A stretch of 64,000 nucleotides of DNA. Source: Caballeronia ptereochthonis. Its GTDB lineage: Bacteria; Pseudomonadota; Gammaproteobacteria; Burkholderiales; Burkholderiaceae. Location: the NCBI RefSeq assembly GCF_001545075.1, contig NZ_FCOB02000007.1, forward strand, positions 1-64,000. The letters run 5' to 3'. Below the pieces are notes generated by a model. That model searched no databases, had not been told where the DNA came from, and worked only from the letters and a program-made list of their open reading frames with translations. Position numbers and translations under genes: made by a program. Shown here piece after piece: positions 1 through 64,000 of the stretch; position 1 is the first letter of the stretch, and each line of letters starts with the position of its first letter.

Positions 1-2
1 GG

Positions 3-503
3 CGTGTGTGGCGCGGGGTCGGGCGCGGCACTTATCTGGGCGCGCGTCCGTTGAAGTTTTCGGCGTCGCTACGCAGCTTGCGCGCCGGTTCGAGTCCGGC
101 TGATATCGCGGAGATGCGGCTCGTGCTCGAACCTGCGTTCGTCGAGCTGGCGACGCGCAAGGCGAGCCCCGACGACCTCGCGGAACTGGAGAAATGCGCC
201 AGGCGCAACGCCATGGCGAATGACGACGACGAATGGCAGCAGTGGGATCACCGCTTTCATCTGCTGATCGCGCAGGCCACGCGCAACCCGGCGATCATCG
301 CGCTGATGGAGGTGGTCAACGGCATGCGCATGAAGCCGAATCTGCGCGAAAAGACCGCCGATCAGGAAACGCGGCGGCATTTCGCCGAGCAGCATCAGGC
401 CGTTGTGAAGGCGATGGTCGAGCGCGACGGCGCAACGGCGGCAGCGTGCATGCGCGACCATCTGCTGAACGTGCAATGGCGGATGCCGTCGAAGCCGCCC
501 TGA
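3..503 (+). CDS. GntR family regulator, FadR/FCD subfamily (5' end outside window)
   Basis: This is a DNA-binding transcription regulator of the FadR subgroup, which senses small organic acids through its C-terminal FCD domain. The visible part opens with GVGRGTYLG, the usual tail of the GntR winged helix, so most of the DNA-binding domain lies outside the window. The FCD helical bundle follows, with the usual metal/ligand pattern: Asp in the DHRFH segment, a His in EQHQAV and a His in MRDHLLN. The frame is open to the window edge. The gene converges on the carboxylate transporter gene, whose stop lies about 100 bases away, so it may regulate that island, but this is inferred from position only. 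Confidence 0.85.
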   Translation, partial: RVWRGVGRGTYLGARPLKFSASLRSLRAGSSPADIAEMRLVLEPAFVELATRKASPDDLAELEKCARRNAMANDDDEWQQWDHRFHLLIAQATRNPAIIALMEVVNGMRMKPNLREKTADQETRRHFAEQHQAVVKAMVERDGATAAACMRDHLLNVQWRMPSKPP

Positions 504-602
504 GTTTGCGCGCGTGGTCGCGCATGCGCCGCATCGACGCGATCATCGGCATGCCGGAACGGATGAACGCGGCGCGGCGCGGCGAGTGAGGGAGGCCAGT
601 AC

Positions 603-1940
603 TCAGCGCAGCCATGCGAAGGCCGCGAGGGCGGCCATTACCGTGATCGCGCCGCCGATGCGCGTCGCGATCTGCGCGAACGGCATCAGCTCCATGCGGT
701 TGGCGGCGGTCAGAATGGCCACATCTCCGGTGCCGCCAAGCCCGCTGTGCGTCGCGTTGACGATGGCCGCCTCGACCGGATGCATGCCCGTCCAGCGCGC
801 GACGAAGAAGCCCGTCAACGTGAGCGTAAGCACGGTCGACACGGCCGTTACGATGTTGACCCAGTGGAACGCGGTGACGATCTCGCCCCACGGCGTCATC
901 GCGACGCTGATCGCGAACATCAGCGGATAAGTGACGGCAGTCGAGAAGAAGCCGTACATGAAGCGCGCCCCGCCTCGCACGCGCGGCGACACGACCTGGA
1001 AGAACTGCGCGGCGACGACCAGCACGAGCATCACGACGGGCGCGGGCCAGTCGAAATACTGGTGGCTCAGCACGCCCAGCAGATAGAGCGCGACGGCCGT
1101 CGCCCCTGCCGCCGCGACGGAGCTCACGTCGAATTCGAACGAAGCGCCTTTCGAGTCGGCGACCTCGTCGCCGCCTTCGGCGATGGTGAGCCGCCCGTTG
1201 CCCGTGAGACGCGGGCGGCGCGCGCCGAGATAGTTGAGCAACCCCGCGCAGCAGATCGCCGCTATGTTGCCGAGCATCACGGCCGAAAGCACCTGCGCGA
1301 AAAGCGGTCCCTGTTCGGCGCCGAGAATCTGCGCATAGCCGGCTGACAGCGGCAGTGCGCCTTCGCCGACGCCGCCCGCCATGATCGGCACGACGACCAT
1401 GAAAAGTGCGTGCTTCATGTCGAGGCCGAGCGCCGTGCCGAGCGCGGTTCCCACGATAGCCGCCGCCACCGATCCGCTCGCGACCGGAATGAAGATGCGC
1501 ACGAAGCCCTTCACGAGCGTCTGCCGATCCATGCTCAGCACACTGCCGACGATGATCGCCGCGATGAAGAGGTAGAGGAAGTTCGACTGCTTCGTGAACG
1601 TCGTCACGGCCTTCGTAATCGGCGCGGGCATCAGCTTGTAGTAGACCAGCATCGACGGGATGAAGGCCGCGAAGATCGACGTCGCGCCGATGTGGCGTAT
1701 CCACGGAATGCGCTTTGCGAGCTCGGCGCAGGTGAAGCCGCCGACCGTCACCAGTGCGATGCCCGTCGGCAGATCGGAGGCGAGCGCGCCGTGAGCGCTC
1801 ATCGCGGCGAGCACGGCGATCAGCACCAGATAAACGGGCAACGGCAGCGCGCCGATGCGCACGTCGAACACGCGCCACCAGCGCTCTTTAAGGCTCATGC
1901 TTTCACGGGGCTGCAGAGATTGTGTCGTCGTGGACTTCAT
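603..1940 (-). CDS. 2-hydroxycarboxylate transporter family (CitS/CCS-like) symporter
   Basis: This is an integral membrane symporter of the 2HCT family (citrate, malate or lactate with Na+ or H+). The protein has many hydrophobic segments and both hallmark GGxG re-entrant-loop motifs, GGVGEG near residue 190 and GLGGTGD near residue 400. About 445 residues is normal for the family. I chose the ATG at 1940 because CGGAGA sits seven bases before it; an in-frame ATG at 1958 has no good ribosome site. It is the last gene of the minus-strand island and follows the AtoE-like transporter by 24 bases. The substrate is inferred: with a CoA-transferase and a CitE-like lyase in the same unit, a hydroxy acid such as malate or citramalate fits. 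Confidence 0.9.
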   Translation of the reverse strand: MKSTTTQSLQPRESMSLKERWWRVFDVRIGALPLPVYLVLIAVLAAMSAHGALASDLPTGIALVTVGGFTCAELAKRIPWIRHIGATSIFAAFIPSMLVYYKLMPAPITKAVTTFTKQSNFLYLFIAAIIVGSVLSMDRQTLVKGFVRIFIPVASGSVAAAIVGTALGTALGLDMKHALFMVVVPIMAGGVGEGALPLSAGYAQILGAEQGPLFAQVLSAVMLGNIAAICCAGLLNYLGARRPRLTGNGRLTIAEGGDEVADSKGASFEFDVSSVAAAGATAVALYLLGVLSHQYFDWPAPVVMLVLVVAAQFFQVVSPRVRGGARFMYGFFSTAVTYPLMFAISVAMTPWGEIVTAFHWVNIVTAVSTVLTLTLTGFFVARWTGMHPVEAAIVNATHSGLGGTGDVAILTAANRMELMPFAQIATRIGGAITVMAALAAFAWLR

Positions 1941-1964
1941 CGATTCGTCTCCGTTCATCGTGCT

Positions 1965-3341
1965 TCAGATGAAGATCAGCAAGGCGGCGCCATACACGAT
2001 CAAGCCGACCGCGAACGTCATCACCGTGAAGCCGAGCACGCGCTGCACGCCGACGCCCGCCATCGCGACGACGGGCGCGGCCCAGAACGGCTGCATCATG
2101 TTCGAGACCTGCTCGCCCATCGCGACGGCCATCGTCGTCGCGGGAACGGAGGCGTGCAGCGCGACGGCCGCGGGCACGACGAACGGCCCTTGCACGGCCC
2201 AGTGTCCGCCGCCGCTCGGAATGAAGAAGGTGACGATGAGCGAGCACACGTAGCTCCAGAACGGCAGCGTGTGCGCATTCGAGATCGCGATGAAGAAGTG
2301 CGAGATCACATCGGGCAGGCCGGTCGCGTCCATCATGCCCATGATGCCGCCATAGAGCGGATACTGAAGCATCATCGAGCCGGTTTGCTTCGCGGCGTTC
2401 TTGATGGCGTCCGCATACGCGAGCGGATAGCCATGCAGGATCACGCCCGCGATGAACATCACGAAGATGACCGCATTCACGCCTGAAAACGCGATGTGCC
2501 GGGACTGCCCACCGACGAAGACAAGCACGATCAGCGCGATGCCGGCCGCGCCGATGAACGCGCTGCCGATCCACGAATGCTCGATCCAGCGCGCGAAGCT
2601 CAGCTTGCCTTCGGGCTTCTTGCGAAGCGGCGCGTCCGGATGCTGTTCGGTGTCGAGCACGACGGCGTCTTCGTCGCGCGGCTTGAGCCAGGTGAGCACG
2701 AAGGGCATCGCGAAGAGCATCACGAGCGTCGGCACGAGATTGAAGCGCGTGAACACGGTTTCGCCGAATGGCAGCACCGCGCCCGTCAGCTTCTGCACGA
2801 CGTTCATCGAACTGCCCGGTGTCGACTGCGCGAGGGCGATGGAGCTCGAAATGCCGCTTGCCCACACGACCCAGCCCGAGAAGCCCGCCGCGACGATCCA
2901 CGCGAAATCCACGCGGATGCGTTTCGCCACTTCACGCGCGAGCAGCGCCGCGACGACGAGACCCATGCCCCAGTTGAAGAACGACGTCACCGCGACGAGC
3001 ACGAACGTGAGCGTGGCCGCCTGCGCAGGCGTGCGCGCGATCGACACGAGCGCCTTGAACATGCGCTGCACGGGCGGCGCGTGTGCGAACGCGTGGCCCG
3101 TGACGAGCACGAGCGTGATCTGGAACGCGAACGTGAAGATGTCGAAGAAGCCCTTGTACCAGCCGCCGATCATCTTCGGCACGGACGCGTGCGGCGCGAA
3201 GATCAGCGACAGCGCCGCGACGATCGCGGTGATCAGGATCGCGAGCACGAACGGATCGGGAATGGTGCGCTCGAAGAGCCGGATGGTTGCTTCGGTGAAG
3301 CGTGTCTTGCGCACGGGTGACGGCGCGGTGGCGGATTTCAT
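1965..3341 (-). CDS. short-chain fatty acid transporter, AtoE family
   Basis: This is a polytopic inner-membrane transporter of the AtoE/short-chain fatty acid family. The start MKSATAPSP has a well-placed AGGAGA. The sequence contains the family core around FFNWGMGLVVAALLARE and a late conserved PSGGGHWAVQGP segment; 458 residues is the usual length. It lies between the amidohydrolase and the 2HCT transporter in one transcription direction, so the island carries two unrelated carboxylate permeases. The family is known for acetoacetate and short fatty acids. The real substrate here could be another small carboxylate linked to the CoA-transferase in the same operon. Confidence 0.9.
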   Translation of the reverse strand: MKSATAPSPVRKTRFTEATIRLFERTIPDPFVLAILITAIVAALSLIFAPHASVPKMIGGWYKGFFDIFTFAFQITLVLVTGHAFAHAPPVQRMFKALVSIARTPAQAATLTFVLVAVTSFFNWGMGLVVAALLAREVAKRIRVDFAWIVAAGFSGWVVWASGISSSIALAQSTPGSSMNVVQKLTGAVLPFGETVFTRFNLVPTLVMLFAMPFVLTWLKPRDEDAVVLDTEQHPDAPLRKKPEGKLSFARWIEHSWIGSAFIGAAGIALIVLVFVGGQSRHIAFSGVNAVIFVMFIAGVILHGYPLAYADAIKNAAKQTGSMMLQYPLYGGIMGMMDATGLPDVISHFFIAISNAHTLPFWSYVCSLIVTFFIPSGGGHWAVQGPFVVPAAVALHASVPATTMAVAMGEQVSNMMQPFWAAPVVAMAGVGVQRVLGFTVMTFAVGLIVYGAALLIFI

Positions 3342-3368
3342 GCTGTGTCTCCTGAGGTATTTGTTCTT

Positions 3369-4178
3369 TTAGATCGCGAAGCCGTACAGCATGGCGGGAT
3401 TCGTGACGAGGATGCGCTCGCGGGTCGCTTCGTCGTCGACCCATTCGGAGAGCAGGTCGATCAGGAATACGTCGTCGGGCTTGTGCGTCTCCGTCACGTG
3501 CGGCCAGTCGCTGCCCCACACGAGGCGTTCGGGCACGGCCTGAACCCATGCGCGCGCCATCGGCGCGATGTCGGCGTAGCGGTGTTCGAGACCGACCGCC
3601 GAGTCCAGATAGGGGCCGGAGAGCTTGATCCACGCGCGGCCCGCATCCGCGAGACTGCGCACGATATCGAATGCCGCGTGATGCACGCCGTCCTTCGACG
3701 GCAGGCGCGCACGATGGTCGAAGACCATCGGCGCGGGCAGACGTCGCAGCATCGCTTCATGCTCGACGATCTGCTCCGCGGTCCAGTGCAGTTGCACATG
3801 CCAGCCGAGTTCCGCGACGCGCCGCGCGAGCGGCTCGACCATATCGAAGCCGACCGCCGCGTTCTTCGCCGTGTAAAGCGTGAAGCGGATGCCGCGAATG
3901 CCGCCCTGGTCCAGCGCGGCGAGCTCATCGTCGGTGACATCGGGATTGAGCACCGCGATGCCACGCGCATTGCCGATGCCGAACTGGCGAATGGCATCGA
4001 CGGTGACGGCGTTGTCCGTGCCGTAGACGCGCGGCGTGACGATCACCACGCGCTGCGTGCCGATGCGCGTCTGCACCTTGCGATATGCGGCGACATCGTC
4101 GTTGTCGACGAAGCCTTGCGGGCGCGGTTGCTTCAGGAATGCGCGGTCATGGATATGGATGTGGGAATCGCATTTCAT
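3369..4178 (-). CDS. amidohydrolase (PDC-lactonase / galactarolactone-isomerase type)
   Basis: This is a TIM-barrel hydrolase of the amidohydrolase_2 family. The metal-site motifs are visible: DSHIHIHD at the N-terminus, a His in QLHWTAE, FDHRAR, and WGSDWPH near the C-terminus carrying the catalytic Asp. The 269-residue size matches 2-pyrone-4,6-dicarboxylate lactonases (LigI) and D-galactarolactone isomerases, which act on lactones of di- and tricarboxylic acids. It sits between the CoA-transferase and the transporters. I infer that it opens or isomerises a lactone form of the imported acid; the exact reaction cannot be read from the sequence. Confidence 0.85.
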   Translation of the reverse strand: MKCDSHIHIHDRAFLKQPRPQGFVDNDDVAAYRKVQTRIGTQRVVIVTPRVYGTDNAVTVDAIRQFGIGNARGIAVLNPDVTDDELAALDQGGIRGIRFTLYTAKNAAVGFDMVEPLARRVAELGWHVQLHWTAEQIVEHEAMLRRLPAPMVFDHRARLPSKDGVHHAAFDIVRSLADAGRAWIKLSGPYLDSAVGLEHRYADIAPMARAWVQAVPERLVWGSDWPHVTETHKPDDVFLIDLLSEWVDDEATRERILVTNPAMLYGFAI

Positions 4179-4217
4179 CGCGATGTGTCTCCGAGTTTCT
4201 TATGTCGTCGCACGGGT

Positions 4218-5408
4218 TCAGAGCACCGCGCGCTTCGCACGCAACGCTTCGATCCGTTCATCGCTCAGGCCGGCCTCGCGCAGCAAGGCATCGCTGTGCT
4301 CGCCGAATGCGGGCGCCGCGAACGGCTCGGGCAGGGGCGTCGCGCCGAAGCGCACCGGATGCTTGAAGCCGCGATACGCGCCCACCCCGGGGTAATCGAA
4401 GCGCGCGACCATGTCCTCGGCGAGCACTTGCGGATCGTCGAACATGTCTTCGACACTGCGCGCGGCGGCGCAGGGCACGGCGTCGCCGAAAAGCGCTTCC
4501 CATTCCAGCGCGGTGCGTTGCGCGAGCGCCGCGTGGAGCTTCGGCACGATCTCGTCGCGATGGATCGCGCGCTTGCGAACGGTGTCGTAACGCTCGTCGC
4601 CGGCGAGCGCTTCGAGGCCCGTCAGCTCGCAGAGCGATTTCCAGAAGTGCGGGGTATTCGCGGAGAGATACAGATAGCCTTCCCGCGTTGGATGGATGCC
4701 CGTGATGCCGCCCGAACGCATGTCGCGGCCGACGTCCTTCGGTTCGCTGTCGGCCCAGATCATGCGCGCGGATTGCATCGTGAGCGCGCTGCGCAGCAGC
4801 GACACGCCGACGTACTGCCCGTCGCCGCTCTTCTCGCGCGCGAACAGCGCCGACGACACGCTCGACGCAACCAGCGCCGCCGCGTAGTAGTCGACGACCG
4901 AGCCATACAGCACTTCAGGAGGCCCATCGGCGGGGCCTTGCAGCGTGCACATCCCGGTCATCGTTTGCAGCACCTGGTCGTAGCCGGCCTTGTCCCTGCT
5001 CGGACCGGTTTCGCCGTAACCCGTCACCGCGCAATAGACGAGACGCGGGTTGATCTCACGCAGCTGCTCGTACGCGATGCCGAGCCGCGCCGGCACGCTC
5101 GGACGAAAGTTATGCACGAGCACATCGGCCTCTTTCACGAGCGAGAGCAGCACGTCGAGCGCTTCCGGCTGCTTCAGATCGAGCACGAGCCCGCGCTTGC
5201 CGCGATTCACGCCGAGAAAGGCGCGGCTTTCCGCTTCGAGCGTCGATGGATACTTGCGCAGATTGTCGCCCGCGGGCGGCTCGATCTTGATGACTTCGGC
5301 GCCCTGATCCGCGAGCAGCGTGCAGCCGTAAGGCCCCGCGATATACGCGCTCAGATCGAGCACGCGCACGCCGGAAAGCGGACCGCCTCGCCCAACGTTC
5401 TGTTCCAT
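4218..5408 (-). CDS. CaiB/BaiF family III CoA-transferase
   Basis: This cytoplasmic enzyme moves CoA from a donor thioester onto a carboxylic acid. Family III features are visible: VLDLSAYIAGPYG near the N-terminus, the KIEPPAGDNLR segment, the LDLKQPEALDVL block and NFRPSVPARLGI. I chose the ATG at 5408 because AAGGAGAAGG precedes it; the frame stays open upstream into the lyase gene but looks non-coding there. At 396 residues it is normal length. The CitE-like lyase gene stops 16 bases upstream, so the two are transcribed together, suggesting activation of a hydroxy acid followed by cleavage of its CoA ester. The substrate is unknown. Confidence 0.9.
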   Translation of the reverse strand: MEQNVGRGGPLSGVRVLDLSAYIAGPYGCTLLADQGAEVIKIEPPAGDNLRKYPSTLEAESRAFLGVNRGKRGLVLDLKQPEALDVLLSLVKEADVLVHNFRPSVPARLGIAYEQLREINPRLVYCAVTGYGETGPSRDKAGYDQVLQTMTGMCTLQGPADGPPEVLYGSVVDYYAAALVASSVSSALFAREKSGDGQYVGVSLLRSALTMQSARMIWADSEPKDVGRDMRSGGITGIHPTREGYLYLSANTPHFWKSLCELTGLEALAGDERYDTVRKRAIHRDEIVPKLHAALAQRTALEWEALFGDAVPCAAARSVEDMFDDPQVLAEDMVARFDYPGVGAYRGFKHPVRFGATPLPEPFAAPAFGEHSDALLREAGLSDERIEALRAKRAVL

Positions 5409-5424
5409 GAAACCTTCTCCTTCT

Positions 5425-6318
5425 TCAAATTCCGGCGGCCACGCGCTGCTCTTGCGAGAGCAGGCCGAGGCGCGCCGCATCCCGCACGAGCGCGCGCGCA
5501 CGCTCGACGAATGGCGGATCGATCATCTTCCCGTCCACGACATAGGCGCCGATGCCTCGTTCATCCGCCGCGCGCGCCGCCTCGATGACGCGCACCGCAT
5601 GCGCGACGTCTTCATCCGAAGGGCGGAACACGTCGTTGGCAATCGCGATCTGGCTCGGATGAATGCAGCTCTTGCCGATGAAGCCGAATGCGCGCGCCAT
5701 CTCCGCTTCGGCACGAAAGCCGTCGATGTCCTTGATGCTGGCGAACGCGGTGTCGTAGGCGAACACGTTCGCTTCGCCCGCCGCGATGCGCAGCGTGAAC
5801 ATCGCCTGGGCAATCGCGGCCGTTTCGCGACGCGCGATCGAAAGCGGCTCGAACAGATCGCCGAGACCGAGCTGCAGGCCCGCGACACGCGGATGGGCGT
5901 GCGCCAACTCGGCGGCCATGCGCAACGCGCGCGGCGATTCGACATTGAGCAGGAGCCCGATCGGCGCGGTGACGCCGTTCGCGCGCTCGGCGGCTTCGAG
6001 CGCCTGGGCGGCGGCGCGCACGTCGTCGGGATGCTCGGGTTTCGGCAGATTGACGAGCGACACGCCGTTGCGCGCGACGGCATCGATATCGGCGGCGAAA
6101 TGCGGCGTCGACAGCGCGTTGACGCGCACGATCAGCGTCTTGTCGCTGGCGAGCGCGTCGTCGGTGGCGAGCAGCGCGCGAAGGTCGGCGCGCGCCTGCG
6201 GCTTGCGTTCGGGCGCGACCGCATCTTCAAGATCGAACGAAAGGGCGTCCGCGGCGCTCGCGAGCGCCTTGGCGAAGAGTTCCGGGCGCGATGCCGGCAC
6301 GAAGAGCTTGCTTCTCAT
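5425..6318 (-). CDS. CitE-like / HpcH-HpaI family CoA-ester lyase
   Basis: This is a (beta/alpha)8 lyase related to citrate lyase beta subunit, malyl-CoA lyase and citramalyl-CoA lyase. Family motifs are SKLFVPASRPE, SFDLEDAV, RVNALST and GKSCIHPSQ; the acidic metal ligand lies in LNVESPRAL. AAGGGAG precedes the ATG. It is the first gene of the minus-strand island, and there is no hydratase of the itaconate pathway (Ich-like) beside it. With the adjacent CoA-transferase the simplest inferred route is hydroxy acid to CoA ester to acetyl-CoA plus an oxo acid, as for citramalate or malate. Confidence 0.88.
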   Translation of the reverse strand: MRSKLFVPASRPELFAKALASAADALSFDLEDAVAPERKPQARADLRALLATDDALASDKTLIVRVNALSTPHFAADIDAVARNGVSLVNLPKPEHPDDVRAAAQALEAAERANGVTAPIGLLLNVESPRALRMAAELAHAHPRVAGLQLGLGDLFEPLSIARRETAAIAQAMFTLRIAAGEANVFAYDTAFASIKDIDGFRAEAEMARAFGFIGKSCIHPSQIAIANDVFRPSDEDVAHAVRVIEAARAADERGIGAYVVDGKMIDPPFVERARALVRDAARLGLLSQEQRVAAGI

Positions 6319-6366
6319 GCGTCTCCCTTCATTTTCGATATGCCGGCCAGTCTACGGATGCCGATG

Positions 6367-6399
6367 TTTTAGATAAACTATCCGTGTCTATCTTTAAAA
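6367..6399. promoter_or_regulatory. probable LysR operator, AGATA-N13-TATCT dyad
   Basis: An interrupted inverted repeat, AGATA (6371-6375) and TATCT (6389-6393), with flanking TTTT and AAAA, lies between the divergent lyase and LysR genes. The AT-rich dyad contrasts with the GC-rich surroundings and is placed where a LysR protein would bind to control both directions. The heptamer CTATCCG also occurs twice nearby (6378-6384 and 6410-6416). Confidence 0.55.
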
Positions 6400-6416
6400 G
6401 AAAGCAAATCTATCCG

Positions 6417-7328
6417 ATGGATACGGCATTTCTCGCCAGTCTGCTGCTCGTCGTCGATACCGGCTCGATGGCGGAAGCCGCGCGGCGCGTGGGCGTGACG
6501 CCGGCGGCGATTGCGCAGCAGATGTCGGCGCTCGAGCGCGAGCTGGGCGTCACGCTCCTGGTGCGCGCCGGGCGCACGGTGATTCCAACCGAGGCGGGGC
6601 ATCGCGTGATCGAGCGGGCGCGCGGCCTCGTCGCCGATTTCGCCGATCTGAAAGCGCACGCGCTCGAAGGCGAGGCGGCGGGCGAATTGCGCATCGGCAC
6701 GATCACGACGGCGCTGCTGAGCCTTCTGCCCGATGTGCTCGCCAATTTCGCGCGCTCGTTTCCGCGCGCGAAGGTGCTGATTCGGGCGGGCACGTCGATG
6801 GAGCTGTACGACACGCTGCAGCGCGGCGATCTCGACGTCGCGATCTGTCTGCACCCGGCGTTCGCGCTGCCGAAGGCGTACGACTGGCATTTGCTGCGCG
6901 AGGAGCCGCTCGTCGTGCTCGCGCCGGCACGGCTCGCGAAGGACGACCCGCACGAGCTGCTGCGGCGCGAGCCGTTCATCCGCTACGATCGCTCGCTCGG
7001 CGGCGGCAAGCAGGCGGATCAGTATCTGCGGGCGGCACGCATCGTGCCGCGCGAACTCTTCGAGCTGAACGCGCTGATGGCCATCGCGATGATGGTCGAT
7101 CGCGGACTCGGCGTGTCGCTCGTGCCGGATATCGTCTCGCCGATGACGGCCGCGCTTTCAGTCGCGCGCCTGCCGCTGCCGATTCCGACCGAGCCGCGCC
7201 GCTTCGGCGTGGTGTGGCAGCGGGCATCGCCACGGGCGCGCCTGATACATGGTTTGCTGAAGTGCGCGGATGAGGTGGTTGCGGCGAGTGCTGGGCTTCG
7301 CTTCGCCGATCCGCGCGATGACAAGTAA
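6417..7328 (+). CDS. LysR family transcription regulator
   Basis: This regulator has an N-terminal winged helix-turn-helix (DTGSMAEAARRVGVTPAAIA then LERELGVTLLVRAGR) and a periplasmic-binding-protein-like effector domain. About 303 residues is the family norm. The ATG at 6417 starts the conserved HTH directly; its ribosome site is weak. It is transcribed away from the lyase/CoA-transferase island across a 98-base gap that contains an AT-rich dyad, the classic arrangement for a LysR activator of the neighbouring operon. The inducer is presumably the imported acid or its CoA ester (inference). Confidence 0.92.
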   Translation: MDTAFLASLLLVVDTGSMAEAARRVGVTPAAIAQQMSALERELGVTLLVRAGRTVIPTEAGHRVIERARGLVADFADLKAHALEGEAAGELRIGTITTALLSLLPDVLANFARSFPRAKVLIRAGTSMELYDTLQRGDLDVAICLHPAFALPKAYDWHLLREEPLVVLAPARLAKDDPHELLRREPFIRYDRSLGGGKQADQYLRAARIVPRELFELNALMAIAMMVDRGLGVSLVPDIVSPMTAALSVARLPLPIPTEPRRFGVVWQRASPRARLIHGLLKCADEVVAASAGLRFADPRDDK

Positions 7329-7716
7329 TCCGCTCTTCGTTCATCGATCCGTGCCTCGTCCCGACGAACGCGCAGGCGCGAAAGCGGATCGCATCGCGGC
7401 GCCGCAGCCGCCGGAGGCAATGCGGCTCATGCCGTGTCCGGAGTCGCCGCGGCTCGATGTTAGTGACCGGCGCGGCGATATCTGCTTTTCGTGAACGGTC
7501 GAGAAATTGCGCACTGAGTAACCCCGGTAGCTACGCGGCATCGGGCTCGTGCCGAAGTGGCATCAGGTCGATGCGGACGTCAGCTGCGCGCTGTCCAGGC
7601 GCACGGACATCCCTATGTCGATGATTTACCAGCGGCTCGCGGGCGTGCGTCACCGCTTCCGATGCTTTGAACCGTCAGCGCGGGACGGCCTTCACCGGCG
7701 CGAGGCGGCCCGCGCT
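7329..7716. other. intergenic stretch, no gene recognised
   Basis: This is about 390 bases between two convergent genes (LysR and a minus-strand lipoprotein). Small open frames occur, but none shows a ribosome site with a recognisable protein. I saw no terminator-like hairpin or repeat. Confidence 0.5.
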
Positions 7717-8025
7717 TCAACCCGGCCGCGTCTGCTGGCATTCCGTTTGATACCAGCGGTCGACCAGCCGCTGCGCCGCGTGCAAATCATCGGGATAGTA
7801 AGGATCATAGAACGGCGACGGGTTGTAGCCGGCCTTCTGCAGCGCCGCCAGTTCGCTCATGTTGCGCTCGTGGGTGATGGGCGCGTTGCTTCTGAGCGCG
7901 GTGAGGTCGCGGCATTCCTGCAAGCTCAGATGCGTCGCGCCTTCGGGCATGGGGGCGGTGACGCAGCCGGCGAGCAGCAGCGCGCATGCGCAAATCATCG
8001 GATGAATGGTCGGCGGGTTCTTCAT
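7717..8025 (-). CDS. DUF4148-type small lipoprotein
   Basis: This is a 102-residue predicted lipoprotein: a short basic start, a hydrophobic segment and the lipobox LLLAGC. The mature part contains the ELAALQKAGYNPS and YYPDDLHAAQRL segments characteristic of DUF4148, a family abundant in Burkholderiaceae with no known function. The ATG at 8025 has AAGGAG in place. It is divergent from the chemoreceptor gene. It is likely anchored in the outer or inner membrane facing the periplasm. Confidence 0.8.
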   Translation of the reverse strand: MKNPPTIHPMICACALLLAGCVTAPMPEGATHLSLQECRDLTALRSNAPITHERNMSELAALQKAGYNPSPFYDPYYPDDLHAAQRLVDRWYQTECQQTRPG

Positions 8026-8239
8026 GTGGCGTCTCCTTCCGGTCACGGAACACACTCACGCCGCCGCGCGATGACGCAGGACACACAGGTCGATGCAGCG
8101 TTCACGTCGCCTATCATACGTCGCCCGATATGGATGAGCGGAACGTGCCGATGATCTGGGTGGGGGCATGAGACGGGGAACGGCAAGGGTGCAGCCACCG
8201 CTTTTCAAGGGGCCCGATCACGCCGCCGCCGATTTCCAT

Positions 8240-8266
8240 TAAAGCCGTGGACAAATTTGCCGATAG
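8240..8266 (+). promoter_or_regulatory. sigma-28 (FliA) type promoter for the chemoreceptor
   Basis: TAAAGCCG (8240-8247) and GCCGATAG (8259-8266) are separated by exactly 11 bases, matching the flagellar sigma factor consensus TAAAGTTT-N11-GCCGATAA. It ends 39 bases before the chemoreceptor ATG, so this receptor is probably expressed with the late flagellar regulon. Confidence 0.75.
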
Positions 8267-8305
8267 TTATACCAACCAGTTAATAAACACACCTTGCGGA
8301 CCCGC

Positions 8306-9844
8306 ATGAAACTTTCGACAAAACTGCTTGTTCTCGTTGTTACGGCGCTCGTGGGCGTGGCGAGTGTCGTCGCCACGGCGCTCTATTCGCTCAATGCGTC
8401 GCTCATCGAGAGCCGCCAGAGCCAGATTGTCAATCTGTTGACAAAGGCCGAGCATCTCGTCCAGTTCTACCGGCGGCTCGAAGCCTCTGGGCAGATGACC
8501 CGGCAACAGGCGCAAGACGCCGCGAAGCAGGCGCTCAACCAGTTGAACGCCGACAAGAAAAGCTACTACTGGGTCACCGACACGGACAGCATCAACCTCG
8601 TTCATCCGAACGCGAGCCTCGTCGGCACGAAGACGAGCGGCAACCGCACGCCGGGCGGCAGCACCGATACGGAAGCGTACAAGCAAGGGCTCGCCGCCCA
8701 TCACGTCGCGCTCGTCGACGTGCTGATCCGGCGCGCGCAGGACGCGCCGCTCGAAGCGAAGCTGCAGGGCGTGGTCTCGATTCCCGAATGGGGCTGGTGG
8801 ATCGGCACCGGCTTCTTTTATGACGACATCAACGCCACCTTCTGGAAACTCGCGACGACGCTGCTCGTCATCTCGCTGGCGATCTTCGCTGCAGTCGGCG
8901 CGCTAGCGTTCGTCATGGCACGCAGCGTGCGCCACGCGCTCGGCGGCGAGCCCGCCGACGCTGCCGCATTCGCCGCACAGATTGCGGAGGGCAATCTCGA
9001 CGCCGAAGTGAAGCTCGCGTTCGCCGACCGTTCGAGCCTGCTGTTCGCGTTGAGCCAGATGAAGACGAAGCTGCGCACGCTCGTCGCCGAGATCCAGCAG
9101 TCGAGCGAATCGATCGCCGCCGGATCGGGCGAGATCGCGCAGGGCAATACGGACCTGTCGCAGCGCACTGAGGAGCAGGCTGCCGCGCTGCAGGAAACGG
9201 CCGCCAGCATGGAGCAGCTTACCTCGACGGTCAAACAGAACGCCGAAAGCGCGCGGCAGGCCAGCCACCTCGCGGAGCTCGCTTCGCAAGCGACCGGCCG
9301 TGGCGGCGAAGCGGTCGAGCAGGTCGTCAGCGCGATGCGCACCATCGCGGACGAGTCGCGGCGCATCGGCGACATCATCGGCGTGATCGAAGGCATCGCG
9401 TTCCAGACCAACATCCTCGCGTTGAATGCCGCAGTGGAAGCCGCGCGGGCCGGCGAGGAAGGCCGCGGGTTCGCGGTGGTCGCGGGCGAAGTGCGCGCGC
9501 TGGCGCAGCGCAGCGCGACGGCGGCAAGGGACATCAAGGAGCTCGTCGGTTCGTCGGTATCGAAGGTCGATGACGGCACCGGTCAGGTCGCCATCGCGGG
9601 CGAGCGGATGCGCGAGATCGTGCAATCCATCAGCCGCGTCAGCGAGATCATGGTCGAAATCGCGGCGGCCTCCGCCGAGCAGAGCACCGGCATCGAGCAG
9701 GTCAACCGGGCGGTGGCCGAAATGGACGACGTGACGCAGCAGAACGCCGCGCTCGTCGAACAGGCCGCGGCGGCGGCCGCCTCGCTCGATGAACAGGCCG
9801 AGCGCCTGCGCGACACCGTCAAGGTGTTCCGCGTCGCGGCCTGA
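8306..9844 (+). CDS. methyl-accepting chemotaxis protein, single Cache sensor
   Basis: This is a transmembrane chemoreceptor of 512 residues. A first membrane segment (about residues 7-29) is followed by a periplasmic sCache-type sensor containing [12 protein letters not shown] and [15 protein letters not shown], a second membrane segment near 180-205, a linker, and a cytoplasmic signalling rod. The signalling tip [17 protein letters not shown] begins near residue 372. The C-terminus ends VKVFRVAA without an NWETF-like CheR tether. The ATG at 8306 is preferred over a TTG twelve bases upstream. sCache_2 receptors often detect small carboxylates; the ligand here is unknown. It is a lone receptor without che genes nearby. 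Confidence 0.93.
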
Positions 9845-10047
9845 CAGCACGTTACGTCGCCAGAACGATGACGAGTTTGGTTAAGTAGCCGGCCGGATTC
9901 TCGAGATAGCAAGGAGCGTCGAACAGAAACATGGAGCAGCGGAACGCGATTCCTGTTTCCGGCCCACATTGATTCACTCTGCCATTAGCGATATCCTTAA
10001 TTCGTTCGTGGTCGTCGAATGCTGCTCAACCCGGAGGCAACCGTTTC

Positions 10048-10518
10048 GTGAAGCGAGCGTGGGCTTTCTCTTGCATCCTCGCCTTGAACGCGATCCTCGG
10101 CGGATGCGGCAAGGACGGATCGCAAAACGCTGCTCAGGAATCGGGCGCATCGGCGAGCCAGGCGCCCGTTCAACTCGGGCAGTCCGCGAGCGGCACGGCC
10201 GCCGCATCGGGCGCACAGGAGCGGAGCGCGCCGGCCGCCGTCACTAAGGCGCAGTTGCCGGGAGAAGCAACCGAAACACTGCGTCTGATCAAAGCGGGCG
10301 GCCCGTTCCCTTTTGGCGAGGACGGTGTCTTGTTCCGCAACAGCGCGGCATTGCTGCCGCAGCATCCGCGCGGCTACTACCATGCATACACAGTGCGCAC
10401 GCCCGGCTCGGCGGATCGCGGGCAGCGACGGATCGTATGTGGTGGACCGCGCAGGCAGATCAGCGACTGCTATTACACCGACGATTACTATGCCAGCTTC
10501 AAACGCATCGCAGAATAA
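10048..10518 (+). CDS. secreted/lipoprotein guanyl-specific ribonuclease (barnase/N1-T1 type)
   Basis: This is a 156-residue protein starting with GTG behind CCGGAGG. A hydrophobic signal with lipobox ILGGC (Cys at residue 20) is followed by an Ala/Ser/Gln-rich linker. The C-terminal domain has microbial RNase hallmarks: LRLIKAGGPFPF, RGYYHAYTVRTPG containing the catalytic-type Glu/Tyr-His region, RGQRRIVCGG, and CYYTDDYYASF. These match the barnase/RNase Sa-like fold. I saw no barstar-type inhibitor gene beside it. Lipid anchoring would keep it outside the cytoplasm, which could remove the need for an immunity protein. It may scavenge RNA or act in competition (inference). Confidence 0.85.
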   Translation: MKRAWAFSCILALNAILGGCGKDGSQNAAQESGASASQAPVQLGQSASGTAAASGAQERSAPAAVTKAQLPGEATETLRLIKAGGPFPFGEDGVLFRNSAALLPQHPRGYYHAYTVRTPGSADRGQRRIVCGGPRRQISDCYYTDDYYASFKRIAE

Positions 10519-11079
10519 CTTGAGCCAATGATAAAAGCCACGGGCTCCTACCAGGGAGACGCCGTGGTGTGTTGTGTTTTCAGAGACTGTGCCGCGATGA
10601 CATCAGTGGCCGAGGTAACGGGGCTGCTTCTTCACACTCGTATTCGATCGACCCGCGACAGACCGTGTCTTCCTCGGCGTGGGGGCTTGCGACAAGAAGG
10701 TGCACCGAAGCTTGAACTGATGGTTCAGCCAGCTATCCAGTATTAGCGCCGATCGCGGCGAATCGGTTATAGCCGCTCCGGCGACATCGTAGGCAAGAGG
10801 CCGTGCCATCTTACGTTTCTGCTTCTGGGAAGACCGAAATGCGTCAGTCGCTTCCGGCTTACGTCAATCGCACGCCAGATGCGCTATCCACGTCCTATAG
10901 TTGTTCGACGCGCTTCAAAGAGGAACGAGAGGCGACAGCGCCTGAAACCTCCATGCAGCGGGGTGTTTTGACGTGGCGCCCGCAATTTGCGCGCGCCGGT
11001 GAGGCCATTCCAGCGATGCGGTACCGGCGTCTTGGCTCGCCATCAAGACGTTGGCCTCACGATGAGGGAGGGAAACCAA
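10519..11079. other. intergenic stretch, no gene recognised
   Basis: About 560 bases lie between the RNase and the serine hydrolase. Several short frames exist on both strands, but none has a convincing start site, signal or known motif. In particular, no barstar-like sequence is present downstream of the RNase gene. Confidence 0.5.
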
Positions 11080-12333
11080 ATGGCAGCTTCCCGCTTTGTT
11101 ATGTACATGGCGCATGTTCTCTCTCGTCGGATATATGCGGTTGCACTGGCCGCTGGACTAGGCATGACCCTGCACGGTTGCGGCGGTAATGACACGCTCT
11201 CATCGAGCGAGCCTGCGTTTGCCACCGCAGCTCGCCCCCAGATCAATACATTGCTCGCAGACACGATGACATCGGGCGCCGTCGTGTATGTGCAATCGCC
11301 AAACGGCGACTGGCTCGAATCGTTCGGAACGGCAGTGAGAGGCACGAATACACCGATTCCGACGACCGCTCACTTTCGGGTCGGCAGCGTGACGAAGACC
11401 TGGACTGGCACGGTGATCCTGCAACTCGTGCAGGAAGGAAAGCTGGGGCTGAGCGACCCCGTCAGCAAGTACATTGCGAACGTGCCTAACGGCGACAAGA
11501 TCACGATCGAGCAGTTGCTGGCGATGCGCAGTGGCCTCTACAACTACTCAACCAGCCTCGCGTTCAATCAGACTCTCGACGCGGAGCCGAACAAGGTGTG
11601 GACCGTCGGAGAACTGCTCGACATCGGGTTCAGCCAGCCGGTGTATTTCGCGCCCGGTGCCGATTTTCGCTATTCGAACACGAACACGGTGTTGCTTGGA
11701 CTCATCATTGAGCAGCTAACCGGCATGAGCGCCGCGGACGCAATGAAGGCGCGTCTTTTTGCGCCGCTCGGTTTGACCGATACGCTTCTTCCGCCGCAGG
11801 ACGATACATCGCTGACCGCTCCGGCGCCGCATGGCTATCAGTGGGGAACCAATGCGGAGACGGCCGACAGCGAGGCGTTATCCCCTGAACGTCAGGCGGC
11901 CGCGAAGAACGGGACGCTGCAACCCACCGATGTAACGTCCGTGAGCACATCCTGGGCCTGGACCGCCGGCTCAGGCATTTCGACCGTGACGCAACTGGCG
12001 GCATACGTACAGCGGATGGTGGGCGGCGGCTACCTGAACGCCGATCTCCAGGCACAACGGCTCGCGAGCTGCAAGTCGGTCCAGCCGTCGGACCCGATGG
12101 CCGCCAGTTACTGCCTCGGCCTTGCCAAGTTCGGCACGTTTTACGGCCACACCGGCGAGATACCAGGATTCAATACGTTCATGGGCTACGATCCGGCGAC
12201 GAAAACGACGATCGTCACGTGGGCAACGACGGCTGCGGCGCCCGATGGCCGCGCGCCCGCGAACGTCATCGCGCAAATCCTTATGGGAGAACTCAGCAAG
12301 GCATCAGAGGTACCGAGCGAGGGACGGCCCTAG
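11080..12333 (+). CDS. serine hydrolase lipoprotein, class C beta-lactamase/DD-peptidase fold
   Basis: This is a 417-residue predicted lipoprotein (GMTLHGCGG lipobox after a hydrophobic segment) with a penicillin-recognising serine hydrolase domain. The three active-site elements are visible: SVTK (nucleophile Ser and Lys), YSN within FRYSNTNT, and HTG within YGHTGEIPGF replacing the KTG triad. The start at 11080 has GGGAGG upstream. Such proteins include D-Ala-D-Ala carboxypeptidases, esterases and EstB-like enzymes; true beta-lactamase activity cannot be inferred. The protein should act in the periplasm. Confidence 0.88.
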   Translation: MAASRFVMYMAHVLSRRIYAVALAAGLGMTLHGCGGNDTLSSSEPAFATAARPQINTLLADTMTSGAVVYVQSPNGDWLESFGTAVRGTNTPIPTTAHFRVGSVTKTWTGTVILQLVQEGKLGLSDPVSKYIANVPNGDKITIEQLLAMRSGLYNYSTSLAFNQTLDAEPNKVWTVGELLDIGFSQPVYFAPGADFRYSNTNTVLLGLIIEQLTGMSAADAMKARLFAPLGLTDTLLPPQDDTSLTAPAPHGYQWGTNAETADSEALSPERQAAAKNGTLQPTDVTSVSTSWAWTAGSGISTVTQLAAYVQRMVGGGYLNADLQAQRLASCKSVQPSDPMAASYCLGLAKFGTFYGHTGEIPGFNTFMGYDPATKTTIVTWATTAAAPDGRAPANVIAQILMGELSKASEVPSEGRP

Positions 12334-12988
12334 CTGTTCCGAGGGCCCGCACCAGGGCATCGCAAGAGGAAAGTGACATGACCCTGTTCGGCCCGTGTTG
12401 GCGTCGTCGCCGCTTTCGCGTGGCACGAAGATGCGCTTTCTGTACAACGAGCGCTTGATCGCGGCCGTCGGCTCAGCGAGCCGCCGTCAGAGACAGAGCG
12501 TGCTCGCGGGGCCACGGCACCTCGTGCCGCGGCCGCCCCGCGGGGACGCCATCACCGCTCAGGTTTGGCGGACTGCCCGGCACAAAGCCGGGACTCACTC
12601 ACCCATTACGGGCGCTTCGCTTGAAGAAAGAAGAGCAGTTATCCGACTTGCTTGTCGGCACTGTCATGCCCTTGACGACCAGGTTTCCTGTTCACTTTCG
12701 CTAGACGTGCCTCCCTCGAAGTTTGCCAACGCTTCCTCGCCCCTGCGAGTACCGAACTCGCCTGGTCGATTACGCGTCGAAACGGTAACGAATGGTTCTT
12801 GACGGACTGAGTCATCGCATTTCCCTGAATGCCTTGTATGCGACGCATCGTCGTTTTGCGCGACCACGATAAGTCGCACAACCGGCGTCGCATTGCCTTT
12901 AACGAGATCGAATTTAGTAACGGCGGAATGGAGAGTCAATAAACCCGCCGAAATATATGGCGCCGCCCCACATAAACGCGCTTTTATG
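12334..12988. other. 655-base region without a recognisable gene
   Basis: Open frames are present on both strands, but codon use is less biased than in neighbouring genes and no domain is recognised. A short hairpin (CCCGGC-ACAAA-GCCGGG, 12576-12592) has no T tract. The region may be decayed sequence between the serine hydrolase and the small-heat-shock island. Confidence 0.45.
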
Positions 12989-13372
12989 TCACTGCAGCGG
13001 CGGGACCGCGCCGAACTTTTCCGCGAGCATCCTCTCGTAGACGCCGAAGTGCAAGTCGACCTCTTCCTGCGCTACGGTCTGCACAAAGATATTGACCTTA
13101 TCGGGCGGCAGTCCCATGACCGTTGCCACGGCAGCTTCGAGTTGTGGTGCGCAAATCCGGTCTTCGGGTAACGTCGAGCCGACAGTGATGTCATAGATCT
13201 TCTCTTCACGCAGGACGATGTCAACAATGCGCGCTCGAGCGCTCATATTGTTGTCGACGGCAAGCCGCGTCACTTCGGCGAGCTGGTGCATGACTTCAGT
13301 CGGAAAGCCCTTAACCGAGCGGAGTCTAATGCGGTGTTTGCCATGCGTGCGCCAATCTGTATCGAATTCCAC
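12989..13372 (-). CDS. conserved-looking hypothetical protein, 127 residues
   Basis: This is a soluble, charged 127-residue protein starting with GTG, six bases after GGGAGG, which supports it being a real gene. I do not recognise a domain. The sequence is rich in alternating hydrophobic/acidic stretches (VDIVLREEKIYD, DKVNIFVQTVAQEEVDL) and has no signal peptide or membrane segment. It is divergent from the Hsp20 pair across a 242-base gap that contains a heat-shock-like promoter, so it may belong to a stress island; this is positional inference only. Confidence 0.6.
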   Translation of the reverse strand: MEFDTDWRTHGKHRIRLRSVKGFPTEVMHQLAEVTRLAVDNNMSARARIVDIVLREEKIYDITVGSTLPEDRICAPQLEAAVATVMGLPPDKVNIFVQTVAQEEVDLHFGVYERMLAEKFGAVPPLQ

Positions 13373-13455
13373 GATGTCCTCCCAGTCACTACAGGTGCGC
13401 GAATGGTATGGGCGAGGCGGCTGTTTTCAAGTCCCCGAACTGAGCGCAATAGGCT

Positions 13456-13483
13456 CTTGAAAAGCATCGTTAGATTCCTATAT
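13456..13483 (+). promoter_or_regulatory. sigma-32-like heat shock promoter
   Basis: CTTGAAA (13456-13462) matches the sigma-32 -35 element exactly. TCCTATAT (13476-13483) resembles CCCCATNT at six of eight positions with 13 bases between. It is followed by the palindrome GCCTTG-T-CAAGGC (13487-13499) about 115 bases before the first Hsp20 ATG. The location ahead of two hsp20 genes supports the call. Confidence 0.55.
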
Positions 13484-13614
13484 TAGGCCTTGTCAAGGCA
13501 GCAGCTCGCAATCGCGCGCGCTGCGTATTTCAACTTGTTTTTTCCGCGGCAGTGGGGCGGCTCGGCTGAAGCGCGTATGCAGCTTCCCCTTTCCGCCGCG
13601 AGAGGAGAGCGAAA

Positions 13615-14055
13615 ATGAGTGATGCTTTCATTGGACCCGACCTCTTCAGTGAACTGGACCGGCTGCAACAGCAGATGTCCAGTTTGTTCGGCGGGCTCCC
13701 TACGAGTCTACGTTCGACACGCGTCGGCACTTTCCCGCAGATCAACATCGGGTCGACTGAGGATACGGTCGAAATCGTGGCGTTCGCCCCTGGTCTGGAC
13801 ACGGGCAAGCTGGACGTGTCGGTCGACAAGGGCTTGCTTACCATTGCAGGAGAAAGAACGACGGGCCATGAGCAATTGCCCGAGGGCGCTCGGCAATACG
13901 CGCAAGAGCGTTTCAACGGCACTTTCCGTCGGGTGATCGAGCTGCCTCAGCAGGCGGACCCCGACAAAGTGCAGGCCCGGTACGTCGACGGGTGCATTCT
14001 GATTTCGGTCGGGAAGCGTGAGACTTCCAAGCCACGTTCGATCACTGTGCAATGA
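13615..14055 (+). CDS. Hsp20/alpha-crystallin small heat shock protein
   Basis: This is an ATP-independent holdase chaperone of 146 residues. An N-terminal amphipathic part (ELDRLQQQMSSLFG) precedes an alpha-crystallin domain containing FPQINIGSTEDTVEIVAFAPG, the GLLTIAGERT strand and ERFNGTFRRVIELPQ. The C-terminal tail is short and lacks a clear IXI motif. GAGAGGAGAGCGAAA precedes the ATG. The second Hsp20 gene starts 9 bases downstream, so the two are co-transcribed, probably from the heat-shock-like promoter upstream. Confidence 0.93.
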   Translation: MSDAFIGPDLFSELDRLQQQMSSLFGGLPTSLRSTRVGTFPQINIGSTEDTVEIVAFAPGLDTGKLDVSVDKGLLTIAGERTTGHEQLPEGARQYAQERFNGTFRRVIELPQQADPDKVQARYVDGCILISVGKRETSKPRSITVQ

Positions 14056-14064
14056 GGTGACATC

Positions 14065-14472
14065 ATGAGTGACAACACGCAAATCGCCGAACGCGACCAG
14101 GGCGCTGTGACTCGTCAGGAGGGCACTGAGGCACGTCGCCGGGCTACATTGACGCCGAGCGTCGACATCATTGAAGATGTTCACAAGGTTACGCTTTGGG
14201 CCGACTTGCCCGGCGTTTCCAGAGACAAGCTCGAGGTCAAGGTCCATGACGGCAGCCTGACCATCGACGCCGAATCGGTAGTCCCGGTGCCAGCGAACCT
14301 GCAGCTTGTGCACACCGAAGTTCGCGCGCCTTACTTCTCTCGCACCTTTACGGTAAGCGAGGATTTCGACACTTCCAAAGTCGAGGCGTCGTTGAAAGAC
14401 GGTGTGCTGACACTAACCATACCGCGTCGGGAAGAAGCCAAGCCACGGCGCATTGAGGTTTCAGTTGGCTAA
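14065..14472 (+). CDS. Hsp20/alpha-crystallin small heat shock protein (second copy)
   Basis: This is a 135-residue small heat shock protein, diverged from the first one. The alpha-crystallin domain shows LTPSVDIIEDVHKVTLWADL, PGVSRDKLEVKV, SLTIDAES, the FSRTFTVSEDFDTSKVEA strand pair and DGVLTLTIPRRE. A GAGGTGA site sits before the ATG. Paired Hsp20 proteins of this sort often form mixed oligomers (family knowledge). A strong hairpin directly after the stop ends the transcript. Confidence 0.93.
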   Translation: MSDNTQIAERDQGAVTRQEGTEARRRATLTPSVDIIEDVHKVTLWADLPGVSRDKLEVKVHDGSLTIDAESVVPVPANLQLVHTEVRAPYFSRTFTVSEDFDTSKVEASLKDGVLTLTIPRREEAKPRRIEVSVG

Positions 14473-14480
14473 TCGCATGA

Positions 14481-14511
14481 GGAGCAGCGAGGACGCGCGC
14501 CTCGCTGCTCC
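14481..14511 (+). terminator. strong hairpin after the hsp20 pair
   Basis: There is a perfect 12-base-pair stem (GGAGCAGCGAGG with CCTCGCTGCTCC) and a 7-base loop, nine bases after the Hsp20 stop. It has no T tract, as is common in GC-rich genomes. It may also act on the convergent histidine kinase gene. Confidence 0.7.
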
Positions 14512-14633
14512 AGGCGAGAACTCAGTGGCGGTTACCACCGCGGTCTTGCACATCTCGCCCGGATAGCGTCCGTACATCTGAACCGACCGAACGTGGCCGC
14601 CAAATAAGTCGACTGACAATCCGCAGGTGCGTC

Positions 14634-16997
14634 TTATCGCGAAAAGCTCAGGTCCAGGGCCTTCATCAGTTCCGCGAGGCTATACGGCTTGCGCAACGCC
14701 TGCCAGGGAAACCCCTGCGCCATGTCTGAGAGAACCACATCTCCAGAAGCGAAGATGATGCGCGTTTTTCCATATGCCTCGATTACCCGCCGGGCTAGTT
14801 CGGTACCCGGCATATCGGGAAGGCGAAGATCCGTCAGCAGAACATCGAAAGAGCCATCGTTTAAAGCGCGAAGCGCTTCCGTCGCGTTCGCCGCTCGGAC
14901 GACTTGATAACCGAGCACTGAAAGGAGCTCGCTAACCGCTTCGCGGGACGGGTCGTCGTCTTCGACCACAAGCACGCGCTTGGCCGATCTATCCGGCGCG
15001 CTCGTCGCTTGCGGCTGGTTGGCGTCCGGGGACATTGGGAGCGCCGGCCCATCAAAGCCGAGCACGCGGCGAATTTTGAACGCGAGCTCCTCACGGCTGT
15101 ACGGCTTGCTGAGCAACTGCACGCCTGGATCGAGCCGTCCGCCATGGACGATCGCGTTCTGTGTGTAGCCGGACGTGAAGAGGACGTGGATATGCGGTTG
15201 AATCTGTACGGCCCGGCGGGCCATCTCGGGACTCTTGAGCGAGCCGGGCATGACGACGTCCGTAAAGAGAAGATCGATGTGGACGCCGCTGCTCAACACA
15301 GCGAGCGCCTGTTCGGCGTTATCCGCCTTGAGCACGCTATAACCGAGCTCGGCCAGCATCTCGATCACGGTCGCTTGCACCTTCTTGTCGTCCTCGACGA
15401 CGAGCACGGTCTCACTGCCTCCCGTCATTGGAGAGTTCCATCGAGGCGCCGGTTCATACGCATCCGCCAAGGATCGCGGCAGGTAAATGCGCACCGTGGT
15501 GCCGTGTCCCACTTCGCTGTAGATTCGAATATGACCGCCGCTCTGTTTCACGAAACCGTAGGCCATGCTCAGCCCAAGTCCAGTCCCTTCGCCTTCGGCT
15601 TTGGTCGTAAAGAACGGTTCGAACGCTCGTTCGATGACTTCGGGGGACATGCCGGTCCCGGTATCCGTCACGCCGAGCATCACATACTGGCCGGGTGGTA
15701 CGTCCGATAGCGAGCGCACGTAACTGTCATCGAGCATGGCGTTGGCGATTTCCAACGTGAGCTTTCCGCCATCGGGCATGGCATCTCGCGCGTTGATGGC
15801 CAGGTTCAGGACGACGTTTTCCAGTTGATGGGTATCGACGAATGCGTTCCACAAACCGCCTGAGACGACCGTCTCAACCTTGACGGTCTCGCCAAGCGCG
15901 CGACGCAGCAACTCGTCCATGTCACGGACCATGGCGGCGAGATTTACAGCGACGGGTTGAAGCGCTTGCCGCCGGCCGAAGGCGAGCAACTGAGCGGAGA
16001 GCTTGGCGCCGCGCTCCACCGCGTCGATGGCGTTGGACACGCGCTCCATCATCCACTCGTCCCGCGGACACCGGCTTTGGAGCAATTCCAGGTTGCCTCG
16101 GAGAACCTGCAGGACATTATTGAAATCGTGCGCCACGCCGCCGGTCAGCTTGCCAATCGCCTCCATCTTCTGAGATCGAAAGAGTTCAGCTCGGGTCTGT
16201 TCGAGAAGTTGCTCTGCCTCGCGCTTTTCGGTGACATCGCGGGTAATTTTGGCGAAGCCAATGAGCTCCCCCGATTCGTCGCGTATCGCATCGACGATGA
16301 CATGCGCCCAAAAGCGGGTGCCGTCGCGCCGCACGCGCCATCCCTCGGATTCGAAGCGTCCCGCGTGCGCGGCCGTATCCAATGCACGTTCGGGCAGTCC
16401 GGCCGCGGCATCTTCCGGCGTGTAGAAGCGAGAAAAGTGCGACCCTATGATTTCTTCAGCGGTATAGCCCTTGATGCGTCGGGCACCGTTGTTCCAGTTC
16501 GTCACACGGCCTTGAGGCGAAAGCATGAAGATCGAATAGTCTGTCACGCCTTCGACGAGTAGACGAAACCGGCGCTCGCTCTCGATCACGGCGTCATGAG
16601 CCTTTCGCTTATCGCTTTCGTCCCTGACGACCTTCACGAAGCCTCGGGGGAGGCCGTCGCTTCCTGGAAGCGCGCTCGTAACGACGCTCGCCCAGAAGAC
16701 TGAGCCGTCCTTGCGCTTTCGCCACCCTTCAGTTACGTAGCTGCCCCGCTTGCTCGCTTCATCCAGCTCGATTTCGAGGGTATGGCGATCCGGCTCACCG
16801 TCCGAAAAGAAGACGCGGTAGTGACGACCCACGATTTCGTCGGGGGCATATCCGTAGATGGCCGTCCCTCCGGCGTTCCAGCTCGACACGAATCCAGCCG
16901 GGGTTAGGGAAAAAATGGCGAGATCGGCTGTGGAGTCGCTCCAGGCCTTTGCCCACTCGGCGGAGAGTCCGCTGTCCTTTTTTTCGCTGCTCGGCAT
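14634..16997 (-). CDS. hybrid sensor histidine kinase: PAS-PAS-HisKA-HATPase-REC-REC
   Basis: This is a 787-residue soluble hybrid kinase. Two PAS domains (about residues 20-135 and 140-265, each with the W.RRKDG/RRDGTRFWA core and PAC segment) precede the dimerisation helix with phospho-acceptor His290 in GGVAHDFNNV. The ATPase domain follows (NLAINARDAMPDGG, GTGMSPEVIERAFEPFF, GTGLGLSM). Two receivers follow with phospho-acceptors Asp580 (FTDVVMPG) and Asp723 (LTDLRLPDMPG), each ending in a KPYS switch Lys. There is no membrane segment, so sensing is cytoplasmic (redox, light or small ligand through PAS). No output regulator gene lies beside it. Confidence 0.94.
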   Translation of the reverse strand: MPSSEKKDSGLSAEWAKAWSDSTADLAIFSLTPAGFVSSWNAGGTAIYGYAPDEIVGRHYRVFFSDGEPDRHTLEIELDEASKRGSYVTEGWRKRKDGSVFWASVVTSALPGSDGLPRGFVKVVRDESDKRKAHDAVIESERRFRLLVEGVTDYSIFMLSPQGRVTNWNNGARRIKGYTAEEIIGSHFSRFYTPEDAAAGLPERALDTAAHAGRFESEGWRVRRDGTRFWAHVIVDAIRDESGELIGFAKITRDVTEKREAEQLLEQTRAELFRSQKMEAIGKLTGGVAHDFNNVLQVLRGNLELLQSRCPRDEWMMERVSNAIDAVERGAKLSAQLLAFGRRQALQPVAVNLAAMVRDMDELLRRALGETVKVETVVSGGLWNAFVDTHQLENVVLNLAINARDAMPDGGKLTLEIANAMLDDSYVRSLSDVPPGQYVMLGVTDTGTGMSPEVIERAFEPFFTTKAEGEGTGLGLSMAYGFVKQSGGHIRIYSEVGHGTTVRIYLPRSLADAYEPAPRWNSPMTGGSETVLVVEDDKKVQATVIEMLAELGYSVLKADNAEQALAVLSSGVHIDLLFTDVVMPGSLKSPEMARRAVQIQPHIHVLFTSGYTQNAIVHGGRLDPGVQLLSKPYSREELAFKIRRVLGFDGPALPMSPDANQPQATSAPDRSAKRVLVVEDDDPSREAVSELLSVLGYQVVRAANATEALRALNDGSFDVLLTDLRLPDMPGTELARRVIEAYGKTRIIFASGDVVLSDMAQGFPWQALRKPYSLAELMKALDLSFSR

Positions 16998-17238
16998 GGG
17001 AAATCATCCGTTTGGTCCGCACGCAAACCGATATTGGAGCGTTTATCCGCGATTATGCTGACTTTTAATTCTAGCGGCATTACGCGTTACCGTCGGCGGT
17101 CTGTTGCTGCGGTTGCGAACGAAACCTTGCAGGCGCATCGGCGATCGAAGGTGCGACGAATTTTGCTAGCGGATGACGAGCCGGCTCTCGTCGACGCCTC
17201 GGTGCAATTCTGCGAGACGCTCGTCGTGCCCGTTCCCG

Positions 17239-18105
17239 CTAGATGATGGGTTTGCCTCCCGTCACGGCGATGGTCGCGCCCGAGATGTAACTGGCCTCGT
17301 CCGATGCGAGCATCACGTATGCGGCGGCGAGTTCGGCGGGCTGGCCGGGCCGCTTCATCGGCGTTTGCTTGCCGAAGTTCTCCACGCTCGATGGCGGCAT
17401 CGTCGATGGAATCAGCGGCGTCCAGATCGGCCCGGGCGCCACGCAGTTGGCGCGAATGCCGCGCTCGGCCAGCAGCTGCGCGAGCCCGCCCGTGAAGTTC
17501 TGGATCGCGCCTTTGGTGCTCGCGTAAGCGATCAGGCCGGGATTCGGCGCGTCGGCGTTGACGGACGTCGTGTTGACGATCGCGCTGCCGGGCTTCATGT
17601 GAGCGAGCGCCGCCTTGGTGATGCGAAACATCGCCCCGATGTTGGTCGAGTAGGTCTTGTCCCATTCGTCGTCGCTGATATCCTCCAGCTTGTCGTAGGT
17701 CATCTGATAGGCCGCGTTGTTCACGAGCACGTCGATGCGTCCGAACGTTTCCGCCGTCTTCGCGACGAGCTGCCTGCAATGCTCACGGTCCGTGATGTCG
17801 CCGGGCAGGAGCAGCGCCCGTCTTCCGGCCAGCTCGACCCAGCGCGCGGTTTCCTCGGCGTCGCCGTGCTCGTCGAAATAGGCGATGGCGACGTCCGCGC
17901 CTTCACGCGCATAGGCGATCGCCACCGCGCGCCCGATGCCGCTGTCCGCGCCCGTGATGAGCGCGATCTTGCCCGCGAGCCTGCCGCTGCCCTTGTAGCT
18001 CGATTCGCCGTGATCCGGCGGCGGGTCCATCGGGCCGGTGTGCCCGGGACGATTGCCCTGCTGTTGCGGCGGCAGAGGAGGGCGAGGGTAATCGGTATCG
18101 GTCAT
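17239..18105 (-). CDS. SDR family oxidoreductase (general-stress YdaD/YhdF type)
   Basis: This is an NAD(P)-dependent short-chain dehydrogenase of 288 residues. A Pro-rich N-terminal extension (PRPPLPPQQQGNRPGHTG) precedes the Rossmann motif TGADSGIGRA, the NNAAYQ segment, and the catalytic YASTK with an upstream Ser. This extended subgroup includes bacterial stress-induced SDRs of unknown substrate. It follows the formaldehyde dehydrogenase gene by 25 bases in the same direction, suggesting a shared transcript and perhaps a role in aldehyde detoxification (inference). Confidence 0.9.
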   Translation of the reverse strand: MTDTDYPRPPLPPQQQGNRPGHTGPMDPPPDHGESSYKGSGRLAGKIALITGADSGIGRAVAIAYAREGADVAIAYFDEHGDAEETARWVELAGRRALLLPGDITDREHCRQLVAKTAETFGRIDVLVNNAAYQMTYDKLEDISDDEWDKTYSTNIGAMFRITKAALAHMKPGSAIVNTTSVNADAPNPGLIAYASTKGAIQNFTGGLAQLLAERGIRANCVAPGPIWTPLIPSTMPPSSVENFGKQTPMKRPGQPAELAAAYVMLASDEASYISGATIAVTGGKPII

Positions 18106-18130
18106 GACGTTCTCCCTGTATGAGATTCAT

Positions 18131-19267
18131 TCAGGCCGCGGTCTTGAGCACGACCTTGGTCCAGCCTTCCTTGCGCTCGTCGAAGTTCCTGTAGCCTTCG
18201 GGCGCCTGTTCCAGCGGCAATTCGTGCGAGATGATCCGGGATGGCTTTACCTTGTCCGCCGCGATCAGGTCGCGCAGCTTGCGGTTGTAGGCCTTCACGT
18301 TGGCCTGGCCGGTCGCCATGTGCTGCCCTTTCATCCAGAACGTGCCGAAGTCGAACGCGAGCTGTCCCTTCTTCATCAGCTCGTCCGGTGAGCCGGGATC
18401 TTCCGCGACGAACACGCCCACCACGCCGATCCCGCCGGTGGCGCGCACCGACTTCACCAGATTGTTCATCGTGAGGTTCGGCACCTCGTGGCCCTGACAC
18501 GTGCACTGATAGCCCACGCATTCGCAGCCGCGATCCGCGCCTTCGCCGCCCGTCAGTTCGAGCACGCGATCGACGGCGCCGCCGTCGCTGTCGTCGACCG
18601 GTATCGCGCCGAGCTTTTCCGCGAGCCTCAAGCGATCGGGGTGCGAGTCGACGACCATCACTTTCGATGCGCCCTTCAGGTCGGCCGCGATCGTCGCCAT
18701 CAGACCGACGGGGCCGGCGCCGTAGATCACGACGCTGTCGCCGGCCTCGACGCCCGCGAGGACGGCAGCGTGATAGCCGGTCGGAAAGATGTCGGACAGC
18801 ATCACGTAGTCGTTCTCCTTCTCCTGCGCGTCGGGCGGCAGCAAAAGGCAGTTGAAGTCGCCGAAAGGCACGCGCAAATACTCGGCCTGGCCGCCGCTAT
18901 AGGGTCCCATTCCCGCGAAGCCGTAGGCCGCGCCCGCCATGCCCGGGTTGGCCGTCAGACAGAAGCCGGTGAGTCCCTTCTCGCAGTTCTTGCAGAATCC
19001 GCAGCCGATGTTGAAGGGCAGGCAGACGCGATCGCCGACCTTGACATGCACGACCGCCGGGCCGACTTCCACGACCACGCCGAGATTTTCATGACCGAGA
19101 ATGCGGCCGGTTTCCATGTTGGTGCGACCTTCGTACATGTGCAGATCGGAGCCGCAGATGTTTGTCGTGGTGATCTTGACGAGTACGTCAGTAGGCTGTT
19201 CGATGCGCGCGTCGGGCATGTCCTTCACGACGACATTGCGCGGTCCTTCGTAGACGAGTGCTTTCAT
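18131..19267 (-). CDS. zinc-dependent, glutathione-independent formaldehyde dehydrogenase-like MDR
   Basis: This is a medium-chain dehydrogenase of 378 residues. Catalytic zinc ligands are visible in TTNICGSDLH and GHENLG. The structural zinc lobe is CGFCKNCEKGLTGFC, and the nucleotide fold has YGAGPVGLMA. The SDIFPTGYHAA segment and the loop ECVGYQCTCQGHE are typical of the FdhA group (Pseudomonas putida-type NAD-bound formaldehyde dismutase/dehydrogenase). It oxidises formaldehyde or short aldehydes in the cytoplasm. It heads a two-gene unit with the SDR. Confidence 0.9.
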   Translation of the reverse strand: MKALVYEGPRNVVVKDMPDARIEQPTDVLVKITTTNICGSDLHMYEGRTNMETGRILGHENLGVVVEVGPAVVHVKVGDRVCLPFNIGCGFCKNCEKGLTGFCLTANPGMAGAAYGFAGMGPYSGGQAEYLRVPFGDFNCLLLPPDAQEKENDYVMLSDIFPTGYHAAVLAGVEAGDSVVIYGAGPVGLMATIAADLKGASKVMVVDSHPDRLRLAEKLGAIPVDDSDGGAVDRVLELTGGEGADRGCECVGYQCTCQGHEVPNLTMNNLVKSVRATGGIGVVGVFVAEDPGSPDELMKKGQLAFDFGTFWMKGQHMATGQANVKAYNRKLRDLIAADKVKPSRIISHELPLEQAPEGYRNFDERKEGWTKVVLKTAA

Positions 19268-19478
19268 TCATGGCTCCAGTGCTGGTCGAAAAAAGAGGAC
19301 CGCTTGCGCGGCCATGCAATCAAATTCAGCATTGGATGTTCCCGAAATCACGTCGACGGGCGGCTCGCTGAATCGAGTCCATGCGCGCCGGGTTCGTCAT
19401 CGATCTGGCGTGGGCATTGCTGAACAACCCGGACTCGGACTCGCGCGACCCGTATCGCCTCGCAAAGGAAAGGGCCAG

Positions 19479-19694
19479 ATGAATCGCATTCTCCGATCCG
19501 GAATGATCCCCGCGCTCGCATGCGCATGTACGACTGGCGCCACGAACGCATGCGCGCGGCACAACGGCGCGCCACCCGGCAATATTTCATCGGATGGCGG
19601 TGCTTCCGGAAAGTCCGCGGGCTTGGCCGGCGGCGCGGACGCCGCGGGACAATCCGGAACCGACCCCGCGAAGCGCGAGGACTGGAACGCGTGA
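19479..19694 (+). CDS. small Ser/Gly/Ala-rich putative lipoprotein coupled to the ABC exporter
   Basis: This is a 71-residue protein. The ATG at 19479 follows GGAAAGGG. A short basic and hydrophobic leader ends ALAC, which could be a lipobox, and the rest is a low-complexity Ser/Gly/Ala segment typical of disordered lipoprotein tails. Its stop overlaps the GTG start of the exporter in a GTGA, so the two are translationally coupled. I do not recognise the family. It may be a periplasmic accessory or only a leader that sets exporter translation. Confidence 0.5.
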   Translation: MNRILRSGMIPALACACTTGATNACARHNGAPPGNISSDGGASGKSAGLAGGADAAGQSGTDPAKREDWNA

Positions 19695-22348
19695 CGCCGC
19701 ACGCCTCGTCCGACAGGGAGCGCGCGCGCCTGCGCGGCCGCATCGTGGCCGATCTGTGGCGCGCCGTGTGGGCCTGGCGCCATCAGACGGCGGCAGCGGT
19801 CGTGCTGATGATCGGCGCGCGGCTCGCGGTCGTTTCGGTGCCGCTGATGCTCAAGCGCGTCATCGACGAGTTCAGTCACCCCGCATCGACCGTCGTATTC
19901 CCCGTCTTTCTGGTGCTCGCCTACGTGCTGCTGCGCTATCTCGGCGACGTGCTCAACGAAGCGCGCGATGTCGTGTTCAGCATCGTCACGCAGCGCACGG
20001 TGGCGTCGTTCACCGAGCGAACGTTCGAGCATCTGCACGCGCTCGGCGCGCGTTTTCATGCGCAGCGCGAAACCGGAGCGGTGGTGCGCGACGTGCAGAA
20101 AGGCGCGGACGGCATCGGCTTCCTGCTGGGCACGGCGTTCTTCACCATCGTGCCGGTGATGATCGAAATCGGCACGATCGTTGCCGTGATGGTGAGCAAT
20201 TATTCGCTCGAATTCATGGCGATCATCGCCGTGACCTTCGTGCTGTATTCCGTTCACACCTTCGTTTTCACGCGCTATCGCATGCGCTTCCAGCGCACGG
20301 TCAACCAGCTCGAGGCGCAGTCCGACAGCCGTCTCGTCGACAGCCTGCTCAACTACGAAACCGTGAAGTTCTTCGCGAGCGAGAGCACGGAAACGCGGCG
20401 TCTGTCGGGCGTGCTCGAGGAATGGGTTCATGCGCGGGTCGCCAATCAACGCGCGCTCACGCTGCTGCACGTGGGGCAGAGCACCATCATCGCGCTCGGC
20501 GTCGCGGCGGTGATGCTGCGCGCGGCGCAGCTCGTCGTGGCGGGCGCCATGAGCGTCGGCGATCTCGTGCTCGTCAACGCGTACATCGTGCAGGTGTGCA
20601 ATCCGCTGAACACGCTCGGCTTCGTGTTCCGCGAAACCAATGATGCGGTCGTGAACGTCGAGCGCATGTTCGATATCCTGCTCGCGCGCGGCCGGGTTCG
20701 CGAGGACGTGGATGAGGCGCACGCGAAGCCGCTCGTCGTGAGCGCGGGCGAGATCGAATTCGATCATGTGGCGTTCGGCTACGATCCGGCGCGGCAGATT
20801 CTGCGCGACGTCGATTTTCGCGCGCACCCGGGCAGGAAGCTCGCGGTCGTCGGCGGTAGCGGATCGGGCAAATCCACGCTCGTGAAGCTGCTGTTCCGGC
20901 TCTACGAACCGACCGCGGGCGCGATCCGCATCGACGGACAGGACATCGCGCAAGTCACGCAGAGCAGCCTGCGCGCGACGATCGGCATCGTGCCGCAGGA
21001 CACCGTGCTCTTCAACGACACGATCGCCTACAACATCGGCTACGGCCGCCGCGACGCCACGCGCGCGGATATCGTGCAGGCGGCGCGCGCGGCGCAGCTG
21101 GACGGCTTCATCGAACGCCTGCCCGATCACTACGACACGCGCGTCGGCGAGCGCGGCGTGCGGCTCTCGGGGGGCGAGCGTCAGCGCATCGCGATCGCGC
21201 GCGCGATTCTCAAGAACCCGCGCATCATCGTGTTCGACGAGGCGACTTCCGCGCTCGATACGCGCTCGGAGCGCGCGATCCAGACGGAGCTCGACAGGCT
21301 CGCGCGCGGACGCACGTCGATCGTCATCGCGCATCGTCTCTCGACCGTCGTGAATGCCGACTGGATTCTCGTGATGGAGCACGGCCGCATCGTCGAGCAG
21401 GGACAGCATGACGAGTTGCTCTCGCGCGATGGCGTGTACGCGCGCATGTGGTCGCTGCAATGGCAACAAGGCGAGCTGGAGCATGCGCAGCGCAAGGTGT
21501 CCGCGCAGGCGGTCGGGCTCGATGCGCTCGTCGCGGGCGTGGTCGATGCGCTGCACGAAGAGATTGCCGCGCGAGGCGTGAATCTCTATACGGTCATCAC
21601 CGAGCCTGGTTTGCGCGTGAGCGGCGACGCGAGCGTGCTGCAGCAGATCGTAGCCGAGCTGTGCCGCGTGCAGATCGGCGCGGCGGCGCGCGGCGAGCGA
21701 GTCGAACTGCGGGTTTTCCGCGAGGGCAATCACGCAAGCCTCACCGTGATGGGGCAGCGCGCGAGTCCCGCCGAACTGTCGCCGCGCCAGATGCGCCGGC
21801 TCGAAGCCGCGTTGAACGAGACGGGCGGCGGTTTCGCTGCGCGCTACATCGACAGGCATGTCGCCTACGTGGCGACGATGCCCCTGCGCCCCGTGCTCGA
21901 CGACCCTGCGTTTGCCGCGGCCGCTCCCGCCGATGCGCTCATGGGAGTCACGGTCATGGTGCTCGACGATCAGGAAGATGCCCGTGACGCGCTCGAGGCG
22001 GTGCTCGAATCGGTGGGCGCGCATGTGGTGCCGTGCGCCTCGGGCGACGAAGCCCTCGAGCGCCTGCGCGGCCTGTCCACGGCGCAATGGCCCGACGTGC
22101 TCCTGTGCGATATCGTGCTCGGCGGCGAGCAGGACGGCTACGAGGTCTTGCGGCTCATCCGCGAGGAGGAGGCGAGCCGCGGAGTATCGCTCGGCGAACG
22201 CATGCCGGCGATCGCCCTGACGGGGCACGCGCAGGCCGAAGCGCGCTTGCGCGCGCAGGCCGCGGGTTTTCAGGCGCACCTGACGAAGCCGGTGCCCGCG
22301 CCCAGGCTCATTGCGGCCATCGCCGGCGTGACCGCGCGCACGCCTTAG
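19691..22348 (+). CDS. Atm1-type ABC exporter fused to a degenerate kinase-like region and a receiver domain
   Basis: This is an 885-residue protein starting at the GTG that overlaps the upstream stop. Residues 1 to about 310 form an exporter membrane domain with the Atm1/HMT1 signature region [12 protein letters not shown]. The nucleotide-binding domain has Walker [10 protein letters not shown] (Lys394), signature LSGGERQR (about 490), Walker [13 protein letters not shown] (about 512) and AHRLST (about 545). Residues about 600-740 resemble a histidine-kinase ATPase domain without its nucleotide motifs ([26 protein letters not shown]). Residues 753-885 are a receiver with acidic pair Asp759/Asp760, phospho-acceptor Asp807 (LLCDIVLGG) and switch Lys866 (LTKPVP). 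Atm1 relatives export glutathione conjugates or metals. Control of export by phosphorylation is inferred. No adjacent kinase gene is present; the nearest hybrid kinase is 2.7 kb away. Confidence 0.92.
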
Positions 22349-23325
22349 GCGCTGTAAGCGGCGCGTGACTCGGCGGCTTCGAGGACGCGGCGGAAATGCT
22401 GCGCCGTGCGCCGCAGTCCCTCGTCGAGCGGCGTCGTGGGCGTCCAGCCGAGCGCATCGCGCGCGAGCGCGATATCGGGCCGACGATGCCACGGATCGTC
22501 GAGCGGCAAGGGCTTGAAGACGATCTCCGAAGACGAACCCGTCAGCGCGACGATGCGCCGCGCGATATCGAGCATCGAAAGTTCGTGCGGGTTGCCCAGA
22601 TTCACGGGCCCGGTGAGCTCATCGGGCGTGTTCATGAGGCGGATGAAGGCGTCCACCATGTCGTCGACATAGCAGAACGAGCGGGTCTGCATGCCTTCGC
22701 CATAGACGGTGATCGGCTGTCCGGAAAGCGCCTGCATCATGAAGTTGGAGATCACGCGGCCATCGGATGGATGCATGCGCGGTCCATAGGTATTGAAGAT
22801 GCGCGCGATCTTGATCGAGAGGCCGTGCTGCCGGCGGTAGTCCATGAAGAGCGTTTCGGCGCAACGCTTGCCTTCGTCGTAGCAGGAGCGCGGACCGATC
22901 GGATTCACGTTGCCCCAATACGCTTCCTGTTGCGGATGCACGTGCGCGTCGCCATACACTTCGCTCGTCGATGCCTGGAAGATCCTCGCGCGAACGCGCT
23001 TTGCGAGCCCCAGCATGTTGATCGCGCCATGCACGCTCGTTTTCGTCGTCTGCACGGGATCATGCTGGTAATGAATCGGCGATGCCGGACACGCGAGGTT
23101 ATAGATCTCGTCGACCTCCACATAGAGCGGAAAGGTGACGTCGTGACGCATCAGCTCGAAGTTCGGGCTGTCGAGCAGATGCGCGATGTTGTCCTTCGTG
23201 CCCGTGTAGAAGTTGTCGACGCACAGCACGTCGTGGCCTTGCGCGAGCAGGCGCTCGCATAGATGCGAGCCCAGAAAGCCCGCGCCTCCCGTCACCAGAA
23301 TCCGCTTTCTGAAGGTCTCTTTCAT
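22345..23325 (-). CDS. NAD-dependent UDP-glucuronate decarboxylase (UDP-xylose synthase) type epimerase/dehydratase
   Basis: This is a 326-residue extended SDR. The NAD motif [10 protein letters not shown], the CVDNFYTG loop, the HDVTFPL segment and [12 protein letters not shown] are the signature of UDP-xylose synthases. The catalytic triad region includes STSEVYGD and YDEGKR. It would make UDP-xylose from UDP-glucuronate in the cytoplasm for glycan assembly. It is the last gene of the glycan locus and converges on the ABC exporter with a four-base overlap of stops. Confidence 0.9.
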
Positions 23326-23352
23326 TTCGCCATGTTCCCTTGATGTCGAGTG

Positions 23353-24312
23353 CTAGCTGCACACGTAGCGCAATGTCTCGTCCCAGTCGCGGGCGAAGCG
23401 TGCAATGTGAAATCGTTCCAGCGCGGTTCGCCGCGCGCCTTCGCCGAGTCGCCGCGCTTCGGCGGGATCGCGCAGCAGGTGCTGCATCGCATCGACGAGC
23501 GCCCGGATATCCGTATGGATATAGCCGCTCTCGCCATTGCGAATCACGGTGGCGAGCTCGGTCGTGGCCAGCCCGACAATCGGCATGCCGATCGTCATCG
23601 CCTCGACGACGGCCAGTCCCAGGCTCGTCCAGCGGATCGGATTGAAGAAGAAGCGATAACGCGCGCTGAACGCCGCGAGCTCCAGATTGCCGACTTCGCC
23701 GATGCCGCCCGCCGACTGCGCATCCATGCCGACGAGATCGAGCGGCACGCGGGCGGCCGCCTGCGCATAGACGTCGCTGCCGAGCCGCCTGCCGCGCTGG
23801 CGCAGATGATTGATCACCGCGATGCCGCGCTCCAGTTCGCCGCTGTAGTGCACCCCATCGGGCACCAGCACGCCGTGCTCGATGACGCGCGTGGGCGTCT
23901 CGCCGCTGTCCCACATCAGCCGGTTGAAGTGCGTGACGTGCACGAGCAGCGTGTTGCGCTCCCGTACCCAGTGCGGCTGCTCGAACGGATTCTCCTGCGG
24001 TGGATCGTGCTCGATGTAGACACGCGGCAAGCGCCGCTGCGCATCGGTGAGGAGAGCGAGGCGGTCGTCGTCCCATTGATGTCTGTGCTGGAATAGCACG
24101 ACATCGAACGATCGGGACGGCACTTCGCTTGCCGGCACTTCACGCACGTTGCCGCCGAACGGCAGCGCGCCGGCCGTGCCCGCGTAACCGGGCGGATAGC
24201 CAGGACGGGTAACGAGATAGAAGTCGTGCGGTGCCTGGCTCAGGTAGTACAGGTAGTTACCGTGGATATGCCACGTGAGCACGCGCAGGCGGCGGGAGCT
24301 AGTCGCGGGCAT
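23353..24312 (-). CDS. GT4-type glycosyltransferase
   Basis: This is a 319-residue GT-B transferase. The C-terminal donor site shows the acidic-rich block [21 protein letters not shown] followed by [10 protein letters not shown], equivalent to the GT4 E-x7-E region. N-terminally it has [12 protein letters not shown] and [10 protein letters not shown]. No membrane segment is evident. It overlaps the end of the preceding GT9 gene by 14 bases, and the epimerase gene follows after 27 bases. Sugar and acceptor are unknown. Confidence 0.82.
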
Positions 24313-25372
24313 GAAGAAGCGTCTCCTCTCGGACGGTCGATCGAAGCTGCGCGAACGCCGCGTCGAGTACGGCCTGCACGCTTATGTTGAGCGCGCATTC
24401 GTGCCCATGAGGGCATGTGCGGAACGCGCAAGGGCGGCACGCCGGCCAATCCGCCAGCACGCGATGTCGCGCGTGATCGAGCGGCGCCCAGCGGCGCGTA
24501 TCGCTGCCCGATGCGATCACGACGCTCGGCGTGCGCATCGCGGCCGCGACGTGCGAGAGTCCGGTGTCGTTGCAGACGATGAGCCTCGCTTTCGCGACGA
24601 GCGCGGCGAGCGCGCCGAGGGAGGTGCGCCCGGCGAGGTCGATGGCATGCGCGCCCGCATCGCCCGTCACGCGGACGGTCAGTGGCGCCTCGCTCGCGCT
24701 TCCCGTGACGGCGACTCGACAGCCTGCGTTCGATAGCGCGCGGGCCACTTCGCCGAAGCGTTCAACGGGCCATCGACGTGAAGGCAATTGCGCGCCAGGA
24801 TGAACGAGAACGAGTTTGTCGAGATCTATCGCGTAGGTGTCGACGAGCGCATCGTATTCGCGTTTGTCGGTATCGGTTAGCGGAATCTCGAGATCGAGCG
24901 CATGCGCATCGATGCCGAGGCGTTGCATCAATGCGGTGTAGCGCGCGGGCTCGGGCAGTTCATCGGGCCACGGTATGAAAACCCCTTCGCGCGTGGCTTC
25001 ATCGAGTTCGAGAAAGCCTGCGTTCAGACGCGCGCCCATGCCTTCCACGATGTCGTTCGCCACGCCGCCGCTTCCATGCAGCTGGATCGCGAGATCGAAG
25101 CGGCGCTCGCGCAGCGCGCGCAGGAATGCGGGCAGATGCGCATCGGTTTCCTCCTGTTCGGGGAAGCCGACCGCGCCCGGAAACACGATCAGTTCATCGA
25201 GCAGAGGCGCGTATCGGTTCACAAAGCTCGTGGCCCACGGCAAGCCGACCAGCGCGATATGCGCATGCGGATATGCATGGCGCAGCGCGCGCAATGCGGG
25301 CACCGCGCACAACATGTCGCCCAGTTGCAGCGCGCGAAAGATGACGATGTTTTCGATCGGTCCGGCGCTCAT
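24299..25372 (-). CDS. GT9 heptosyltransferase-family glycosyltransferase
   Basis: This is a 357-residue GT-B enzyme of the ADP-heptose:LPS heptosyltransferase family. Visible elements are IVIFRALQLGDML at the N-terminus, VHPGAQLPSRRWP at the start of the donor domain, and NDTGLSHVAAAM. The C-terminal CRPCAFRTCPHGHEC adds a Cys cluster. The ATG at 25372 overlaps the previous stop as ATGA; a longer frame upstream is not coding-like. It probably transfers heptose or another ADP-activated sugar on the cytoplasmic face. Confidence 0.87.
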   Translation of the reverse strand: MSAGPIENIVIFRALQLGDMLCAVPALRALRHAYPHAHIALVGLPWATSFVNRYAPLLDELIVFPGAVGFPEQEETDAHLPAFLRALRERRFDLAIQLHGSGGVANDIVEGMGARLNAGFLELDEATREGVFIPWPDELPEPARYTALMQRLGIDAHALDLEIPLTDTDKREYDALVDTYAIDLDKLVLVHPGAQLPSRRWPVERFGEVARALSNAGCRVAVTGSASEAPLTVRVTGDAGAHAIDLAGRTSLGALAALVAKARLIVCNDTGLSHVAAAMRTPSVVIASGSDTRRWAPLDHARHRVLADWPACRPCAFRTCPHGHECALNISVQAVLDAAFAQLRSTVREETLLHARD

Positions 25373-26421
25373 AGAAACAACACCCTGAATTTGAGCGCGC
25401 CGCGAATGCGCCAGTAGATCGACAGGTATGGGATGACCGCCGAAGTCCACAGCATCTCGGCGATATGTGCGGGCGTGTGAGCCGCGGTCTCGAGCCGCTT
25501 CAAGGTGAACCGGATCGTCATCATCGCCCACGCGAGCATGGCAAGCAACGCCGCTTCCGGCGCGCCCGCCACGAGCGATAATAGTGCGGCGATGAGCGCC
25601 GCGAACATTGCGTAGTAGAGAAGCGGCGGCCCGCGCCGGATGCGCGCGCGGAACAACTCGGGGTGCTTCTTGTAGAGCAAGGCATCGAACTGGCTCTTCT
25701 TCTGCTGTGAAATGCTTACGCCCCAGCGTGCGGGGCGAACGGGATGCAGCACCATTGCATCGTCAGCGCGCGCGATGACGAGTCCCGCCCGCATCAGCGT
25801 GAATTGCAGATCCGAATCCTCGCGCCAGGCCGCCGTGAAGCGCGCGTCGAATCCGCCCGTGCGTTCGAGCGCCGCGCGCGTGGCGAAGGCGTTCGCGGTG
25901 GCGAATTCCGCGGCCACGAGCCCGGCGGCATCGAGTTCGTAGTCGGTCGGGCGCTTCGGCAGCGGCACGACGATGCGCCCCGAGACCGCGTCCGCGCCCG
26001 CGTCGATCGCGCGCATGCCGTTGGCGAGCCAGCGAGGATCGGGGATGGTGTCGTCGTCGGTAAAGGCGATGCTTCTTGCGAGCGACGCGCGCCAGCCCGC
26101 GTTGCGCGCGCCCGCCGGGCCTTGGGTCGCCGTCACGGGCACGTAGCGGATCCGCGGCCCGTGTTCCGCGTGCTGTCGCGCCAGGCGCAGCACGCAGGCC
26201 CGGGTCGCTTCGTCGGGACCGTCGTCGCACACGATGATCTCGTAGCGCGCCGGATCGTACGCTTGCGCGGCGAGCGCGAGCACGCAGCGTTCGAGCATCG
26301 CGGGACGGCGATACGTCGGCACGACCACCGACACGTCCGGGATGAAATCCCCGCGCGGCAAGGTTGGCGCATTCGTCGCGCTCGTCTCGCCGTTTTCGAA
26401 AAGGCCGGTGTATGTGCTCAT
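25369..26421 (-). CDS. GT2 family glycosyltransferase with C-terminal membrane segments
   Basis: This is a 350-residue inverting GT-A transferase. The catalytic domain starts VSVVVPTYRRP, with the DxD-type motif TDDDT and a second acidic site in AAWREDSDLQ. One or two hydrophobic segments near residues 270-310 (LLYYAMFAALIAALLSL, AALLAMLAWAMM) anchor it to the inner membrane. The ATG at 26421 overlaps the preceding carbamoyltransferase stop (ATGA). It belongs to the glycan operon. Confidence 0.87.
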   Translation of the reverse strand: MSTYTGLFENGETSATNAPTLPRGDFIPDVSVVVPTYRRPAMLERCVLALAAQAYDPARYEIIVCDDGPDEATRACVLRLARQHAEHGPRIRYVPVTATQGPAGARNAGWRASLARSIAFTDDDTIPDPRWLANGMRAIDAGADAVSGRIVVPLPKRPTDYELDAAGLVAAEFATANAFATRAALERTGGFDARFTAAWREDSDLQFTLMRAGLVIARADDAMVLHPVRPARWGVSISQQKKSQFDALLYKKHPELFRARIRRGPPLLYYAMFAALIAALLSLVAGAPEAALLAMLAWAMMTIRFTLKRLETAAHTPAHIAEMLWTSAVIPYLSIYWRIRGALKFRVLFL

Positions 26422-28163
26422 GTTCCAGCCTCCGGCTTTTCGACGAGGAACGAGCCGATCACGAGCGCATCGAGCGGCGAGGTCCAGAACGATTCGAGCG
26501 CATCGCGCGGCGTGTTCACCATCGGTTCGCCGCGCGTGTTGAACGACGTGTTGACGAGCACCGGCACACCCGTGCGTTCCCTGAACGCCGCGATCAGGTC
26601 GTAATAGAGCGGATGTTGCGCGCGATTGACCGTTTGCACGCGCGCCGTGCCGTCGATGTGCGTGACCGCCGGTATGCGCGCCTTCATCTCCGGACGCACA
26701 TCGAAGACGAACAGCATGAAGGGCGCGATGCGCGCGTCGACGAACCAGTCGGCCGCATGCTCTTCCATCACCACAGGCGCGACCGGGCGGAAATCCTCGC
26801 GATCCTTGATCTCGTTCAGGCGCGCCTGCATCGACGCATCGATCGGCGATGCCAGGATCGAGCGCGCGCCGAGCGCGCGCGGCCCGAACTCGGTGCGCCC
26901 CTGATACCAGCCGATCACGCGGTTCCGCACGAGCAGATCGGCGGTTTCGCCCGCGATGTCCTGAAGCCTGCGATAAGGCGCGTGCGTCCATTTCAGGAGC
27001 GCTTCGATCTCTTCGTCACCGAATGCGGGGCCGAGATACGCGTGATCCATGCGCCACTTGCGGCTGCGATCGCCAGCTTTTTCCCGCTCGCAATAGTCCG
27101 TCCACAGCGCGGCGCCGAGCGCGGTGCCGGCATCGCCCGCGGCAGGTTGCGCCCACACTTCCTCGAACGGCCCCCGATCGCGCAGGCGTGCGTTCATCAC
27201 GCAGTTGAGCGCGACGCCGCCCGCCATCGCGAGATTCGACAGACCGGTACGTTCGTGAAGCCACCTCGCGAGCTCCAGCGCGGTCTCTTCGAGCACGACC
27301 TGCAATGAATGGGCGATATCGAAATGACGTTGCGTCAGCGGGCCGCCACGTTCGCGCGCGGGACCGAAACGTTCGACGAGGCGCGGCGCATCCACGGTAT
27401 AGCTGCCGTCGTGTCGATACCTCACGACCTGCCGAAAATGATCGACGTAAGCGGGCTTGCCGAACGAAGCAAGCGCCATCACCTTGTACTCATCCGACGA
27501 ATGCAGAAAGCCGAGATAGCCGGTCACGGCTTCATAAAGCAAGCCTAGGGAATGTGGCAGCTCCACTTGTTTGAGCCGCTGATACTCGCCGTTCACGAAT
27601 TGCCCGAGGCTCGTCGTGACGCCTTCGCCGCGTCCGTCCATGGTGAGCACGGCTGTGTCCTCGAACGGCGCGGCGAGAAACGCGCTTGCTTCGTGACAAA
27701 GGTGATGATCGACGTTGTGCCATGCGAAGCGCGGGGCGCGTCCGCCGCTCGCGAAACGCCGCTTCAGATGATGCGGCGCGCCGTCGAGCAATTGCCCCTT
27801 GGCGTTGACGATATAGCTCAGAAACAAGGGGTCCCAAGGCGATTCCGAAGGGTTACTGCTGGCCTGCGCAGAAGGGATCAGCGGCAACGCGATGCTCGCC
27901 TTCATGTCCTTCGGCATGCCGGAGAAAAGCTGCGGATCGTACGAATACGCGATGTGATCGACGTCGGCCAACTCGATGCGCGCTTCCTTCAGGCAATAGT
28001 CGATGGCATCGAAGGGAAGCTGCCACGTCGAGAACGGCACGGGGCGCTTCGCGTGCTTGACGTGCGTGAAGCGCTCGTCCTCGGCCGCGGCGATGACCAT
28101 GCCGTCCTGTACGAGCGCCGCTGCGCTGTCGTGATAAACCGCATTGATTCCCAATGTGTACAT
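26418..28163 (-). CDS. NodU/CmcH-type O-carbamoyltransferase
   Basis: This is a 581-residue carbamoyltransferase, related to TobZ, NodU and the LPS heptose carbamoylase of Pseudomonas. The N-terminal ASKHA-like domain starts LGINAVYHDSAAALV and contains the His cluster HNVDHHLCHEASA and the TMDGRGEG loop. The metal/ATP half has AMAGGVALNCVMNARL, GRTEFGPRALGARS and NTSFNTRGEPMV. It carbamoylates a sugar hydroxyl using carbamoyl phosphate and ATP. With two heptosyltransferase-family genes and a heptose phosphatase in the same operon, a carbamoylated heptose is a reasonable inference. Confidence 0.92.
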   Translation of the reverse strand: MYTLGINAVYHDSAAALVQDGMVIAAAEDERFTHVKHAKRPVPFSTWQLPFDAIDYCLKEARIELADVDHIAYSYDPQLFSGMPKDMKASIALPLIPSAQASSNPSESPWDPLFLSYIVNAKGQLLDGAPHHLKRRFASGGRAPRFAWHNVDHHLCHEASAFLAAPFEDTAVLTMDGRGEGVTTSLGQFVNGEYQRLKQVELPHSLGLLYEAVTGYLGFLHSSDEYKVMALASFGKPAYVDHFRQVVRYRHDGSYTVDAPRLVERFGPARERGGPLTQRHFDIAHSLQVVLEETALELARWLHERTGLSNLAMAGGVALNCVMNARLRDRGPFEEVWAQPAAGDAGTALGAALWTDYCEREKAGDRSRKWRMDHAYLGPAFGDEEIEALLKWTHAPYRRLQDIAGETADLLVRNRVIGWYQGRTEFGPRALGARSILASPIDASMQARLNEIKDREDFRPVAPVVMEEHAADWFVDARIAPFMLFVFDVRPEMKARIPAVTHIDGTARVQTVNRAQHPLYYDLIAAFRERTGVPVLVNTSFNTRGEPMVNTPRDALESFWTSPLDALVIGSFLVEKPEAGT

Positions 28164-28165
28164 GG

Positions 28166-29341
28166 CTAGAAGGTTCGTGTTGGCTTGTTGACAGGCGATG
28201 GGTTTTCTTCGATCAGCTCGAGCGCTGCCGCCACGACCTCGTCGACACTGACGCCGACGAGGCACGCATGATGTCCTTCCGGACACACGCTGCGATAGCA
28301 CCAGCGGCACGGCACGTCGCGATAGAGCACGCGATGCGGCGTCTGCCACGGCATGTGCTGCGGATTCGTGAGCGCATAGAGATCGACGACGGGCGTGCCG
28401 AGCGCCGATGCGAGATGCACCGGTCCGCTGTTGTTCGAAACGAGCACGCGAGCGTGCTGTATCAACGCGGCGAGTTCACCGAGTTCGAGCGCGCCCGACA
28501 GATCGGTCGCATGACGGTTTGCGCCGCATGCTTCGCGGCATAAAGGACGCTCGCCGCGCGAGCCGGTGACGAGAATCGGCCATTGCAGTTGCCCGCTTAA
28601 TCGCGCGATCACTTCCGCAAACCGCGCGACCGAATATCGGCGCGATTCGGCGCTCGCACCCGGATGCACGACGATGAACGGCGCGTGCGGATCGACATCG
28701 CTCGCGTGCAGCTTTTGCTCAAGCGACGCGGCGTCTTCGGGGCGCACGTTGAAGCGCATGTGTGTATCCGCCGTGCACGCGCCGATTCGAGCAACGAGTT
28801 CGAGCTGACGTTCGACTTCATGCCGCGTGCCGTGCTGCGGCTCGGTTTCCTGCGCCCAGTCGGTGAGAAGGCCGTAAGGGTTTTCGCGGCAATGCGCGAG
28901 GCGCAGTGGAATGCCGGCGAGATGACACAGCATCGCGGCGGGCAGCGGGTTCTGGCTGTACACGCTGAAGATCACGGCCGCATCGAATTGAGCGGCGTTG
29001 AGGCGTGCGCGCATCGCGAGATCCGCGAGGGGGTCGACGGGCGCATCCTGCTTGACCCACGGCGCGTCGTATTCGATCACGTCGTCGATCGCATCGATGA
29101 AGGGCGCTGCCGCCTTGCCCGCGCGCGATGCGAGCAAGGTCAGATGCCGTCCCGGCTGCGCCGTGCGCAGCGCGTGCAGCGCGGGCGTGGTCATCAACAC
29201 ATCGCCGAGATTGTCGAGACGGACGCAAAGGATGCGCTTCACGTCCGGGCCCCAGTCGCGCGCCTGATTCGCCGCGCTCTTGCGCGCATGCGCCTCGATG
29301 ACCGGGGGCAACGTCGACGGAATCACCGGATCGCGCTTCAT
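28166..29341 (-). CDS. GT9 heptosyltransferase-family glycosyltransferase
   Basis: This is a 391-residue GT-B transferase. ILCVRLDNLGDVLMTTPAL opens the acceptor domain, VHPGASAESRRYS opens the donor domain, and SNNSGPVHLASALG carries the conserved donor contacts. It ends with CRWCYRSVCPEGHHAC, a Cys-rich segment like the one in the other GT9 of this locus. The ATG at 29341 overlaps the phosphatase stop (ATGA). The two GT9 copies are clearly diverged, so they probably add successive residues. Confidence 0.88.
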   Translation of the reverse strand: MKRDPVIPSTLPPVIEAHARKSAANQARDWGPDVKRILCVRLDNLGDVLMTTPALHALRTAQPGRHLTLLASRAGKAAAPFIDAIDDVIEYDAPWVKQDAPVDPLADLAMRARLNAAQFDAAVIFSVYSQNPLPAAMLCHLAGIPLRLAHCRENPYGLLTDWAQETEPQHGTRHEVERQLELVARIGACTADTHMRFNVRPEDAASLEQKLHASDVDPHAPFIVVHPGASAESRRYSVARFAEVIARLSGQLQWPILVTGSRGERPLCREACGANRHATDLSGALELGELAALIQHARVLVSNNSGPVHLASALGTPVVDLYALTNPQHMPWQTPHRVLYRDVPCRWCYRSVCPEGHHACLVGVSVDEVVAAALELIEENPSPVNKPTRTF

Positions 29342-29916
29342 GCCGGACACTCCGCGTTGACGATGGCTATCGCAGCCTCGTGCATGTCCTTCACGACGAT
29401 ATCGGGCTCGCGTCCCGCGCCGCGCAGCCATTCGGTCTCGTTGCCGCTATCGATGAGCACGCTGCGGCAGCCCGCGCGATGACCGGCTTCGACGTCGTCG
29501 AGTATGTCGCCGATGAACCAGCTTCGCGAGAGATCGATATGATGCTCGCGCGCCGCGCGCAGCAGCAGTCCGGGCGCGGGCTTCCGGCATGCGCAGGTTC
29601 GTGTGTATTCAGGCACGACGCCTTGCGGGTGATGCGGGCACCAGTAGACATCCTCGAATAGAGCGCCCGCTTCCGCGGCGAGTTCATGCAGACGCGTCTC
29701 GACTCGATCGAGCGCGTGCCATTCGAACTTGCCCAGCGCGACTCCGCTCTGGTTGCTGACGACGAAAAGCGGCACGTCGCGCGATGCGAACAGGCGCAGC
29801 GCTTCGAACGCCCCGGGTGCGAGGCGCATCATGTGCGGATCGACATTCCAGGGCACATCGTCGAGCAGGGTGCCGTCCTTGTCGATGAAGACGGCGGCGC
29901 GTGGCGTCTTCATCAT
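29338..29916 (-). CDS. D-glycero-manno-heptose 1,7-bisphosphate phosphatase type HAD (GmhB-like)
   Basis: This is a 192-residue HAD-IIIA phosphatase. The nucleophile motif is FIDKDGTLLDD, followed by VVSNQSGVALG and the GDILDDVEAG motif. The zinc loop is also typical of GmhB (WCPHHPQGV followed by CACRKP). It removes phosphate from heptose bisphosphate in ADP/GDP-heptose synthesis. Two adjacent ATGs exist; the first (29916) overlaps the previous stop and has GGAGGA upstream. Its position between a GT4 and a GT9 supports a heptose-containing product. Confidence 0.9.
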   Translation of the reverse strand: MMKTPRAAVFIDKDGTLLDDVPWNVDPHMMRLAPGAFEALRLFASRDVPLFVVSNQSGVALGKFEWHALDRVETRLHELAAEAGALFEDVYWCPHHPQGVVPEYTRTCACRKPAPGLLLRAAREHHIDLSRSWFIGDILDDVEAGHRAGCRSVLIDSGNETEWLRGAGREPDIVVKDMHEAAIAIVNAECPA

Positions 29917-31181
29917 CGCGATCCTCCGCCCATCGCGACGCGTGCGTCCTGCGCTTCCTCTCCGCTCACGCGCGCGTAGACCTCCGCGAGCGCTTGCGCG
30001 ACGCTCGACCACGTAAACATCGCGTTGGCGCGCGCGAGGCCCGCCTCGCCCATGCGGCGCGCGAGCATCGGATCGCGTTTGAGCGCGGCGATTGCATGCG
30101 CGAGCGCGGCCGGAGCTTTCGGCGGGACGAGCAGACCGGTTTCACCATGTGCGACCGAATAGCGGATGCCGCCCACGTCCGCGCCGATGACCGGCCTGCC
30201 GCACGCCATCGCCTCCAGCGGCGTGATGCCGAACGGCTCGTACCACGGCGTCGTCACGAACACATCGGCGGCGTTATAGAAGTGCTTCAGCTCGGCGCGT
30301 CCATGACGGCCGGCGAAATGCACATGCGTCTCGACGCCGAATTCGCGCGCGATGCCGCGCAGACGGACGATCTCCGGCGTCGCGATCTCGTTGGCCTCGT
30401 CGGAATTGCCGCCGACCACATAGAGTTCGGCACTTTCGCCATGCTCGGACTGGCACACGCTGAGCGCACGCACGACATTGTCGACGCCCTTGCGCGGCAC
30501 CATGCGCCCGAGCTGCAGCACGATGAAACGGTCCTGCGGCCAGCCGAGCCGTTCTCTTGCTGCCGCCTTCTCGAGCGGGTGAAACTCCGCACGGTCGAAA
30601 CCGCAAGGAACGAGATCGATGCGCGCGGGATCGGCGGCGTAGAGGTGGATCAGGTCGTTCTCGTCCTGCGGGCATTCGGCGATCACCGAGTCGGAACGCT
30701 TCACGAGCTCGTCCTCGATCTCGAAGCGCGCATCCGGAAAGCCGTCGGATTCGCCCTGATGCAGGCGTCTCACGCGGCCGAGCGCGTGAAACGTCGTGAC
30801 GAGCGGCAGGCCGAGCACATCCTTGATGTGCAAGCCGACGAGGCCCGACATGAAGAAGTTCGCATGCACGATCGCATACGGCTGTGCTTCCTTCCGCATG
30901 AAGTCAATCATGAAGCTGGCGAACGCGCCCATGTACGGTAGAAGCTGCTCCTTGGGCAACTGCACAGGCGGCCCTGCCGGCACGTTTATCACGCGGAGAT
31001 TCTCGAAGCGAGAGACGAGCGGCAATAAGGAACGATCGCGGCGCGTGAAGACGTCGACATCATGACCGATGCGAACGAGCTGGCGCGCGACATTCGCCAC
31101 ATAAATGTTCTGTCCGCCACTGTCCACGCCGCCTGCGATCGCCAGGGGCGAAGCATGTTCACTGATCAAAGCGATTTTCAC
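29913..31181 (-). CDS. GT4 family glycosyltransferase (MshA/sucrose-synthase-like)
   Basis: This is a 422-residue retaining GT-B transferase. The N-terminal glycine loop is GGVDSGGQNIYVANV. The donor domain has LGRMVPRKGVDN, the TTPWYEPFGITPLEAMACG block carrying the E-x7-E motif, and VIGADVGGI. The protein is soluble. It starts the second, tightly overlapping part of the glycan operon after a 184-base gap, so it could have its own promoter. Confidence 0.9.
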   Translation of the reverse strand: MKIALISEHASPLAIAGGVDSGGQNIYVANVARQLVRIGHDVDVFTRRDRSLLPLVSRFENLRVINVPAGPPVQLPKEQLLPYMGAFASFMIDFMRKEAQPYAIVHANFFMSGLVGLHIKDVLGLPLVTTFHALGRVRRLHQGESDGFPDARFEIEDELVKRSDSVIAECPQDENDLIHLYAADPARIDLVPCGFDRAEFHPLEKAAARERLGWPQDRFIVLQLGRMVPRKGVDNVVRALSVCQSEHGESAELYVVGGNSDEANEIATPEIVRLRGIAREFGVETHVHFAGRHGRAELKHFYNAADVFVTTPWYEPFGITPLEAMACGRPVIGADVGGIRYSVAHGETGLLVPPKAPAALAHAIAALKRDPMLARRMGEAGLARANAMFTWSSVAQALAEVYARVSGEEAQDARVAMGGGSR

Positions 31182-31325
31182 GGGAGCCCCCTGTCATACG
31201 ATCCCCATCGGCGCGTGCGAGGTGCACAATCGCGTGGATCAGTCGCCAGGTTTCAGCATTCGACGTGCCACTCGTGGCGTTGGTCGGAAGAACTACGAAA
31301 CGATTTGCGGTTCGTCGTGGAGCGG

Positions 31326-31342
31326 ACCAAATATCGTTTGGT
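31326..31342. repeat. small inverted repeat between two glycan genes
   Basis: ACCAAA-TATCG-TTTGGT forms a six-pair stem in the 184-base gap between the GT2 stop and the GT4 start. It could be a weak terminator for the upstream pair or an operator for the downstream operon. There is no T tract on either strand. Confidence 0.35.
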
Positions 31343-31365
31343 TCGATGCACGGACGCGCGCGTTT

Positions 31366-32313
31366 TTACGCATCGCGTGTAGAACGGAAAGACGCCGATG
31401 CGTCTGCCTTCTTCGCGCGGCGCTCATCGTCTTCACGGACGATGCGGCGCATGTCCTGAACGTGCGGCGGGATCACGCGGCGCCTGACCATGGCCCACGC
31501 GATGCCACCAGCGAGCGCGGGCAGATCGCGCTTGAGCGAGTGTTCTGCGCGCATCACCGTCAGGGCTTCACGCGTGGCGTGCAGCGCTTCGATGAGAGGC
31601 AGGCGCATCCATGCGACCCACGCGGCGTTGCGCGCGAGGAGCCTGCGCCGTCGTGCGCTGTCGCGCAGCGGAGAAGGATGATGATGTAGAACGAGCTCAT
31701 CCATGTAGACGATTTCGTATCCCGCGGACAGGACGTCGAGCGAGACGAGCGTCTCTTCTCCGCCAATGTGGAACCTGGGCTCGTAGCCGCCGACCTGCCG
31801 GAAGACGTTCGTGCGGAATACGCAGGCGCCCGCCATGTAGCCGACGAGAGAAGGGCCCGGCAATCCGTGGGTCGCAAGCGGGCTTTCGCGCATGCGCTCG
31901 CACGTCTCATCCACCGCGCCGTGTTCGCCGACGACGACGCGCGCGTTCAGCACTGCGACGCGCGGCGCGGCATCGAGTATCTCGACCGCGCGCGAAAGGG
32001 AGCCGGCGCTCCACCAGGTGTCGTCGTCGCAGAACGCGACATACTCCGTCGCGACGCGCGCGACGCCTAGATTGCGTCCTGACGCGCCGAGATTGCCCGG
32101 TGCGACGATGAGCTCGACGAAGGGAAAGCTTGCCGCGATGCGTTCGGCGGTTGCGTCGGTGGAAGCATTATCGACCGCAATGATCCGCGCGCGGTCCGGC
32201 AACGCGGCAAGTCTTGCGAGCGTCTCAAGAACCTGATCGGCACGGTTGTAAGTGAGCACGATCAGCGTGAGCCGTGCGTGGCACGAATCGGCAAACATTG
32301 CCCGTTCATCCAT
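31366..32313 (-). CDS. GT2 family glycosyltransferase
   Basis: This is a roughly 315-residue GT-A transferase: LTLIVLTYNRADQVLETL, the VDNASTDAT segment, FCDDDTWW as the DxD region, and FHIGGEETLVSLDV for the catalytic acidic site. No transmembrane segment is clear. I chose the ATG at 32313, which overlaps the PIG-L stop; an ATG at 32367 is possible. It is co-transcribed with the PIG-L deacetylase. Confidence 0.83.
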   Translation of the reverse strand: MDERAMFADSCHARLTLIVLTYNRADQVLETLARLAALPDRARIIAVDNASTDATAERIAASFPFVELIVAPGNLGASGRNLGVARVATEYVAFCDDDTWWSAGSLSRAVEILDAAPRVAVLNARVVVGEHGAVDETCERMRESPLATHGLPGPSLVGYMAGACVFRTNVFRQVGGYEPRFHIGGEETLVSLDVLSAGYEIVYMDELVLHHHPSPLRDSARRRRLLARNAAWVAWMRLPLIEALHATREALTVMRAEHSLKRDLPALAGGIAWAMVRRRVIPPHVQDMRRIVREDDERRAKKADASASFRSTRDA

Positions 32314-33007
32314 TTCGATCGGTCGTTCGAAGGCGCCAGAAGCGTTCTGGGGAGAGGACGTCGTCATAGCCATGCGGGCCGAAGGCTTTGAGCTGACTCG
32401 CATAGCATTGCACGGCGCGTTGCTTCGTTGCGCGACACGCAAGCGCTTCGGCATCGATCGGATCGGGGAGCGGTGTGGCTTCGATATCGCTGTTTGCGAG
32501 TTCGGCGAGCCGCATTTGCACGAGGCCGTTCATGCGCCGGTACAGACAGTCCTCGTACGCAATGCACGCAATGGATGTGTCGGAAAGGCTCGCCTCGCGC
32601 GCGGCCGCATGGGTGAGATGGTGATCCGAATGGAAAAGGCCGAGGGGAATGAACAGCGTGTCGCAGGTGCATTCGCGGATCACGTTGCGAATGGCTGCTG
32701 CGATTTCCCTCGCCGTGTTCGTCCTGCCTTGCGCATATTGCGAGTCGAGGAAGCCGAGATGCGCGGCACGAGCGCCGAGTATCTCCAGCGCGGCCACGTC
32801 CTCGGCCCGGCGCGCGCGCATGGCCTGATGCGCGTTCGCGAAGCCGCACTGCGTGTCCCAGTCCGTGACGAGCGCCGCGCGTGGCGCGCCCGTGAATACC
32901 GTGCACACGACTGCGCCCGGCGACGCCGCGAGCATGGCACCGCAGCTGAATACGGCATCGTCGAGATGAGGCGAAATCACGATCGTTCTGCGGGAGAACC
33001 GGGGCAT
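32306..33007 (-). CDS. PIG-L/LmbE family deacetylase
   Basis: This is a zinc-dependent N-acetyl-sugar deacetylase of the PIG-L family. SPHLDDAVFSCGA carries the H-x-DD zinc/base motif and FHSDHHLTH the distal His ligand. I placed the start at 33007, 9 residues before that motif; the frame is open further (ATG at 33094). It is the first gene of the glycan locus and would deacetylate a glycan precursor, as in mycothiol, GPI or capsule routes. The substrate is unknown. Confidence 0.85.
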   Translation of the reverse strand: MPRFSRRTIVISPHLDDAVFSCGAMLAASPGAVVCTVFTGAPRAALVTDWDTQCGFANAHQAMRARRAEDVAALEILGARAAHLGFLDSQYAQGRTNTAREIAAAIRNVIRECTCDTLFIPLGLFHSDHHLTHAAAREASLSDTSIACIAYEDCLYRRMNGLVQMRLAELANSDIEATPLPDPIDAEALACRATKQRAVQCYASQLKAFGPHGYDDVLSPERFWRLRTTDRNG

Positions 33008-33245
33008 GGTCGGCAGGTCCTGGCAAGTCGGTTTGCAGCCTTCGCAATGGACGTGCCTCAGTGCTTTTCGCTTTTGACTGACGATATGGGGCATGCGCTT
33101 CACATTGCGTCGTGACGCGCGAAGTTGCATGGCCGGCCGGGAAGGTGGTCAGGCGCGCGCGGGCGCACCTATTGCTGAAGCGCTGAAGTGGGCTCACTGA
33201 GTGTGCTCACTGAGAGCCGGACAGTTACTCCACGAGGAGCGTGAA

Positions 33246-34454
33246 ATGAAAGCGGTGGTGTTTCATGCAATAGGCGAAATCTCGCTCGACAACGTACCGG
33301 ACCCTCGCATCGAGCACGATCAGGATGCCATCGTGCGCCTTACGACGAGTGCAATCTGCGGGACCGATCTGCACATGGTGCGCGGCACGCTGCCGGGCAT
33401 GGTGCCGGGCACGATACTGGGCCATGAGGGCGTCGGCGTGATCGAGCAGGTCGGCCGCGGCGTGCGCAACCTGAAGGCGGGCGACCGCGTGCTGATTCCG
33501 TCGACCATTTCCTGCGGCTGCTGTTCGTACTGCCGCGTGGGTTATACGGCGCAATGCGATCGCGCCAATCCGAACGGCGCGGCGGCGGGTACGGCGTTCT
33601 TCGGCGGGCCGAAGGCGACAGGCCCGATCAACGGGCTGCAGGCCGAGTACGCGCGCACGCCGCTCGCGCACGCAAGCCTCATCCGGCTGCCCGAAACCAT
33701 CGACGACGAGCGCGCGATCCTGATGTCCGACATCTTCCCGACCGGCTTTTTCGGCGCGCAACTCGCCGAAGTGCGCCGGGGCGACACGGTTGCCGTGTTC
33801 GGCGCGGGGCCGGTGGGCCAGTTCGCGGTCGCCAGCGCGTTCATGCTCGGCGCGGGACGCGTGATCGCGGTCGATCGGCTCGTCGACCGCCTCGGCATGG
33901 CACGGGCGCAGGGCGCCGAAGCGGTCAACTTCGACGAGGAAGACCCCGTCGAGGCGATTCTCGCGCTGACGGGCGGAATCGGCGTGGATCGCGTGATCGA
34001 CGCAGTGGGCGTCGATGCCGTTCGTCCGCAGGCCGGCCCGGCCGCGTCGCGGGACGGCGCGAAGCAGGGCGAGGCGGAAAGCCGCGCGGTGACGGGCGAG
34101 CGCAACGAATACGACGGCCACTGGATTCCCGGCGATGCGCCCACGCAGGCGCTCGACTGGGGCGTGGCCGCGCTGGCGAAAGCCGGCACGCTGGGCGTGA
34201 TCGGCGTGTATCCGCCGAACGATCGCTTCTTTCCGCTCGGGGCCGCGATGAACAAGAACCTCACGATCAAGATGGGTAACTGCCATCATCGCGCGGTGAC
34301 GCCCGCGCTCATCGAGCGCGTGAGCAACGGCTCGTTCGATCCGCTGCGCGTGCTCTCGACGCGCGAGCCGCTGATGAACGTGATCGATGCCTACAAGGCC
34401 TTCGACGAGAGGCAGCCGGGATGGATCAAAGTTGCGCTCGATCCCGCCGAGTGA
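33246..34454 (+). CDS. zinc-binding alcohol dehydrogenase family protein (MDR)
   Basis: This is a 402-residue medium-chain dehydrogenase. The catalytic zinc site is TSAICGTDLH and GHEGVG. The structural zinc lobe is CGCCSYCRVGYTAQC, and the NAD fold has FGAGPVGQFA. A hydrophilic insertion near residues 260-295 (with DGAKQGEAESRAVTG) is typical of a glutathione-independent formaldehyde dehydrogenase-like subgroup. GAGGAG precedes the ATG. It is divergent from the glycan locus and shares the SDIFPTGFFGA motif with the FdhA-like enzyme at 18 kb. Confidence 0.9.
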   Translation: MKAVVFHAIGEISLDNVPDPRIEHDQDAIVRLTTSAICGTDLHMVRGTLPGMVPGTILGHEGVGVIEQVGRGVRNLKAGDRVLIPSTISCGCCSYCRVGYTAQCDRANPNGAAAGTAFFGGPKATGPINGLQAEYARTPLAHASLIRLPETIDDERAILMSDIFPTGFFGAQLAEVRRGDTVAVFGAGPVGQFAVASAFMLGAGRVIAVDRLVDRLGMARAQGAEAVNFDEEDPVEAILALTGGIGVDRVIDAVGVDAVRPQAGPAASRDGAKQGEAESRAVTGERNEYDGHWIPGDAPTQALDWGVAALAKAGTLGVIGVYPPNDRFFPLGAAMNKNLTIKMGNCHHRAVTPALIERVSNGSFDPLRVLSTREPLMNVIDAYKAFDERQPGWIKVALDPAE

Positions 34455-34830
34455 GACCGGCGCATGTGGACCGGCGCACGGTTGCGCTCGCCGCGGCCGG
34501 TGCTGGCGCATGCGCGCTCGCCGCATGGGCGGCGATCGAATGGACGCGCCTGAAGCGCACGCCCGCGCTGAGCGACGCGAGCGCGCACGCGGGCATCACG
34601 GTGCGCTATACGCGGGCAGGGCCGTATCGCATGTTCTCGCGTCATGCGTCGTGCTCGGGCGGCCATGCGCAGCGGCTGCCCGTCGTGCTCGTGCATGGCC
34701 TCGTGATCTCGAGCCGCTACATGGAGCCGCTCGCGCTCGCGCTGCATGACGACTTCGACGTGCACGCGCCCGATCTGCCCGGCTTCGGCGAAAGCGCGCT
34801 GCGTGGACGTGCGCTCCCGGTGGCAGGGTG
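34421..34830 (+). pseudogene. truncated alpha/beta hydrolase remnant
   Basis: The frame begins inside the 3' end of the alcohol dehydrogenase gene. It encodes a membrane leader (VALAAAGAGACALAAWAA), then the oxyanion-hole motif VVLVHGLVISSRYM and DLPGFGES, typical of the first third of alpha/beta hydrolases. After about 34830 the frame, though open to 35041, becomes an arginine-rich shadow, and no GxSxG nucleophile elbow or catalytic His follows. It is most likely a gene truncated by deletion or frameshift. Confidence 0.6.
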
Positions 34831-34895
34831 GGCGGCATGTCCGAGGGAATCACGGCGCGGCAGGCGCGCAGGCTCGATGTCGAAGGGGGCAGCGA

Positions 34896-35135
34896 ATGGC
34901 TCGCGGGACTTGGCGCGCGCTGCTCGGGCGGGCGAAGCGCGAAGGGCGTTTTCTCGGCGTCGATGCGCGGCGCTATCCGCGCGACTTCGCGACCTTCGTT
35001 CGCTTCGGCCGCGCGCTCGCGCAACTCGGGCCGCGCTATGATCTTCCGCCGCCGATGCCGCTCGCGTTCTTCGAGTCCGCGTTGCGCGAGCACGGCGCGA
35101 AGCATGGCATCGTCGCGCACGACTGCAGCGCGTGA
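34896..35135 (+). CDS. small hypothetical protein, 79 residues
   Basis: The ATG at 34896 follows AAGGGGG at good distance, and codon use shows strong G/C at third positions. The sequence (GRFLGVDARRYPRDFATFVR, RYDLPPPMPLAFFESAL) reads as a soluble helical protein. I do not recognise the family. It lies directly after the hydrolase remnant and could be an intact small gene or the 3' part of a former longer gene. Confidence 0.45.
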   Translation: MARGTWRALLGRAKREGRFLGVDARRYPRDFATFVRFGRALAQLGPRYDLPPPMPLAFFESALREHGAKHGIVAHDCSA

Positions 35136-35332
35136 AGGGCGTGATCGGCGTCATCGAAGAAGCCGACGCGCGCATCGTCCGCCGGCAGGAAGCCACGCAG
35201 CGAAAGCAGCAGCGGGCTCGGGTCGCGTTTCCATGCGTCGCGCACTGGATGCCACGGTTGATCGCGAGCCGCGCCATCATCTTTCTCAGCCACATCCTCC
35301 GGCTTGGGCTTGCACTCGCCGGCGAAATGCAT
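35036..35332 (-). pseudogene. possible gene fragment on the minus strand
   Basis: A 98-codon frame starts MHFAGECKPKPEDVAEKD. Its middle part (LLLSLRGFLPADDARVGFF) has coding-like codon use, but its 3' third runs through the oppositely oriented small gene. This suggests a fragment whose end was lost in the same rearrangement that cut the hydrolase. No domain is recognised. Confidence 0.3.
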
Positions 35333-35340
35333 CGAGCATT

Positions 35341-36681
35341 TCAGCGGCCGGCCTTGACATGCGGCTCGCCGCTCGCCGGATGGCTTTCGCCATCGAGCCG
35401 CGCCACTTCCGAGCGCGCGTCGATCGAACGATCGGGCCGAATCTTCAGCGTCATCACCGTACCGAGCAGCAGGAACAGTAGCGAGCCCGCGAACGGCAGG
35501 CTCCAGTTGCCAGTCGCATCGATCACCGCGCCGAAAACCACCGGGGAGATGATGGTCGCGAGCGCGGCGCCCGTGTTCAGCGTGCCGCTCGCCGTGCCCG
35601 CGTGTTGCGGCGCGACGTCCATCGGCACGGCCCAGATCGGTCCGATCGTCAGTTCCAGCATGAAGAACGCGCCCGACAGGCAAGTCGTCACGACGGTGAG
35701 ATCGCGGCTCATCATCACGGGAATCATGAAGACGAACGCGCCGATCAGGCTGAGCGCGATCACGCCCTGACGCGCGAGCTTGAGGCTGCCGGTGCGCTTG
35801 AGCACGCGATCGCTCAGCAGGCCGCCGAGCACGTCGCCGACCACGCCCGCGAGAAACACGCCCGACGAGAAGATCGCGGATTCCTTCAGGTTCAGTCCAT
35901 AGCCGTGCAGGAAGTACAGGGGCACCCAGCTAAAGAACAGCGTGTTGCTCCACACCTGGCAGAAGTACACGAAGATCGACGGCGACATGCGGCCCAGAAT
36001 GCGCCGCCACGGCGTGGCCGTGCGCGTCTGCGATTGTCCGGCGATCTGCGCGGGCAAGAGTGCGAGCTCGGTGTCGTTGATGCCGCGATGCGCGCGCGGA
36101 TCGTCGCGGTAGTACAGCACCCACACGACGATCCACGCCGCTGTCAGCACGCCGACGATGATGAACGACAGACGCCACGAATACAGCGTCGCGAGCAGCG
36201 CGACGAGGGCCGGCGCGACCGCATTGCCGAGCCGCGACGACGAGTGCGTGATGCCCTGCACGAAGCCGCGATCCTTGGTCTGAAACCAGTTGGCGATGGC
36301 GCGCGCCTGCGCGGGCAGCGCCGCGCCTTCGCCGATGCCCAAAAGCAGCCGCGCCGCGCACAATGACGCAAGCCCGCCGACCAGTCCCGTCGCGATGGTG
36401 GCGACGACCCAGATCGAGCCGCAGATCAGGAGCGTGCGGCGTGCGCCCATACGATCCGCGAGCCATCCGCCGATGATCTGGAAGATCGCATAGGTGTAAC
36501 CGAATGCCGAGAATGCGATGCCGAGCGTAGTGTTGGATAGCCCGAGCTCCGCCTTGATCGGACCGGCTGCGGCTGCGAGATTGACGCGGTCCAGATACAG
36601 GATGAACGACATCGCGCACAGCAGCGCGAGCACCATGCGCTGGACGTGTGTGCGTGCGGGACGCATCGATTGCGAATTCAT
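35341..36681 (-). CDS. MFS transporter, anion:cation symporter (ACS) family
   Basis: This is a 446-residue, 12-segment transporter. The motif A region GGWLADRMGARRT lies between segments 2 and 3; YLDRVNLAAAAGPI near the start and the GIGEGAALPAQARAIANWF segment are typical of ACS-family permeases for hexuronates, galactonate, threonate-like acids or phthalate. GGAGGAG precedes the ATG. The PdxA2-like gene starts the same minus-strand unit 63 bases upstream, so a sugar acid or aromatic acid substrate is likely. Confidence 0.9.
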   Translation of the reverse strand: MNSQSMRPARTHVQRMVLALLCAMSFILYLDRVNLAAAAGPIKAELGLSNTTLGIAFSAFGYTYAIFQIIGGWLADRMGARRTLLICGSIWVVATIATGLVGGLASLCAARLLLGIGEGAALPAQARAIANWFQTKDRGFVQGITHSSSRLGNAVAPALVALLATLYSWRLSFIIVGVLTAAWIVVWVLYYRDDPRAHRGINDTELALLPAQIAGQSQTRTATPWRRILGRMSPSIFVYFCQVWSNTLFFSWVPLYFLHGYGLNLKESAIFSSGVFLAGVVGDVLGGLLSDRVLKRTGSLKLARQGVIALSLIGAFVFMIPVMMSRDLTVVTTCLSGAFFMLELTIGPIWAVPMDVAPQHAGTASGTLNTGAALATIISPVVFGAVIDATGNWSLPFAGSLLFLLLGTVMTLKIRPDRSIDARSEVARLDGESHPASGEPHVKAGR

Positions 36682-36744
36682 GTCTCCTCCGGGGATGAAT
36701 GCCGTTGCGGCGCGATATGCGCCGTCGGTCTGCGTTCAGTTTTT

Positions 36745-37734
36745 TTATGCGGCTCGGACGGTCGCGGTCTGCTTCGAGCGCGCCATCCGGCAGGCGAGAT
36801 CGAAGGCGTGCGCCATCGCGGTGGCGCTTGCCTTGCCCTTGCCAACGATGTCGTAGGCCGTGCCGTGCGCGGGCGTCGTCACCGGAATGGGCAGACCGCC
36901 TTCGACCGTCACGCCGACTTCGAAGCCGAGCAGCTTGGTCGCGATCTGCCCCTGGTCGTGATACATCGTGACGATGCCGTCGAGTTCGCCCGCGCCGGCG
37001 CGCAGGAAGATCGTGTCGGCGGGAAACGGCCCGGTCGATGCGAAGCCGCGCGACTGGGCGAGCGCCATGCCGGGCTGGATGATGTCGGCCTCTTCGCTGC
37101 CGTAGTTGCCGTGATCGCCATTATGCGGATTCAGCCCGCACACGCCGATGCGCGGCGCATCGTTGCCCGAGGCGCGCAGCGCGGCCGTGAGCATGCCGAT
37201 GGCATCCGCCACCGCCTGCGGCGAAAGATGCGCGGAGACGTCCTTGAGCGGGATATGCGACGTCACGCGCGCGGTCCACAGCGGGTCGAGCACATTGAGT
37301 TCGCCGCACACGCCGCGATGCTCCAGGAGCCTGGCGAACCAGCGCATCTCGTCTTCTTCCTTCATGCCGCCGGCGCGCAGTGCGCTTTTGTTGAGCGGGC
37401 CGAAGCACACCGCATCGGCGCGGCCTTCCTGCACCATGCGCACCGCGAGACGCAGCGAATCGAGCATGAAGCGGCCGCTCGCCTCGCTGATCACACCGGG
37501 CGCGAACACGGCATCGCTGCCCGCCCAATCGGGAATATCGAGCCAGTCGGATGCTTGCGGAACGGGCACGCCTGCAGCAGCGGCGCCTCGCGCCAGCGCT
37601 GCATGATTGGAGATGAGCGTAATGTGCGCGCTGGCGTGCGTGGCCGGATCGGCCAGCAGATGCGCGATGATTTCGGCGCCGATACCGGCAGGGTCGCCGA
37701 TGCTGAGTGCGATACGAACGGGTTGATCGGACAT
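36745..37734 (-). CDS. PdxA2-family 4-phosphate dehydrogenase
   Basis: This is a 329-residue NAD-dependent, metal-binding dehydrogenase of the PdxA superfamily. Motifs include ALSIGDPAGIG, CFGPLNKSALR, ARVTSHIPLKDV, MYHDQGQIATKL and TTPAHGTAYDIVGKG. The context (ACS-type MFS and LysR, no pyridoxal genes) points to the PdxA2 branch, which oxidises 4-phospho-threonate or erythronate. TphB of terephthalate degradation also belongs here. The DtnK-type kinase that normally supplies the substrate is not in the window. The start at 37734 is chosen over an upstream ATG. Confidence 0.87.
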   Translation of the reverse strand: MSDQPVRIALSIGDPAGIGAEIIAHLLADPATHASAHITLISNHAALARGAAAAGVPVPQASDWLDIPDWAGSDAVFAPGVISEASGRFMLDSLRLAVRMVQEGRADAVCFGPLNKSALRAGGMKEEDEMRWFARLLEHRGVCGELNVLDPLWTARVTSHIPLKDVSAHLSPQAVADAIGMLTAALRASGNDAPRIGVCGLNPHNGDHGNYGSEEADIIQPGMALAQSRGFASTGPFPADTIFLRAGAGELDGIVTMYHDQGQIATKLLGFEVGVTVEGGLPIPVTTPAHGTAYDIVGKGKASATAMAHAFDLACRMARSKQTATVRAA

Positions 37735-37781
37735 GAATTCTGAAAGCGATGGCGGTGGGAACAAGCCGCGCCTTGAGGCGA

Positions 37782-37810
37782 GGCGATTCCCTACGATAAG
37801 GACAATCGCC
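37782..37810. promoter_or_regulatory. inverted repeat ahead of the pdxA2-like gene
   Basis: GGCGATT (37782-37788) and AATCGCC (37804-37810) are separated by 15 bases in the gap between the LysR stop and the PdxA2 start. It could be an operator for the LysR protein or part of a terminator for its gene. Confidence 0.4.
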
Positions 37811-37833
37811 GCCGCTGGCCATCGCTCATTCGG

Positions 37834-38781
37834 CTATGCAGGTTTCGCGTTTTGCGAAACCGGCTGCGACAGCAGATCCAGTATGGAGAGGGTCGATGAG
37901 GCAATGTCGTCGGCGGGCAGATGGCAGAGCAGGAACTGCCGCGTGGGCCAGATGCCCTCGACGTTGTCGCCGTCCGCGATCGGCAGGATGCGGAAGCGCT
38001 TGCCCTTCGCCAGCGCGCATGCGACCCCGCGCGGCATCACGCCGATTCCGACGCCCGCCGCGACCATCGCCGTCATGCTGTCGAAACTGCCCACCCGGAT
38101 GCGCATGTGCAACTGACGGTCTGCCCGATTCGCGAGCCGGACGAGCGCCGTGGAGATGGCCGAGCCTTCGGTCAGGCCGATCACGTCGCAGCCGAGAATG
38201 TCGTCGACGCTGACCTGCCTGCGCGCGGCGAGCGGATGACTGGGCGTTGCGAGCACGACGAGCCGGTCCTCGCGATACACGCGCGTCGGAAACGCCAGCC
38301 GCCCGAGTGAGGCTTCATAGATGCCGATATCGACGACGCCGCGCGTGAGCGCCTGCATCACGCCATGGCTGTTGAGTTCCTGCAGATCGATATCGATGCC
38401 GGGATGCGCCGCATGGCAGCGCTGGATATCGTCGGCGAGAAACTGTAGCACGGCCGATGTACATGCCGCGATCTTCACGATGCCGCGGTCGCCCTTGAGG
38501 AAGGCGGACGCATCGTCGGCCATGCGCGCGGCCGAGTGAATAATGCTGCGGGCGTGGGCGAGCAGCGCGCGGCCGGCGTCGGTGAGCGTCATACCGTGGG
38601 GCCGGCGTTCGAACAGCGCCACGCTGAACTGCGCTTCCAGCTCGCTGATGCGCCGCGATGCGGCGGCGGGCGCGAGCGCGAGCCGCTCTGCGGCCTTGGT
38701 GATCGCGCCCATTTCGGCGGTCGCCTCGAACAGGCGCAGAGTGGTGAGATCGAACCGTATTCGGTCGGCGCGGCGGTGCAA
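37834..38781 (-). CDS. LysR family transcription regulator
   Basis: This is a 315-residue regulator. The HTH lies in MGAITKAAERLALAPAAASR followed by LEAQFSVALFERRP, and the effector domain has the usual VMQALTRGVVDIGIYEA segment. The only plausible start is a TTG at 38781 with a poor ribosome site, because a stop lies shortly upstream in frame. It is transcribed in the same direction as the PdxA2/MFS pair, 99 bases ahead, and probably controls it. Confidence 0.88.
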   Translation of the reverse strand: MHRRADRIRFDLTTLRLFEATAEMGAITKAAERLALAPAAASRRISELEAQFSVALFERRPHGMTLTDAGRALLAHARSIIHSAARMADDASAFLKGDRGIVKIAACTSAVLQFLADDIQRCHAAHPGIDIDLQELNSHGVMQALTRGVVDIGIYEASLGRLAFPTRVYREDRLVVLATPSHPLAARRQVSVDDILGCDVIGLTEGSAISTALVRLANRADRQLHMRIRVGSFDSMTAMVAAGVGIGVMPRGVACALAKGKRFRILPIADGDNVEGIWPTRQFLLCHLPADDIASSTLSILDLLSQPVSQNAKPA

Positions 38782-39032
38782 TTGGATGGTAACCGGAAGG
38801 AAAGTGCTTCGATTCTAGCGCGTGCCTGCGATATGAGCTGAAAGTCCGGGTGCGGCCATAAAGGGACAACTGCGTCCCGAACGCGAATGTCGGCTGACTG
38901 TGCGAAACCGGTCCGTCACACTCATGTCAGTGGCACCCCATCAAAGGCTGCGGAGACGACCGTCGTTCGGGTGGAGGGGATCTCGGCTGAATCATGCAAA
39001 AATAGTCGGCATCTAAAATGCGGAGGACGGCC

Positions 39033-40001
39033 GTGGGCGTTAACTTCGACTTGAACGACTTGCAGGCCTTTCGCGCGGTGGTGGAACTGGGAAGCTTCCG
39101 AAAGGCCGCCGAGGCGGTGAGCATTTCCCAGCCGGCCTTGAGTCGTCGGATCGACAAGCTCGAGGAAGCGCTCGGCGTGCGTCTCTTCGAGCGCACCACG
39201 CGCAGCGTCACGCTTACCACCGTCGGTCGCGTGTTTGCCCCGAGCGCGGAACAACTGCTCGATGACCTTGACGTCGCGCTGCTCGGCATTCGCGATGTTT
39301 CATCGAGCCGCCTGGGTCATGTGACTATCGCCTGCGTGCCATCGGTGGCGTACTACTTTCTGCCGAGCGTCATCGCGAGCTATCATCGCCGCTTTCCACG
39401 CATCCGGGTCAAGCTCCTCGATTCGAGCGCGAACGAGGTGCTGGGCGCCGTCATCAGTGGCGAGGCTGATTTCGGTGTGAGCTTCATGGGCAGCCAGGAG
39501 TCCGAGATCGAGTTCAAAGTCCTGCTGCAGGAGCGGTTTGTTGCTGCCTGCCGCCGGGACCATCCCCTCGCACGCAAGAAGCGCGTGACCTGGAACGAGC
39601 TTTACGAGCACGATTACGTCTCGGTGGACAAGACTTCCGGCAACCGTCTGCTGCTCGACCAAGCCCTCTCGACCGTGGCGCCACGTGCGCCTAGCGTCTG
39701 CGAGACGCGACACGTGACGACCATGCTCGGGTTGATCGAAGCGGGGCTCGGCGTCGCCGCAGTGCCGTCGATGGCCATGCCCGGACATGACCATCCGATC
39801 CTCACGAGCGTGCCGCTCGTCGAACCGGTGGTCAAGCGACGCGTGGGAATCGTAAGACGGCGCGGACGGCCGCTCACACCGGCCGCACAGGAGTTCCACC
39901 GGACGATCATCGAGACGAAGCGCGCCAGCGTCCCAAGCAGTGATGCCGTGGGCAATAACGTAACGGCTTCAGTGAAGACAAGAAGGAAGACCGCATCGTG
40001 A
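39033..40001 (+). CDS. LysR family transcription regulator coupled to a dicarboxylate symporter
   Basis: This is a 322-residue LysR protein. I chose the GTG at 39033 because GGAGGA is ideally spaced before it; an ATG at 39018 is too close to that site. The HTH is ELGSFRKAAEAVSISQPALS and LEEALGVRLFERTT. The stop overlaps the GTG of the symporter gene (GTGA), so regulator and transporter are co-translated, an arrangement that differs from the usual divergent LysR pair. Confidence 0.9.
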   Translation: MGVNFDLNDLQAFRAVVELGSFRKAAEAVSISQPALSRRIDKLEEALGVRLFERTTRSVTLTTVGRVFAPSAEQLLDDLDVALLGIRDVSSSRLGHVTIACVPSVAYYFLPSVIASYHRRFPRIRVKLLDSSANEVLGAVISGEADFGVSFMGSQESEIEFKVLLQERFVAACRRDHPLARKKRVTWNELYEHDYVSVDKTSGNRLLLDQALSTVAPRAPSVCETRHVTTMLGLIEAGLGVAAVPSMAMPGHDHPILTSVPLVEPVVKRRVGIVRRRGRPLTPAAQEFHRTIIETKRASVPSSDAVGNNVTASVKTRRKTAS

Positions 40002-41305
40002 GGTTGGCAAGACCGCTTCGTTTGCTCTATGTGCAAGTCCTGCTGGCCATGGTGCTCGGTATGACCCTCGGGCACTTCTGGCCGGCGACGGGCGCGCTGC
40101 TCAAGCCCCTCAGCGATGCGTTTGTCGGGCTCGTGCGGATGATGATCGCGCCGATCGTCTTTTGCACGATCGTCTCGGGTATCACGTCGCTTGCCAGCGG
40201 GAAGGCCATCGGACGCACGATCATCCAGGCCCTGGCGCTTTTCTATCTCCTGACGGCCGTCGCGCTCGTGCTCGGACTCGCCATCGCGTTCGTGCTGCGA
40301 CCTGGCGCCGGCATGCACATCGACGTGCTTCATCTGGATTCAAGCATCCTCGCGCAATATGCGAAGCACGCGCAGGCGGGCGGGCTTGTGGCCTTCGGGT
40401 TGAGCGTGATCCCGGAGACGATGCTCGGCGCCTTCGAGAAGGGCGAGGTGCTGCCGGTGCTGCTGCTCTCGCTCCTCTTCGGCTTCTCGCTGAACTCTTA
40501 TCCGCGAGCCGGCCGGCCCGTGCTGACGCTTATCGATGGCATCGCCCAGATACTCTTTCGCGTGCTCGCGATGATCATGCGGCTGGCTCCGCTCGGGGCG
40601 TTCGGCGCGATGGCTTTCACCGTGGGCCGCTTCGGCATCCGCTCGGTCGGCTCGCTCGGTATGCTGATGGTGTCCTTCTACGTCGCATGCGTGTTGTTCG
40701 TCGCGCTGATACTCGCGCCGCTCGCGCGCCTGCATGGTTTCGCGCTTTGGCGACTCTTGCGCTATATGCGTGAGGAACTGCTCATCGTTATCGCGACATC
40801 GTCGACGGAGCCGGTGCTGCCGCGTTTGATCGTGAAGCTGGAGGCGCTCGGTTGCGACAAGGGCGTCGTGGGGCTCGTGCTGCCCGCAGGCTATTCGTTC
40901 AATCTGGACGGCACCGCGATCTATTTGACGCTCGCTTCGATGTTCATCGCGCAGGCGTGCGATGTGCCGCTTTCCGCGCCGCAGATCGCGACGATGCTCG
41001 CCGTCATGTTGCTGACTTCCAAGGGTGCGGCCGGCGTGTCCGGCAGCGGGCTGGTCGCGCTCGTCGCTACGCTCACGGTGATTCCCGATCTGCCGGTTGC
41101 CGGGGTGGCGCTGCTGGTGGGCATCGACCGGTTCATGTCCGAGGCGCGCGCGCTGACGAGCGTCATTAGCAACGCTTGCGCAGTGATCTTCGTTTCGATG
41201 TGGGAAGGCGCGTGCGATCGCGCGCGTCTCGCACAGATGCTCAGGACGGCCGAGCCAGGCCGCCCGGACGTTGCAAATGACCCCGCGACGGATACCACGG
41301 GGTGA
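39998..41305 (+). CDS. dicarboxylate/amino acid:cation symporter (DAACS, DctA-like)
   Basis: This is a 435-residue inner membrane symporter. The family core is present: TSSTEPVLPRL in hairpin 1, SFNLDGTAIYLTLA in segment 7, and SKGAAGVSGSG in hairpin 2. The substrate could be succinate, fumarate, malate or a related acid. It starts with a GTG overlapping the LysR stop. A stem-loop follows the stop codon, so transcription of this pair probably ends there. Confidence 0.9.
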   Translation: MRLARPLRLLYVQVLLAMVLGMTLGHFWPATGALLKPLSDAFVGLVRMMIAPIVFCTIVSGITSLASGKAIGRTIIQALALFYLLTAVALVLGLAIAFVLRPGAGMHIDVLHLDSSILAQYAKHAQAGGLVAFGLSVIPETMLGAFEKGEVLPVLLLSLLFGFSLNSYPRAGRPVLTLIDGIAQILFRVLAMIMRLAPLGAFGAMAFTVGRFGIRSVGSLGMLMVSFYVACVLFVALILAPLARLHGFALWRLLRYMREELLIVIATSSTEPVLPRLIVKLEALGCDKGVVGLVLPAGYSFNLDGTAIYLTLASMFIAQACDVPLSAPQIATMLAVMLLTSKGAAGVSGSGLVALVATLTVIPDLPVAGVALLVGIDRFMSEARALTSVISNACAVIFVSMWEGACDRARLAQMLRTAEPGRPDVANDPATDTTG

Positions 41306-41307
41306 CG

Positions 41308-41333
41308 GGAAGGCTAGCTGAGACAAGCCTTCC
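41308..41333. terminator. bidirectional stem-loop between convergent genes
   Basis: GGAAGGCT (41308-41315) and AGCCTTCC (41326-41333) form a perfect eight-pair stem with a ten-base loop, three bases after the symporter stop and 12 bases past the stop of the convergent binding-protein gene. Confidence 0.65.
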
Positions 41334-41345
41334 GATGGTTCTGCC

Positions 41346-42128
41346 TCAACGCGCGGAGACGGAATCGAGCCCGGTCGCTTTCACTTCGGCTTGCACATCG
41401 GGTGAAGCGAGATAGTCGAGGAGCGCCTTCGCTTCCTTCGGATGCTGCGCGCCGACGGGGATGCCGGCGGCGAAACGTGTGACGGACTGCAGAGACTCGG
41501 GAATCTTTCCGACGAACGTGGCACCCTGGACGGGCAGCAATTCGCTCACCTGCTGGAAGCCGATTTCGTAGTCACCGTTCGCCACCACCGACGCCACCGG
41601 AATCCGCGGGATCATCTTCGCCTTCGACATGACCTGTTCCTCGATGCCGAGCTTCTTGAACAACTCTCGCTCGATATAGACGCCGCTCGCGCTGTCCGAA
41701 TAGGCGATCGATTTCGCATGCAGCAGGGTCTGCCTGAGACTTTCTGCCGAGCCGATGTCGGGCTTCGCCGCACCTTCGCGCACGACCATGCCGATGCGCG
41801 AATCGGCCAGCTCGACCCGCGATCCGGGGATGACCTTGCCTTGCTTGATCAGCTCGTCGAGGGCGTAGCCGACCATGATGACGACGTCCGCGGGCTCGCC
41901 GCGCTCGAGCCGGTTGGGGATCGCTTCGGGCGATTTGCCCATCGACGGCCCGAGCGCGGTGTCGAGCGTGTCGCCCGTCTGGGACGCGAATCTCGGGCCG
42001 AGCACCTTGTACGCGGCGGTGAAGCCGCCCGAGCTCATGACGTGCAGGTCGGCGGCCTGCACGTTCGCCGCAGCGGCCGAGTTTGCGACGAGCGCCGCCG
42101 CGCAAAGTTTCAGAAGCAGGTTTCTCAT
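41346..42128 (-). CDS. ModA-like periplasmic substrate-binding protein (orphan)
   Basis: This is a 260-residue secreted protein with a Sec signal ending AAANVQA and a ModA/PBP type II fold (LHVMSSGGFTAAYKVLGPRF, ERGEPADVVIMVGYAL, AKSIAYSDSASGVYIE). No ABC permease or ATPase lies beside it. It is instead 43 bases downstream of an MHS-type MFS gene in the same direction. The ligand may therefore be an organic anion such as citrate rather than molybdate; this is inference. Confidence 0.82.
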   Translation of the reverse strand: MRNLLLKLCAAALVANSAAAANVQAADLHVMSSGGFTAAYKVLGPRFASQTGDTLDTALGPSMGKSPEAIPNRLERGEPADVVIMVGYALDELIKQGKVIPGSRVELADSRIGMVVREGAAKPDIGSAESLRQTLLHAKSIAYSDSASGVYIERELFKKLGIEEQVMSKAKMIPRIPVASVVANGDYEIGFQQVSELLPVQGATFVGKIPESLQSVTRFAAGIPVGAQHPKEAKALLDYLASPDVQAEVKATGLDSVSAR

Positions 42129-42171
42129 GGTCGTGTTCGTGCAGGGTTGCGTTGGGTGCGGGGGAAGCGCA

Positions 42172-43467
42172 TCAGTGCGCCGGCGTCAGTGTTACTGCGC
42201 GTCGGCGATAGAGCGCGAACGTTGCCAGAAGCGCGCACGCTGCGGCGAGGCTCATCCAGTAGCCGGGTGCGGCCTTGTCGCCGGTCATATGAATGAGCGC
42301 CGTCGAGATCGCGGGCGTGAAGCCTCCGAACACGGCCGTAGCGAGGCTGTAGGCGAGCGAGAAGCCGGCGACGCGCACCTGCACCGGCATCACTTCCGTA
42401 AGCGCGACGACCATCGCGCCGTTATAGATGCCGTACATGAACGAGAGCCAAAGGAGCACGAGCAGCATGTTGACGAAGCTCGGCGCGTGAGCGAGCAGCG
42501 ACAGCGCCGGGTATGCGGTCGCGATGGCGAGCACGGTCATGGCGACGAGGAGCGGCCGGCGGCCGATCCTGTCGGAGAGCGCCCCGCCGATCGGCAGCCA
42601 CACGAAGTTCGACACGCCGACACACAGCGTCACGAGCAGACTGTCGGCGGTGCTCAGGTGCAGGACCGTCTTGCCGAAGGTCGGCGCGTAGACTGTGATG
42701 AGATAAAAGCTCGTGGTGGTCATCGCCACCAGCATCATGCCGGCGACGACGACGGCCCAGTTCTGGACCAGCGTGCTGAATACTTCCTTCATGGTCGGAC
42801 GATGCTGGCGCGACTTGAACTCCTGCGTTTCCTCCAGATTGCGCCGCAGCATGAAGATGAACGGCACGATCATGCAGCCGACGAAGAACGGTACGCGCCA
42901 GCCCCACGCTGCGATGGCCGATGCGTCAAGCCATTGATTGAGCGCGAAGCCGAGGCCCGCGGCGACAACGATCGCCACCTGCTGGCTCGCGGACTGCCAG
43001 CTCGTGAAGAAGCCCTTGCGGCCGGGCGTGGCCATCTCGGCAAGATACACCGAGACGCCGCCCAGCTCGGCGCCCGCCGAGAAGCCCTGCAGCAGCCGTC
43101 CGAGCAGCACGAGAGCGGGCGCCAGAAGTCCGATCGTCGCATAGCCCGGTACGAACGCGATCAGGATAGTGCCGCTAGCCATGATGGAAAGCGTGACGAT
43201 GAGGCCCTTGCGGCGGCCGACGTCGTCGATATAGGCGCCAAGCACGATCGCGCCCAGCGGCCGCATCAGGAAGCCGGCGCCGAAGACGGCGAACGTCAGC
43301 ATCAACGAGGCGAACTCGCTCTGGGCGGGAAAGAAAACGTTGGCGATCTGCGTGGCGTAGAAACCAAACAGGAAGAAGTCGAACTGCTCCAGGAAATTCC
43401 CGGCCGTCACGCGGAAAACCGCAGCGGCCTTTGAACGTCCGGTCGAAAGGTTAGACGAGGGGTGCAT
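42172..43467 (-). CDS. MFS metabolite:H+ symporter (MHS family, citrate CitA-like)
   Basis: This is a 431-residue, 12-segment symporter of the CitA/ProP group. Typical segments include [36 protein letters not shown] and [24 protein letters not shown] precedes the ATG at 43467. A dyad operator (ATTGAT-N11-ATCAAT) lies about 105 bases upstream, matching one ahead of the citrate-lyase-like operon, which supports citrate or a related tricarboxylate as substrate. Confidence 0.9.
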
Positions 43468-43571
43468 CGAGGTGTCTCCTGAATTCTTGAAAAGACGCGG
43501 TGGTCCGGCCGATTGTGGTTTTGGCAATGTTCGCCCGGAGCCGGCAAAACGATAAGTGCAATTTTCAGAAC

Positions 43572-43596
43572 GATTGATGTTCTATCATTATCAATC
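43572..43596. promoter_or_regulatory. LysR-type dyad GATTGAT-N11-ATCAATC (site 1)
   Basis: This is a perfect interrupted palindrome upstream of the citrate-type MFS gene. The flanking bases (AAGTGCAATTTT on the plus-strand side) also match those beside the second copy at 47981-48005, indicating binding by one regulator. Confidence 0.65.
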
Positions 43597-43661
43597 AAGG
43601 CCTGCCGCCACCGCCGCGCCTCGCAACGCGAGCACGCGACGGTGGCGGCCAGAAGCCTTTG

Positions 43662-46361
43662 TCATGCCACGAAGCGGCATTGGGAAGCGGCCGTGCGCGT
43701 GTCCATGTTGCGTCCGCGATTCAGGTGATCGTCGATTTCCGCCGCGCAGCCGAGCATGCGCGGATAGAGAAAGATCGTGAACGCGGCCGTTTCGAGATCC
43801 GCCTCGCTGAACTCCCCGCGCCTGAGCGGCTTCCACAGCATCTTGAGCAGCAGGGCGGCGATCACTGCGTCGACATTGACGCAATAGACGTTACGCGATA
43901 CTCCGGCGTCGAAAAGCGCCTGAACGAGCGCGCGGTAGTACGCATGGAACGCGTTGTACTCGCCGCGGGCTGCATAGAGGTTCGCGATGAAGACTTCGCG
44001 CGGGTCATGATTCACCGGCTTGTCTTTGAAGACCGGATGGTTGACACCCGGAAGTTTGGCAATGTCGAGGCTGCCGATCTGCTTCTGGCGCGCCTTGTAC
44101 TGTGCGTAGCGCTCGACAGAGCGGCGCGCGAGCGCTTCCAGGTCGACCGTATGGTGCACATCGGAAGGATCATCGAGACCGCTGTCGCGGAACGCCTCGT
44201 TGAGGAACGCGATGCCTTCGTAGCCGTTGCCGCCATGCGTATAACCGGTGTGGGTGAGGAACCCCGCCAGCGCCTTGTTCAACTGGACGCGCTCGGGACT
44301 CTCGGGGCCATCGGCGGATACCGCGCCCTTTGCGCCCTGCGCCGAAATTGCGCCCGGTCCGTTTGTCAGCAACAAGCCGACGAGCGTCTTGAAGGCGAAG
44401 AGATCATCGGCCGTGGGTTTGAGGTTGAGGAGCGCCGCGAAGGCGATCTCGGTCAAGGTGCGCTCGCCGAGCAGCTCTTCAGTGGCAAAGTCGCAAAAGC
44501 CGTTGGAACCGTGGCGCGACGCGTCCGCCGAGGCGCCGATCATCGTGCCGAAGAGCTTCATCCACCACGGCAGACTTTCCGCCGTCAGGCGCGAGATGCG
44601 CTTACGCATGAGCGGGCCCCAGGCGAGCGTCGTCGTGATGGCCGCGAGTACGGCTTCCGAACGCGGATGGCCCGGACCGCTCGCCAGCCACCGGATGATT
44701 GCCGAGCTCACACCGCGCGCGGCGAGCGCCGCGAGCAGCGCTTGCGCCTTCGGGTCGGGTTCATCGCAGAAGAGCGCTGCACTTCCGCTGGTATCGACGG
44801 CATCGGTGTCGAAAGTCTCGTCGAACGCGTCTGCGAGCCGCGCTGCCGCGAAACGGTCGATCATGAGCGCTGCCGCATCGCGCGCGGCGCGCTGACGATT
44901 CGGCCCAATGATCGCCGCCGCGGCCGCGAGCACGGCGTTGGGCGCGTTGCCCGCCTCGCGCGAGGCCTGCGCGGCGGCCAGTTCCGGCGTGCCGTGCAGG
45001 TTCACCGCCGCGCCCACCGCCACGTCGATGAGCTTCGCGTCGTTCGCTCCGCCGAATTCGTGCAACAGCGCGAGACAGACATTCGCTTCGAGCGAGTGCG
45101 TCGCCGCTTCGAGCATCGACACGCCGTGCAGGCTGCTCACCTGAGATTTCGCATCCATCTGCGAGGCGCCCGAAGCATCCTTCAAAGGCTGGCGTGGCGG
45201 GACCGCGCCTATATGGCTGTTCACCCGCGCCACCTGCTCGTTGTACGGCGCGACTGCTTCTACCACCGGCAGGGAAAGTTCATCGGGCAGTGCGAGACCC
45301 TGATTGGAGCCGAACCACGGCTTGAGCGCGAGGCTGCCTTCGGGCTCGAAGTCGGGCATCGTGGCGTTCTCCCGCATCACAGCCGTGAGCGCCGCTGGAA
45401 TGTGCGCGATGTTCGTCACCACCGCACCCCTGGCCGAACAGCACGGATCGTCCGGCGTGAAGAGCCGATCGACTCCAAACTTCTCCATGAACCAGCGCTC
45501 TTTTGCGAGCGCATCGTCTGCGCCGCCCGCCATTGCACCCGCATGCCCCACCGCGCGAGTAAGACGGCTCTTCCAGCGGCCCACCACGCACGCGACCACG
45601 GGCTTCGTAAATGCGGCGTCGGCCTCGTAGTAGCCGCCCGGCTCGCAGTACAGCACGGCCGCCTTGCTGCGCGCGTCGTTGGCGAGCGCGAATGCGAATT
45701 CCGGCGCCGCATAGTGGATGTAGACGTCCTTGCCGCTGGAGACCACGGTCGACGTGCCCCAGCCGCTCATGCGCAGATATTGCGCGATGGTGGTGCTGAA
45801 GCCGCCCGAGTTGGAGAAGATCGCGATCGAGCCCTGCCGCAAGGTCGCGCCCGGATCGTCGCCGCCGAGCGCGCCGCCGATGCGCACGCGCTGCCATGAA
45901 TCGGCGACGCCCAGTCCGTTTGCTCCAAAGATGTCGATGCCGGCCTGCTGACCCATCGCGCGAATTTCCCGCGCGTCGTGCACGGAGATCTTCTCCGTGA
46001 TGATGAAGATCTTGCGCAGATCGGGATTCACGCGGATCAGCTCGGCCACGCCGTCGCGCGCGGCCGAAGGCGGCAAGTACACGACGCCGCAATTGAACCG
46101 GTGCCCGGCTGCGAGGCCTTCGCGCACGTTGTTGTAGACGGGGAGGTCGCCGGCGGCTGTCGCGAGCGTCTGTCCGCCCTTGCCAGGCGCCGTGCCGAAC
46201 ACGACGTTCGCGCCCGAAAAGGCATGGCTCACCGGCGTCACTTCCGACGATTCGCCGCCCAGAATGTTGAGCACGCATACACGGTCTTCGCGCGTGGCGA
46301 TCTGTGCAAGCGACTGGATACCGACGAAATACCGGAAATGATTGTTTCCCTGCTTGACCAT
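43662..46361 (-). CDS. ATP-citrate lyase-like large subunit (succinyl-CoA-synthetase alpha plus citrate-synthase-like)
   Basis: This is an 899-residue protein starting after AAGGAG. Residues 1-300 form a CoA-binding, phospho-His domain (NILGGESSEVTPV, IFSNSGGFSTTIAQYL) with the acceptor His273 in GHAGAMAGG, as in ATP-citrate lyase and succinyl-CoA synthetase alpha. Residues about 640-899 align by eye with the lyase's citrate-synthase-like domain: GVNHP (His775), NVDAVIAALLLKML (Asp831) and RMLGCAAEIDDHL. The segment equivalent to the catalytic TADHGP reads LLTNGPG, with Asn667 where His is expected. About 290 extra residues compared with the bacterial AclA sit in the middle. The partner ATP-grasp subunit is 10 bases upstream. 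It probably cleaves a citrate-type acid with ATP and CoA, but the changed residue leaves the substrate open. Confidence 0.85.
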   Translation of the reverse strand: MVKQGNNHFRYFVGIQSLAQIATREDRVCVLNILGGESSEVTPVSHAFSGANVVFGTAPGKGGQTLATAAGDLPVYNNVREGLAAGHRFNCGVVYLPPSAARDGVAELIRVNPDLRKIFIITEKISVHDAREIRAMGQQAGIDIFGANGLGVADSWQRVRIGGALGGDDPGATLRQGSIAIFSNSGGFSTTIAQYLRMSGWGTSTVVSSGKDVYIHYAAPEFAFALANDARSKAAVLYCEPGGYYEADAAFTKPVVACVVGRWKSRLTRAVGHAGAMAGGADDALAKERWFMEKFGVDRLFTPDDPCCSARGAVVTNIAHIPAALTAVMRENATMPDFEPEGSLALKPWFGSNQGLALPDELSLPVVEAVAPYNEQVARVNSHIGAVPPRQPLKDASGASQMDAKSQVSSLHGVSMLEAATHSLEANVCLALLHEFGGANDAKLIDVAVGAAVNLHGTPELAAAQASREAGNAPNAVLAAAAAIIGPNRQRAARDAAALMIDRFAAARLADAFDETFDTDAVDTSGSAALFCDEPDPKAQALLAALAARGVSSAIIRWLASGPGHPRSEAVLAAITTTLAWGPLMRKRISRLTAESLPWWMKLFGTMIGASADASRHGSNGFCDFATEELLGERTLTEIAFAALLNLKPTADDLFAFKTLVGLLLTNGPGAISAQGAKGAVSADGPESPERVQLNKALAGFLTHTGYTHGGNGYEGIAFLNEAFRDSGLDDPSDVHHTVDLEALARRSVERYAQYKARQKQIGSLDIAKLPGVNHPVFKDKPVNHDPREVFIANLYAARGEYNAFHAYYRALVQALFDAGVSRNVYCVNVDAVIAALLLKMLWKPLRRGEFSEADLETAAFTIFLYPRMLGCAAEIDDHLNRGRNMDTRTAASQCRFVA

Positions 46362-46371
46362 GTCGATCTCC

Positions 46372-47670
46372 TTATGCCACGTGCGTTTCTGGGTGCGCCT
46401 CGCGCGCGCCGATACGCGCTGCAATCTGCGCGCGTCCGCCCGATTGCATCCACGCATCGGCCGTGCGTGCGTACTGGATCACTTCGCTGATGTCGGAGTC
46501 GAACCCGAAAAGGCGATAGGGCAGGCCGAGCGAATCACAGGTGTCGCGCAGCGCGGACATGCCACGCACGAGGTTCGGGCCGCCGCGTCCGAGGACGACA
46601 TAGAGCGGCGTCGGACCGTGCTCGCTGAAGTGCTCGCGCAGCGCATCGGCCATCGCGCGCAGTGTTTCGTAGATATCGGTGTTGTTGGACTTGCCGCCGA
46701 TGATGAACAGTACGTTGGATTGCTTGAGCCAATGCCGGAAGCAGATGCGCGCCACTTCCTTCATCTTTTCATAGGGCGGATTGCCACCGAAATCCGACGA
46801 GATGATGGCTGCGTCGCCCAACATCTCCGTGACGAGCGAATTCGCCCCGCCGCCGAACGTGGGCGCGAGAATCGTTCCCTTGTCGTTGATCACGTAGACA
46901 TCGCTTTGGCCCTGGTGGGTGCGTAGCTGATTGATCTCCTGCTCGAAGTCGGAGTAGTCCGCGGCGAACAGGTGAGGGGGCAGGCCGAGGCGCGAGAAGC
47001 GCGGATCGTCGCGGTCGAATCCACACTTGAAGTCGCAGGCCACCGGCATGAGGCGACCCTTCTTGTCCTCGCGCATGCGGATCGGATTCAATTCGAGCGT
47101 CGTCATGCCGAAGTCGTGAAAGAGCTCCCAAAGCTTCGGCAACTGCTGCACGAGCGGGGAAATGATCTCGCGCGGGGCACCGATCTCGCTCAGCGCATTG
47201 GCGACGACGAAGGCCTTCAGCCCGGTCAACGCATCGAAGGGTACCATTGCGACTTGCTTGGGATCGACCTCCTCGATGTCCATGCCGCCCATGTGGGAGA
47301 GCGTCATGGTGGGAGCGCGAAAGCGGGTTGAATCGGTGATCGAGAAGTAGACTTCATGTTTGGCCGGTACGCCGGCCTCGAACGTCACGCCGTTCGCCTT
47401 GGCCCTCACGTGTCCCACGACATGTTCGGCGAAGTAGAGTCGCTCTTTCTCTGCGAGCGCGGTCTTGAGGTCGGTTGCGCGGCCGAGCAGCCCGGCTTTG
47501 CCTTTCTTGCCCACGCCGCCCTTGAATACCGGCTTGATGAAGATCTGCTTGTGACGGTCGATCAGAGACTTGATTTCCTCTTCGCTCGCATCGGGGCCCA
47601 GCACTTCGCTGGCCGGAAATCCGACAAATTGCAGCAGGCGCGCGCCGTGCAGCATTCCAGTGATTTGCAT
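46372..47670 (-). CDS. ATP-citrate lyase-like ATP-grasp subunit (succinyl-CoA-synthetase beta type)
   Basis: This is a 432-residue subunit, start supported by AGGAGA. The ATP-grasp part shows FIKPVFKGGVGKKGKAGL, parallel to the lysine/glycine loop of ATP-citrate lyase, and TTLELNPIRM with FKCGFDRDD for metal binding. The citrate-binding half has PTFGGGANSLVTEMLGD, SDFGGNPPYEKM, VLFIIGGKSNNTDIYE and LGRGGPNLVRG, equivalent to the known GGG, GG-A-N and RRGGPN segments. It is the first gene of a two-gene operon. This architecture is not usual for beta-proteobacteria (knowledge). It would supply acetyl-CoA from imported citrate or an analogue. Confidence 0.87.
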   Translation of the reverse strand: MQITGMLHGARLLQFVGFPASEVLGPDASEEEIKSLIDRHKQIFIKPVFKGGVGKKGKAGLLGRATDLKTALAEKERLYFAEHVVGHVRAKANGVTFEAGVPAKHEVYFSITDSTRFRAPTMTLSHMGGMDIEEVDPKQVAMVPFDALTGLKAFVVANALSEIGAPREIISPLVQQLPKLWELFHDFGMTTLELNPIRMREDKKGRLMPVACDFKCGFDRDDPRFSRLGLPPHLFAADYSDFEQEINQLRTHQGQSDVYVINDKGTILAPTFGGGANSLVTEMLGDAAIISSDFGGNPPYEKMKEVARICFRHWLKQSNVLFIIGGKSNNTDIYETLRAMADALREHFSEHGPTPLYVVLGRGGPNLVRGMSALRDTCDSLGLPYRLFGFDSDISEVIQYARTADAWMQSGGRAQIAARIGAREAHPETHVA

Positions 47671-48247
47671 GTAGAAGTCTCCTGAATTTCGTTGCGATAT
47701 GAATGGAAAGCGGCTTTGGTTGTGAACCGTGCTGCGCGTTGCTCGCAGCGGGTGCGAGCGACGCCATTGCCATCGAGCGCGTGCTTGCGGCAGCAGGATT
47801 CGACGGCGACGTGTGTCGTGCGAAAGATGTGTCGGGTGCGCGGCCGGATGCGCTGATAGGAACGGCGTCACGCCCTCGTGGGCTCTTCTTTATGTGCTGT
47901 TCTATCGAATCGTTTGCTCGGGCTTCTGGTAACAGATAGTTGCGCAGGAAGGCCAAGAACAGAAGTGCGATTTTTGGAAGCATTGATGCATCGATGTTAT
48001 CAATGCCAATATCGCGACCTGCTCGCGGGAGAGTCTTGATGAGACCGTCTCAGCGGCGCGCCCGAAAATGCCACAAAGGCGACGGAGGTGCGCTGCTCGG
48101 CCTGGTTTTTGCCGCGATGCGATGAAGGGTGATAGATACGAACCCTGGCAGCGCTCGTATCTTGACGAACGATCGGATGCTTTACCGGGAGTCGGCTTTG
48201 GAGCGCACCTGAGACACTCGAGGGAAAGTTCTGAACGGCGGTGATGG
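47671..48247. other. leader/intergenic region upstream of the lyase operon
   Basis: About 580 bases. Next to the lyase start, a 79-codon plus-strand frame (47703-47939) has partly coding-like codon use (SDAIAIERVLAAAGFDG) but no ribosome site or known domain. A dyad operator sits at 47981-48005. The remainder up to the intron boundary holds nothing I recognise. Confidence 0.4.
47981..48005. promoter_or_regulatory. LysR-type dyad CATTGAT-N11-ATCAATG (site 2)
   Basis: A second copy of the palindrome found at 43572-43596 has the same 11-base spacer and matching flanks (AAGTGCGATTTTT). It lies about 310 bases upstream of the lyase ATG, so the transcript would have a long leader or an unseen small gene. 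Confidence 0.65.
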
Positions 48248-48831
48248 GTGTGCGCCGTGAAAAGGCGGCGTTTTCCAGCGGGTGCAAGCCCCGCCCGGCA
48301 ACCGCTCCAGCCGGAAGCAACTTAGCAGTCGTGGAGGTAACGAAGTGGCTGAAGCCTCTGGTAATGCGTGTCATAAATAGGTGACAGCGCGAGTGTGCAG
48401 GCCGTAACGCGAGTGAACGCCGAGCAAACCTCGAAAAGGACGATGCGCAGGCCGACCCGACAACCCTATCGGGGAAGGCTGATACGACCGGGTGAATGAG
48501 CAGGCTGGACGCCCAGTCGCTGCGCCGGGGTAGTGGCGACAGCATGTACACAAGGAAAGCGTACGCAACACGGGAAGTCCCTCGGCGTGGTCAGGGATGA
48601 CCAACCGGACGCCCGCGAGGGACAGGCCGGGCGTCTTGGGATGGCGGAGAGGCCCGTAGTACCGGTGATAAGCTCAGACGACGCCGGGGCGGGACTTATC
48701 CATCCATCCCCGCATCTTTACGGGTACTTCGGTCTCGTACGTCTGAGTGCACGTGGGGGCGTAGCCTGGCGTGTGTGAAGGCGTGATGTCTTGTCCGAGA
48801 GCCCAGTGCGGGAGATCTGCACGCTGGGTTC
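48248..48831 (+). mobile_element. ORF-less group II intron ribozyme (core; 3' boundary uncertain)
   Basis: The 5' end GTGTG (48248-48252) matches the group II intron consensus GUGYG. It is followed by structured, domain-I-like sequence (GCGGGTGCAAGCCCCGC, GGAAGCAACTTAGCAG, GAGGCCCGTAGTACCGGTG). A canonical domain V lies at 48799-48831. Only about 550 bases separate the 5' end from domain V, and no reverse transcriptase/maturase frame is present, so the intron has lost its protein. Short frames inside are not genes. Sequence resembling the usual intron-linked tail continues to about 48960. Mobility would need a maturase from another copy. Confidence 0.75.
48799..48831 (+). ncRNA. group II intron domain V
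   Basis: This is a 33-base hairpin with a lower stem GAGCCCA pairing with TGGGTTC (carrying the AGC catalytic triad), a two-base bulge (GC) on the 3' strand, an upper stem GTGCGG/CTGCAC and a small GAGA-type loop. These are the defining features of the catalytic domain V. Confidence 0.8.
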
Positions 48832-49223
48832 GATGAGCGGGATGTGGAAACGGGGTTACGGCGAGGTTATTGGGGCACCGCCAGACGAAAGAGGCGGCAA
48901 CAGACACACCGAGCCTACCGCTACCGCGCCACATCTCGACTCTACCGAAAGTGCGCGTTCGCGGGCCGCAAGACTCACCATTCCCGATCACACCAAGGCG
49001 AGGTGCCGGATAGGCATGAACGAAGTAAGCGCGCCCGCCAAGGCACAGATTGATTCGACCGGTACTTGTCATTTCAGCGCTCCCGCGCCTTGATTGTTGA
49101 TGCAAGGAGGCGATGGAGCAGCGCGAAGCGCACCTGTCCGTCGAGTTGCACACCGGTTGAGATCGACGGCGGGAGAGGCGTCAGCGGGCGGAAGCGGAGC
49201 GGCCGCGTATGCGTACGGACGCT
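48832..49223. other. intron tail and intergenic sequence
   Basis: The first ~130 bases look like the conserved sequence that follows domain V in related introns (translating to [13 protein letters not shown], often misannotated as small proteins). The rest, up to the racemase stop at 49224, holds no recognised gene. Confidence 0.45.
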
Positions 49224-49958
49224 TTACGCCGGGCTGAACTTTTCAAAGTCCCCGGTGTAGCGCTTGGCGATCGGACGCGCGTATTCCCCATGCTTTGCGG
49301 CGCGCAGCTTCAATGCAACGAGCGCTTCACACCATTTCAACGCAGCGGTCACGCCGTCGACAACCGGTACGCCCAGCGCGTCCTGCAACTGCGCGCACAA
49401 GTCGGCCATGCCTGCGCAGCCGAGCACGATCGCTTCGCTGCCATCCTCGTCGAGCGCGCGCCGGCATTCGTCCAGAATCGTCGCGCGGGCGGCGAAGCCC
49501 GGCACTTCGAGTTCGAGCACGGCAAGCTCCGTCGCGCGCACGTTACGGCAGAAGCGTTCCATGCCGTAGCGCTGGGCCAGATGCCAAACCAGCCCGCGTG
49601 TGCGCCCAAGCGTCGTCACGACCGAGAAGCCCGGCGCGAGCACGCTGGCCGCGTGCATCGCCGCTTCCGCAATGCCGATGACGGGCCCGCGCGCCAGCTC
49701 GCGCGCCGCGAAGAGGCCCGGATCCCCGAAGCAGGCAATCACGTAGGCATCGACGCCTTGGCGTTCGCCGCGCTCGACTTCCATCAGTAGGCCGGGCGTG
49801 GCGAGGGCGTCGTCGTAATGGCCTTCGATCGAGCGCGGCCCCATCGGCGGACTGACCGCGATTACTTCGGTGCCGGGTGCGGCCACGGCGCGCGCACAAC
49901 GCGCTATCGCGTCGGTCATGCCTTGCGTGGTGTTGGGATTGATGATCTTGATGCGCAT
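49224..49958 (-). CDS. aspartate/glutamate/hydantoin racemase family protein
   Basis: This is a 244-residue racemase. It opens IKIINPNTTQGMTDAI. The two catalytic Cys are in ACFGDPGLFAARE and VLGCAGMADL, as in hydantoin racemases (allantoin/5-substituted hydantoin). It is the last gene of a long minus-strand nitrogen-compound operon, 24 bases after the M20 peptidase gene. A role in epimerising a cyclic ureide before hydrolysis is likely (inference). Confidence 0.88.
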   Translation of the reverse strand: MRIKIINPNTTQGMTDAIARCARAVAAPGTEVIAVSPPMGPRSIEGHYDDALATPGLLMEVERGERQGVDAYVIACFGDPGLFAARELARGPVIGIAEAAMHAASVLAPGFSVVTTLGRTRGLVWHLAQRYGMERFCRNVRATELAVLELEVPGFAARATILDECRRALDEDGSEAIVLGCAGMADLCAQLQDALGVPVVDGVTAALKWCEALVALKLRAAKHGEYARPIAKRYTGDFEKFSPA

Positions 49959-49982
49959 GGCGTCTTTTTCGTCTCCTCGTTG

Positions 49983-51203
49983 TCAGGCGTCGCCGAGCAG
50001 TCGGGCGAGCGCCAGCGCGACGGTCTTGGTCGCGAGCCGCATGTCGTTGAGCCTCACATGTTCATCCGCGCGATGCCCGTTCGCCTCCAGCAGCGTGCGC
50101 GGCCCCGCGCCATAGATGACGGTCGGCACGCCCGCCTCGCAATAGAGACGCGCATCCGTGTAGAGCGGTACGCCTTCGGCCGGAATATAGCTGCCGGTGA
50201 TCTCGCGCGCTGCGGCCTGCAGCGCGCGCGTGAGCATGTCGGCGCCGGGAAGCGAGCGCATCGGCACGGTTGCCAGCACTTCGCGAATCTCGACGCCAAT
50301 GCCCGGACGATCGCACACGGCGTCGTGCACGACGGCCTCGATGCGCTCGCGCGCCCGCGTCGCGTCTTCTTCCGGCACGACGCGCCGGTCGAGCCGCAGC
50401 GTCACGCGGTCCGGCACGACGTTCGTGTTGATGCCACCTTCTATCAGCCCGACGACGAGCGTCGGATGTTCGATACCGGGCGTCGCCGAGCGGATCGCCT
50501 GAAGTTCGCACCGATGCCCATACAGCGCCTGGAGCACGCCGGTGGCGGCTTCGAGCGCGTCGTGGCCCGAGTCCGGGCGCGCGGCGTGGGCCGACTTGCC
50601 GCTCACCGTTACTTCGAGGTGCAGGCATCCGTTGTGGGCGACCGTTACCGCGTAACTGAAGCCCGCGCAGATCGCATAGTCGGGCGCGACGATGCCTTCT
50701 TCCAGCAGCCACGCCGGCCCGAGCAGCCCGCCGGTCTCCTCGTCGTAAGTGAGATGCAGCTCGACCGTTCCGCCGATGCGAGCGCCGCTGTCGATGAGCG
50801 CCTTCAGCGCGAAAGCGTACGTGGCGAAGTCCGATTTCGATACCGCCGCGCCCCGGCCGTATAACGCATCACCGCGGATTTCGGCGCCGTACGGGTCGGC
50901 GGACCAGCCTTCGCCGGGCGGCACGACATCGCCGTGGGCATTCAGCGCGATGACCGGGCCATCGCCAAAACGATGCCTCACCACGAGATTCGTCACGCTT
51001 TTCATGCCCGCCGCTTCGACGCGCGCCTGCGGAACGGGATGCCGCTCCACGCGAAAGCCGAAGCCTTCGAGCAGCGCGGCCGTCATGGCCGCATGCGGCG
51101 CGCAGTTGCCCGGCGGGTTGTCGGAAGGCTCGCGTACGAGCGATGAAAGAAATTGCACTTGCGCGTCGAAACGCGCATCGACCAGATCGAGAAGGGCCTG
51201 CAC
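49983..51203 (-). CDS. M20 family peptidase/deacylase (ArgE/DapE type)
   Basis: This is a 406-residue dinuclear zinc hydrolase. ALNAHGDVVPPGEGW holds the first His-x-Asp, YGRGAAVSKSD the bridging region, YDEETGG the acid/base Glu pair, and CAGFSYAVT replaces the usual Cys/Glu-Pro segment. The dimerisation domain with VTVSGKSAHAARPDSG follows. The start is a GTG at 51203 behind GAAGGGGA. It lies 13 bases after the amidohydrolase stop and probably hydrolyses an N-acyl or N-carbamoyl amino acid. Confidence 0.88.
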   Translation of the reverse strand: MQALLDLVDARFDAQVQFLSSLVREPSDNPPGNCAPHAAMTAALLEGFGFRVERHPVPQARVEAAGMKSVTNLVVRHRFGDGPVIALNAHGDVVPPGEGWSADPYGAEIRGDALYGRGAAVSKSDFATYAFALKALIDSGARIGGTVELHLTYDEETGGLLGPAWLLEEGIVAPDYAICAGFSYAVTVAHNGCLHLEVTVSGKSAHAARPDSGHDALEAATGVLQALYGHRCELQAIRSATPGIEHPTLVVGLIEGGINTNVVPDRVTLRLDRRVVPEEDATRARERIEAVVHDAVCDRPGIGVEIREVLATVPMRSLPGADMLTRALQAAAREITGSYIPAEGVPLYTDARLYCEAGVPTVIYGAGPRTLLEANGHRADEHVRLNDMRLATKTVALALARLLGDA

Positions 51204-51216
51204 GTCGCATTCCCCT

Positions 51217-52764
51217 TCAGACACGCGAGGACGGCGCATAGAACGGCTCCGGTGGCGCAACGCGTTCGCCCGTCAGATAGCCGTCATAAAACGCCTTCAC
51301 ATGCGGGAACACCGCCCGTCCAAGCTCGCGCCGCGCGATTTCATCCTCCGTGCGCGGTTTCGACAACGCGCGGGCAATGTCTTCGAGCACCGCATCGCGA
51401 TCCACGCGCGTGAAGCGACCATCGCGATACACCACTTCGCCGCCGATCATCACGGCATCGACGGCGTTGGTCTTCGCGCGCATCATCAGCGCGTCGAGCA
51501 TCGGCACATCGTCGTCCTGATACGGCCACGTCGCCGTCTTCCAGTTCATCAGCACGAGGTCCGCGAGCCGGCCTTCTTCCAGACGCCCGATGCGTGCGCC
51601 AAACGGCGTCGTGCGCGCACCGTCTTCGCTCGCCATCCTGAGAATCTGCGGGCACGTGGGAACGTCGTCGTCCATGCCGGGCGTCCGGTGGACGTTGAGC
51701 GCGAGTCGCATTTCCTGGAGCATGTCGCGGTCCTCATTGATGCCGGCTTCGTCGAGTCCCATGCCGACGGTCACGCCGTGCCGCGCGAACGCGTTGAGCG
51801 GCGCAACGCCGCTGCGCAGCCGCAGGTTCGAGCTGCAGTTATGGCAGATGCAGGTGCCCGTATGCGCAATGGTCTCGATGTCCGCCTCGGTCAGCCACAC
51901 GCCATGGCCAAGCGTAAGCGACGGCCCGAGCAACCCGAGATCCGCGAGATGACCGACCGCGGTCTTGCCCGAGCGACGGCGCGCATATTCCTTCTGATAG
52001 GCGGTTTCGACGAGATGCATGTGCATCGGCACGCCGTGCGCGTCCGACTTTTCCTTTAGCGCGAGTAGCGTGTCGTCGCTGCACCAGTGCAGATTCGCCG
52101 GCGCAAGCTGGATGGCGGTCAGCGCGTGGCCTTCGTTTTCACGTGTGAGCGTGTCGAAAAGTTGCAGGTAATCGGACAGCGGAATGCGGAAGCGCCGCAG
52201 GTGCGCGCGCAGCTTTTCGCCGATGTCGGGCGGCAGGCGATCCGCGAAGTCGTCGTCGGCTTCGTAGACGAGCAGGTTCTGATCGCGCACCGCGAAGCTG
52301 TACGACGCGCGCATGCCGAGATCGCGATACGCGTCGAGCACGCGCGATGCAGCGCGATGCACGGCGTCGAGCGGGCCGGGTCGCCAGCCGTGAATGTGCT
52401 GAACTGTCGTGATCCCCGACGCGATCATTTCGAACGCCGAATACAGGGTGTCGAGATACAGATCGATCTCGCGCGCGCCCATGCGGCCCGCGAACCAGAG
52501 TTCGAGCGCGTAGTCGGGCGAGCCGAGCTGCACGGGCGTGAGGCCGACATGATGATGGCTGTTGACGAAGCCCGGCATCAGCACGGTATCCGGCGAACCG
52601 AGCCGCAAGGCGTGCCGATACTTCTGCTCCATTGCATCGCGCGGGCCGATTTCGACGATCACACCGTCGCGCTGATAGAGCGCCGCATCGCGCAGAATCT
52701 CCGCCTTATGGCGGTCGGCCGCGCCGTTGACTATCCAGCCTGCCACGATCAGTGTTTCGGACAT
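51217..52764 (-). CDS. metal-dependent amidohydrolase/deaminase (8-oxoguanine deaminase, TrzN/AtzB type)
   Basis: This is a 515-residue cyclic-imine hydrolase. Metal ligands are visible in VNSHHHVGLTP and in HMHLVET, then LGHGVWL, CHNCSSNLRLRSG and the catalytic Asp in GLDEAGINEDRDM. The last two motifs are typical of 8-oxoguanine/isoxanthopterin deaminases and chlorohydrolases. It deaminates or dechlorinates a heterocyclic ring in the cytoplasm. It follows the carbon-nitrogen hydrolase gene by 34 bases. The exact ring cannot be inferred. Confidence 0.9.
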   Translation of the reverse strand: MSETLIVAGWIVNGAADRHKAEILRDAALYQRDGVIVEIGPRDAMEQKYRHALRLGSPDTVLMPGFVNSHHHVGLTPVQLGSPDYALELWFAGRMGAREIDLYLDTLYSAFEMIASGITTVQHIHGWRPGPLDAVHRAASRVLDAYRDLGMRASYSFAVRDQNLLVYEADDDFADRLPPDIGEKLRAHLRRFRIPLSDYLQLFDTLTRENEGHALTAIQLAPANLHWCSDDTLLALKEKSDAHGVPMHMHLVETAYQKEYARRRSGKTAVGHLADLGLLGPSLTLGHGVWLTEADIETIAHTGTCICHNCSSNLRLRSGVAPLNAFARHGVTVGMGLDEAGINEDRDMLQEMRLALNVHRTPGMDDDVPTCPQILRMASEDGARTTPFGARIGRLEEGRLADLVLMNWKTATWPYQDDDVPMLDALMMRAKTNAVDAVMIGGEVVYRDGRFTRVDRDAVLEDIARALSKPRTEDEIARRELGRAVFPHVKAFYDGYLTGERVAPPEPFYAPSSRV

Positions 52765-52798
52765 TATGGTCTTTGCTCTCTCGATATGATGGTGGTGA

Positions 52799-53683
52799 TC
52801 AGAACGATGGCGTGCCATACAGATCGGTACGCCGATGCAAGAAGTAGGGAAGCCGCTCACGGGTGCGCGCAATCTCCGCATGACTCAGCGATGCCGACAC
52901 GACGCCCGCGCCCGCCGCGCCGGAACGCCGCGCGAGGACCGCGCCGTCGGCGGCGATGACGCACGACTCGCCGAAATTGTCGATCCGCGCGTCATCGAGA
53001 AATTCATCGCCGGCCTTGTTCGCGCACAGCACGGCGAGGCCGTTCTCGCGCGCGTGAGTCCGCATCTCGCCGACGAAAAAGTCCATGTCGTCGCCGCCGC
53101 TGCCCGCCACCGGCACGATCACGAGGTCGGCGCCGGTTGCGCGCAGCGCCCGCCAGCATTCGGGAAAGCGGCGGTCGTAGCAGACCAGCACGCCGATGCG
53201 CCATGCGCCCACGCGCACCACGTGCAGCGCGGAGCCGGGCGTGAAGTGCGCGGGTTCGTCGAAGCCGGGCGGCGGTTCGCCGCCGACTGGCAGATGCAGC
53301 TTGCGCGCGATGGCGCCGCCGTCATCGCGCAGCGGCGCGCCGTTCGCGTCGAAGCCGAGCACGGCGTTGTGAAAGCAGCCGCTGGCGGGATCGTGTTCGT
53401 AGAACGGCACGACGAGCGCGGCGCCGCATTCCTTCGCGAGCGCCGCCCACCGATCGGCGAACGCGCCGTGCGCGGGTTGCGCCCACCCGCGATACCGTCC
53501 CGCCGGTGAGCCGGCGAAGTACGGCACGGTCACGAGTTCCGGCAACGCGATCAGACGCGCGCCGGCGTCGGCCGCGCGCCGCACTGCATCGAAGGCAAGG
53601 GCTTCGTTGCGGGCGAGATCGGTCGTGGATGGCGGCGACTGGATCGCCGCGACGCGGAGCACATCGCCCGAATCATCGATCAT
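52799..53683 (-). CDS. carbon-nitrogen hydrolase (nitrilase superfamily, N-carbamoyl amidase-like)
   Basis: This is a 294-residue nitrilase-fold enzyme. The catalytic triad is Glu in ALPELVTVPYF, Lys in ARKLHLP and Cys in VLVCYDRRFPE. The arrangement fits N-carbamoylputrescine or N-carbamoyl amino acid amidases. The ATG overlaps the ABC ATPase stop (ATGA), linking transport and hydrolysis. Together with the racemase and deaminase, it suggests breakdown of a ureide or hydantoin (inference). Confidence 0.9.
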   Translation of the reverse strand: MIDDSGDVLRVAAIQSPPSTTDLARNEALAFDAVRRAADAGARLIALPELVTVPYFAGSPAGRYRGWAQPAHGAFADRWAALAKECGAALVVPFYEHDPASGCFHNAVLGFDANGAPLRDDGGAIARKLHLPVGGEPPPGFDEPAHFTPGSALHVVRVGAWRIGVLVCYDRRFPECWRALRATGADLVIVPVAGSGGDDMDFFVGEMRTHARENGLAVLCANKAGDEFLDDARIDNFGESCVIAADGAVLARRSGAAGAGVVSASLSHAEIARTRERLPYFLHRRTDLYGTPSF

Positions 53684-54507
53684 GACTTGATGCGCTCCTG
53701 TTCGGCGAACGCGCGGTCGACTTCGTCGCGCAGCAAGTCGGTGAGCTGGTCGGCGAGCGCGTGGAACCGTGGGTTGCGGGAATCGCGCGGGCGTGGCAGA
53801 TCGACCGGAATGATGGTCTTGATGCGCCCCGGCCGCGCCGTGAATACGACGATGCGATCGGCGAGCGCAATGGCTTCGTCGATGTGATGCGTGACGAAGA
53901 TCATCGACACGCCAGCCTGCCGCCAGACCTGGATCAGAAAGTGCTGCATGCGTGCGCGCGTCTGCACATCGAGCGCGGCGAAGGGTTCGTCGAGCAGCAG
54001 GATCTCCGGCTTCAGCGCGAGCGCGCGCGCCACCGCGACGCGCTGGCGCATGCCGCCGGACAACTGATCCGGCCGCTTGTCGATGGCTTCCGACAATCCG
54101 ACGCGCTCCAGAATCTCCTCCGCGACGCGGCGACGGCGCTCCTTCGGCGCGTGCTGCATCTTGAGCCCGAAGGTGACGTTCTCGCCGACGGTCAGCCACG
54201 GAAACAGCGACGCTTCCTGAAACACGAGCCCGCGATCCGTGCCCGGCGCGTTCACTTCCGCGCCGCCGCAGACGATGCGGCCCTGAGTTGCCTGCTCCAG
54301 CCCGGCGATCAGAAAAAGCAGCGTGCTCTTGCCGCATCCGCTCGGACCGAGAAACACGACGAACTCGCCGCGCGCAACTTCCAGCTCGATGTCGCGCAAC
54401 GCGACGAACGGCTCACCCTGCGTCGGCCATATCTTCCCCACGGCACTGCACGTGACGAGCGCCGGCTGCGCGCGCGCTTCAACTGCGATGTTGGCTTGAT
54501 CGCTCAT
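53680..54507 (-). CDS. ABC transporter ATPase (nitrate/sulfonate/taurine type, SsuB/TauB-like)
   Basis: This is a 275-residue importer ATPase. Walker A is GPSGCGKSTLL, the Q-loop follows in VFQEASLFPW, the signature is LSGGMRQRVAVARAL, Walker B is ILLLDEPFAALD, and the switch His is in FVTHHIDEA. It pairs with the permease one base upstream and energises uptake at the inner membrane. Confidence 0.94.
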   Translation of the reverse strand: MSDQANIAVEARAQPALVTCSAVGKIWPTQGEPFVALRDIELEVARGEFVVFLGPSGCGKSTLLFLIAGLEQATQGRIVCGGAEVNAPGTDRGLVFQEASLFPWLTVGENVTFGLKMQHAPKERRRRVAEEILERVGLSEAIDKRPDQLSGGMRQRVAVARALALKPEILLLDEPFAALDVQTRARMQHFLIQVWRQAGVSMIFVTHHIDEAIALADRIVVFTARPGRIKTIIPVDLPRPRDSRNPRFHALADQLTDLLRDEVDRAFAEQERIKS

Positions 54508-54508
54508 G

Positions 54509-55423
54509 TCATTTCCTCAGTCCGCTTTCCGGCACCCAGAACAGCACCTTGCGCTGGACGATGCGCAGCAGATAGTCGAACGCGAATCCCAGCACGCCGA
54601 TCAGCGTCATCGTGAAGAATGAAAGGCTTGCGTTGAATGTATTGCGCGAGAGCATGACGACCTGGCCGAGCCCGCTGCCGACGCCGGTCGCTTCCGCGAT
54701 CAGCACGACCATCCACGCGCCGAACAGGTTCATACGCAACACCATGAAGAGCGAAGGCAGGATGGCCGGCAGGATCACGTGCCGGAAGGTTTGCGCGCGC
54801 GTTGCGCCCATCACCGCAGCGACGTTCAGATGCGTCCGGCTCACGCTGTCGATCTGTCCGATGGTCGAGACGGTCATCACGAAGAAGAGCGAGATGAAGA
54901 CCATGAACACCGCGGGCCCGTTGCCGATGCCGAACACGAAGATCGCGACCGGCAACCAGGCGATCGGGGAAATCGGCGCGAGCAGCGTGATGGTCGGCAG
55001 CGTGAGGTTGCCAAACAGCCGGAAATAGCGGATCGCGACGCCCATCGCCACGGCGCAGACGAAGCCGAGCGTGAGGCCGGCAAGCACGCGCAGCGTCGTC
55101 GCGACAATGGTCATGGCAAGCGCGCCGAATGCCGTTCCGCTCGACTGCTCGCCGATCACGTCGCTCGGCAGGAAGTACTGCGCCTGCGAGCCGAAGTTGC
55201 GCAGAAAGATATGCGGCGGCGGCAGTAGCAACGGATCGGCCCAATGGAGCGCCCACGCGGCTTCCCAGACGCCGATGAAGCACGCGAGCGACGCAATGCC
55301 CCATAACAGCGGCACGAGCCGGGCGGCCAGACACGACGCACGGCCGGCAGCGGCGCGGTCAGCCGCCTTCTTTTCGCCGCTGCGCCTGAGCACGGAGGTA
55401 GCGATTCCCATGGGGCTGCTCAT
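54509..55423 (-). CDS. ABC transporter permease (SsuC/TauC-like)
   Basis: This is a 304-residue permease with about six membrane segments and the EAA-type loop HLNVAAVMGATRAQTFRHVI, which docks the ATPase. The N-terminus is basic. The ATG overlaps the binding-protein stop (ATGA). The single permease gene implies a homodimer, as in the taurine/sulfonate family. Confidence 0.92.
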   Translation of the reverse strand: MSSPMGIATSVLRRSGEKKAADRAAAGRASCLAARLVPLLWGIASLACFIGVWEAAWALHWADPLLLPPPHIFLRNFGSQAQYFLPSDVIGEQSSGTAFGALAMTIVATTLRVLAGLTLGFVCAVAMGVAIRYFRLFGNLTLPTITLLAPISPIAWLPVAIFVFGIGNGPAVFMVFISLFFVMTVSTIGQIDSVSRTHLNVAAVMGATRAQTFRHVILPAILPSLFMVLRMNLFGAWMVVLIAEATGVGSGLGQVVMLSRNTFNASLSFFTMTLIGVLGFAFDYLLRIVQRKVLFWVPESGLRK

Positions 55424-56481
55424 GCGGACTTGCGCTGCAACTGGCCGTACAGGTCCGCGTTTTCCTTGATGACTTCGGTGAGCGGTCCCCAGTCGAACAT
55501 CTCCTTGCCCGGCAGCTTCTTGATATAGCGCAGCTCCTTCAGGTTCTGGGCGCGCCCGAGGATGAACGCCTCGTTGGCGCGCTGGTCGATCATCGGCGGC
55601 TGCTTGGTTGCGGCGTCGAGCGTGGCGTCATAGCTCGTCTTGAAGTACTTGCCGACCGTGTCCTTCACCGCCGCCGCGCGGTCCTGCTCTTCCTGATGCT
55701 GCGCGACCATCATTGCCTTGATGAGCGCCTTCACCGCGTCGCGGTTATCGTGCAGCAGTTTTTCGCGCACTGCGAGCACGCAATCCGAATAGTTCGCGCC
55801 GTAGACATCGACGCCGTTCGACAGCATCACCGAGCCGGGGCGCGACTTGAGCGCCTGCGTCGCGTACGGCTCGATGTGACACATCGCGTCGATATTGCCG
55901 GCGATGAACGCTTGCGCCAGTTCCGGCGACGTGCCGAAGTAGCGCACCTTGACGTCCTTGAAGCTCAGACCCGCCTTCTTCAGATAGTCGTACGGCAGCA
56001 TTTCGAGCGTGTCCGCCTGAAAGGTGCCGATGGTCTTGCCGCGCAACTGCTCCGCCGATGTGATGCCGGGCTGCGCCGCGATCACGCAGCCCTGCACGCC
56101 GGAACCGGCGACCACCTTGATCGGCGCGCCGGCGTCGTAGAGCGTCATGAAGTTGGTGTAGGGCACGACGCTCACGTCGACCACGCCCGCGCCGAACAAC
56201 GCCGCGATATCCGCGTTAGTCGGCGTCGTGACGAAATCCAGCGCGACGCCCTGGGCCAGATTGCGCTCCTTCACGAGGAAGAACGGGCAGTTGCAGAGGC
56301 CCGTGCCGTGCGTCGCCTTGAGCGTGACCGAGCCGGCCGCCGCGGCGTCGGTCAGCCATGCGCCGCCGAGCATCGCACCGCCGGCAAGGCAGGCGCCGCG
56401 TGCGAGAAAGTCGCGTCGGCCGTGGCCGAGCGCGCTCAGGTGCAGGGATGCCGCGTTTCCATCGATGAATTTCCTGAACAT
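55420..56481 (-). CDS. ABC substrate-binding protein with twin-arginine signal (NMT1/SsuA type)
   Basis: This is a 353-residue binding protein. The signal carries a twin-arginine motif, GRRDFLARGACLAGG, so export through Tat is predicted. The mature domain starts SVTLKATHGTGLCNCPFFLV, with an unusual CNC pair near the ligand site. Later blocks are GVVDVSVVPYTNF and PELAQAFIAGNIDAMC. The start at 56481 is chosen at MFRKF. It is encoded just upstream of the permease. Confidence 0.9.
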   Translation of the reverse strand: MFRKFIDGNAASLHLSALGHGRRDFLARGACLAGGAMLGGAWLTDAAAAGSVTLKATHGTGLCNCPFFLVKERNLAQGVALDFVTTPTNADIAALFGAGVVDVSVVPYTNFMTLYDAGAPIKVVAGSGVQGCVIAAQPGITSAEQLRGKTIGTFQADTLEMLPYDYLKKAGLSFKDVKVRYFGTSPELAQAFIAGNIDAMCHIEPYATQALKSRPGSVMLSNGVDVYGANYSDCVLAVREKLLHDNRDAVKALIKAMMVAQHQEEQDRAAAVKDTVGKYFKTSYDATLDAATKQPPMIDQRANEAFILGRAQNLKELRYIKKLPGKEMFDWGPLTEVIKENADLYGQLQRKSA

Positions 56482-56515
56482 CGTGTGAGTCCCCGTCAGA
56501 AGGAAAGAAGGCGTT

Positions 56516-57409
56516 TCATTGGCTCGACGCCGCATGGCGGTGATCAAGCAGTTCGTCGAGCAGATCGAATGCGAAGATGTCCGCGAGACGCGAGGTCATG
56601 CGCATGCGCCCGAGCGCTTCGAGCGCCGGCGCGCGCGCGAGCACGCTTTGGGCGAACGGGCGAATGTCGACGGCGGGCGGCTGCCTGGCGATGCCGGCCA
56701 TCAGTTCGTCGTGCGAGAACGCCGGCCAGCGATGCGCGCTCGCACGGGCCGCGGCCCGTGGATCGCGCTGGATGAGCGCCTGCGCGTCGAGCATGCAGGT
56801 GAGCACCTCGCGCACGACATCCGGCCGCTTGGCAAGAAAGCTCGCTCGCGCGACGAGTACGGTGTCCGGATATTCGCCGTGCCAGGCTTCGAGGCCGTCG
56901 CACAGCACGTCGAAGCCCTGCGCCTGAAGTCGCGAGATCCACGGTTCCACGACGGTCAGCGCGGCGATGCGGCCCGTGCGCAGATCGCTGACGGCGTCGC
57001 CGAGCGTAGGGAAGCGAACGCACTCGACCTCGTCCATGCCGACGCCGTGAATGTGCAGCGCATCGAAGAGAAGGGCCTCCATCGGGTCGTCGGCGAAGGT
57101 ACCGACGCGCTGCCCGCGCAAGCGGCTCACGTCCAGGCCGGCTTGCCCGACGAGCGCCATGCCGAGCTTGCCGCTGCCGCCGACGATGCGCAGCGGATCG
57201 GGCAGCGCGTGATCGACGAGCGCCTGCGTGAAGCCCGTGGTGCCGATCGACGCCGCGCCGGTTCTCAGCAGTGCCGCCGTCGACTTGAATTCGGCGAGTT
57301 CCGGTGCTTCCGCCTGGATGCCGCGCGCCGCGAAGATGCCCGCGTCGATCGCGACGAAGAGCGGGAGATTGGAGAGCGCACTGCCGTGCGCCAGCAACAA
57401 CGTTCGCAT
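56516..57409 (-). CDS. second NMT1/ThiY-like binding-fold protein, without signal peptide
   Basis: This is a 297-residue protein with the same fold as the binding protein beside it (NLPLFVAIDAGIFAARGIQ, TVVEPWISRLQAQGF). It starts MRTLLLAHGSALSN, with no hydrophobic leader or twin-arginine motif. Upstream extension of the frame also lacks one. It is the first gene of the operon. If truly cytoplasmic it could be an enzyme or sensor built on a binding-protein fold, like yeast THI5, rather than a transport component. Confidence 0.8.
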   Translation of the reverse strand: MRTLLLAHGSALSNLPLFVAIDAGIFAARGIQAEAPELAEFKSTAALLRTGAASIGTTGFTQALVDHALPDPLRIVGGSGKLGMALVGQAGLDVSRLRGQRVGTFADDPMEALLFDALHIHGVGMDEVECVRFPTLGDAVSDLRTGRIAALTVVEPWISRLQAQGFDVLCDGLEAWHGEYPDTVLVARASFLAKRPDVVREVLTCMLDAQALIQRDPRAAARASAHRWPAFSHDELMAGIARQPPAVDIRPFAQSVLARAPALEALGRMRMTSRLADIFAFDLLDELLDHRHAASSQ

Positions 57410-57793
57410 CGTATTCCCGGTGGAGTGGGTCGGTAAGTCGTCGTGCAGCGCCGCGGAGCAATCGCCCGACTCTTTTAGCGAGGACCGTGCCACTTTTTGC
57501 ATACACACAAACGTGCGTTTATGGACGCCTGTGTTTACTGGGTTGCCGACTTCTCGATACAACAATTTGCGATTTTGTATACGACTTATGTCGGGTCGCC
57601 CGCATACCCCAAGCACCAGTCAAGGGTATCGATGCACCATGATCGGCGCTGTCGGCACCATGGAGGGGAGGGCGACATCTGTGGCAAATGGGCGGCAGGC
57701 AAACGGAACGGCTACATACAATCCTTATGGAATTCGTATGCAATCTGCGGGACAATTGGAGCAGAACGTCGTCGCACAACAAGGAAAGCCGTC
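57410..57793. promoter_or_regulatory. divergent control region with GTATAC-type palindromes
   Basis: This 384-base, relatively AT-rich gap separates the divergent binding-protein operon and the GntR gene. TTGTATACGA (57574-57583) contains the palindrome GTATAC, and CATAC (57715-57719) with GTATG (57736-57740) forms an inverted repeat 16 bases apart, near the GntR start. Both suit a GntR/FCD regulator. Confidence 0.45.
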
Positions 57794-58531
57794 ATGCCAA
57801 TAGCAAGGAAGCGCGGATCATCGAGCGAAGGGGAGCTGAAAGGCTCGTTCGACGGCGCACAGCGCGGCCCTATCTACGAACGTTTGATGAACGCCATCGC
57901 TGAGCACCGTCTCCACCCGGGGACCAAGCTCGCCGAGGACCGGCTCGCCGCCATTTTCGGTGTGAGCCGTACGGTTGTGCGCGCAGTTCTCCAACAGCTC
58001 TCGCATGAACTGGTGGTCACGATCGTGCCGAACCGCGGCGCATTCATCGCCAGTCCGACCGTCGAGGAAGCACGCGAGTTGTTCGAGGCAAGGCGTCAGA
58101 TAGAATTGCCAATCGTGGAGAAAGTGTGCCGCTCCGCCACGAAAAAGGACATTGCCCTGCTAAGAGCCCATGTGGCGCGTGAACAGGAAGCGCGCAAGCG
58201 CGACGATCGTCGCACCGCCGTGCGCCTGTCGGGCGAATTCCATGTGCTGCTGGCGCACTTGGGCGGCAACCGCTTCATCGAGCGCACGATGCGCGGCCTG
58301 CAAATGCTGACCTGTCTGACGATACTGCTGTACGACGCGCCGACCTCCCAGGCATGTCCGCACGACGAACACGGGTGCCTCATCGACGCGATCGAGGACG
58401 GCAGCGTCAAGCTCGCGCAAAAGCTGATGGTCGAACATCTGGCGCATATCGAGGCCAGCCTGCGACTTCATGCTCCGGAAGAAGAAGAGGACGATCTCGA
58501 AGCCATTCTGCTGCGCGGCGCGTCCTCATAA
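57794..58531 (+). CDS. GntR family regulator, FCD domain
   Basis: This is a 245-residue regulator. The winged helix (GPIYERLMNAIAEHRLHPG, DRLAAIFGVSRTVVRAVLQQL) is followed by an FCD ligand domain, with RRQIELPIVEK and the His-containing EFHVLLAHLGG and HDEHGCLIDAI segments. AAGGAAA precedes the ATG. Divergent placement makes it the likely controller of the nitrogen-compound operon. It overlaps the convergent deacetylase stop by six bases. Confidence 0.92.
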   Translation: MPIARKRGSSSEGELKGSFDGAQRGPIYERLMNAIAEHRLHPGTKLAEDRLAAIFGVSRTVVRAVLQQLSHELVVTIVPNRGAFIASPTVEEARELFEARRQIELPIVEKVCRSATKKDIALLRAHVAREQEARKRDDRRTAVRLSGEFHVLLAHLGGNRFIERTMRGLQMLTCLTILLYDAPTSQACPHDEHGCLIDAIEDGSVKLAQKLMVEHLAHIEASLRLHAPEEEEDDLEAILLRGASS

Positions 58532-59716
58532 CGAAATCGTGTTGGCGAGGCGGACGATGAAGTCCGCGCATGCGTCGAGCTGATCGAGCGCGACGGATTC
58601 ATCCGCCTTGTGGGCGTCGTCGATGGAACCCGGACCGCAGATTACCGTCGGCACGCCTGCCCGCGCGAACAGTCCGGCTTCGGTGCCATAGGCGACCTTG
58701 CGTACAGCGGTGTCGTCGCAGAGCGCGCGTACGAGTCGCGTGATGGCGGCCTCCTCGTCGACATCCAGCGCGACCGTTGTGCCGATTTTCTCGAAGTCGA
58801 TACGCGCCCCGGCCGCCACCGCACGCATCTGCGGTTCCAGCCGTTCTCGCGCGAAACGGGCGACGAGCTCGTAAAGATGCTCGGGGTCGTCGCCCGGCAA
58901 ATTGCGATACTCGAACTGAAATTCGCACTGCCCGGGGACCGTGTTCAGCGCATTGCCGCCCGAGATCAGTCCCGTCTGCGCGGTGGCGTACGGTACGGCA
59001 AAGGCGTCATCGAATGGGCCGTCGCGGCGCAAGGTGTCGGCGATTTCGCGGATGCGGCAGATGAGCTGCGCCGCGTATTCGATCGCGTTGACGCCGTGCG
59101 GCGCTAGCGATGAATGCGCTGCATGGCCCCGCACGCAGCATCGATAACCGTTGTTGCCCTTGTGCGCCACGACGGGGCGCATGTCCGTCGGCTCCCCGAC
59201 CACACACCCGCGCGGACGAATGCCGCGTTCCGCGAGTTCGGCGAGCAGCAGCGGCAAGCCGAGACAACCCACTTCCTCATCGAACGAAAACGCCAGGTGA
59301 AGCGGCTCGCGCAGCGGTCGCCGTGAAAGCAGCGGCACAAGGCCAAGCGCGACGCCAATAAATCCCTTCATGTCGCACGCGCCTCGCCCGTACAACCTTC
59401 CTGCGCGAACCACCGGATCGAACGGATCCAAGGACCATGCCTGACCCGCGACGGGCACGACGTCGGTGTGGCCCGAAAGCAGCACGCCGTTCGCGGTATC
59501 GCCATTTGCAGCGGGTAGCGTCGCAAAGAGGTTCGCCTTCGCGCCAGCCGCATCGCCGACCACGATCACATGTTCGACGCCGTGGTCCTTCAACCACATG
59601 CGCACGAAATCGATCAGCGCGAGATTGGATCGGCTGCTGGTGGTATCACAGCGAATCAGCGCGCGGATCAGATCGATATCGGCGCGCGCATTGGGGATCA
59701 GCGGGTTGAGACGCAT
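58526..59716 (-). CDS. acetylornithine deacetylase-like M20 peptidase (ArgE type)
   Basis: This is a 396-residue dinuclear zinc deacylase. LSGHTDVVPVAGQ, YGRGACDMKGF, FDEEVGCLG and VGEPTDMRPVVAHKG are the classic ArgE motifs, with HAAHSSLAPHGVNAI in the dimerisation lid. It would deacylate N-acetyl-ornithine or another N-acyl amino acid. It is separate from the main operon but converges on the GntR gene, so it may belong to the same pathway. Confidence 0.9.
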   Translation of the reverse strand: MRLNPLIPNARADIDLIRALIRCDTTSSRSNLALIDFVRMWLKDHGVEHVIVVGDAAGAKANLFATLPAANGDTANGVLLSGHTDVVPVAGQAWSLDPFDPVVRAGRLYGRGACDMKGFIGVALGLVPLLSRRPLREPLHLAFSFDEEVGCLGLPLLLAELAERGIRPRGCVVGEPTDMRPVVAHKGNNGYRCCVRGHAAHSSLAPHGVNAIEYAAQLICRIREIADTLRRDGPFDDAFAVPYATAQTGLISGGNALNTVPGQCEFQFEYRNLPGDDPEHLYELVARFARERLEPQMRAVAAGARIDFEKIGTTVALDVDEEAAITRLVRALCDDTAVRKVAYGTEAGLFARAGVPTVICGPGSIDDAHKADESVALDQLDACADFIVRLANTISL

Positions 59717-59881
59717 CGTTGATTTTCCACATGAGGGCGAACCGGGAAGCAAGCACGATCGGTGCCACAGTGCCTATCAGGAGAAGCGAAGGGCAGCCTA
59801 AGTGACTCTGTAATCGCGGTTTATCTTGCGTTTGCGTTCGTGAACGGCTTTGCTTATCGGGAGCGCCGCGCGGGAGGAGCT

Positions 59882-60004
59882 TTAGCAGTGCTCGTACGGG
59901 AAGTACTGCCTCAATAGCCCATTTGTATTCTCGTTCGAACCGCGCTGCCAGGGATGTTGCGGGTCGTAGAAATAGACGGCAATGTCAGTCGCAACAGTAA
60001 AAAG
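59882..60004 (-). pseudogene. IS30-family transposase C-terminal remnant
   Basis: A 40-codon fragment on the minus strand encodes [14 protein letters not shown] then [19 protein letters not shown], the unmistakable end of IS30 transposases, followed by a stop. Upstream sequence is unrelated, so the element is deeply truncated. Confidence 0.8.
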
Positions 60005-60038
60005 CTTGTGGCTGGCCGGGCACTGTCAACTTGCCAAC

Positions 60039-60213
60039 CTAGTGCTGCCCGACCGGACCGAAGGTCGATAAGAAAGCCTGGGTGCGCTTCGGGTCGCGAA
60101 AGCCTCGCATGCGCCGCTCGCGCTCCCGCGTGGGCTGATGACTGTTCTCCGCACGGTGGTGTTGGCTTTCGATGCTGGATAGCTGCGCAATTGATCTGTG
60201 ACGAGGGGATTCT
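60039..60213 (-). pseudogene. IS6-family transposase remnant with frameshift
   Basis: Two adjacent frames give VTDQLRSYPAS and then HHRAENSHQPTRERERRMRGF, both from the catalytic end of IS6-family transposases; a frameshift separates them. The fragment directly abuts the decayed cbbR start, so the insertion probably caused or followed that decay. Confidence 0.75.
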
Positions 60214-60244
60214 CGTCGAATAGCGCCGTCCTCGTCTCCGAGCT

Positions 60245-60442
60245 GATCTGCGGGAGTGTCACGCCTTCCGCTAAGAGATTCTGAATTGAGAGCAAAGAAA
60301 TCGTGAATGTACTTTAAGTATCGCGCTCGCATAAGCTTGGTGTCCATGAGGTCATCAGGACGGGAGGCAAACGATGACCAAGTTCGACAAAAGGCGGCGT
60401 AATCCCGGATGCAAAAAAGCGTTACGCCGCTGGCGGGCTCAG
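60245..60442 (+). repeat. decayed duplicate of the cbbR-rbcL control region
   Basis: This segment is clearly homologous to about 63510-63700. It keeps the first codons of cbbR on the minus strand (VTLPQI), the block GCATAAGCTTGGTGT, the ATGACCAAGT start of rbcL (at 60374 versus 63641) and AGCGTTACGCCGC further in. The spacing from cbbR start to rbcL ATG is nearly equal (about 118 versus 120 bases). The rbcL frame is broken, so no product is made, but regulator sites may remain. Confidence 0.8.
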
Positions 60443-60783
60443 ATGCATGCCATATCGCCTTCAAAGCTCATGGCCACGCGAGCGAACATGTTGGCGAAGC
60501 CAATATTAAGAATCGGAATGAACCGGGTTCTGGATCTGGCGAATGACTTGATGAATCAGAAAGCGGATTAGCAGGTTTCTAAAAAAAAATCTTTAGTGAA
60601 GCAACGCGGGGTTCGCATACCTGCAGCGAGTCGTCTTCGACTCCCTTTCGGTGAAAGGTCGCCGTTCCGTCTTCGATCGGTATTTCAGCAGCCCGCTGGT
60701 GCGTAGATATACAAACGAGATGTGCAAACGAAAGGGCGACGTACGGTATCGGATTACCGCAAGATCCCCCAACGGAGACGACT
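60443..60783. other. leader region of the oxalate/formate-type transporter
   Basis: About 340 bases between the relic and the transporter ATG. It contains an A9 tract (about 60580-60590) in an AT-rich patch but no recognised gene. A promoter for the transporter should lie here or in the relic. Confidence 0.4.
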
Positions 60784-62187
60784 ATGAGCAGTGTTATCGA
60801 GCCAGCTGGCCGCACGGGCAACGCGCCGTTCTTTTCGAAGGCGGCGACCGTCGCCCAGCCGGGCTTCTCCCGCTGGATGGTGCCGCCAGCTGCATTCGCC
60901 GTGCACCTGTGCATCGGCCAGGCCTATGCATTCTCCGTGTTCAACGGACCGCTCACGAAAGTCATCGGCATCACGAAGTCCGCACCGGACGACTGGACGC
61001 TGACCACGCTCGGCTGGATCTTCTCGCTCGCGATCGCGTTCCTCGGTCTGTCGGCGGCATTCGCGGGCAAGTGGCTCGAGAAAGTCGGCCCGCGCCGCAC
61101 GATGTTTACGGCCGCGTGCTGCTTCGGAGGCGGCCTCATCGTGTCGGCGATCGGCGTGTGGACCCACCAAATCGTATTGCTGTATCTGGGCTACGGCGTA
61201 ATCGGCGGGATCGGACTGGGGCTCGGCTACGTGTCGCCTGTCTCGACGCTTATCCGCTGGTTCCCGGACCGCCGTGGCATGGCAACAGGCATGGCGATCA
61301 TGGGTTTCGGCGGCGGTGCGATGATCGCCGCGCCGTTGTCGGTCGCGCTGATGAACCACTTCAAGAGCGCAACGAGTGTGGGCGTGTCCGAAACTTTCGT
61401 CGTGCTCGGCGTTGCGTACTTCATTTCGATGTCGATCGGCGCGCTTGCTATTCGCGTGCCGCCGGCCGGCTGGGCGCCCGCCCGCTGGACGCCGCCTGCG
61501 ACCGCGACGCAGAAGATGATCACGCGTAATCACGTGCACATTGATCAGGCGTTGAAGACGCCGCAGTTCTATCTGATCTGGCTCGTGTTGTTCCTGAACG
61601 TGACGGCCGGGATCGGGATTATCGGCCAGGCTTCGGTGATGATCCAGGAGAGCTTCAAGGACACCGTCACGGCCGCGGCAGCCGCTGGTTTCGTCGGGCT
61701 GCTTTCGCTGTTCAACATGGGCGGCCGCTTCCTATGGGCCTCGGCATCGGACTTCGTGGGCCGAAAGAACACGTACTTCATCTTCTTCGCACTGGGTGCC
61801 GTGCTGTACTACTTCGTGCCGACTTTCGCGGCGACGGGCAATATCGCGCTGTTCGTGCTGTGCTTTTGCCTGATCCTGTCGATGTACGGCGGCGGCTTCT
61901 CGACCGTGCCCGCGTACCTTGCCGACATGTTCGGCACGGCTTACGTCGGCGGCATTCACGGACGTCTGCTGACGGCGTGGGCGGCGGCGGGTGTCGCGGG
62001 TCCCGTGCTCGTCAACTACCTTCGCGCGTACCAGATCGCGCATGGCGTCGCGAAGGCGGACGCGTACACGATGACCGTACACGTCATGGTGGTGGTGCTC
62101 CTGATCGGTTTCGTCTGCAACCTGCTGGTGAAGCGCGTGCATGACAAGCATCACATGACGGAAGCGCAACTCGCGGCCGGCAACTAA
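60784..62187 (+). CDS. MFS transporter, oxalate/formate antiporter (OFA) family
   Basis: This is a 467-residue transporter with about 12 segments. SPVSTLIRWFPDRRGMATG and the AIMGFGGGAMI block are typical of the OFA family. CGGAGA precedes the ATG. The cytoplasmic loop and the last part (MYGGGFSTVPAYLADMFG) agree with OxlT-like proteins. A 41-residue partner gene follows 28 bases later. With RubisCO genes nearby, import of oxalate or formate as energy source for CO2 fixation is a reasonable inference. Confidence 0.9.
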   Translation: MSSVIEPAGRTGNAPFFSKAATVAQPGFSRWMVPPAAFAVHLCIGQAYAFSVFNGPLTKVIGITKSAPDDWTLTTLGWIFSLAIAFLGLSAAFAGKWLEKVGPRRTMFTAACCFGGGLIVSAIGVWTHQIVLLYLGYGVIGGIGLGLGYVSPVSTLIRWFPDRRGMATGMAIMGFGGGAMIAAPLSVALMNHFKSATSVGVSETFVVLGVAYFISMSIGALAIRVPPAGWAPARWTPPATATQKMITRNHVHIDQALKTPQFYLIWLVLFLNVTAGIGIIGQASVMIQESFKDTVTAAAAAGFVGLLSLFNMGGRFLWASASDFVGRKNTYFIFFALGAVLYYFVPTFAATGNIALFVLCFCLILSMYGGGFSTVPAYLADMFGTAYVGGIHGRLLTAWAAAGVAGPVLVNYLRAYQIAHGVAKADAYTMTVHVMVVVLLIGFVCNLLVKRVHDKHHMTEAQLAAGN

Positions 62188-62215
62188 CTCCGTAACGACA
62201 CGAAGGAGAATCGCA

Positions 62216-62341
62216 ATGTCGACGCAAACCGCTCATCCAACCAACAAGATGTTACTGGCCGTGTTCTGGCTGTATGCACTGATTCCTCTGACATGGGGTG
62301 TCGCCAATACGCTGGTGCAGGCGTTGAAGCTCTTTCATTGA
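62216..62341 (+). CDS. MFS transporter small subunit (41 residues)
   Basis: A one-segment membrane protein with the core KMLLAVFWLYALIPLTWG and the end VQALKLFH. GAAGGAGAA is perfectly placed before the ATG. Such small proteins regularly follow OFA-family MFS genes and are thought to be accessory subunits. Its closeness to the transporter (28 bases) indicates co-expression. Confidence 0.85.
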   Translation: MSTQTAHPTNKMLLAVFWLYALIPLTWGVANTLVQALKLFH

Positions 62342-62613
62342 ACGCGGCGTCGCTCCAGAGGCTGCGCATACGCCACTGAGACAGGACTAGATTCATCGGT
62401 GGCAAAGTCATGCGGAACATTCGTGACGGACGCAACCAGGACGCTCAGGTGAATCTCGTCTTTATCACCGCGTGACTTCGTTCGCTCGAACCGGGCGAAC
62501 TCACGGTCGACGGCTCGATCAATCTCCGCGCCCCGCAGCAGTATCGTCGATCCCGCGGGACGCCGCGTCTGCAGCGCCCGATGCGGAGTCGCCGAGGCTA
62601 CAGGGCGCTCGCG

Positions 62614-63534
62614 TCATACGTGGCCGAACTCCTGCCTCAGGAATTCCTCCGCGTGCTCGAGCATGAAGTAACGAAACGCTTCAGCGGGCGGCGACAACAC
62701 CTTCGAGAGCAAATTCGCCATATGCCAGCGGCGCAACACCGGGGCGCCTTCCACGTCGATGATCGCGATGCGCTCGTTACTCAATTCGAGACCGAGCGTA
62801 TGCAGGGACAAGAGGCTGATCCCCATGTTGGCCATCACGGCCTGCTTGATCGTCTCGTTGCCTGACATTTCCATCGTGATATGGGGAGTAAGGCCGTGCC
62901 GCTTCCAGTACTCCTCCAGCACCGCGCGCGTGCCGGAACCGGGTTCTCGCACGATGAAGTTATAGCCGGCCAGCGCCTCTGCGGGCACATGCCCAAGTCG
63001 CACGAGGGGATGATCCGGAGCCGCGACGAATACGTGCGGATGCACCGCGAAAGGTTCCGCCCGCGTGGCCATCTCCCTCGATGGGCGTCCCATCACGGCC
63101 AGATCCACTTCGTTGCGCTGCAATTGCTCCACCAGCGTCTGACGGTTGCCGACGGACAGGCTCACCTCCACACCGGGGTGGTCTTGGCAAAAACGCCCGA
63201 GTAGCGGAGGCACGAAATATTGCGCCGTGCTGACCATTCCGATGACGAGCCGACCCGTCTCGACTCTCTTGAAGTGAGCCACCATGTCCTCGGCATCCTT
63301 AAGCGTCGCGAGGACCTTTCGCGCGTAGACCAGGAAATATTCGCCGGTAATGGTCAACGAAACGTTCCTGCCCTCGCGGTCGAAAAGCGGCAGCCCGATC
63401 TGCGTCTCCAGCTCGCGGATCTGCATGGTTACCGCTGGGGGCGTCAGGCTCAGCATGTCGGCTGCGCGCGAAAAACTCAAATGATGCGCGACAGCGACGA
63501 AGACGCGAATTTGCCGGAGTGTCACGCCTTTCAT
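62614..63534 (-). CDS. cbbR: CbbR, LysR-type regulator of the cbb (Calvin cycle) operon
   Basis: This is a 306-residue LysR protein: HTH in HHLSFSRAADMLSLTPPAVT and RELETQIGLPLFDREG, effector domain with GMVSTAQYFVPPLLGRF and FIVREPGSGTRAVLEEYW. It is transcribed divergently from rbcL across about 106 bases, the standard cbbR-cbbL arrangement. CbbR activates RubisCO expression in response to phosphorylated metabolites. Confidence 0.93.
   Translation of the reverse strand: MKGVTLRQIRVFVAVAHHLSFSRAADMLSLTPPAVTMQIRELETQIGLPLFDREGRNVSLTITGEYFLVYARKVLATLKDAEDMVAHFKRVETGRLVIGMVSTAQYFVPPLLGRFCQDHPGVEVSLSVGNRQTLVEQLQRNEVDLAVMGRPSREMATRAEPFAVHPHVFVAAPDHPLVRLGHVPAEALAGYNFIVREPGSGTRAVLEEYWKRHGLTPHITMEMSGNETIKQAVMANMGISLLSLHTLGLELSNERIAIIDVEGAPVLRRWHMANLLSKVLSPPAEAFRYFMLEHAEEFLRQEFGHV

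Positions 63535-64000
<466 letters not shown>

Follow-up and report, generated by a model that had tools for sequence, protein, structure and literature searches.

An Atm1-type ABC half-exporter fused to a degenerate histidine kinase ATPase domain and a conserved receiver domain in Burkholderiales

The DNA analysed here (the window) is a stretch of 64,000 nucleotides from contig NZ_FCOB02000007.1 of Caballeronia ptereochthonis. It carries a gene in which an ABC half-exporter, a kinase-like middle domain and a receiver domain occupy a single open frame. A short ORF overlaps its start, a hybrid histidine kinase gene lies upstream in divergent orientation, and glycan genes lie downstream.

14634..16997, minus strand: hybrid histidine kinase (PAS, HisKA, HATPase_c and two receiver stretches), divergent, 2.7 kb upstream
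19479..19694, plus strand: 71-residue ORF, overlapping the fused gene by GTGA
19691..22348, plus strand: fused gene for ABC half-exporter, pseudo-HATPase and receiver, 885 residues, GTG start, TAG stop
19796..20608, plus strand: ABC_membrane, the exporter transmembrane domain (residues 36-306; Pfam, 105.8 bits)
20291..20293, plus strand: Q201, at the position of AtAtm3 R328 in the glutathione pocket
20468..20470, plus strand: H260, at the position of AtAtm3 N387
20801..21250, plus strand: ABC_tran core (residues 371-520; Pfam PF00005, 118.1 bits)
21488..21910, plus strand: degenerate HATPase_c (Bergerat-fold) domain, approximately residues 600-740, nucleotide boxes lost
21953..22321, plus strand: receiver domain (residues 755-877; Pfam Response_reg)
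21965..21970, plus strand: D759/D760 acidic pair
22109..22111, plus strand: D807, predicted phospho-acceptor
22286..22288, plus strand: K866, conserved receiver lysine
26418..28349, minus strand: carbamoyltransferase (Pfam)
28166..29431, minus strand: GT9 heptosyltransferase-like gene (Pfam, NCBIfam)
29913..31181, minus strand: GT4 glycosyltransferase (top NCBIfam model MshA)

A first-pass annotation of this DNA had described the gene as an exporter running into a degenerate kinase region and a receiver, and its coordinates, open frame and named residues all agree with the sequence. ABC_membrane, ABC_tran and Response_reg each score above their own Pfam cut-off in the window protein, while the HATPase_c-like middle is recognised by homology and fold. 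The architecture was then surveyed in named public genomes. The 79 loci returned comprise 42 intact fusions, four broken copies and 33 matches to the exporter part only. Intact frames occur in Caballeronia, Paraburkholderia, Burkholderia-labelled strains and Pigmentiphaga, two of the 42 (L033 and L039) being the same isolate. Spread was searched with a 25-row profile of the middle domain, counting matches at E 1e-18 or better. Within the same family it matches 92 of 299 genomes, in nine of 25 genera, a count that takes in broken and receiver-less copies. Within the genus the fusion is found in 24 of 58 genomes, with broken or partial copies in G044 and G025 and a cut match in G020. In a sample of the order, eight of 399 genomes reach the threshold. 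Seven of these are ABC fusions (families f1, f4 and f21); the eighth (G427, locus L178, E 1.3e-21) was rejected as a fusion and is a CHASE-PAS-HisKA-HATPase-REC kinase. The window's own genome was the sole match in a class sample of 369 genomes, and the three matches in a phylum sample of 398 genomes all belong to the same family, with none outside the order. In a plasmid collection at least eight records, among the matches listed, span 80% or more of the protein; they come from Caballeronia, Paraburkholderia, Burkholderia and Cupriavidus. Five of the eight listed are annotated generically, for example as 'ATP-binding cassette domain-containing protein', and three have no feature listed. The tail gave no match in the phage collection. 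Broken copies were dropped as alignment rows (L041, L074, L093, L103, with L011 alike, and L181), and L001-L032 were excluded from the full alignment as too short. L172 (broken in frame) and L173 (cut by a contig end) stay in the tree without assignment to a group.

The N-terminal part of the protein is an Atm1-type exporter with intact ATPase motifs, as first proposed; Pfam, the motifs, the nearest solved structures and the tree concur. Walker A (residues 388-396), Q436, the signature (492-495), the Walker B residues D516 and E517 and the switch H548 are all intact, and K394, Q436, S493, D516, E517 and H548 are invariant in 69 fused, five receiver-less and 20 unfused rows. The closest solved structures are Atm1 proteins, both by transmembrane domain sequence and by fold. 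A tree of the exporter part separates 69 fused, five receiver-less and two incomplete members from 20 unfused Atm1 proteins with a branch support of 100, in a reconstruction made by a quick method with a midpoint root and with long branches flagged by the tool. The unfused rows represent 19 of the 33 unfused loci together with the Atm1 of the window's own genome. The exporter parts of the fused proteins are one clade. The own genome encodes a separate canonical Atm1, which is matched in 85 of 100 family genomes, and because this canonical protein is present as well, the fused protein is an extra paralogue.

The predicted substrate pocket of this paralogue is altered. PMC9000953 describes eight glutathione-pocket residues as conserved among structurally characterised Atm1-type transporters, and against the set given there six of the eight are kept in every member of the fused clade. 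At the position of AtAtm3 R328 all 74 fused-clade rows have Q (Q201 in the window), and at the position of N387 all 74 have H (H260). Fifty-eight of 69 fused rows carry T instead of F at position 435. Canonical Atm1 proteins of the family, taken from fusion-positive genomes, have all eight pocket residues of that set and the standard F435 in 15 of 15 cases, these being 15 of 20 canonical loci, with five not picked up in extraction. Among the 20 unfused rows, which come mostly from other orders, R328 is present in 15, N387 in 19, F435 in 16, T317 in 15 and R441 in 18. On its predicted pocket, with six of the eight residues that PMC9000953 lists, the fused protein is not classed as a glutathione exporter, and its cargo has probably changed.

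The middle domain could not be named from the window protein itself, as residues 593-754 have no Pfam match. A Pfam scan of the same region in five relatives gave sub-threshold HATPase_c matches in two (L112, E 0.0018; L124, E 0.0036) and none in three. By BLAST the window segment aligned to the HATPase of hybrid kinase L133, through the N-box; the set comprised five loci chosen for prior scoring, E-values hold for those only, and some family members were unmatched. The middle-domain profile picks up HATPase_c frames all over the order, and among those scanned (L133, seven profile loci and L178) HATPase_c was present in nine of nine, HisKA in eight and a receiver in seven. An AlphaFold2 model of the tail (pLDDT 89.8, pTM 0.86) has, by Foldseek, the Bergerat fold of HATPase_c in its middle domain. 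The top match to the tail is full-length ShkA (6qrj) at E 2.4e-13 over 298 columns, with an rmsd of 15.4 that perhaps reflects differing placement of the two domains, followed by the catalytic domains of PhoQ, CusS and ThkA at E 1e-8 to 1e-7. The idea that the middle domain is something other than an HATPase was rejected on these matches of the relatives, BLAST, profile search and Foldseek; VIA-align listed receiver rows only and is silent on this domain.

The nucleotide-binding motifs have been lost. By strict patterns the G1 box is in place in none of 74 members and the G2 box in three (L124-L126). These patterns match seven rows in all, including matches in the linker past the domain in L048 and L063 (G1 and G2) and L117 (G2) and a G2-pattern match in L116 that falls at the N-box. 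Of the 69 fused rows, 32 have the N-box Asn; the window lacks it. No HisKA/DHp domain was found in the window protein by Pfam up to E 1; lacking this domain and a set of N, G1 and G2 boxes, the fused protein is not classed as a histidine kinase. HATPase_c homology and a predicted kinase catalytic fold combined with lost boxes identify the domain as a pseudo-HATPase derived from a hybrid kinase, which bears out its first description as a degenerate kinase-like region. It is the fastest-evolving part of the protein, with a median identity to the window of 48% and pairwise Nei-Gojobori dN/dS of 0.14-0.27 in nine close relatives and 0.29-0.52 in four more distant ones, for which dS is near saturation.

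The receiver retains its chemistry. Response_reg matches residues 755-877 at 63.5 bits against a cut-off of 30.2, and D759, D760, D807 and K866 are in place as had been claimed. All 69 fused rows keep the acidic pair and D807, and all but one (68 of 69) keep K866. Position 844, T in the window, is T or S in all 69, which completes the expected set of acidic pair, phospho-acceptor Asp, Thr/Ser and Lys. Median receiver identity to the window is 57%, the key residues being kept nonetheless. By the same method dN/dS is 0.08-0.19 in the nine close relatives and 0.17-0.29 in the four more distant ones (dS again near saturation). The receiver is under purifying selection and, judged by its residues, looks able to accept phosphate. 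In one genus it is absent: all five genomes hit (L167-L171) keep the exporter and the pseudo-HATPase, and no receiver was found elsewhere in these loci. As the receiver-less rows nest inside the fused clade, a single loss is implied.

Glycan genes are common in the genomic neighbourhood. Around 76 fused, receiver-less or incomplete loci, many of them close relatives, seven genes were sought in flanks that generally reach ~6 kb and are in some cases truncated by a contig end. At 40% identity or more, homologues occur near these loci for the carbamoyltransferase (59), GT9 (51), a GmhB-like HAD protein (51), GT4 (42), GT2 (33), PIG-L (27) and a short-chain dehydrogenase (17). At least two of the seven are present at 54 of the 76 loci and at least one at 66. 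Without an identity floor the former count rises to 67 of 76, and the count at 40% is preferred because some floor-free matches are 30% paralogues. Linked genes occur in both f1 and f4 and, within f1, in six of the eight genera other than the window's; the ten loci without linked genes include three from g25, one from g7 and one from f21. None of 20 canonical Atm1 loci from fusion-positive genomes of the family has any of the seven genes. This control replaced an earlier one of 24 unfused loci from other orders, two of which had a dehydrogenase match only, since the latter was weak because of its distance. In the window's own 6 kb flanks the carbamoyltransferase alone passes, with GT4 (7.6 kb off) and GT2 farther away.

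The GT4 gene scores 304 bits against NCBIfam MshA, below the cut-off of 462.5. In the own genome the matches to MshC all fall below the cut-off; the 14 control genomes all match too, 13 of them likewise below the cut-off and one over it. BshC has no match in the own genome. A mycothiol- or bacillithiol-type cargo is unsupported on these scores. The first-pass annotation had suggested that phosphorylation could gate the export of thiol conjugates or metals. The gating half of that proposal is still plausible for an exporter joined to a receiver. The cargo half is weakened: with two pocket residues replaced in every one of the 74 members and glycan genes linked at 54 of 76 loci, thiol or metal export becomes the weaker guess, and a product of the linked glycan genes would be a likelier cargo than glutathione conjugates or metals.

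The architecture, the single clade, the conserved receiver chemistry, the degenerate HATPase, the altered pocket and the linked genes are properties of the family as observed, to which our model adds, by inference, phosphorylation, a direction of gating and a cargo. We favour, with moderate confidence, an Atm1-derived half-exporter with a hybrid-kinase tail in which phosphorylation of the receiver in trans would switch export of a cargo from the glycan genes. The half-exporter presumably acts as a homodimer. Its C-terminus would correspond to the end of a hybrid histidine kinase, comprising HATPase_c and receiver minus the phosphoacceptor helices, and a single fusion event in Burkholderiales would fit the data. 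The pseudo-HATPase is most likely a folded spacer or a docking platform on the nucleotide-binding domain. D807 would probably be phosphorylated in trans by a kinase or phosphotransfer protein. Phosphorylation may then alter the packing of the paired C-terminal modules and so how easily the nucleotide-binding domains close, and export could be switched on or off without new transcription. The full-length model has a pTM of 0.57, with pLDDT 56-65 at the joint (residues 591-610), and gives no interface. As the receiver is intact and under purifying selection, phospho-gating is plausible, and gating by aspartyl phosphorylation appears the best reading. Few loci have a close kinase, receiver-less members persist, the linked genes speak for a cargo indirectly and are missing at ten loci, and six of the eight pocket residues of PMC9000953 are of the glutathione type, all of which count against this model. 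A more specific version, which we regard as tentative, makes the pump itself the response regulator: aspartyl phosphorylation of its built-in receiver would gate export of a small glycoside, with the dead kinase as coupler. The glycoside would be made by the MshA-like glycosyltransferase, the heptosyltransferase, the carbamoyltransferase and, at some loci, the PIG-L deacetylase.

The tail may instead be a docking or localisation module that binds a kinase complex or the envelope glycan machinery, such that phosphorylation moves the exporter and does not set its pump rate. The linked glycan genes suit this idea, and retention of the pseudo-HATPase without a receiver in five of five hit genomes of one genus suggests that the domain has a job of its own. 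A plain tether, however, needs no invariant phospho-acceptor residues, yet these are present in 69 of 69 fused rows, and we consider this explanation rather unlikely.

Returning to phosphorylation in trans, the hybrid histidine kinase at 14634..16997 is a possible phosphodonor of the receiver. A kinase at least 39% identical to it is found within ~6 kb only in the window (the kinase itself) and at L130 (39%). All four loci of genus g11 (L112-L115) have a PAS-HisKA-HATPase-REC kinase of 34-35% identity, divergent and 0.6-1.7 kb upstream, and weak matches of 27-30% occur in the flanks of L037, L053, L056, L058 and L059. Eleven of 76 loci thus have a kinase-like match in their flanks, most having none nearby, and none of 20 canonical Atm1 loci has one. 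Across the genus, a full-length homologue of the window kinase is found in 17 of 24 genomes with the fusion and in 9 of 34 without it (Fisher p 0.0012, kinship ignored). When ten hand-chosen genomes of 2.4-5.1 Mb are left out the figures are 17 of 22 and 9 of 26 (p 0.004, kinship again ignored). Genome size confounds this co-occurrence because all nine kinase-positive, fusion-negative genomes exceed 7.5 Mb, and we treat it as a lead rather than as the identification of a partner.

The same data bear on an explanation in which the exporter is a sensor or sink. By analogy with Bce-type systems, the receiver would drain phosphate from a kinase and pumping would report to gene regulation. The descent of the tail from a kinase, the higher frequency of the window-kinase homologue in fusion-positive genomes (p 0.0012) and the hybrid kinase close upstream in four of four g11 loci are consistent with it. 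Against it, the co-occurrence test ignores relatedness, genome size confounds the comparison and seven fusion-positive genomes (G001, G025, G037, G044, G047, G051 and G057) have no full-length intact kinase homologue, and we consider this explanation improbable. We give a very low probability to the idea that the protein simply exports glutathione conjugates as an Atm1 does and that its tail is decaying and without function. Of the eight pocket residues of PMC9000953 six are indeed kept, and the middle domain evolves fastest, but the receiver residues are invariant, with dN/dS of 0.08-0.19 in close relatives, two residues of that same pocket set are changed in all 74 members, and a separate canonical Atm1 is encoded by the own genome and matched in 85 of 100 family genomes. 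A sequencing frameshift joining two genes, which was named at the outset as a possible source of the fusion, or likewise an assembly error or chimera, is excluded with near certainty because 42 of the 79 loci returned are intact fusions, in several genera, and no point in its favour was found.

Two-component systems are known mainly for their effects on transcription, second messengers or motility. A class of response regulators has enzymatic output, and their full phospho-acceptor set is shared by the fused protein, in which a primary active membrane transporter would be the effector and the receiver sits at the C-terminus. The Bce-type transporter fold differs from the Atm1-type exporter fold. 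Bce-type modules (BceAB-S, 8g3a, row 17 of the Foldseek results) also couple an ABC transporter physically to two-component signalling, although their parts are separate proteins and include a kinase, not a receiver. Hybrid histidine kinases such as ShkA (6qrj) share the order of HATPase_c then receiver, with sequence likeness before and through the N-box region, whereas the fused protein has neither HisKA nor G1 box and its N-terminal half is an ABC exporter. With Atm1/ABCB7-type transporters (NaAtm1, 4mrn; AtAtm3, 7n58; ScAtm1) it shares the half-transporter fold, the ATPase motifs and the PLN-LG-R stretch of TM6. It differs in the added pseudo-HATPase and receiver, its own clade, the linked glycan genes and a pocket in which, relative to the residues given in PMC9000953, all 74 members have Q for R328 and H for N387, with position 435 mostly T for F. 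In the SLC5/STAC transporter-sensor kinases, as described in PMC9100948, symporter and kinase domains are linked, so that transporter and two-component parts likewise share a polypeptide; the fused protein has instead a receiver on an ABC exporter, without an active kinase, and among the 17 Pfam families listed up to E 1 for the window protein SLC5 and STAC domains are absent. PMC7912956 describes a zinc-resistance ABC transporter; it is a six-gene glycerol-type system and was rejected as a counterpart. Each domain is known, and the combination of exporter and receiver in one protein is a transporter-two-component fusion not met in the open-access literature searched.

If the model is correct, the receiver inside this ABC exporter would let a phosphorelay switch a pump directly, and the retention of the same fusion by related bacteria suggests direct control of the pump by a signalling system. 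Middle-domain profile matches in 92 of 299 family genomes, broken and receiver-less copies included, make the protein common enough to matter for the envelope biology of many Burkholderiales. The genus that dropped the receiver and retained the pseudo-kinase provides a natural experiment.

The coupled 71-residue ORF with its GTGA overlap, also noted in the first-pass annotation, was recovered in ten of ten loci compared in register, the window included; two more loci were out of register and stand outside this count. The version at L037 is shorter. The ORF has no Pfam match up to E 0.01, and its start may be read as signal-peptide-like.

The best candidate seen for the kinase that would phosphorylate the receiver of the fused protein is a PAS-HisKA-HATPase-REC hybrid kinase, which lies 0.6–1.7 kb upstream of the fused gene and is divergent from it at all four loci of genus g11 (L112-L115). 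Receiver loss has its own natural experiment in genus g10, where the five genomes matched by a middle-domain profile search (loci L167-L171) keep the exporter and pseudo-HATPase with the receiver absent.

Around the fused gene, the window holds the following features:
19397-22492, (-): open frame of 1031 aa on the strand opposite the fused gene
19479-19694: 71-aa Gly/Ala-rich ORF, coupled to the fused gene by GTGA
22345-32454: glycan genes, comprising an epimerase, several glycosyltransferases (GT2, GT4 MshA-like, GT9) and a carbamoyltransferase

High GC content probably accounts for the antisense frame. The 71-aa ORF is retained, with indels, among close Caballeronia relatives. At one relative's locus, L124, a 176-aa protein (7575-8105) overlaps the fused gene's 3' end; searches of Pfam and NCBIfam gave no match to it, and its homologues occur close to 17 of the 76 fused, receiver-less or incomplete loci whose flanks were searched, receiver-less genes included.

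The fused gene is broken at L093, whose host is 'Candidatus Burkholderia pumila', at L103/L011 and L181, and in genome G025, which like G044 carries a broken copy in a genome of <4 Mb. Two fused copies per genome are present in Caballeronia temeraria LMG 29319 (L033 and L039) and likewise in genome G052.
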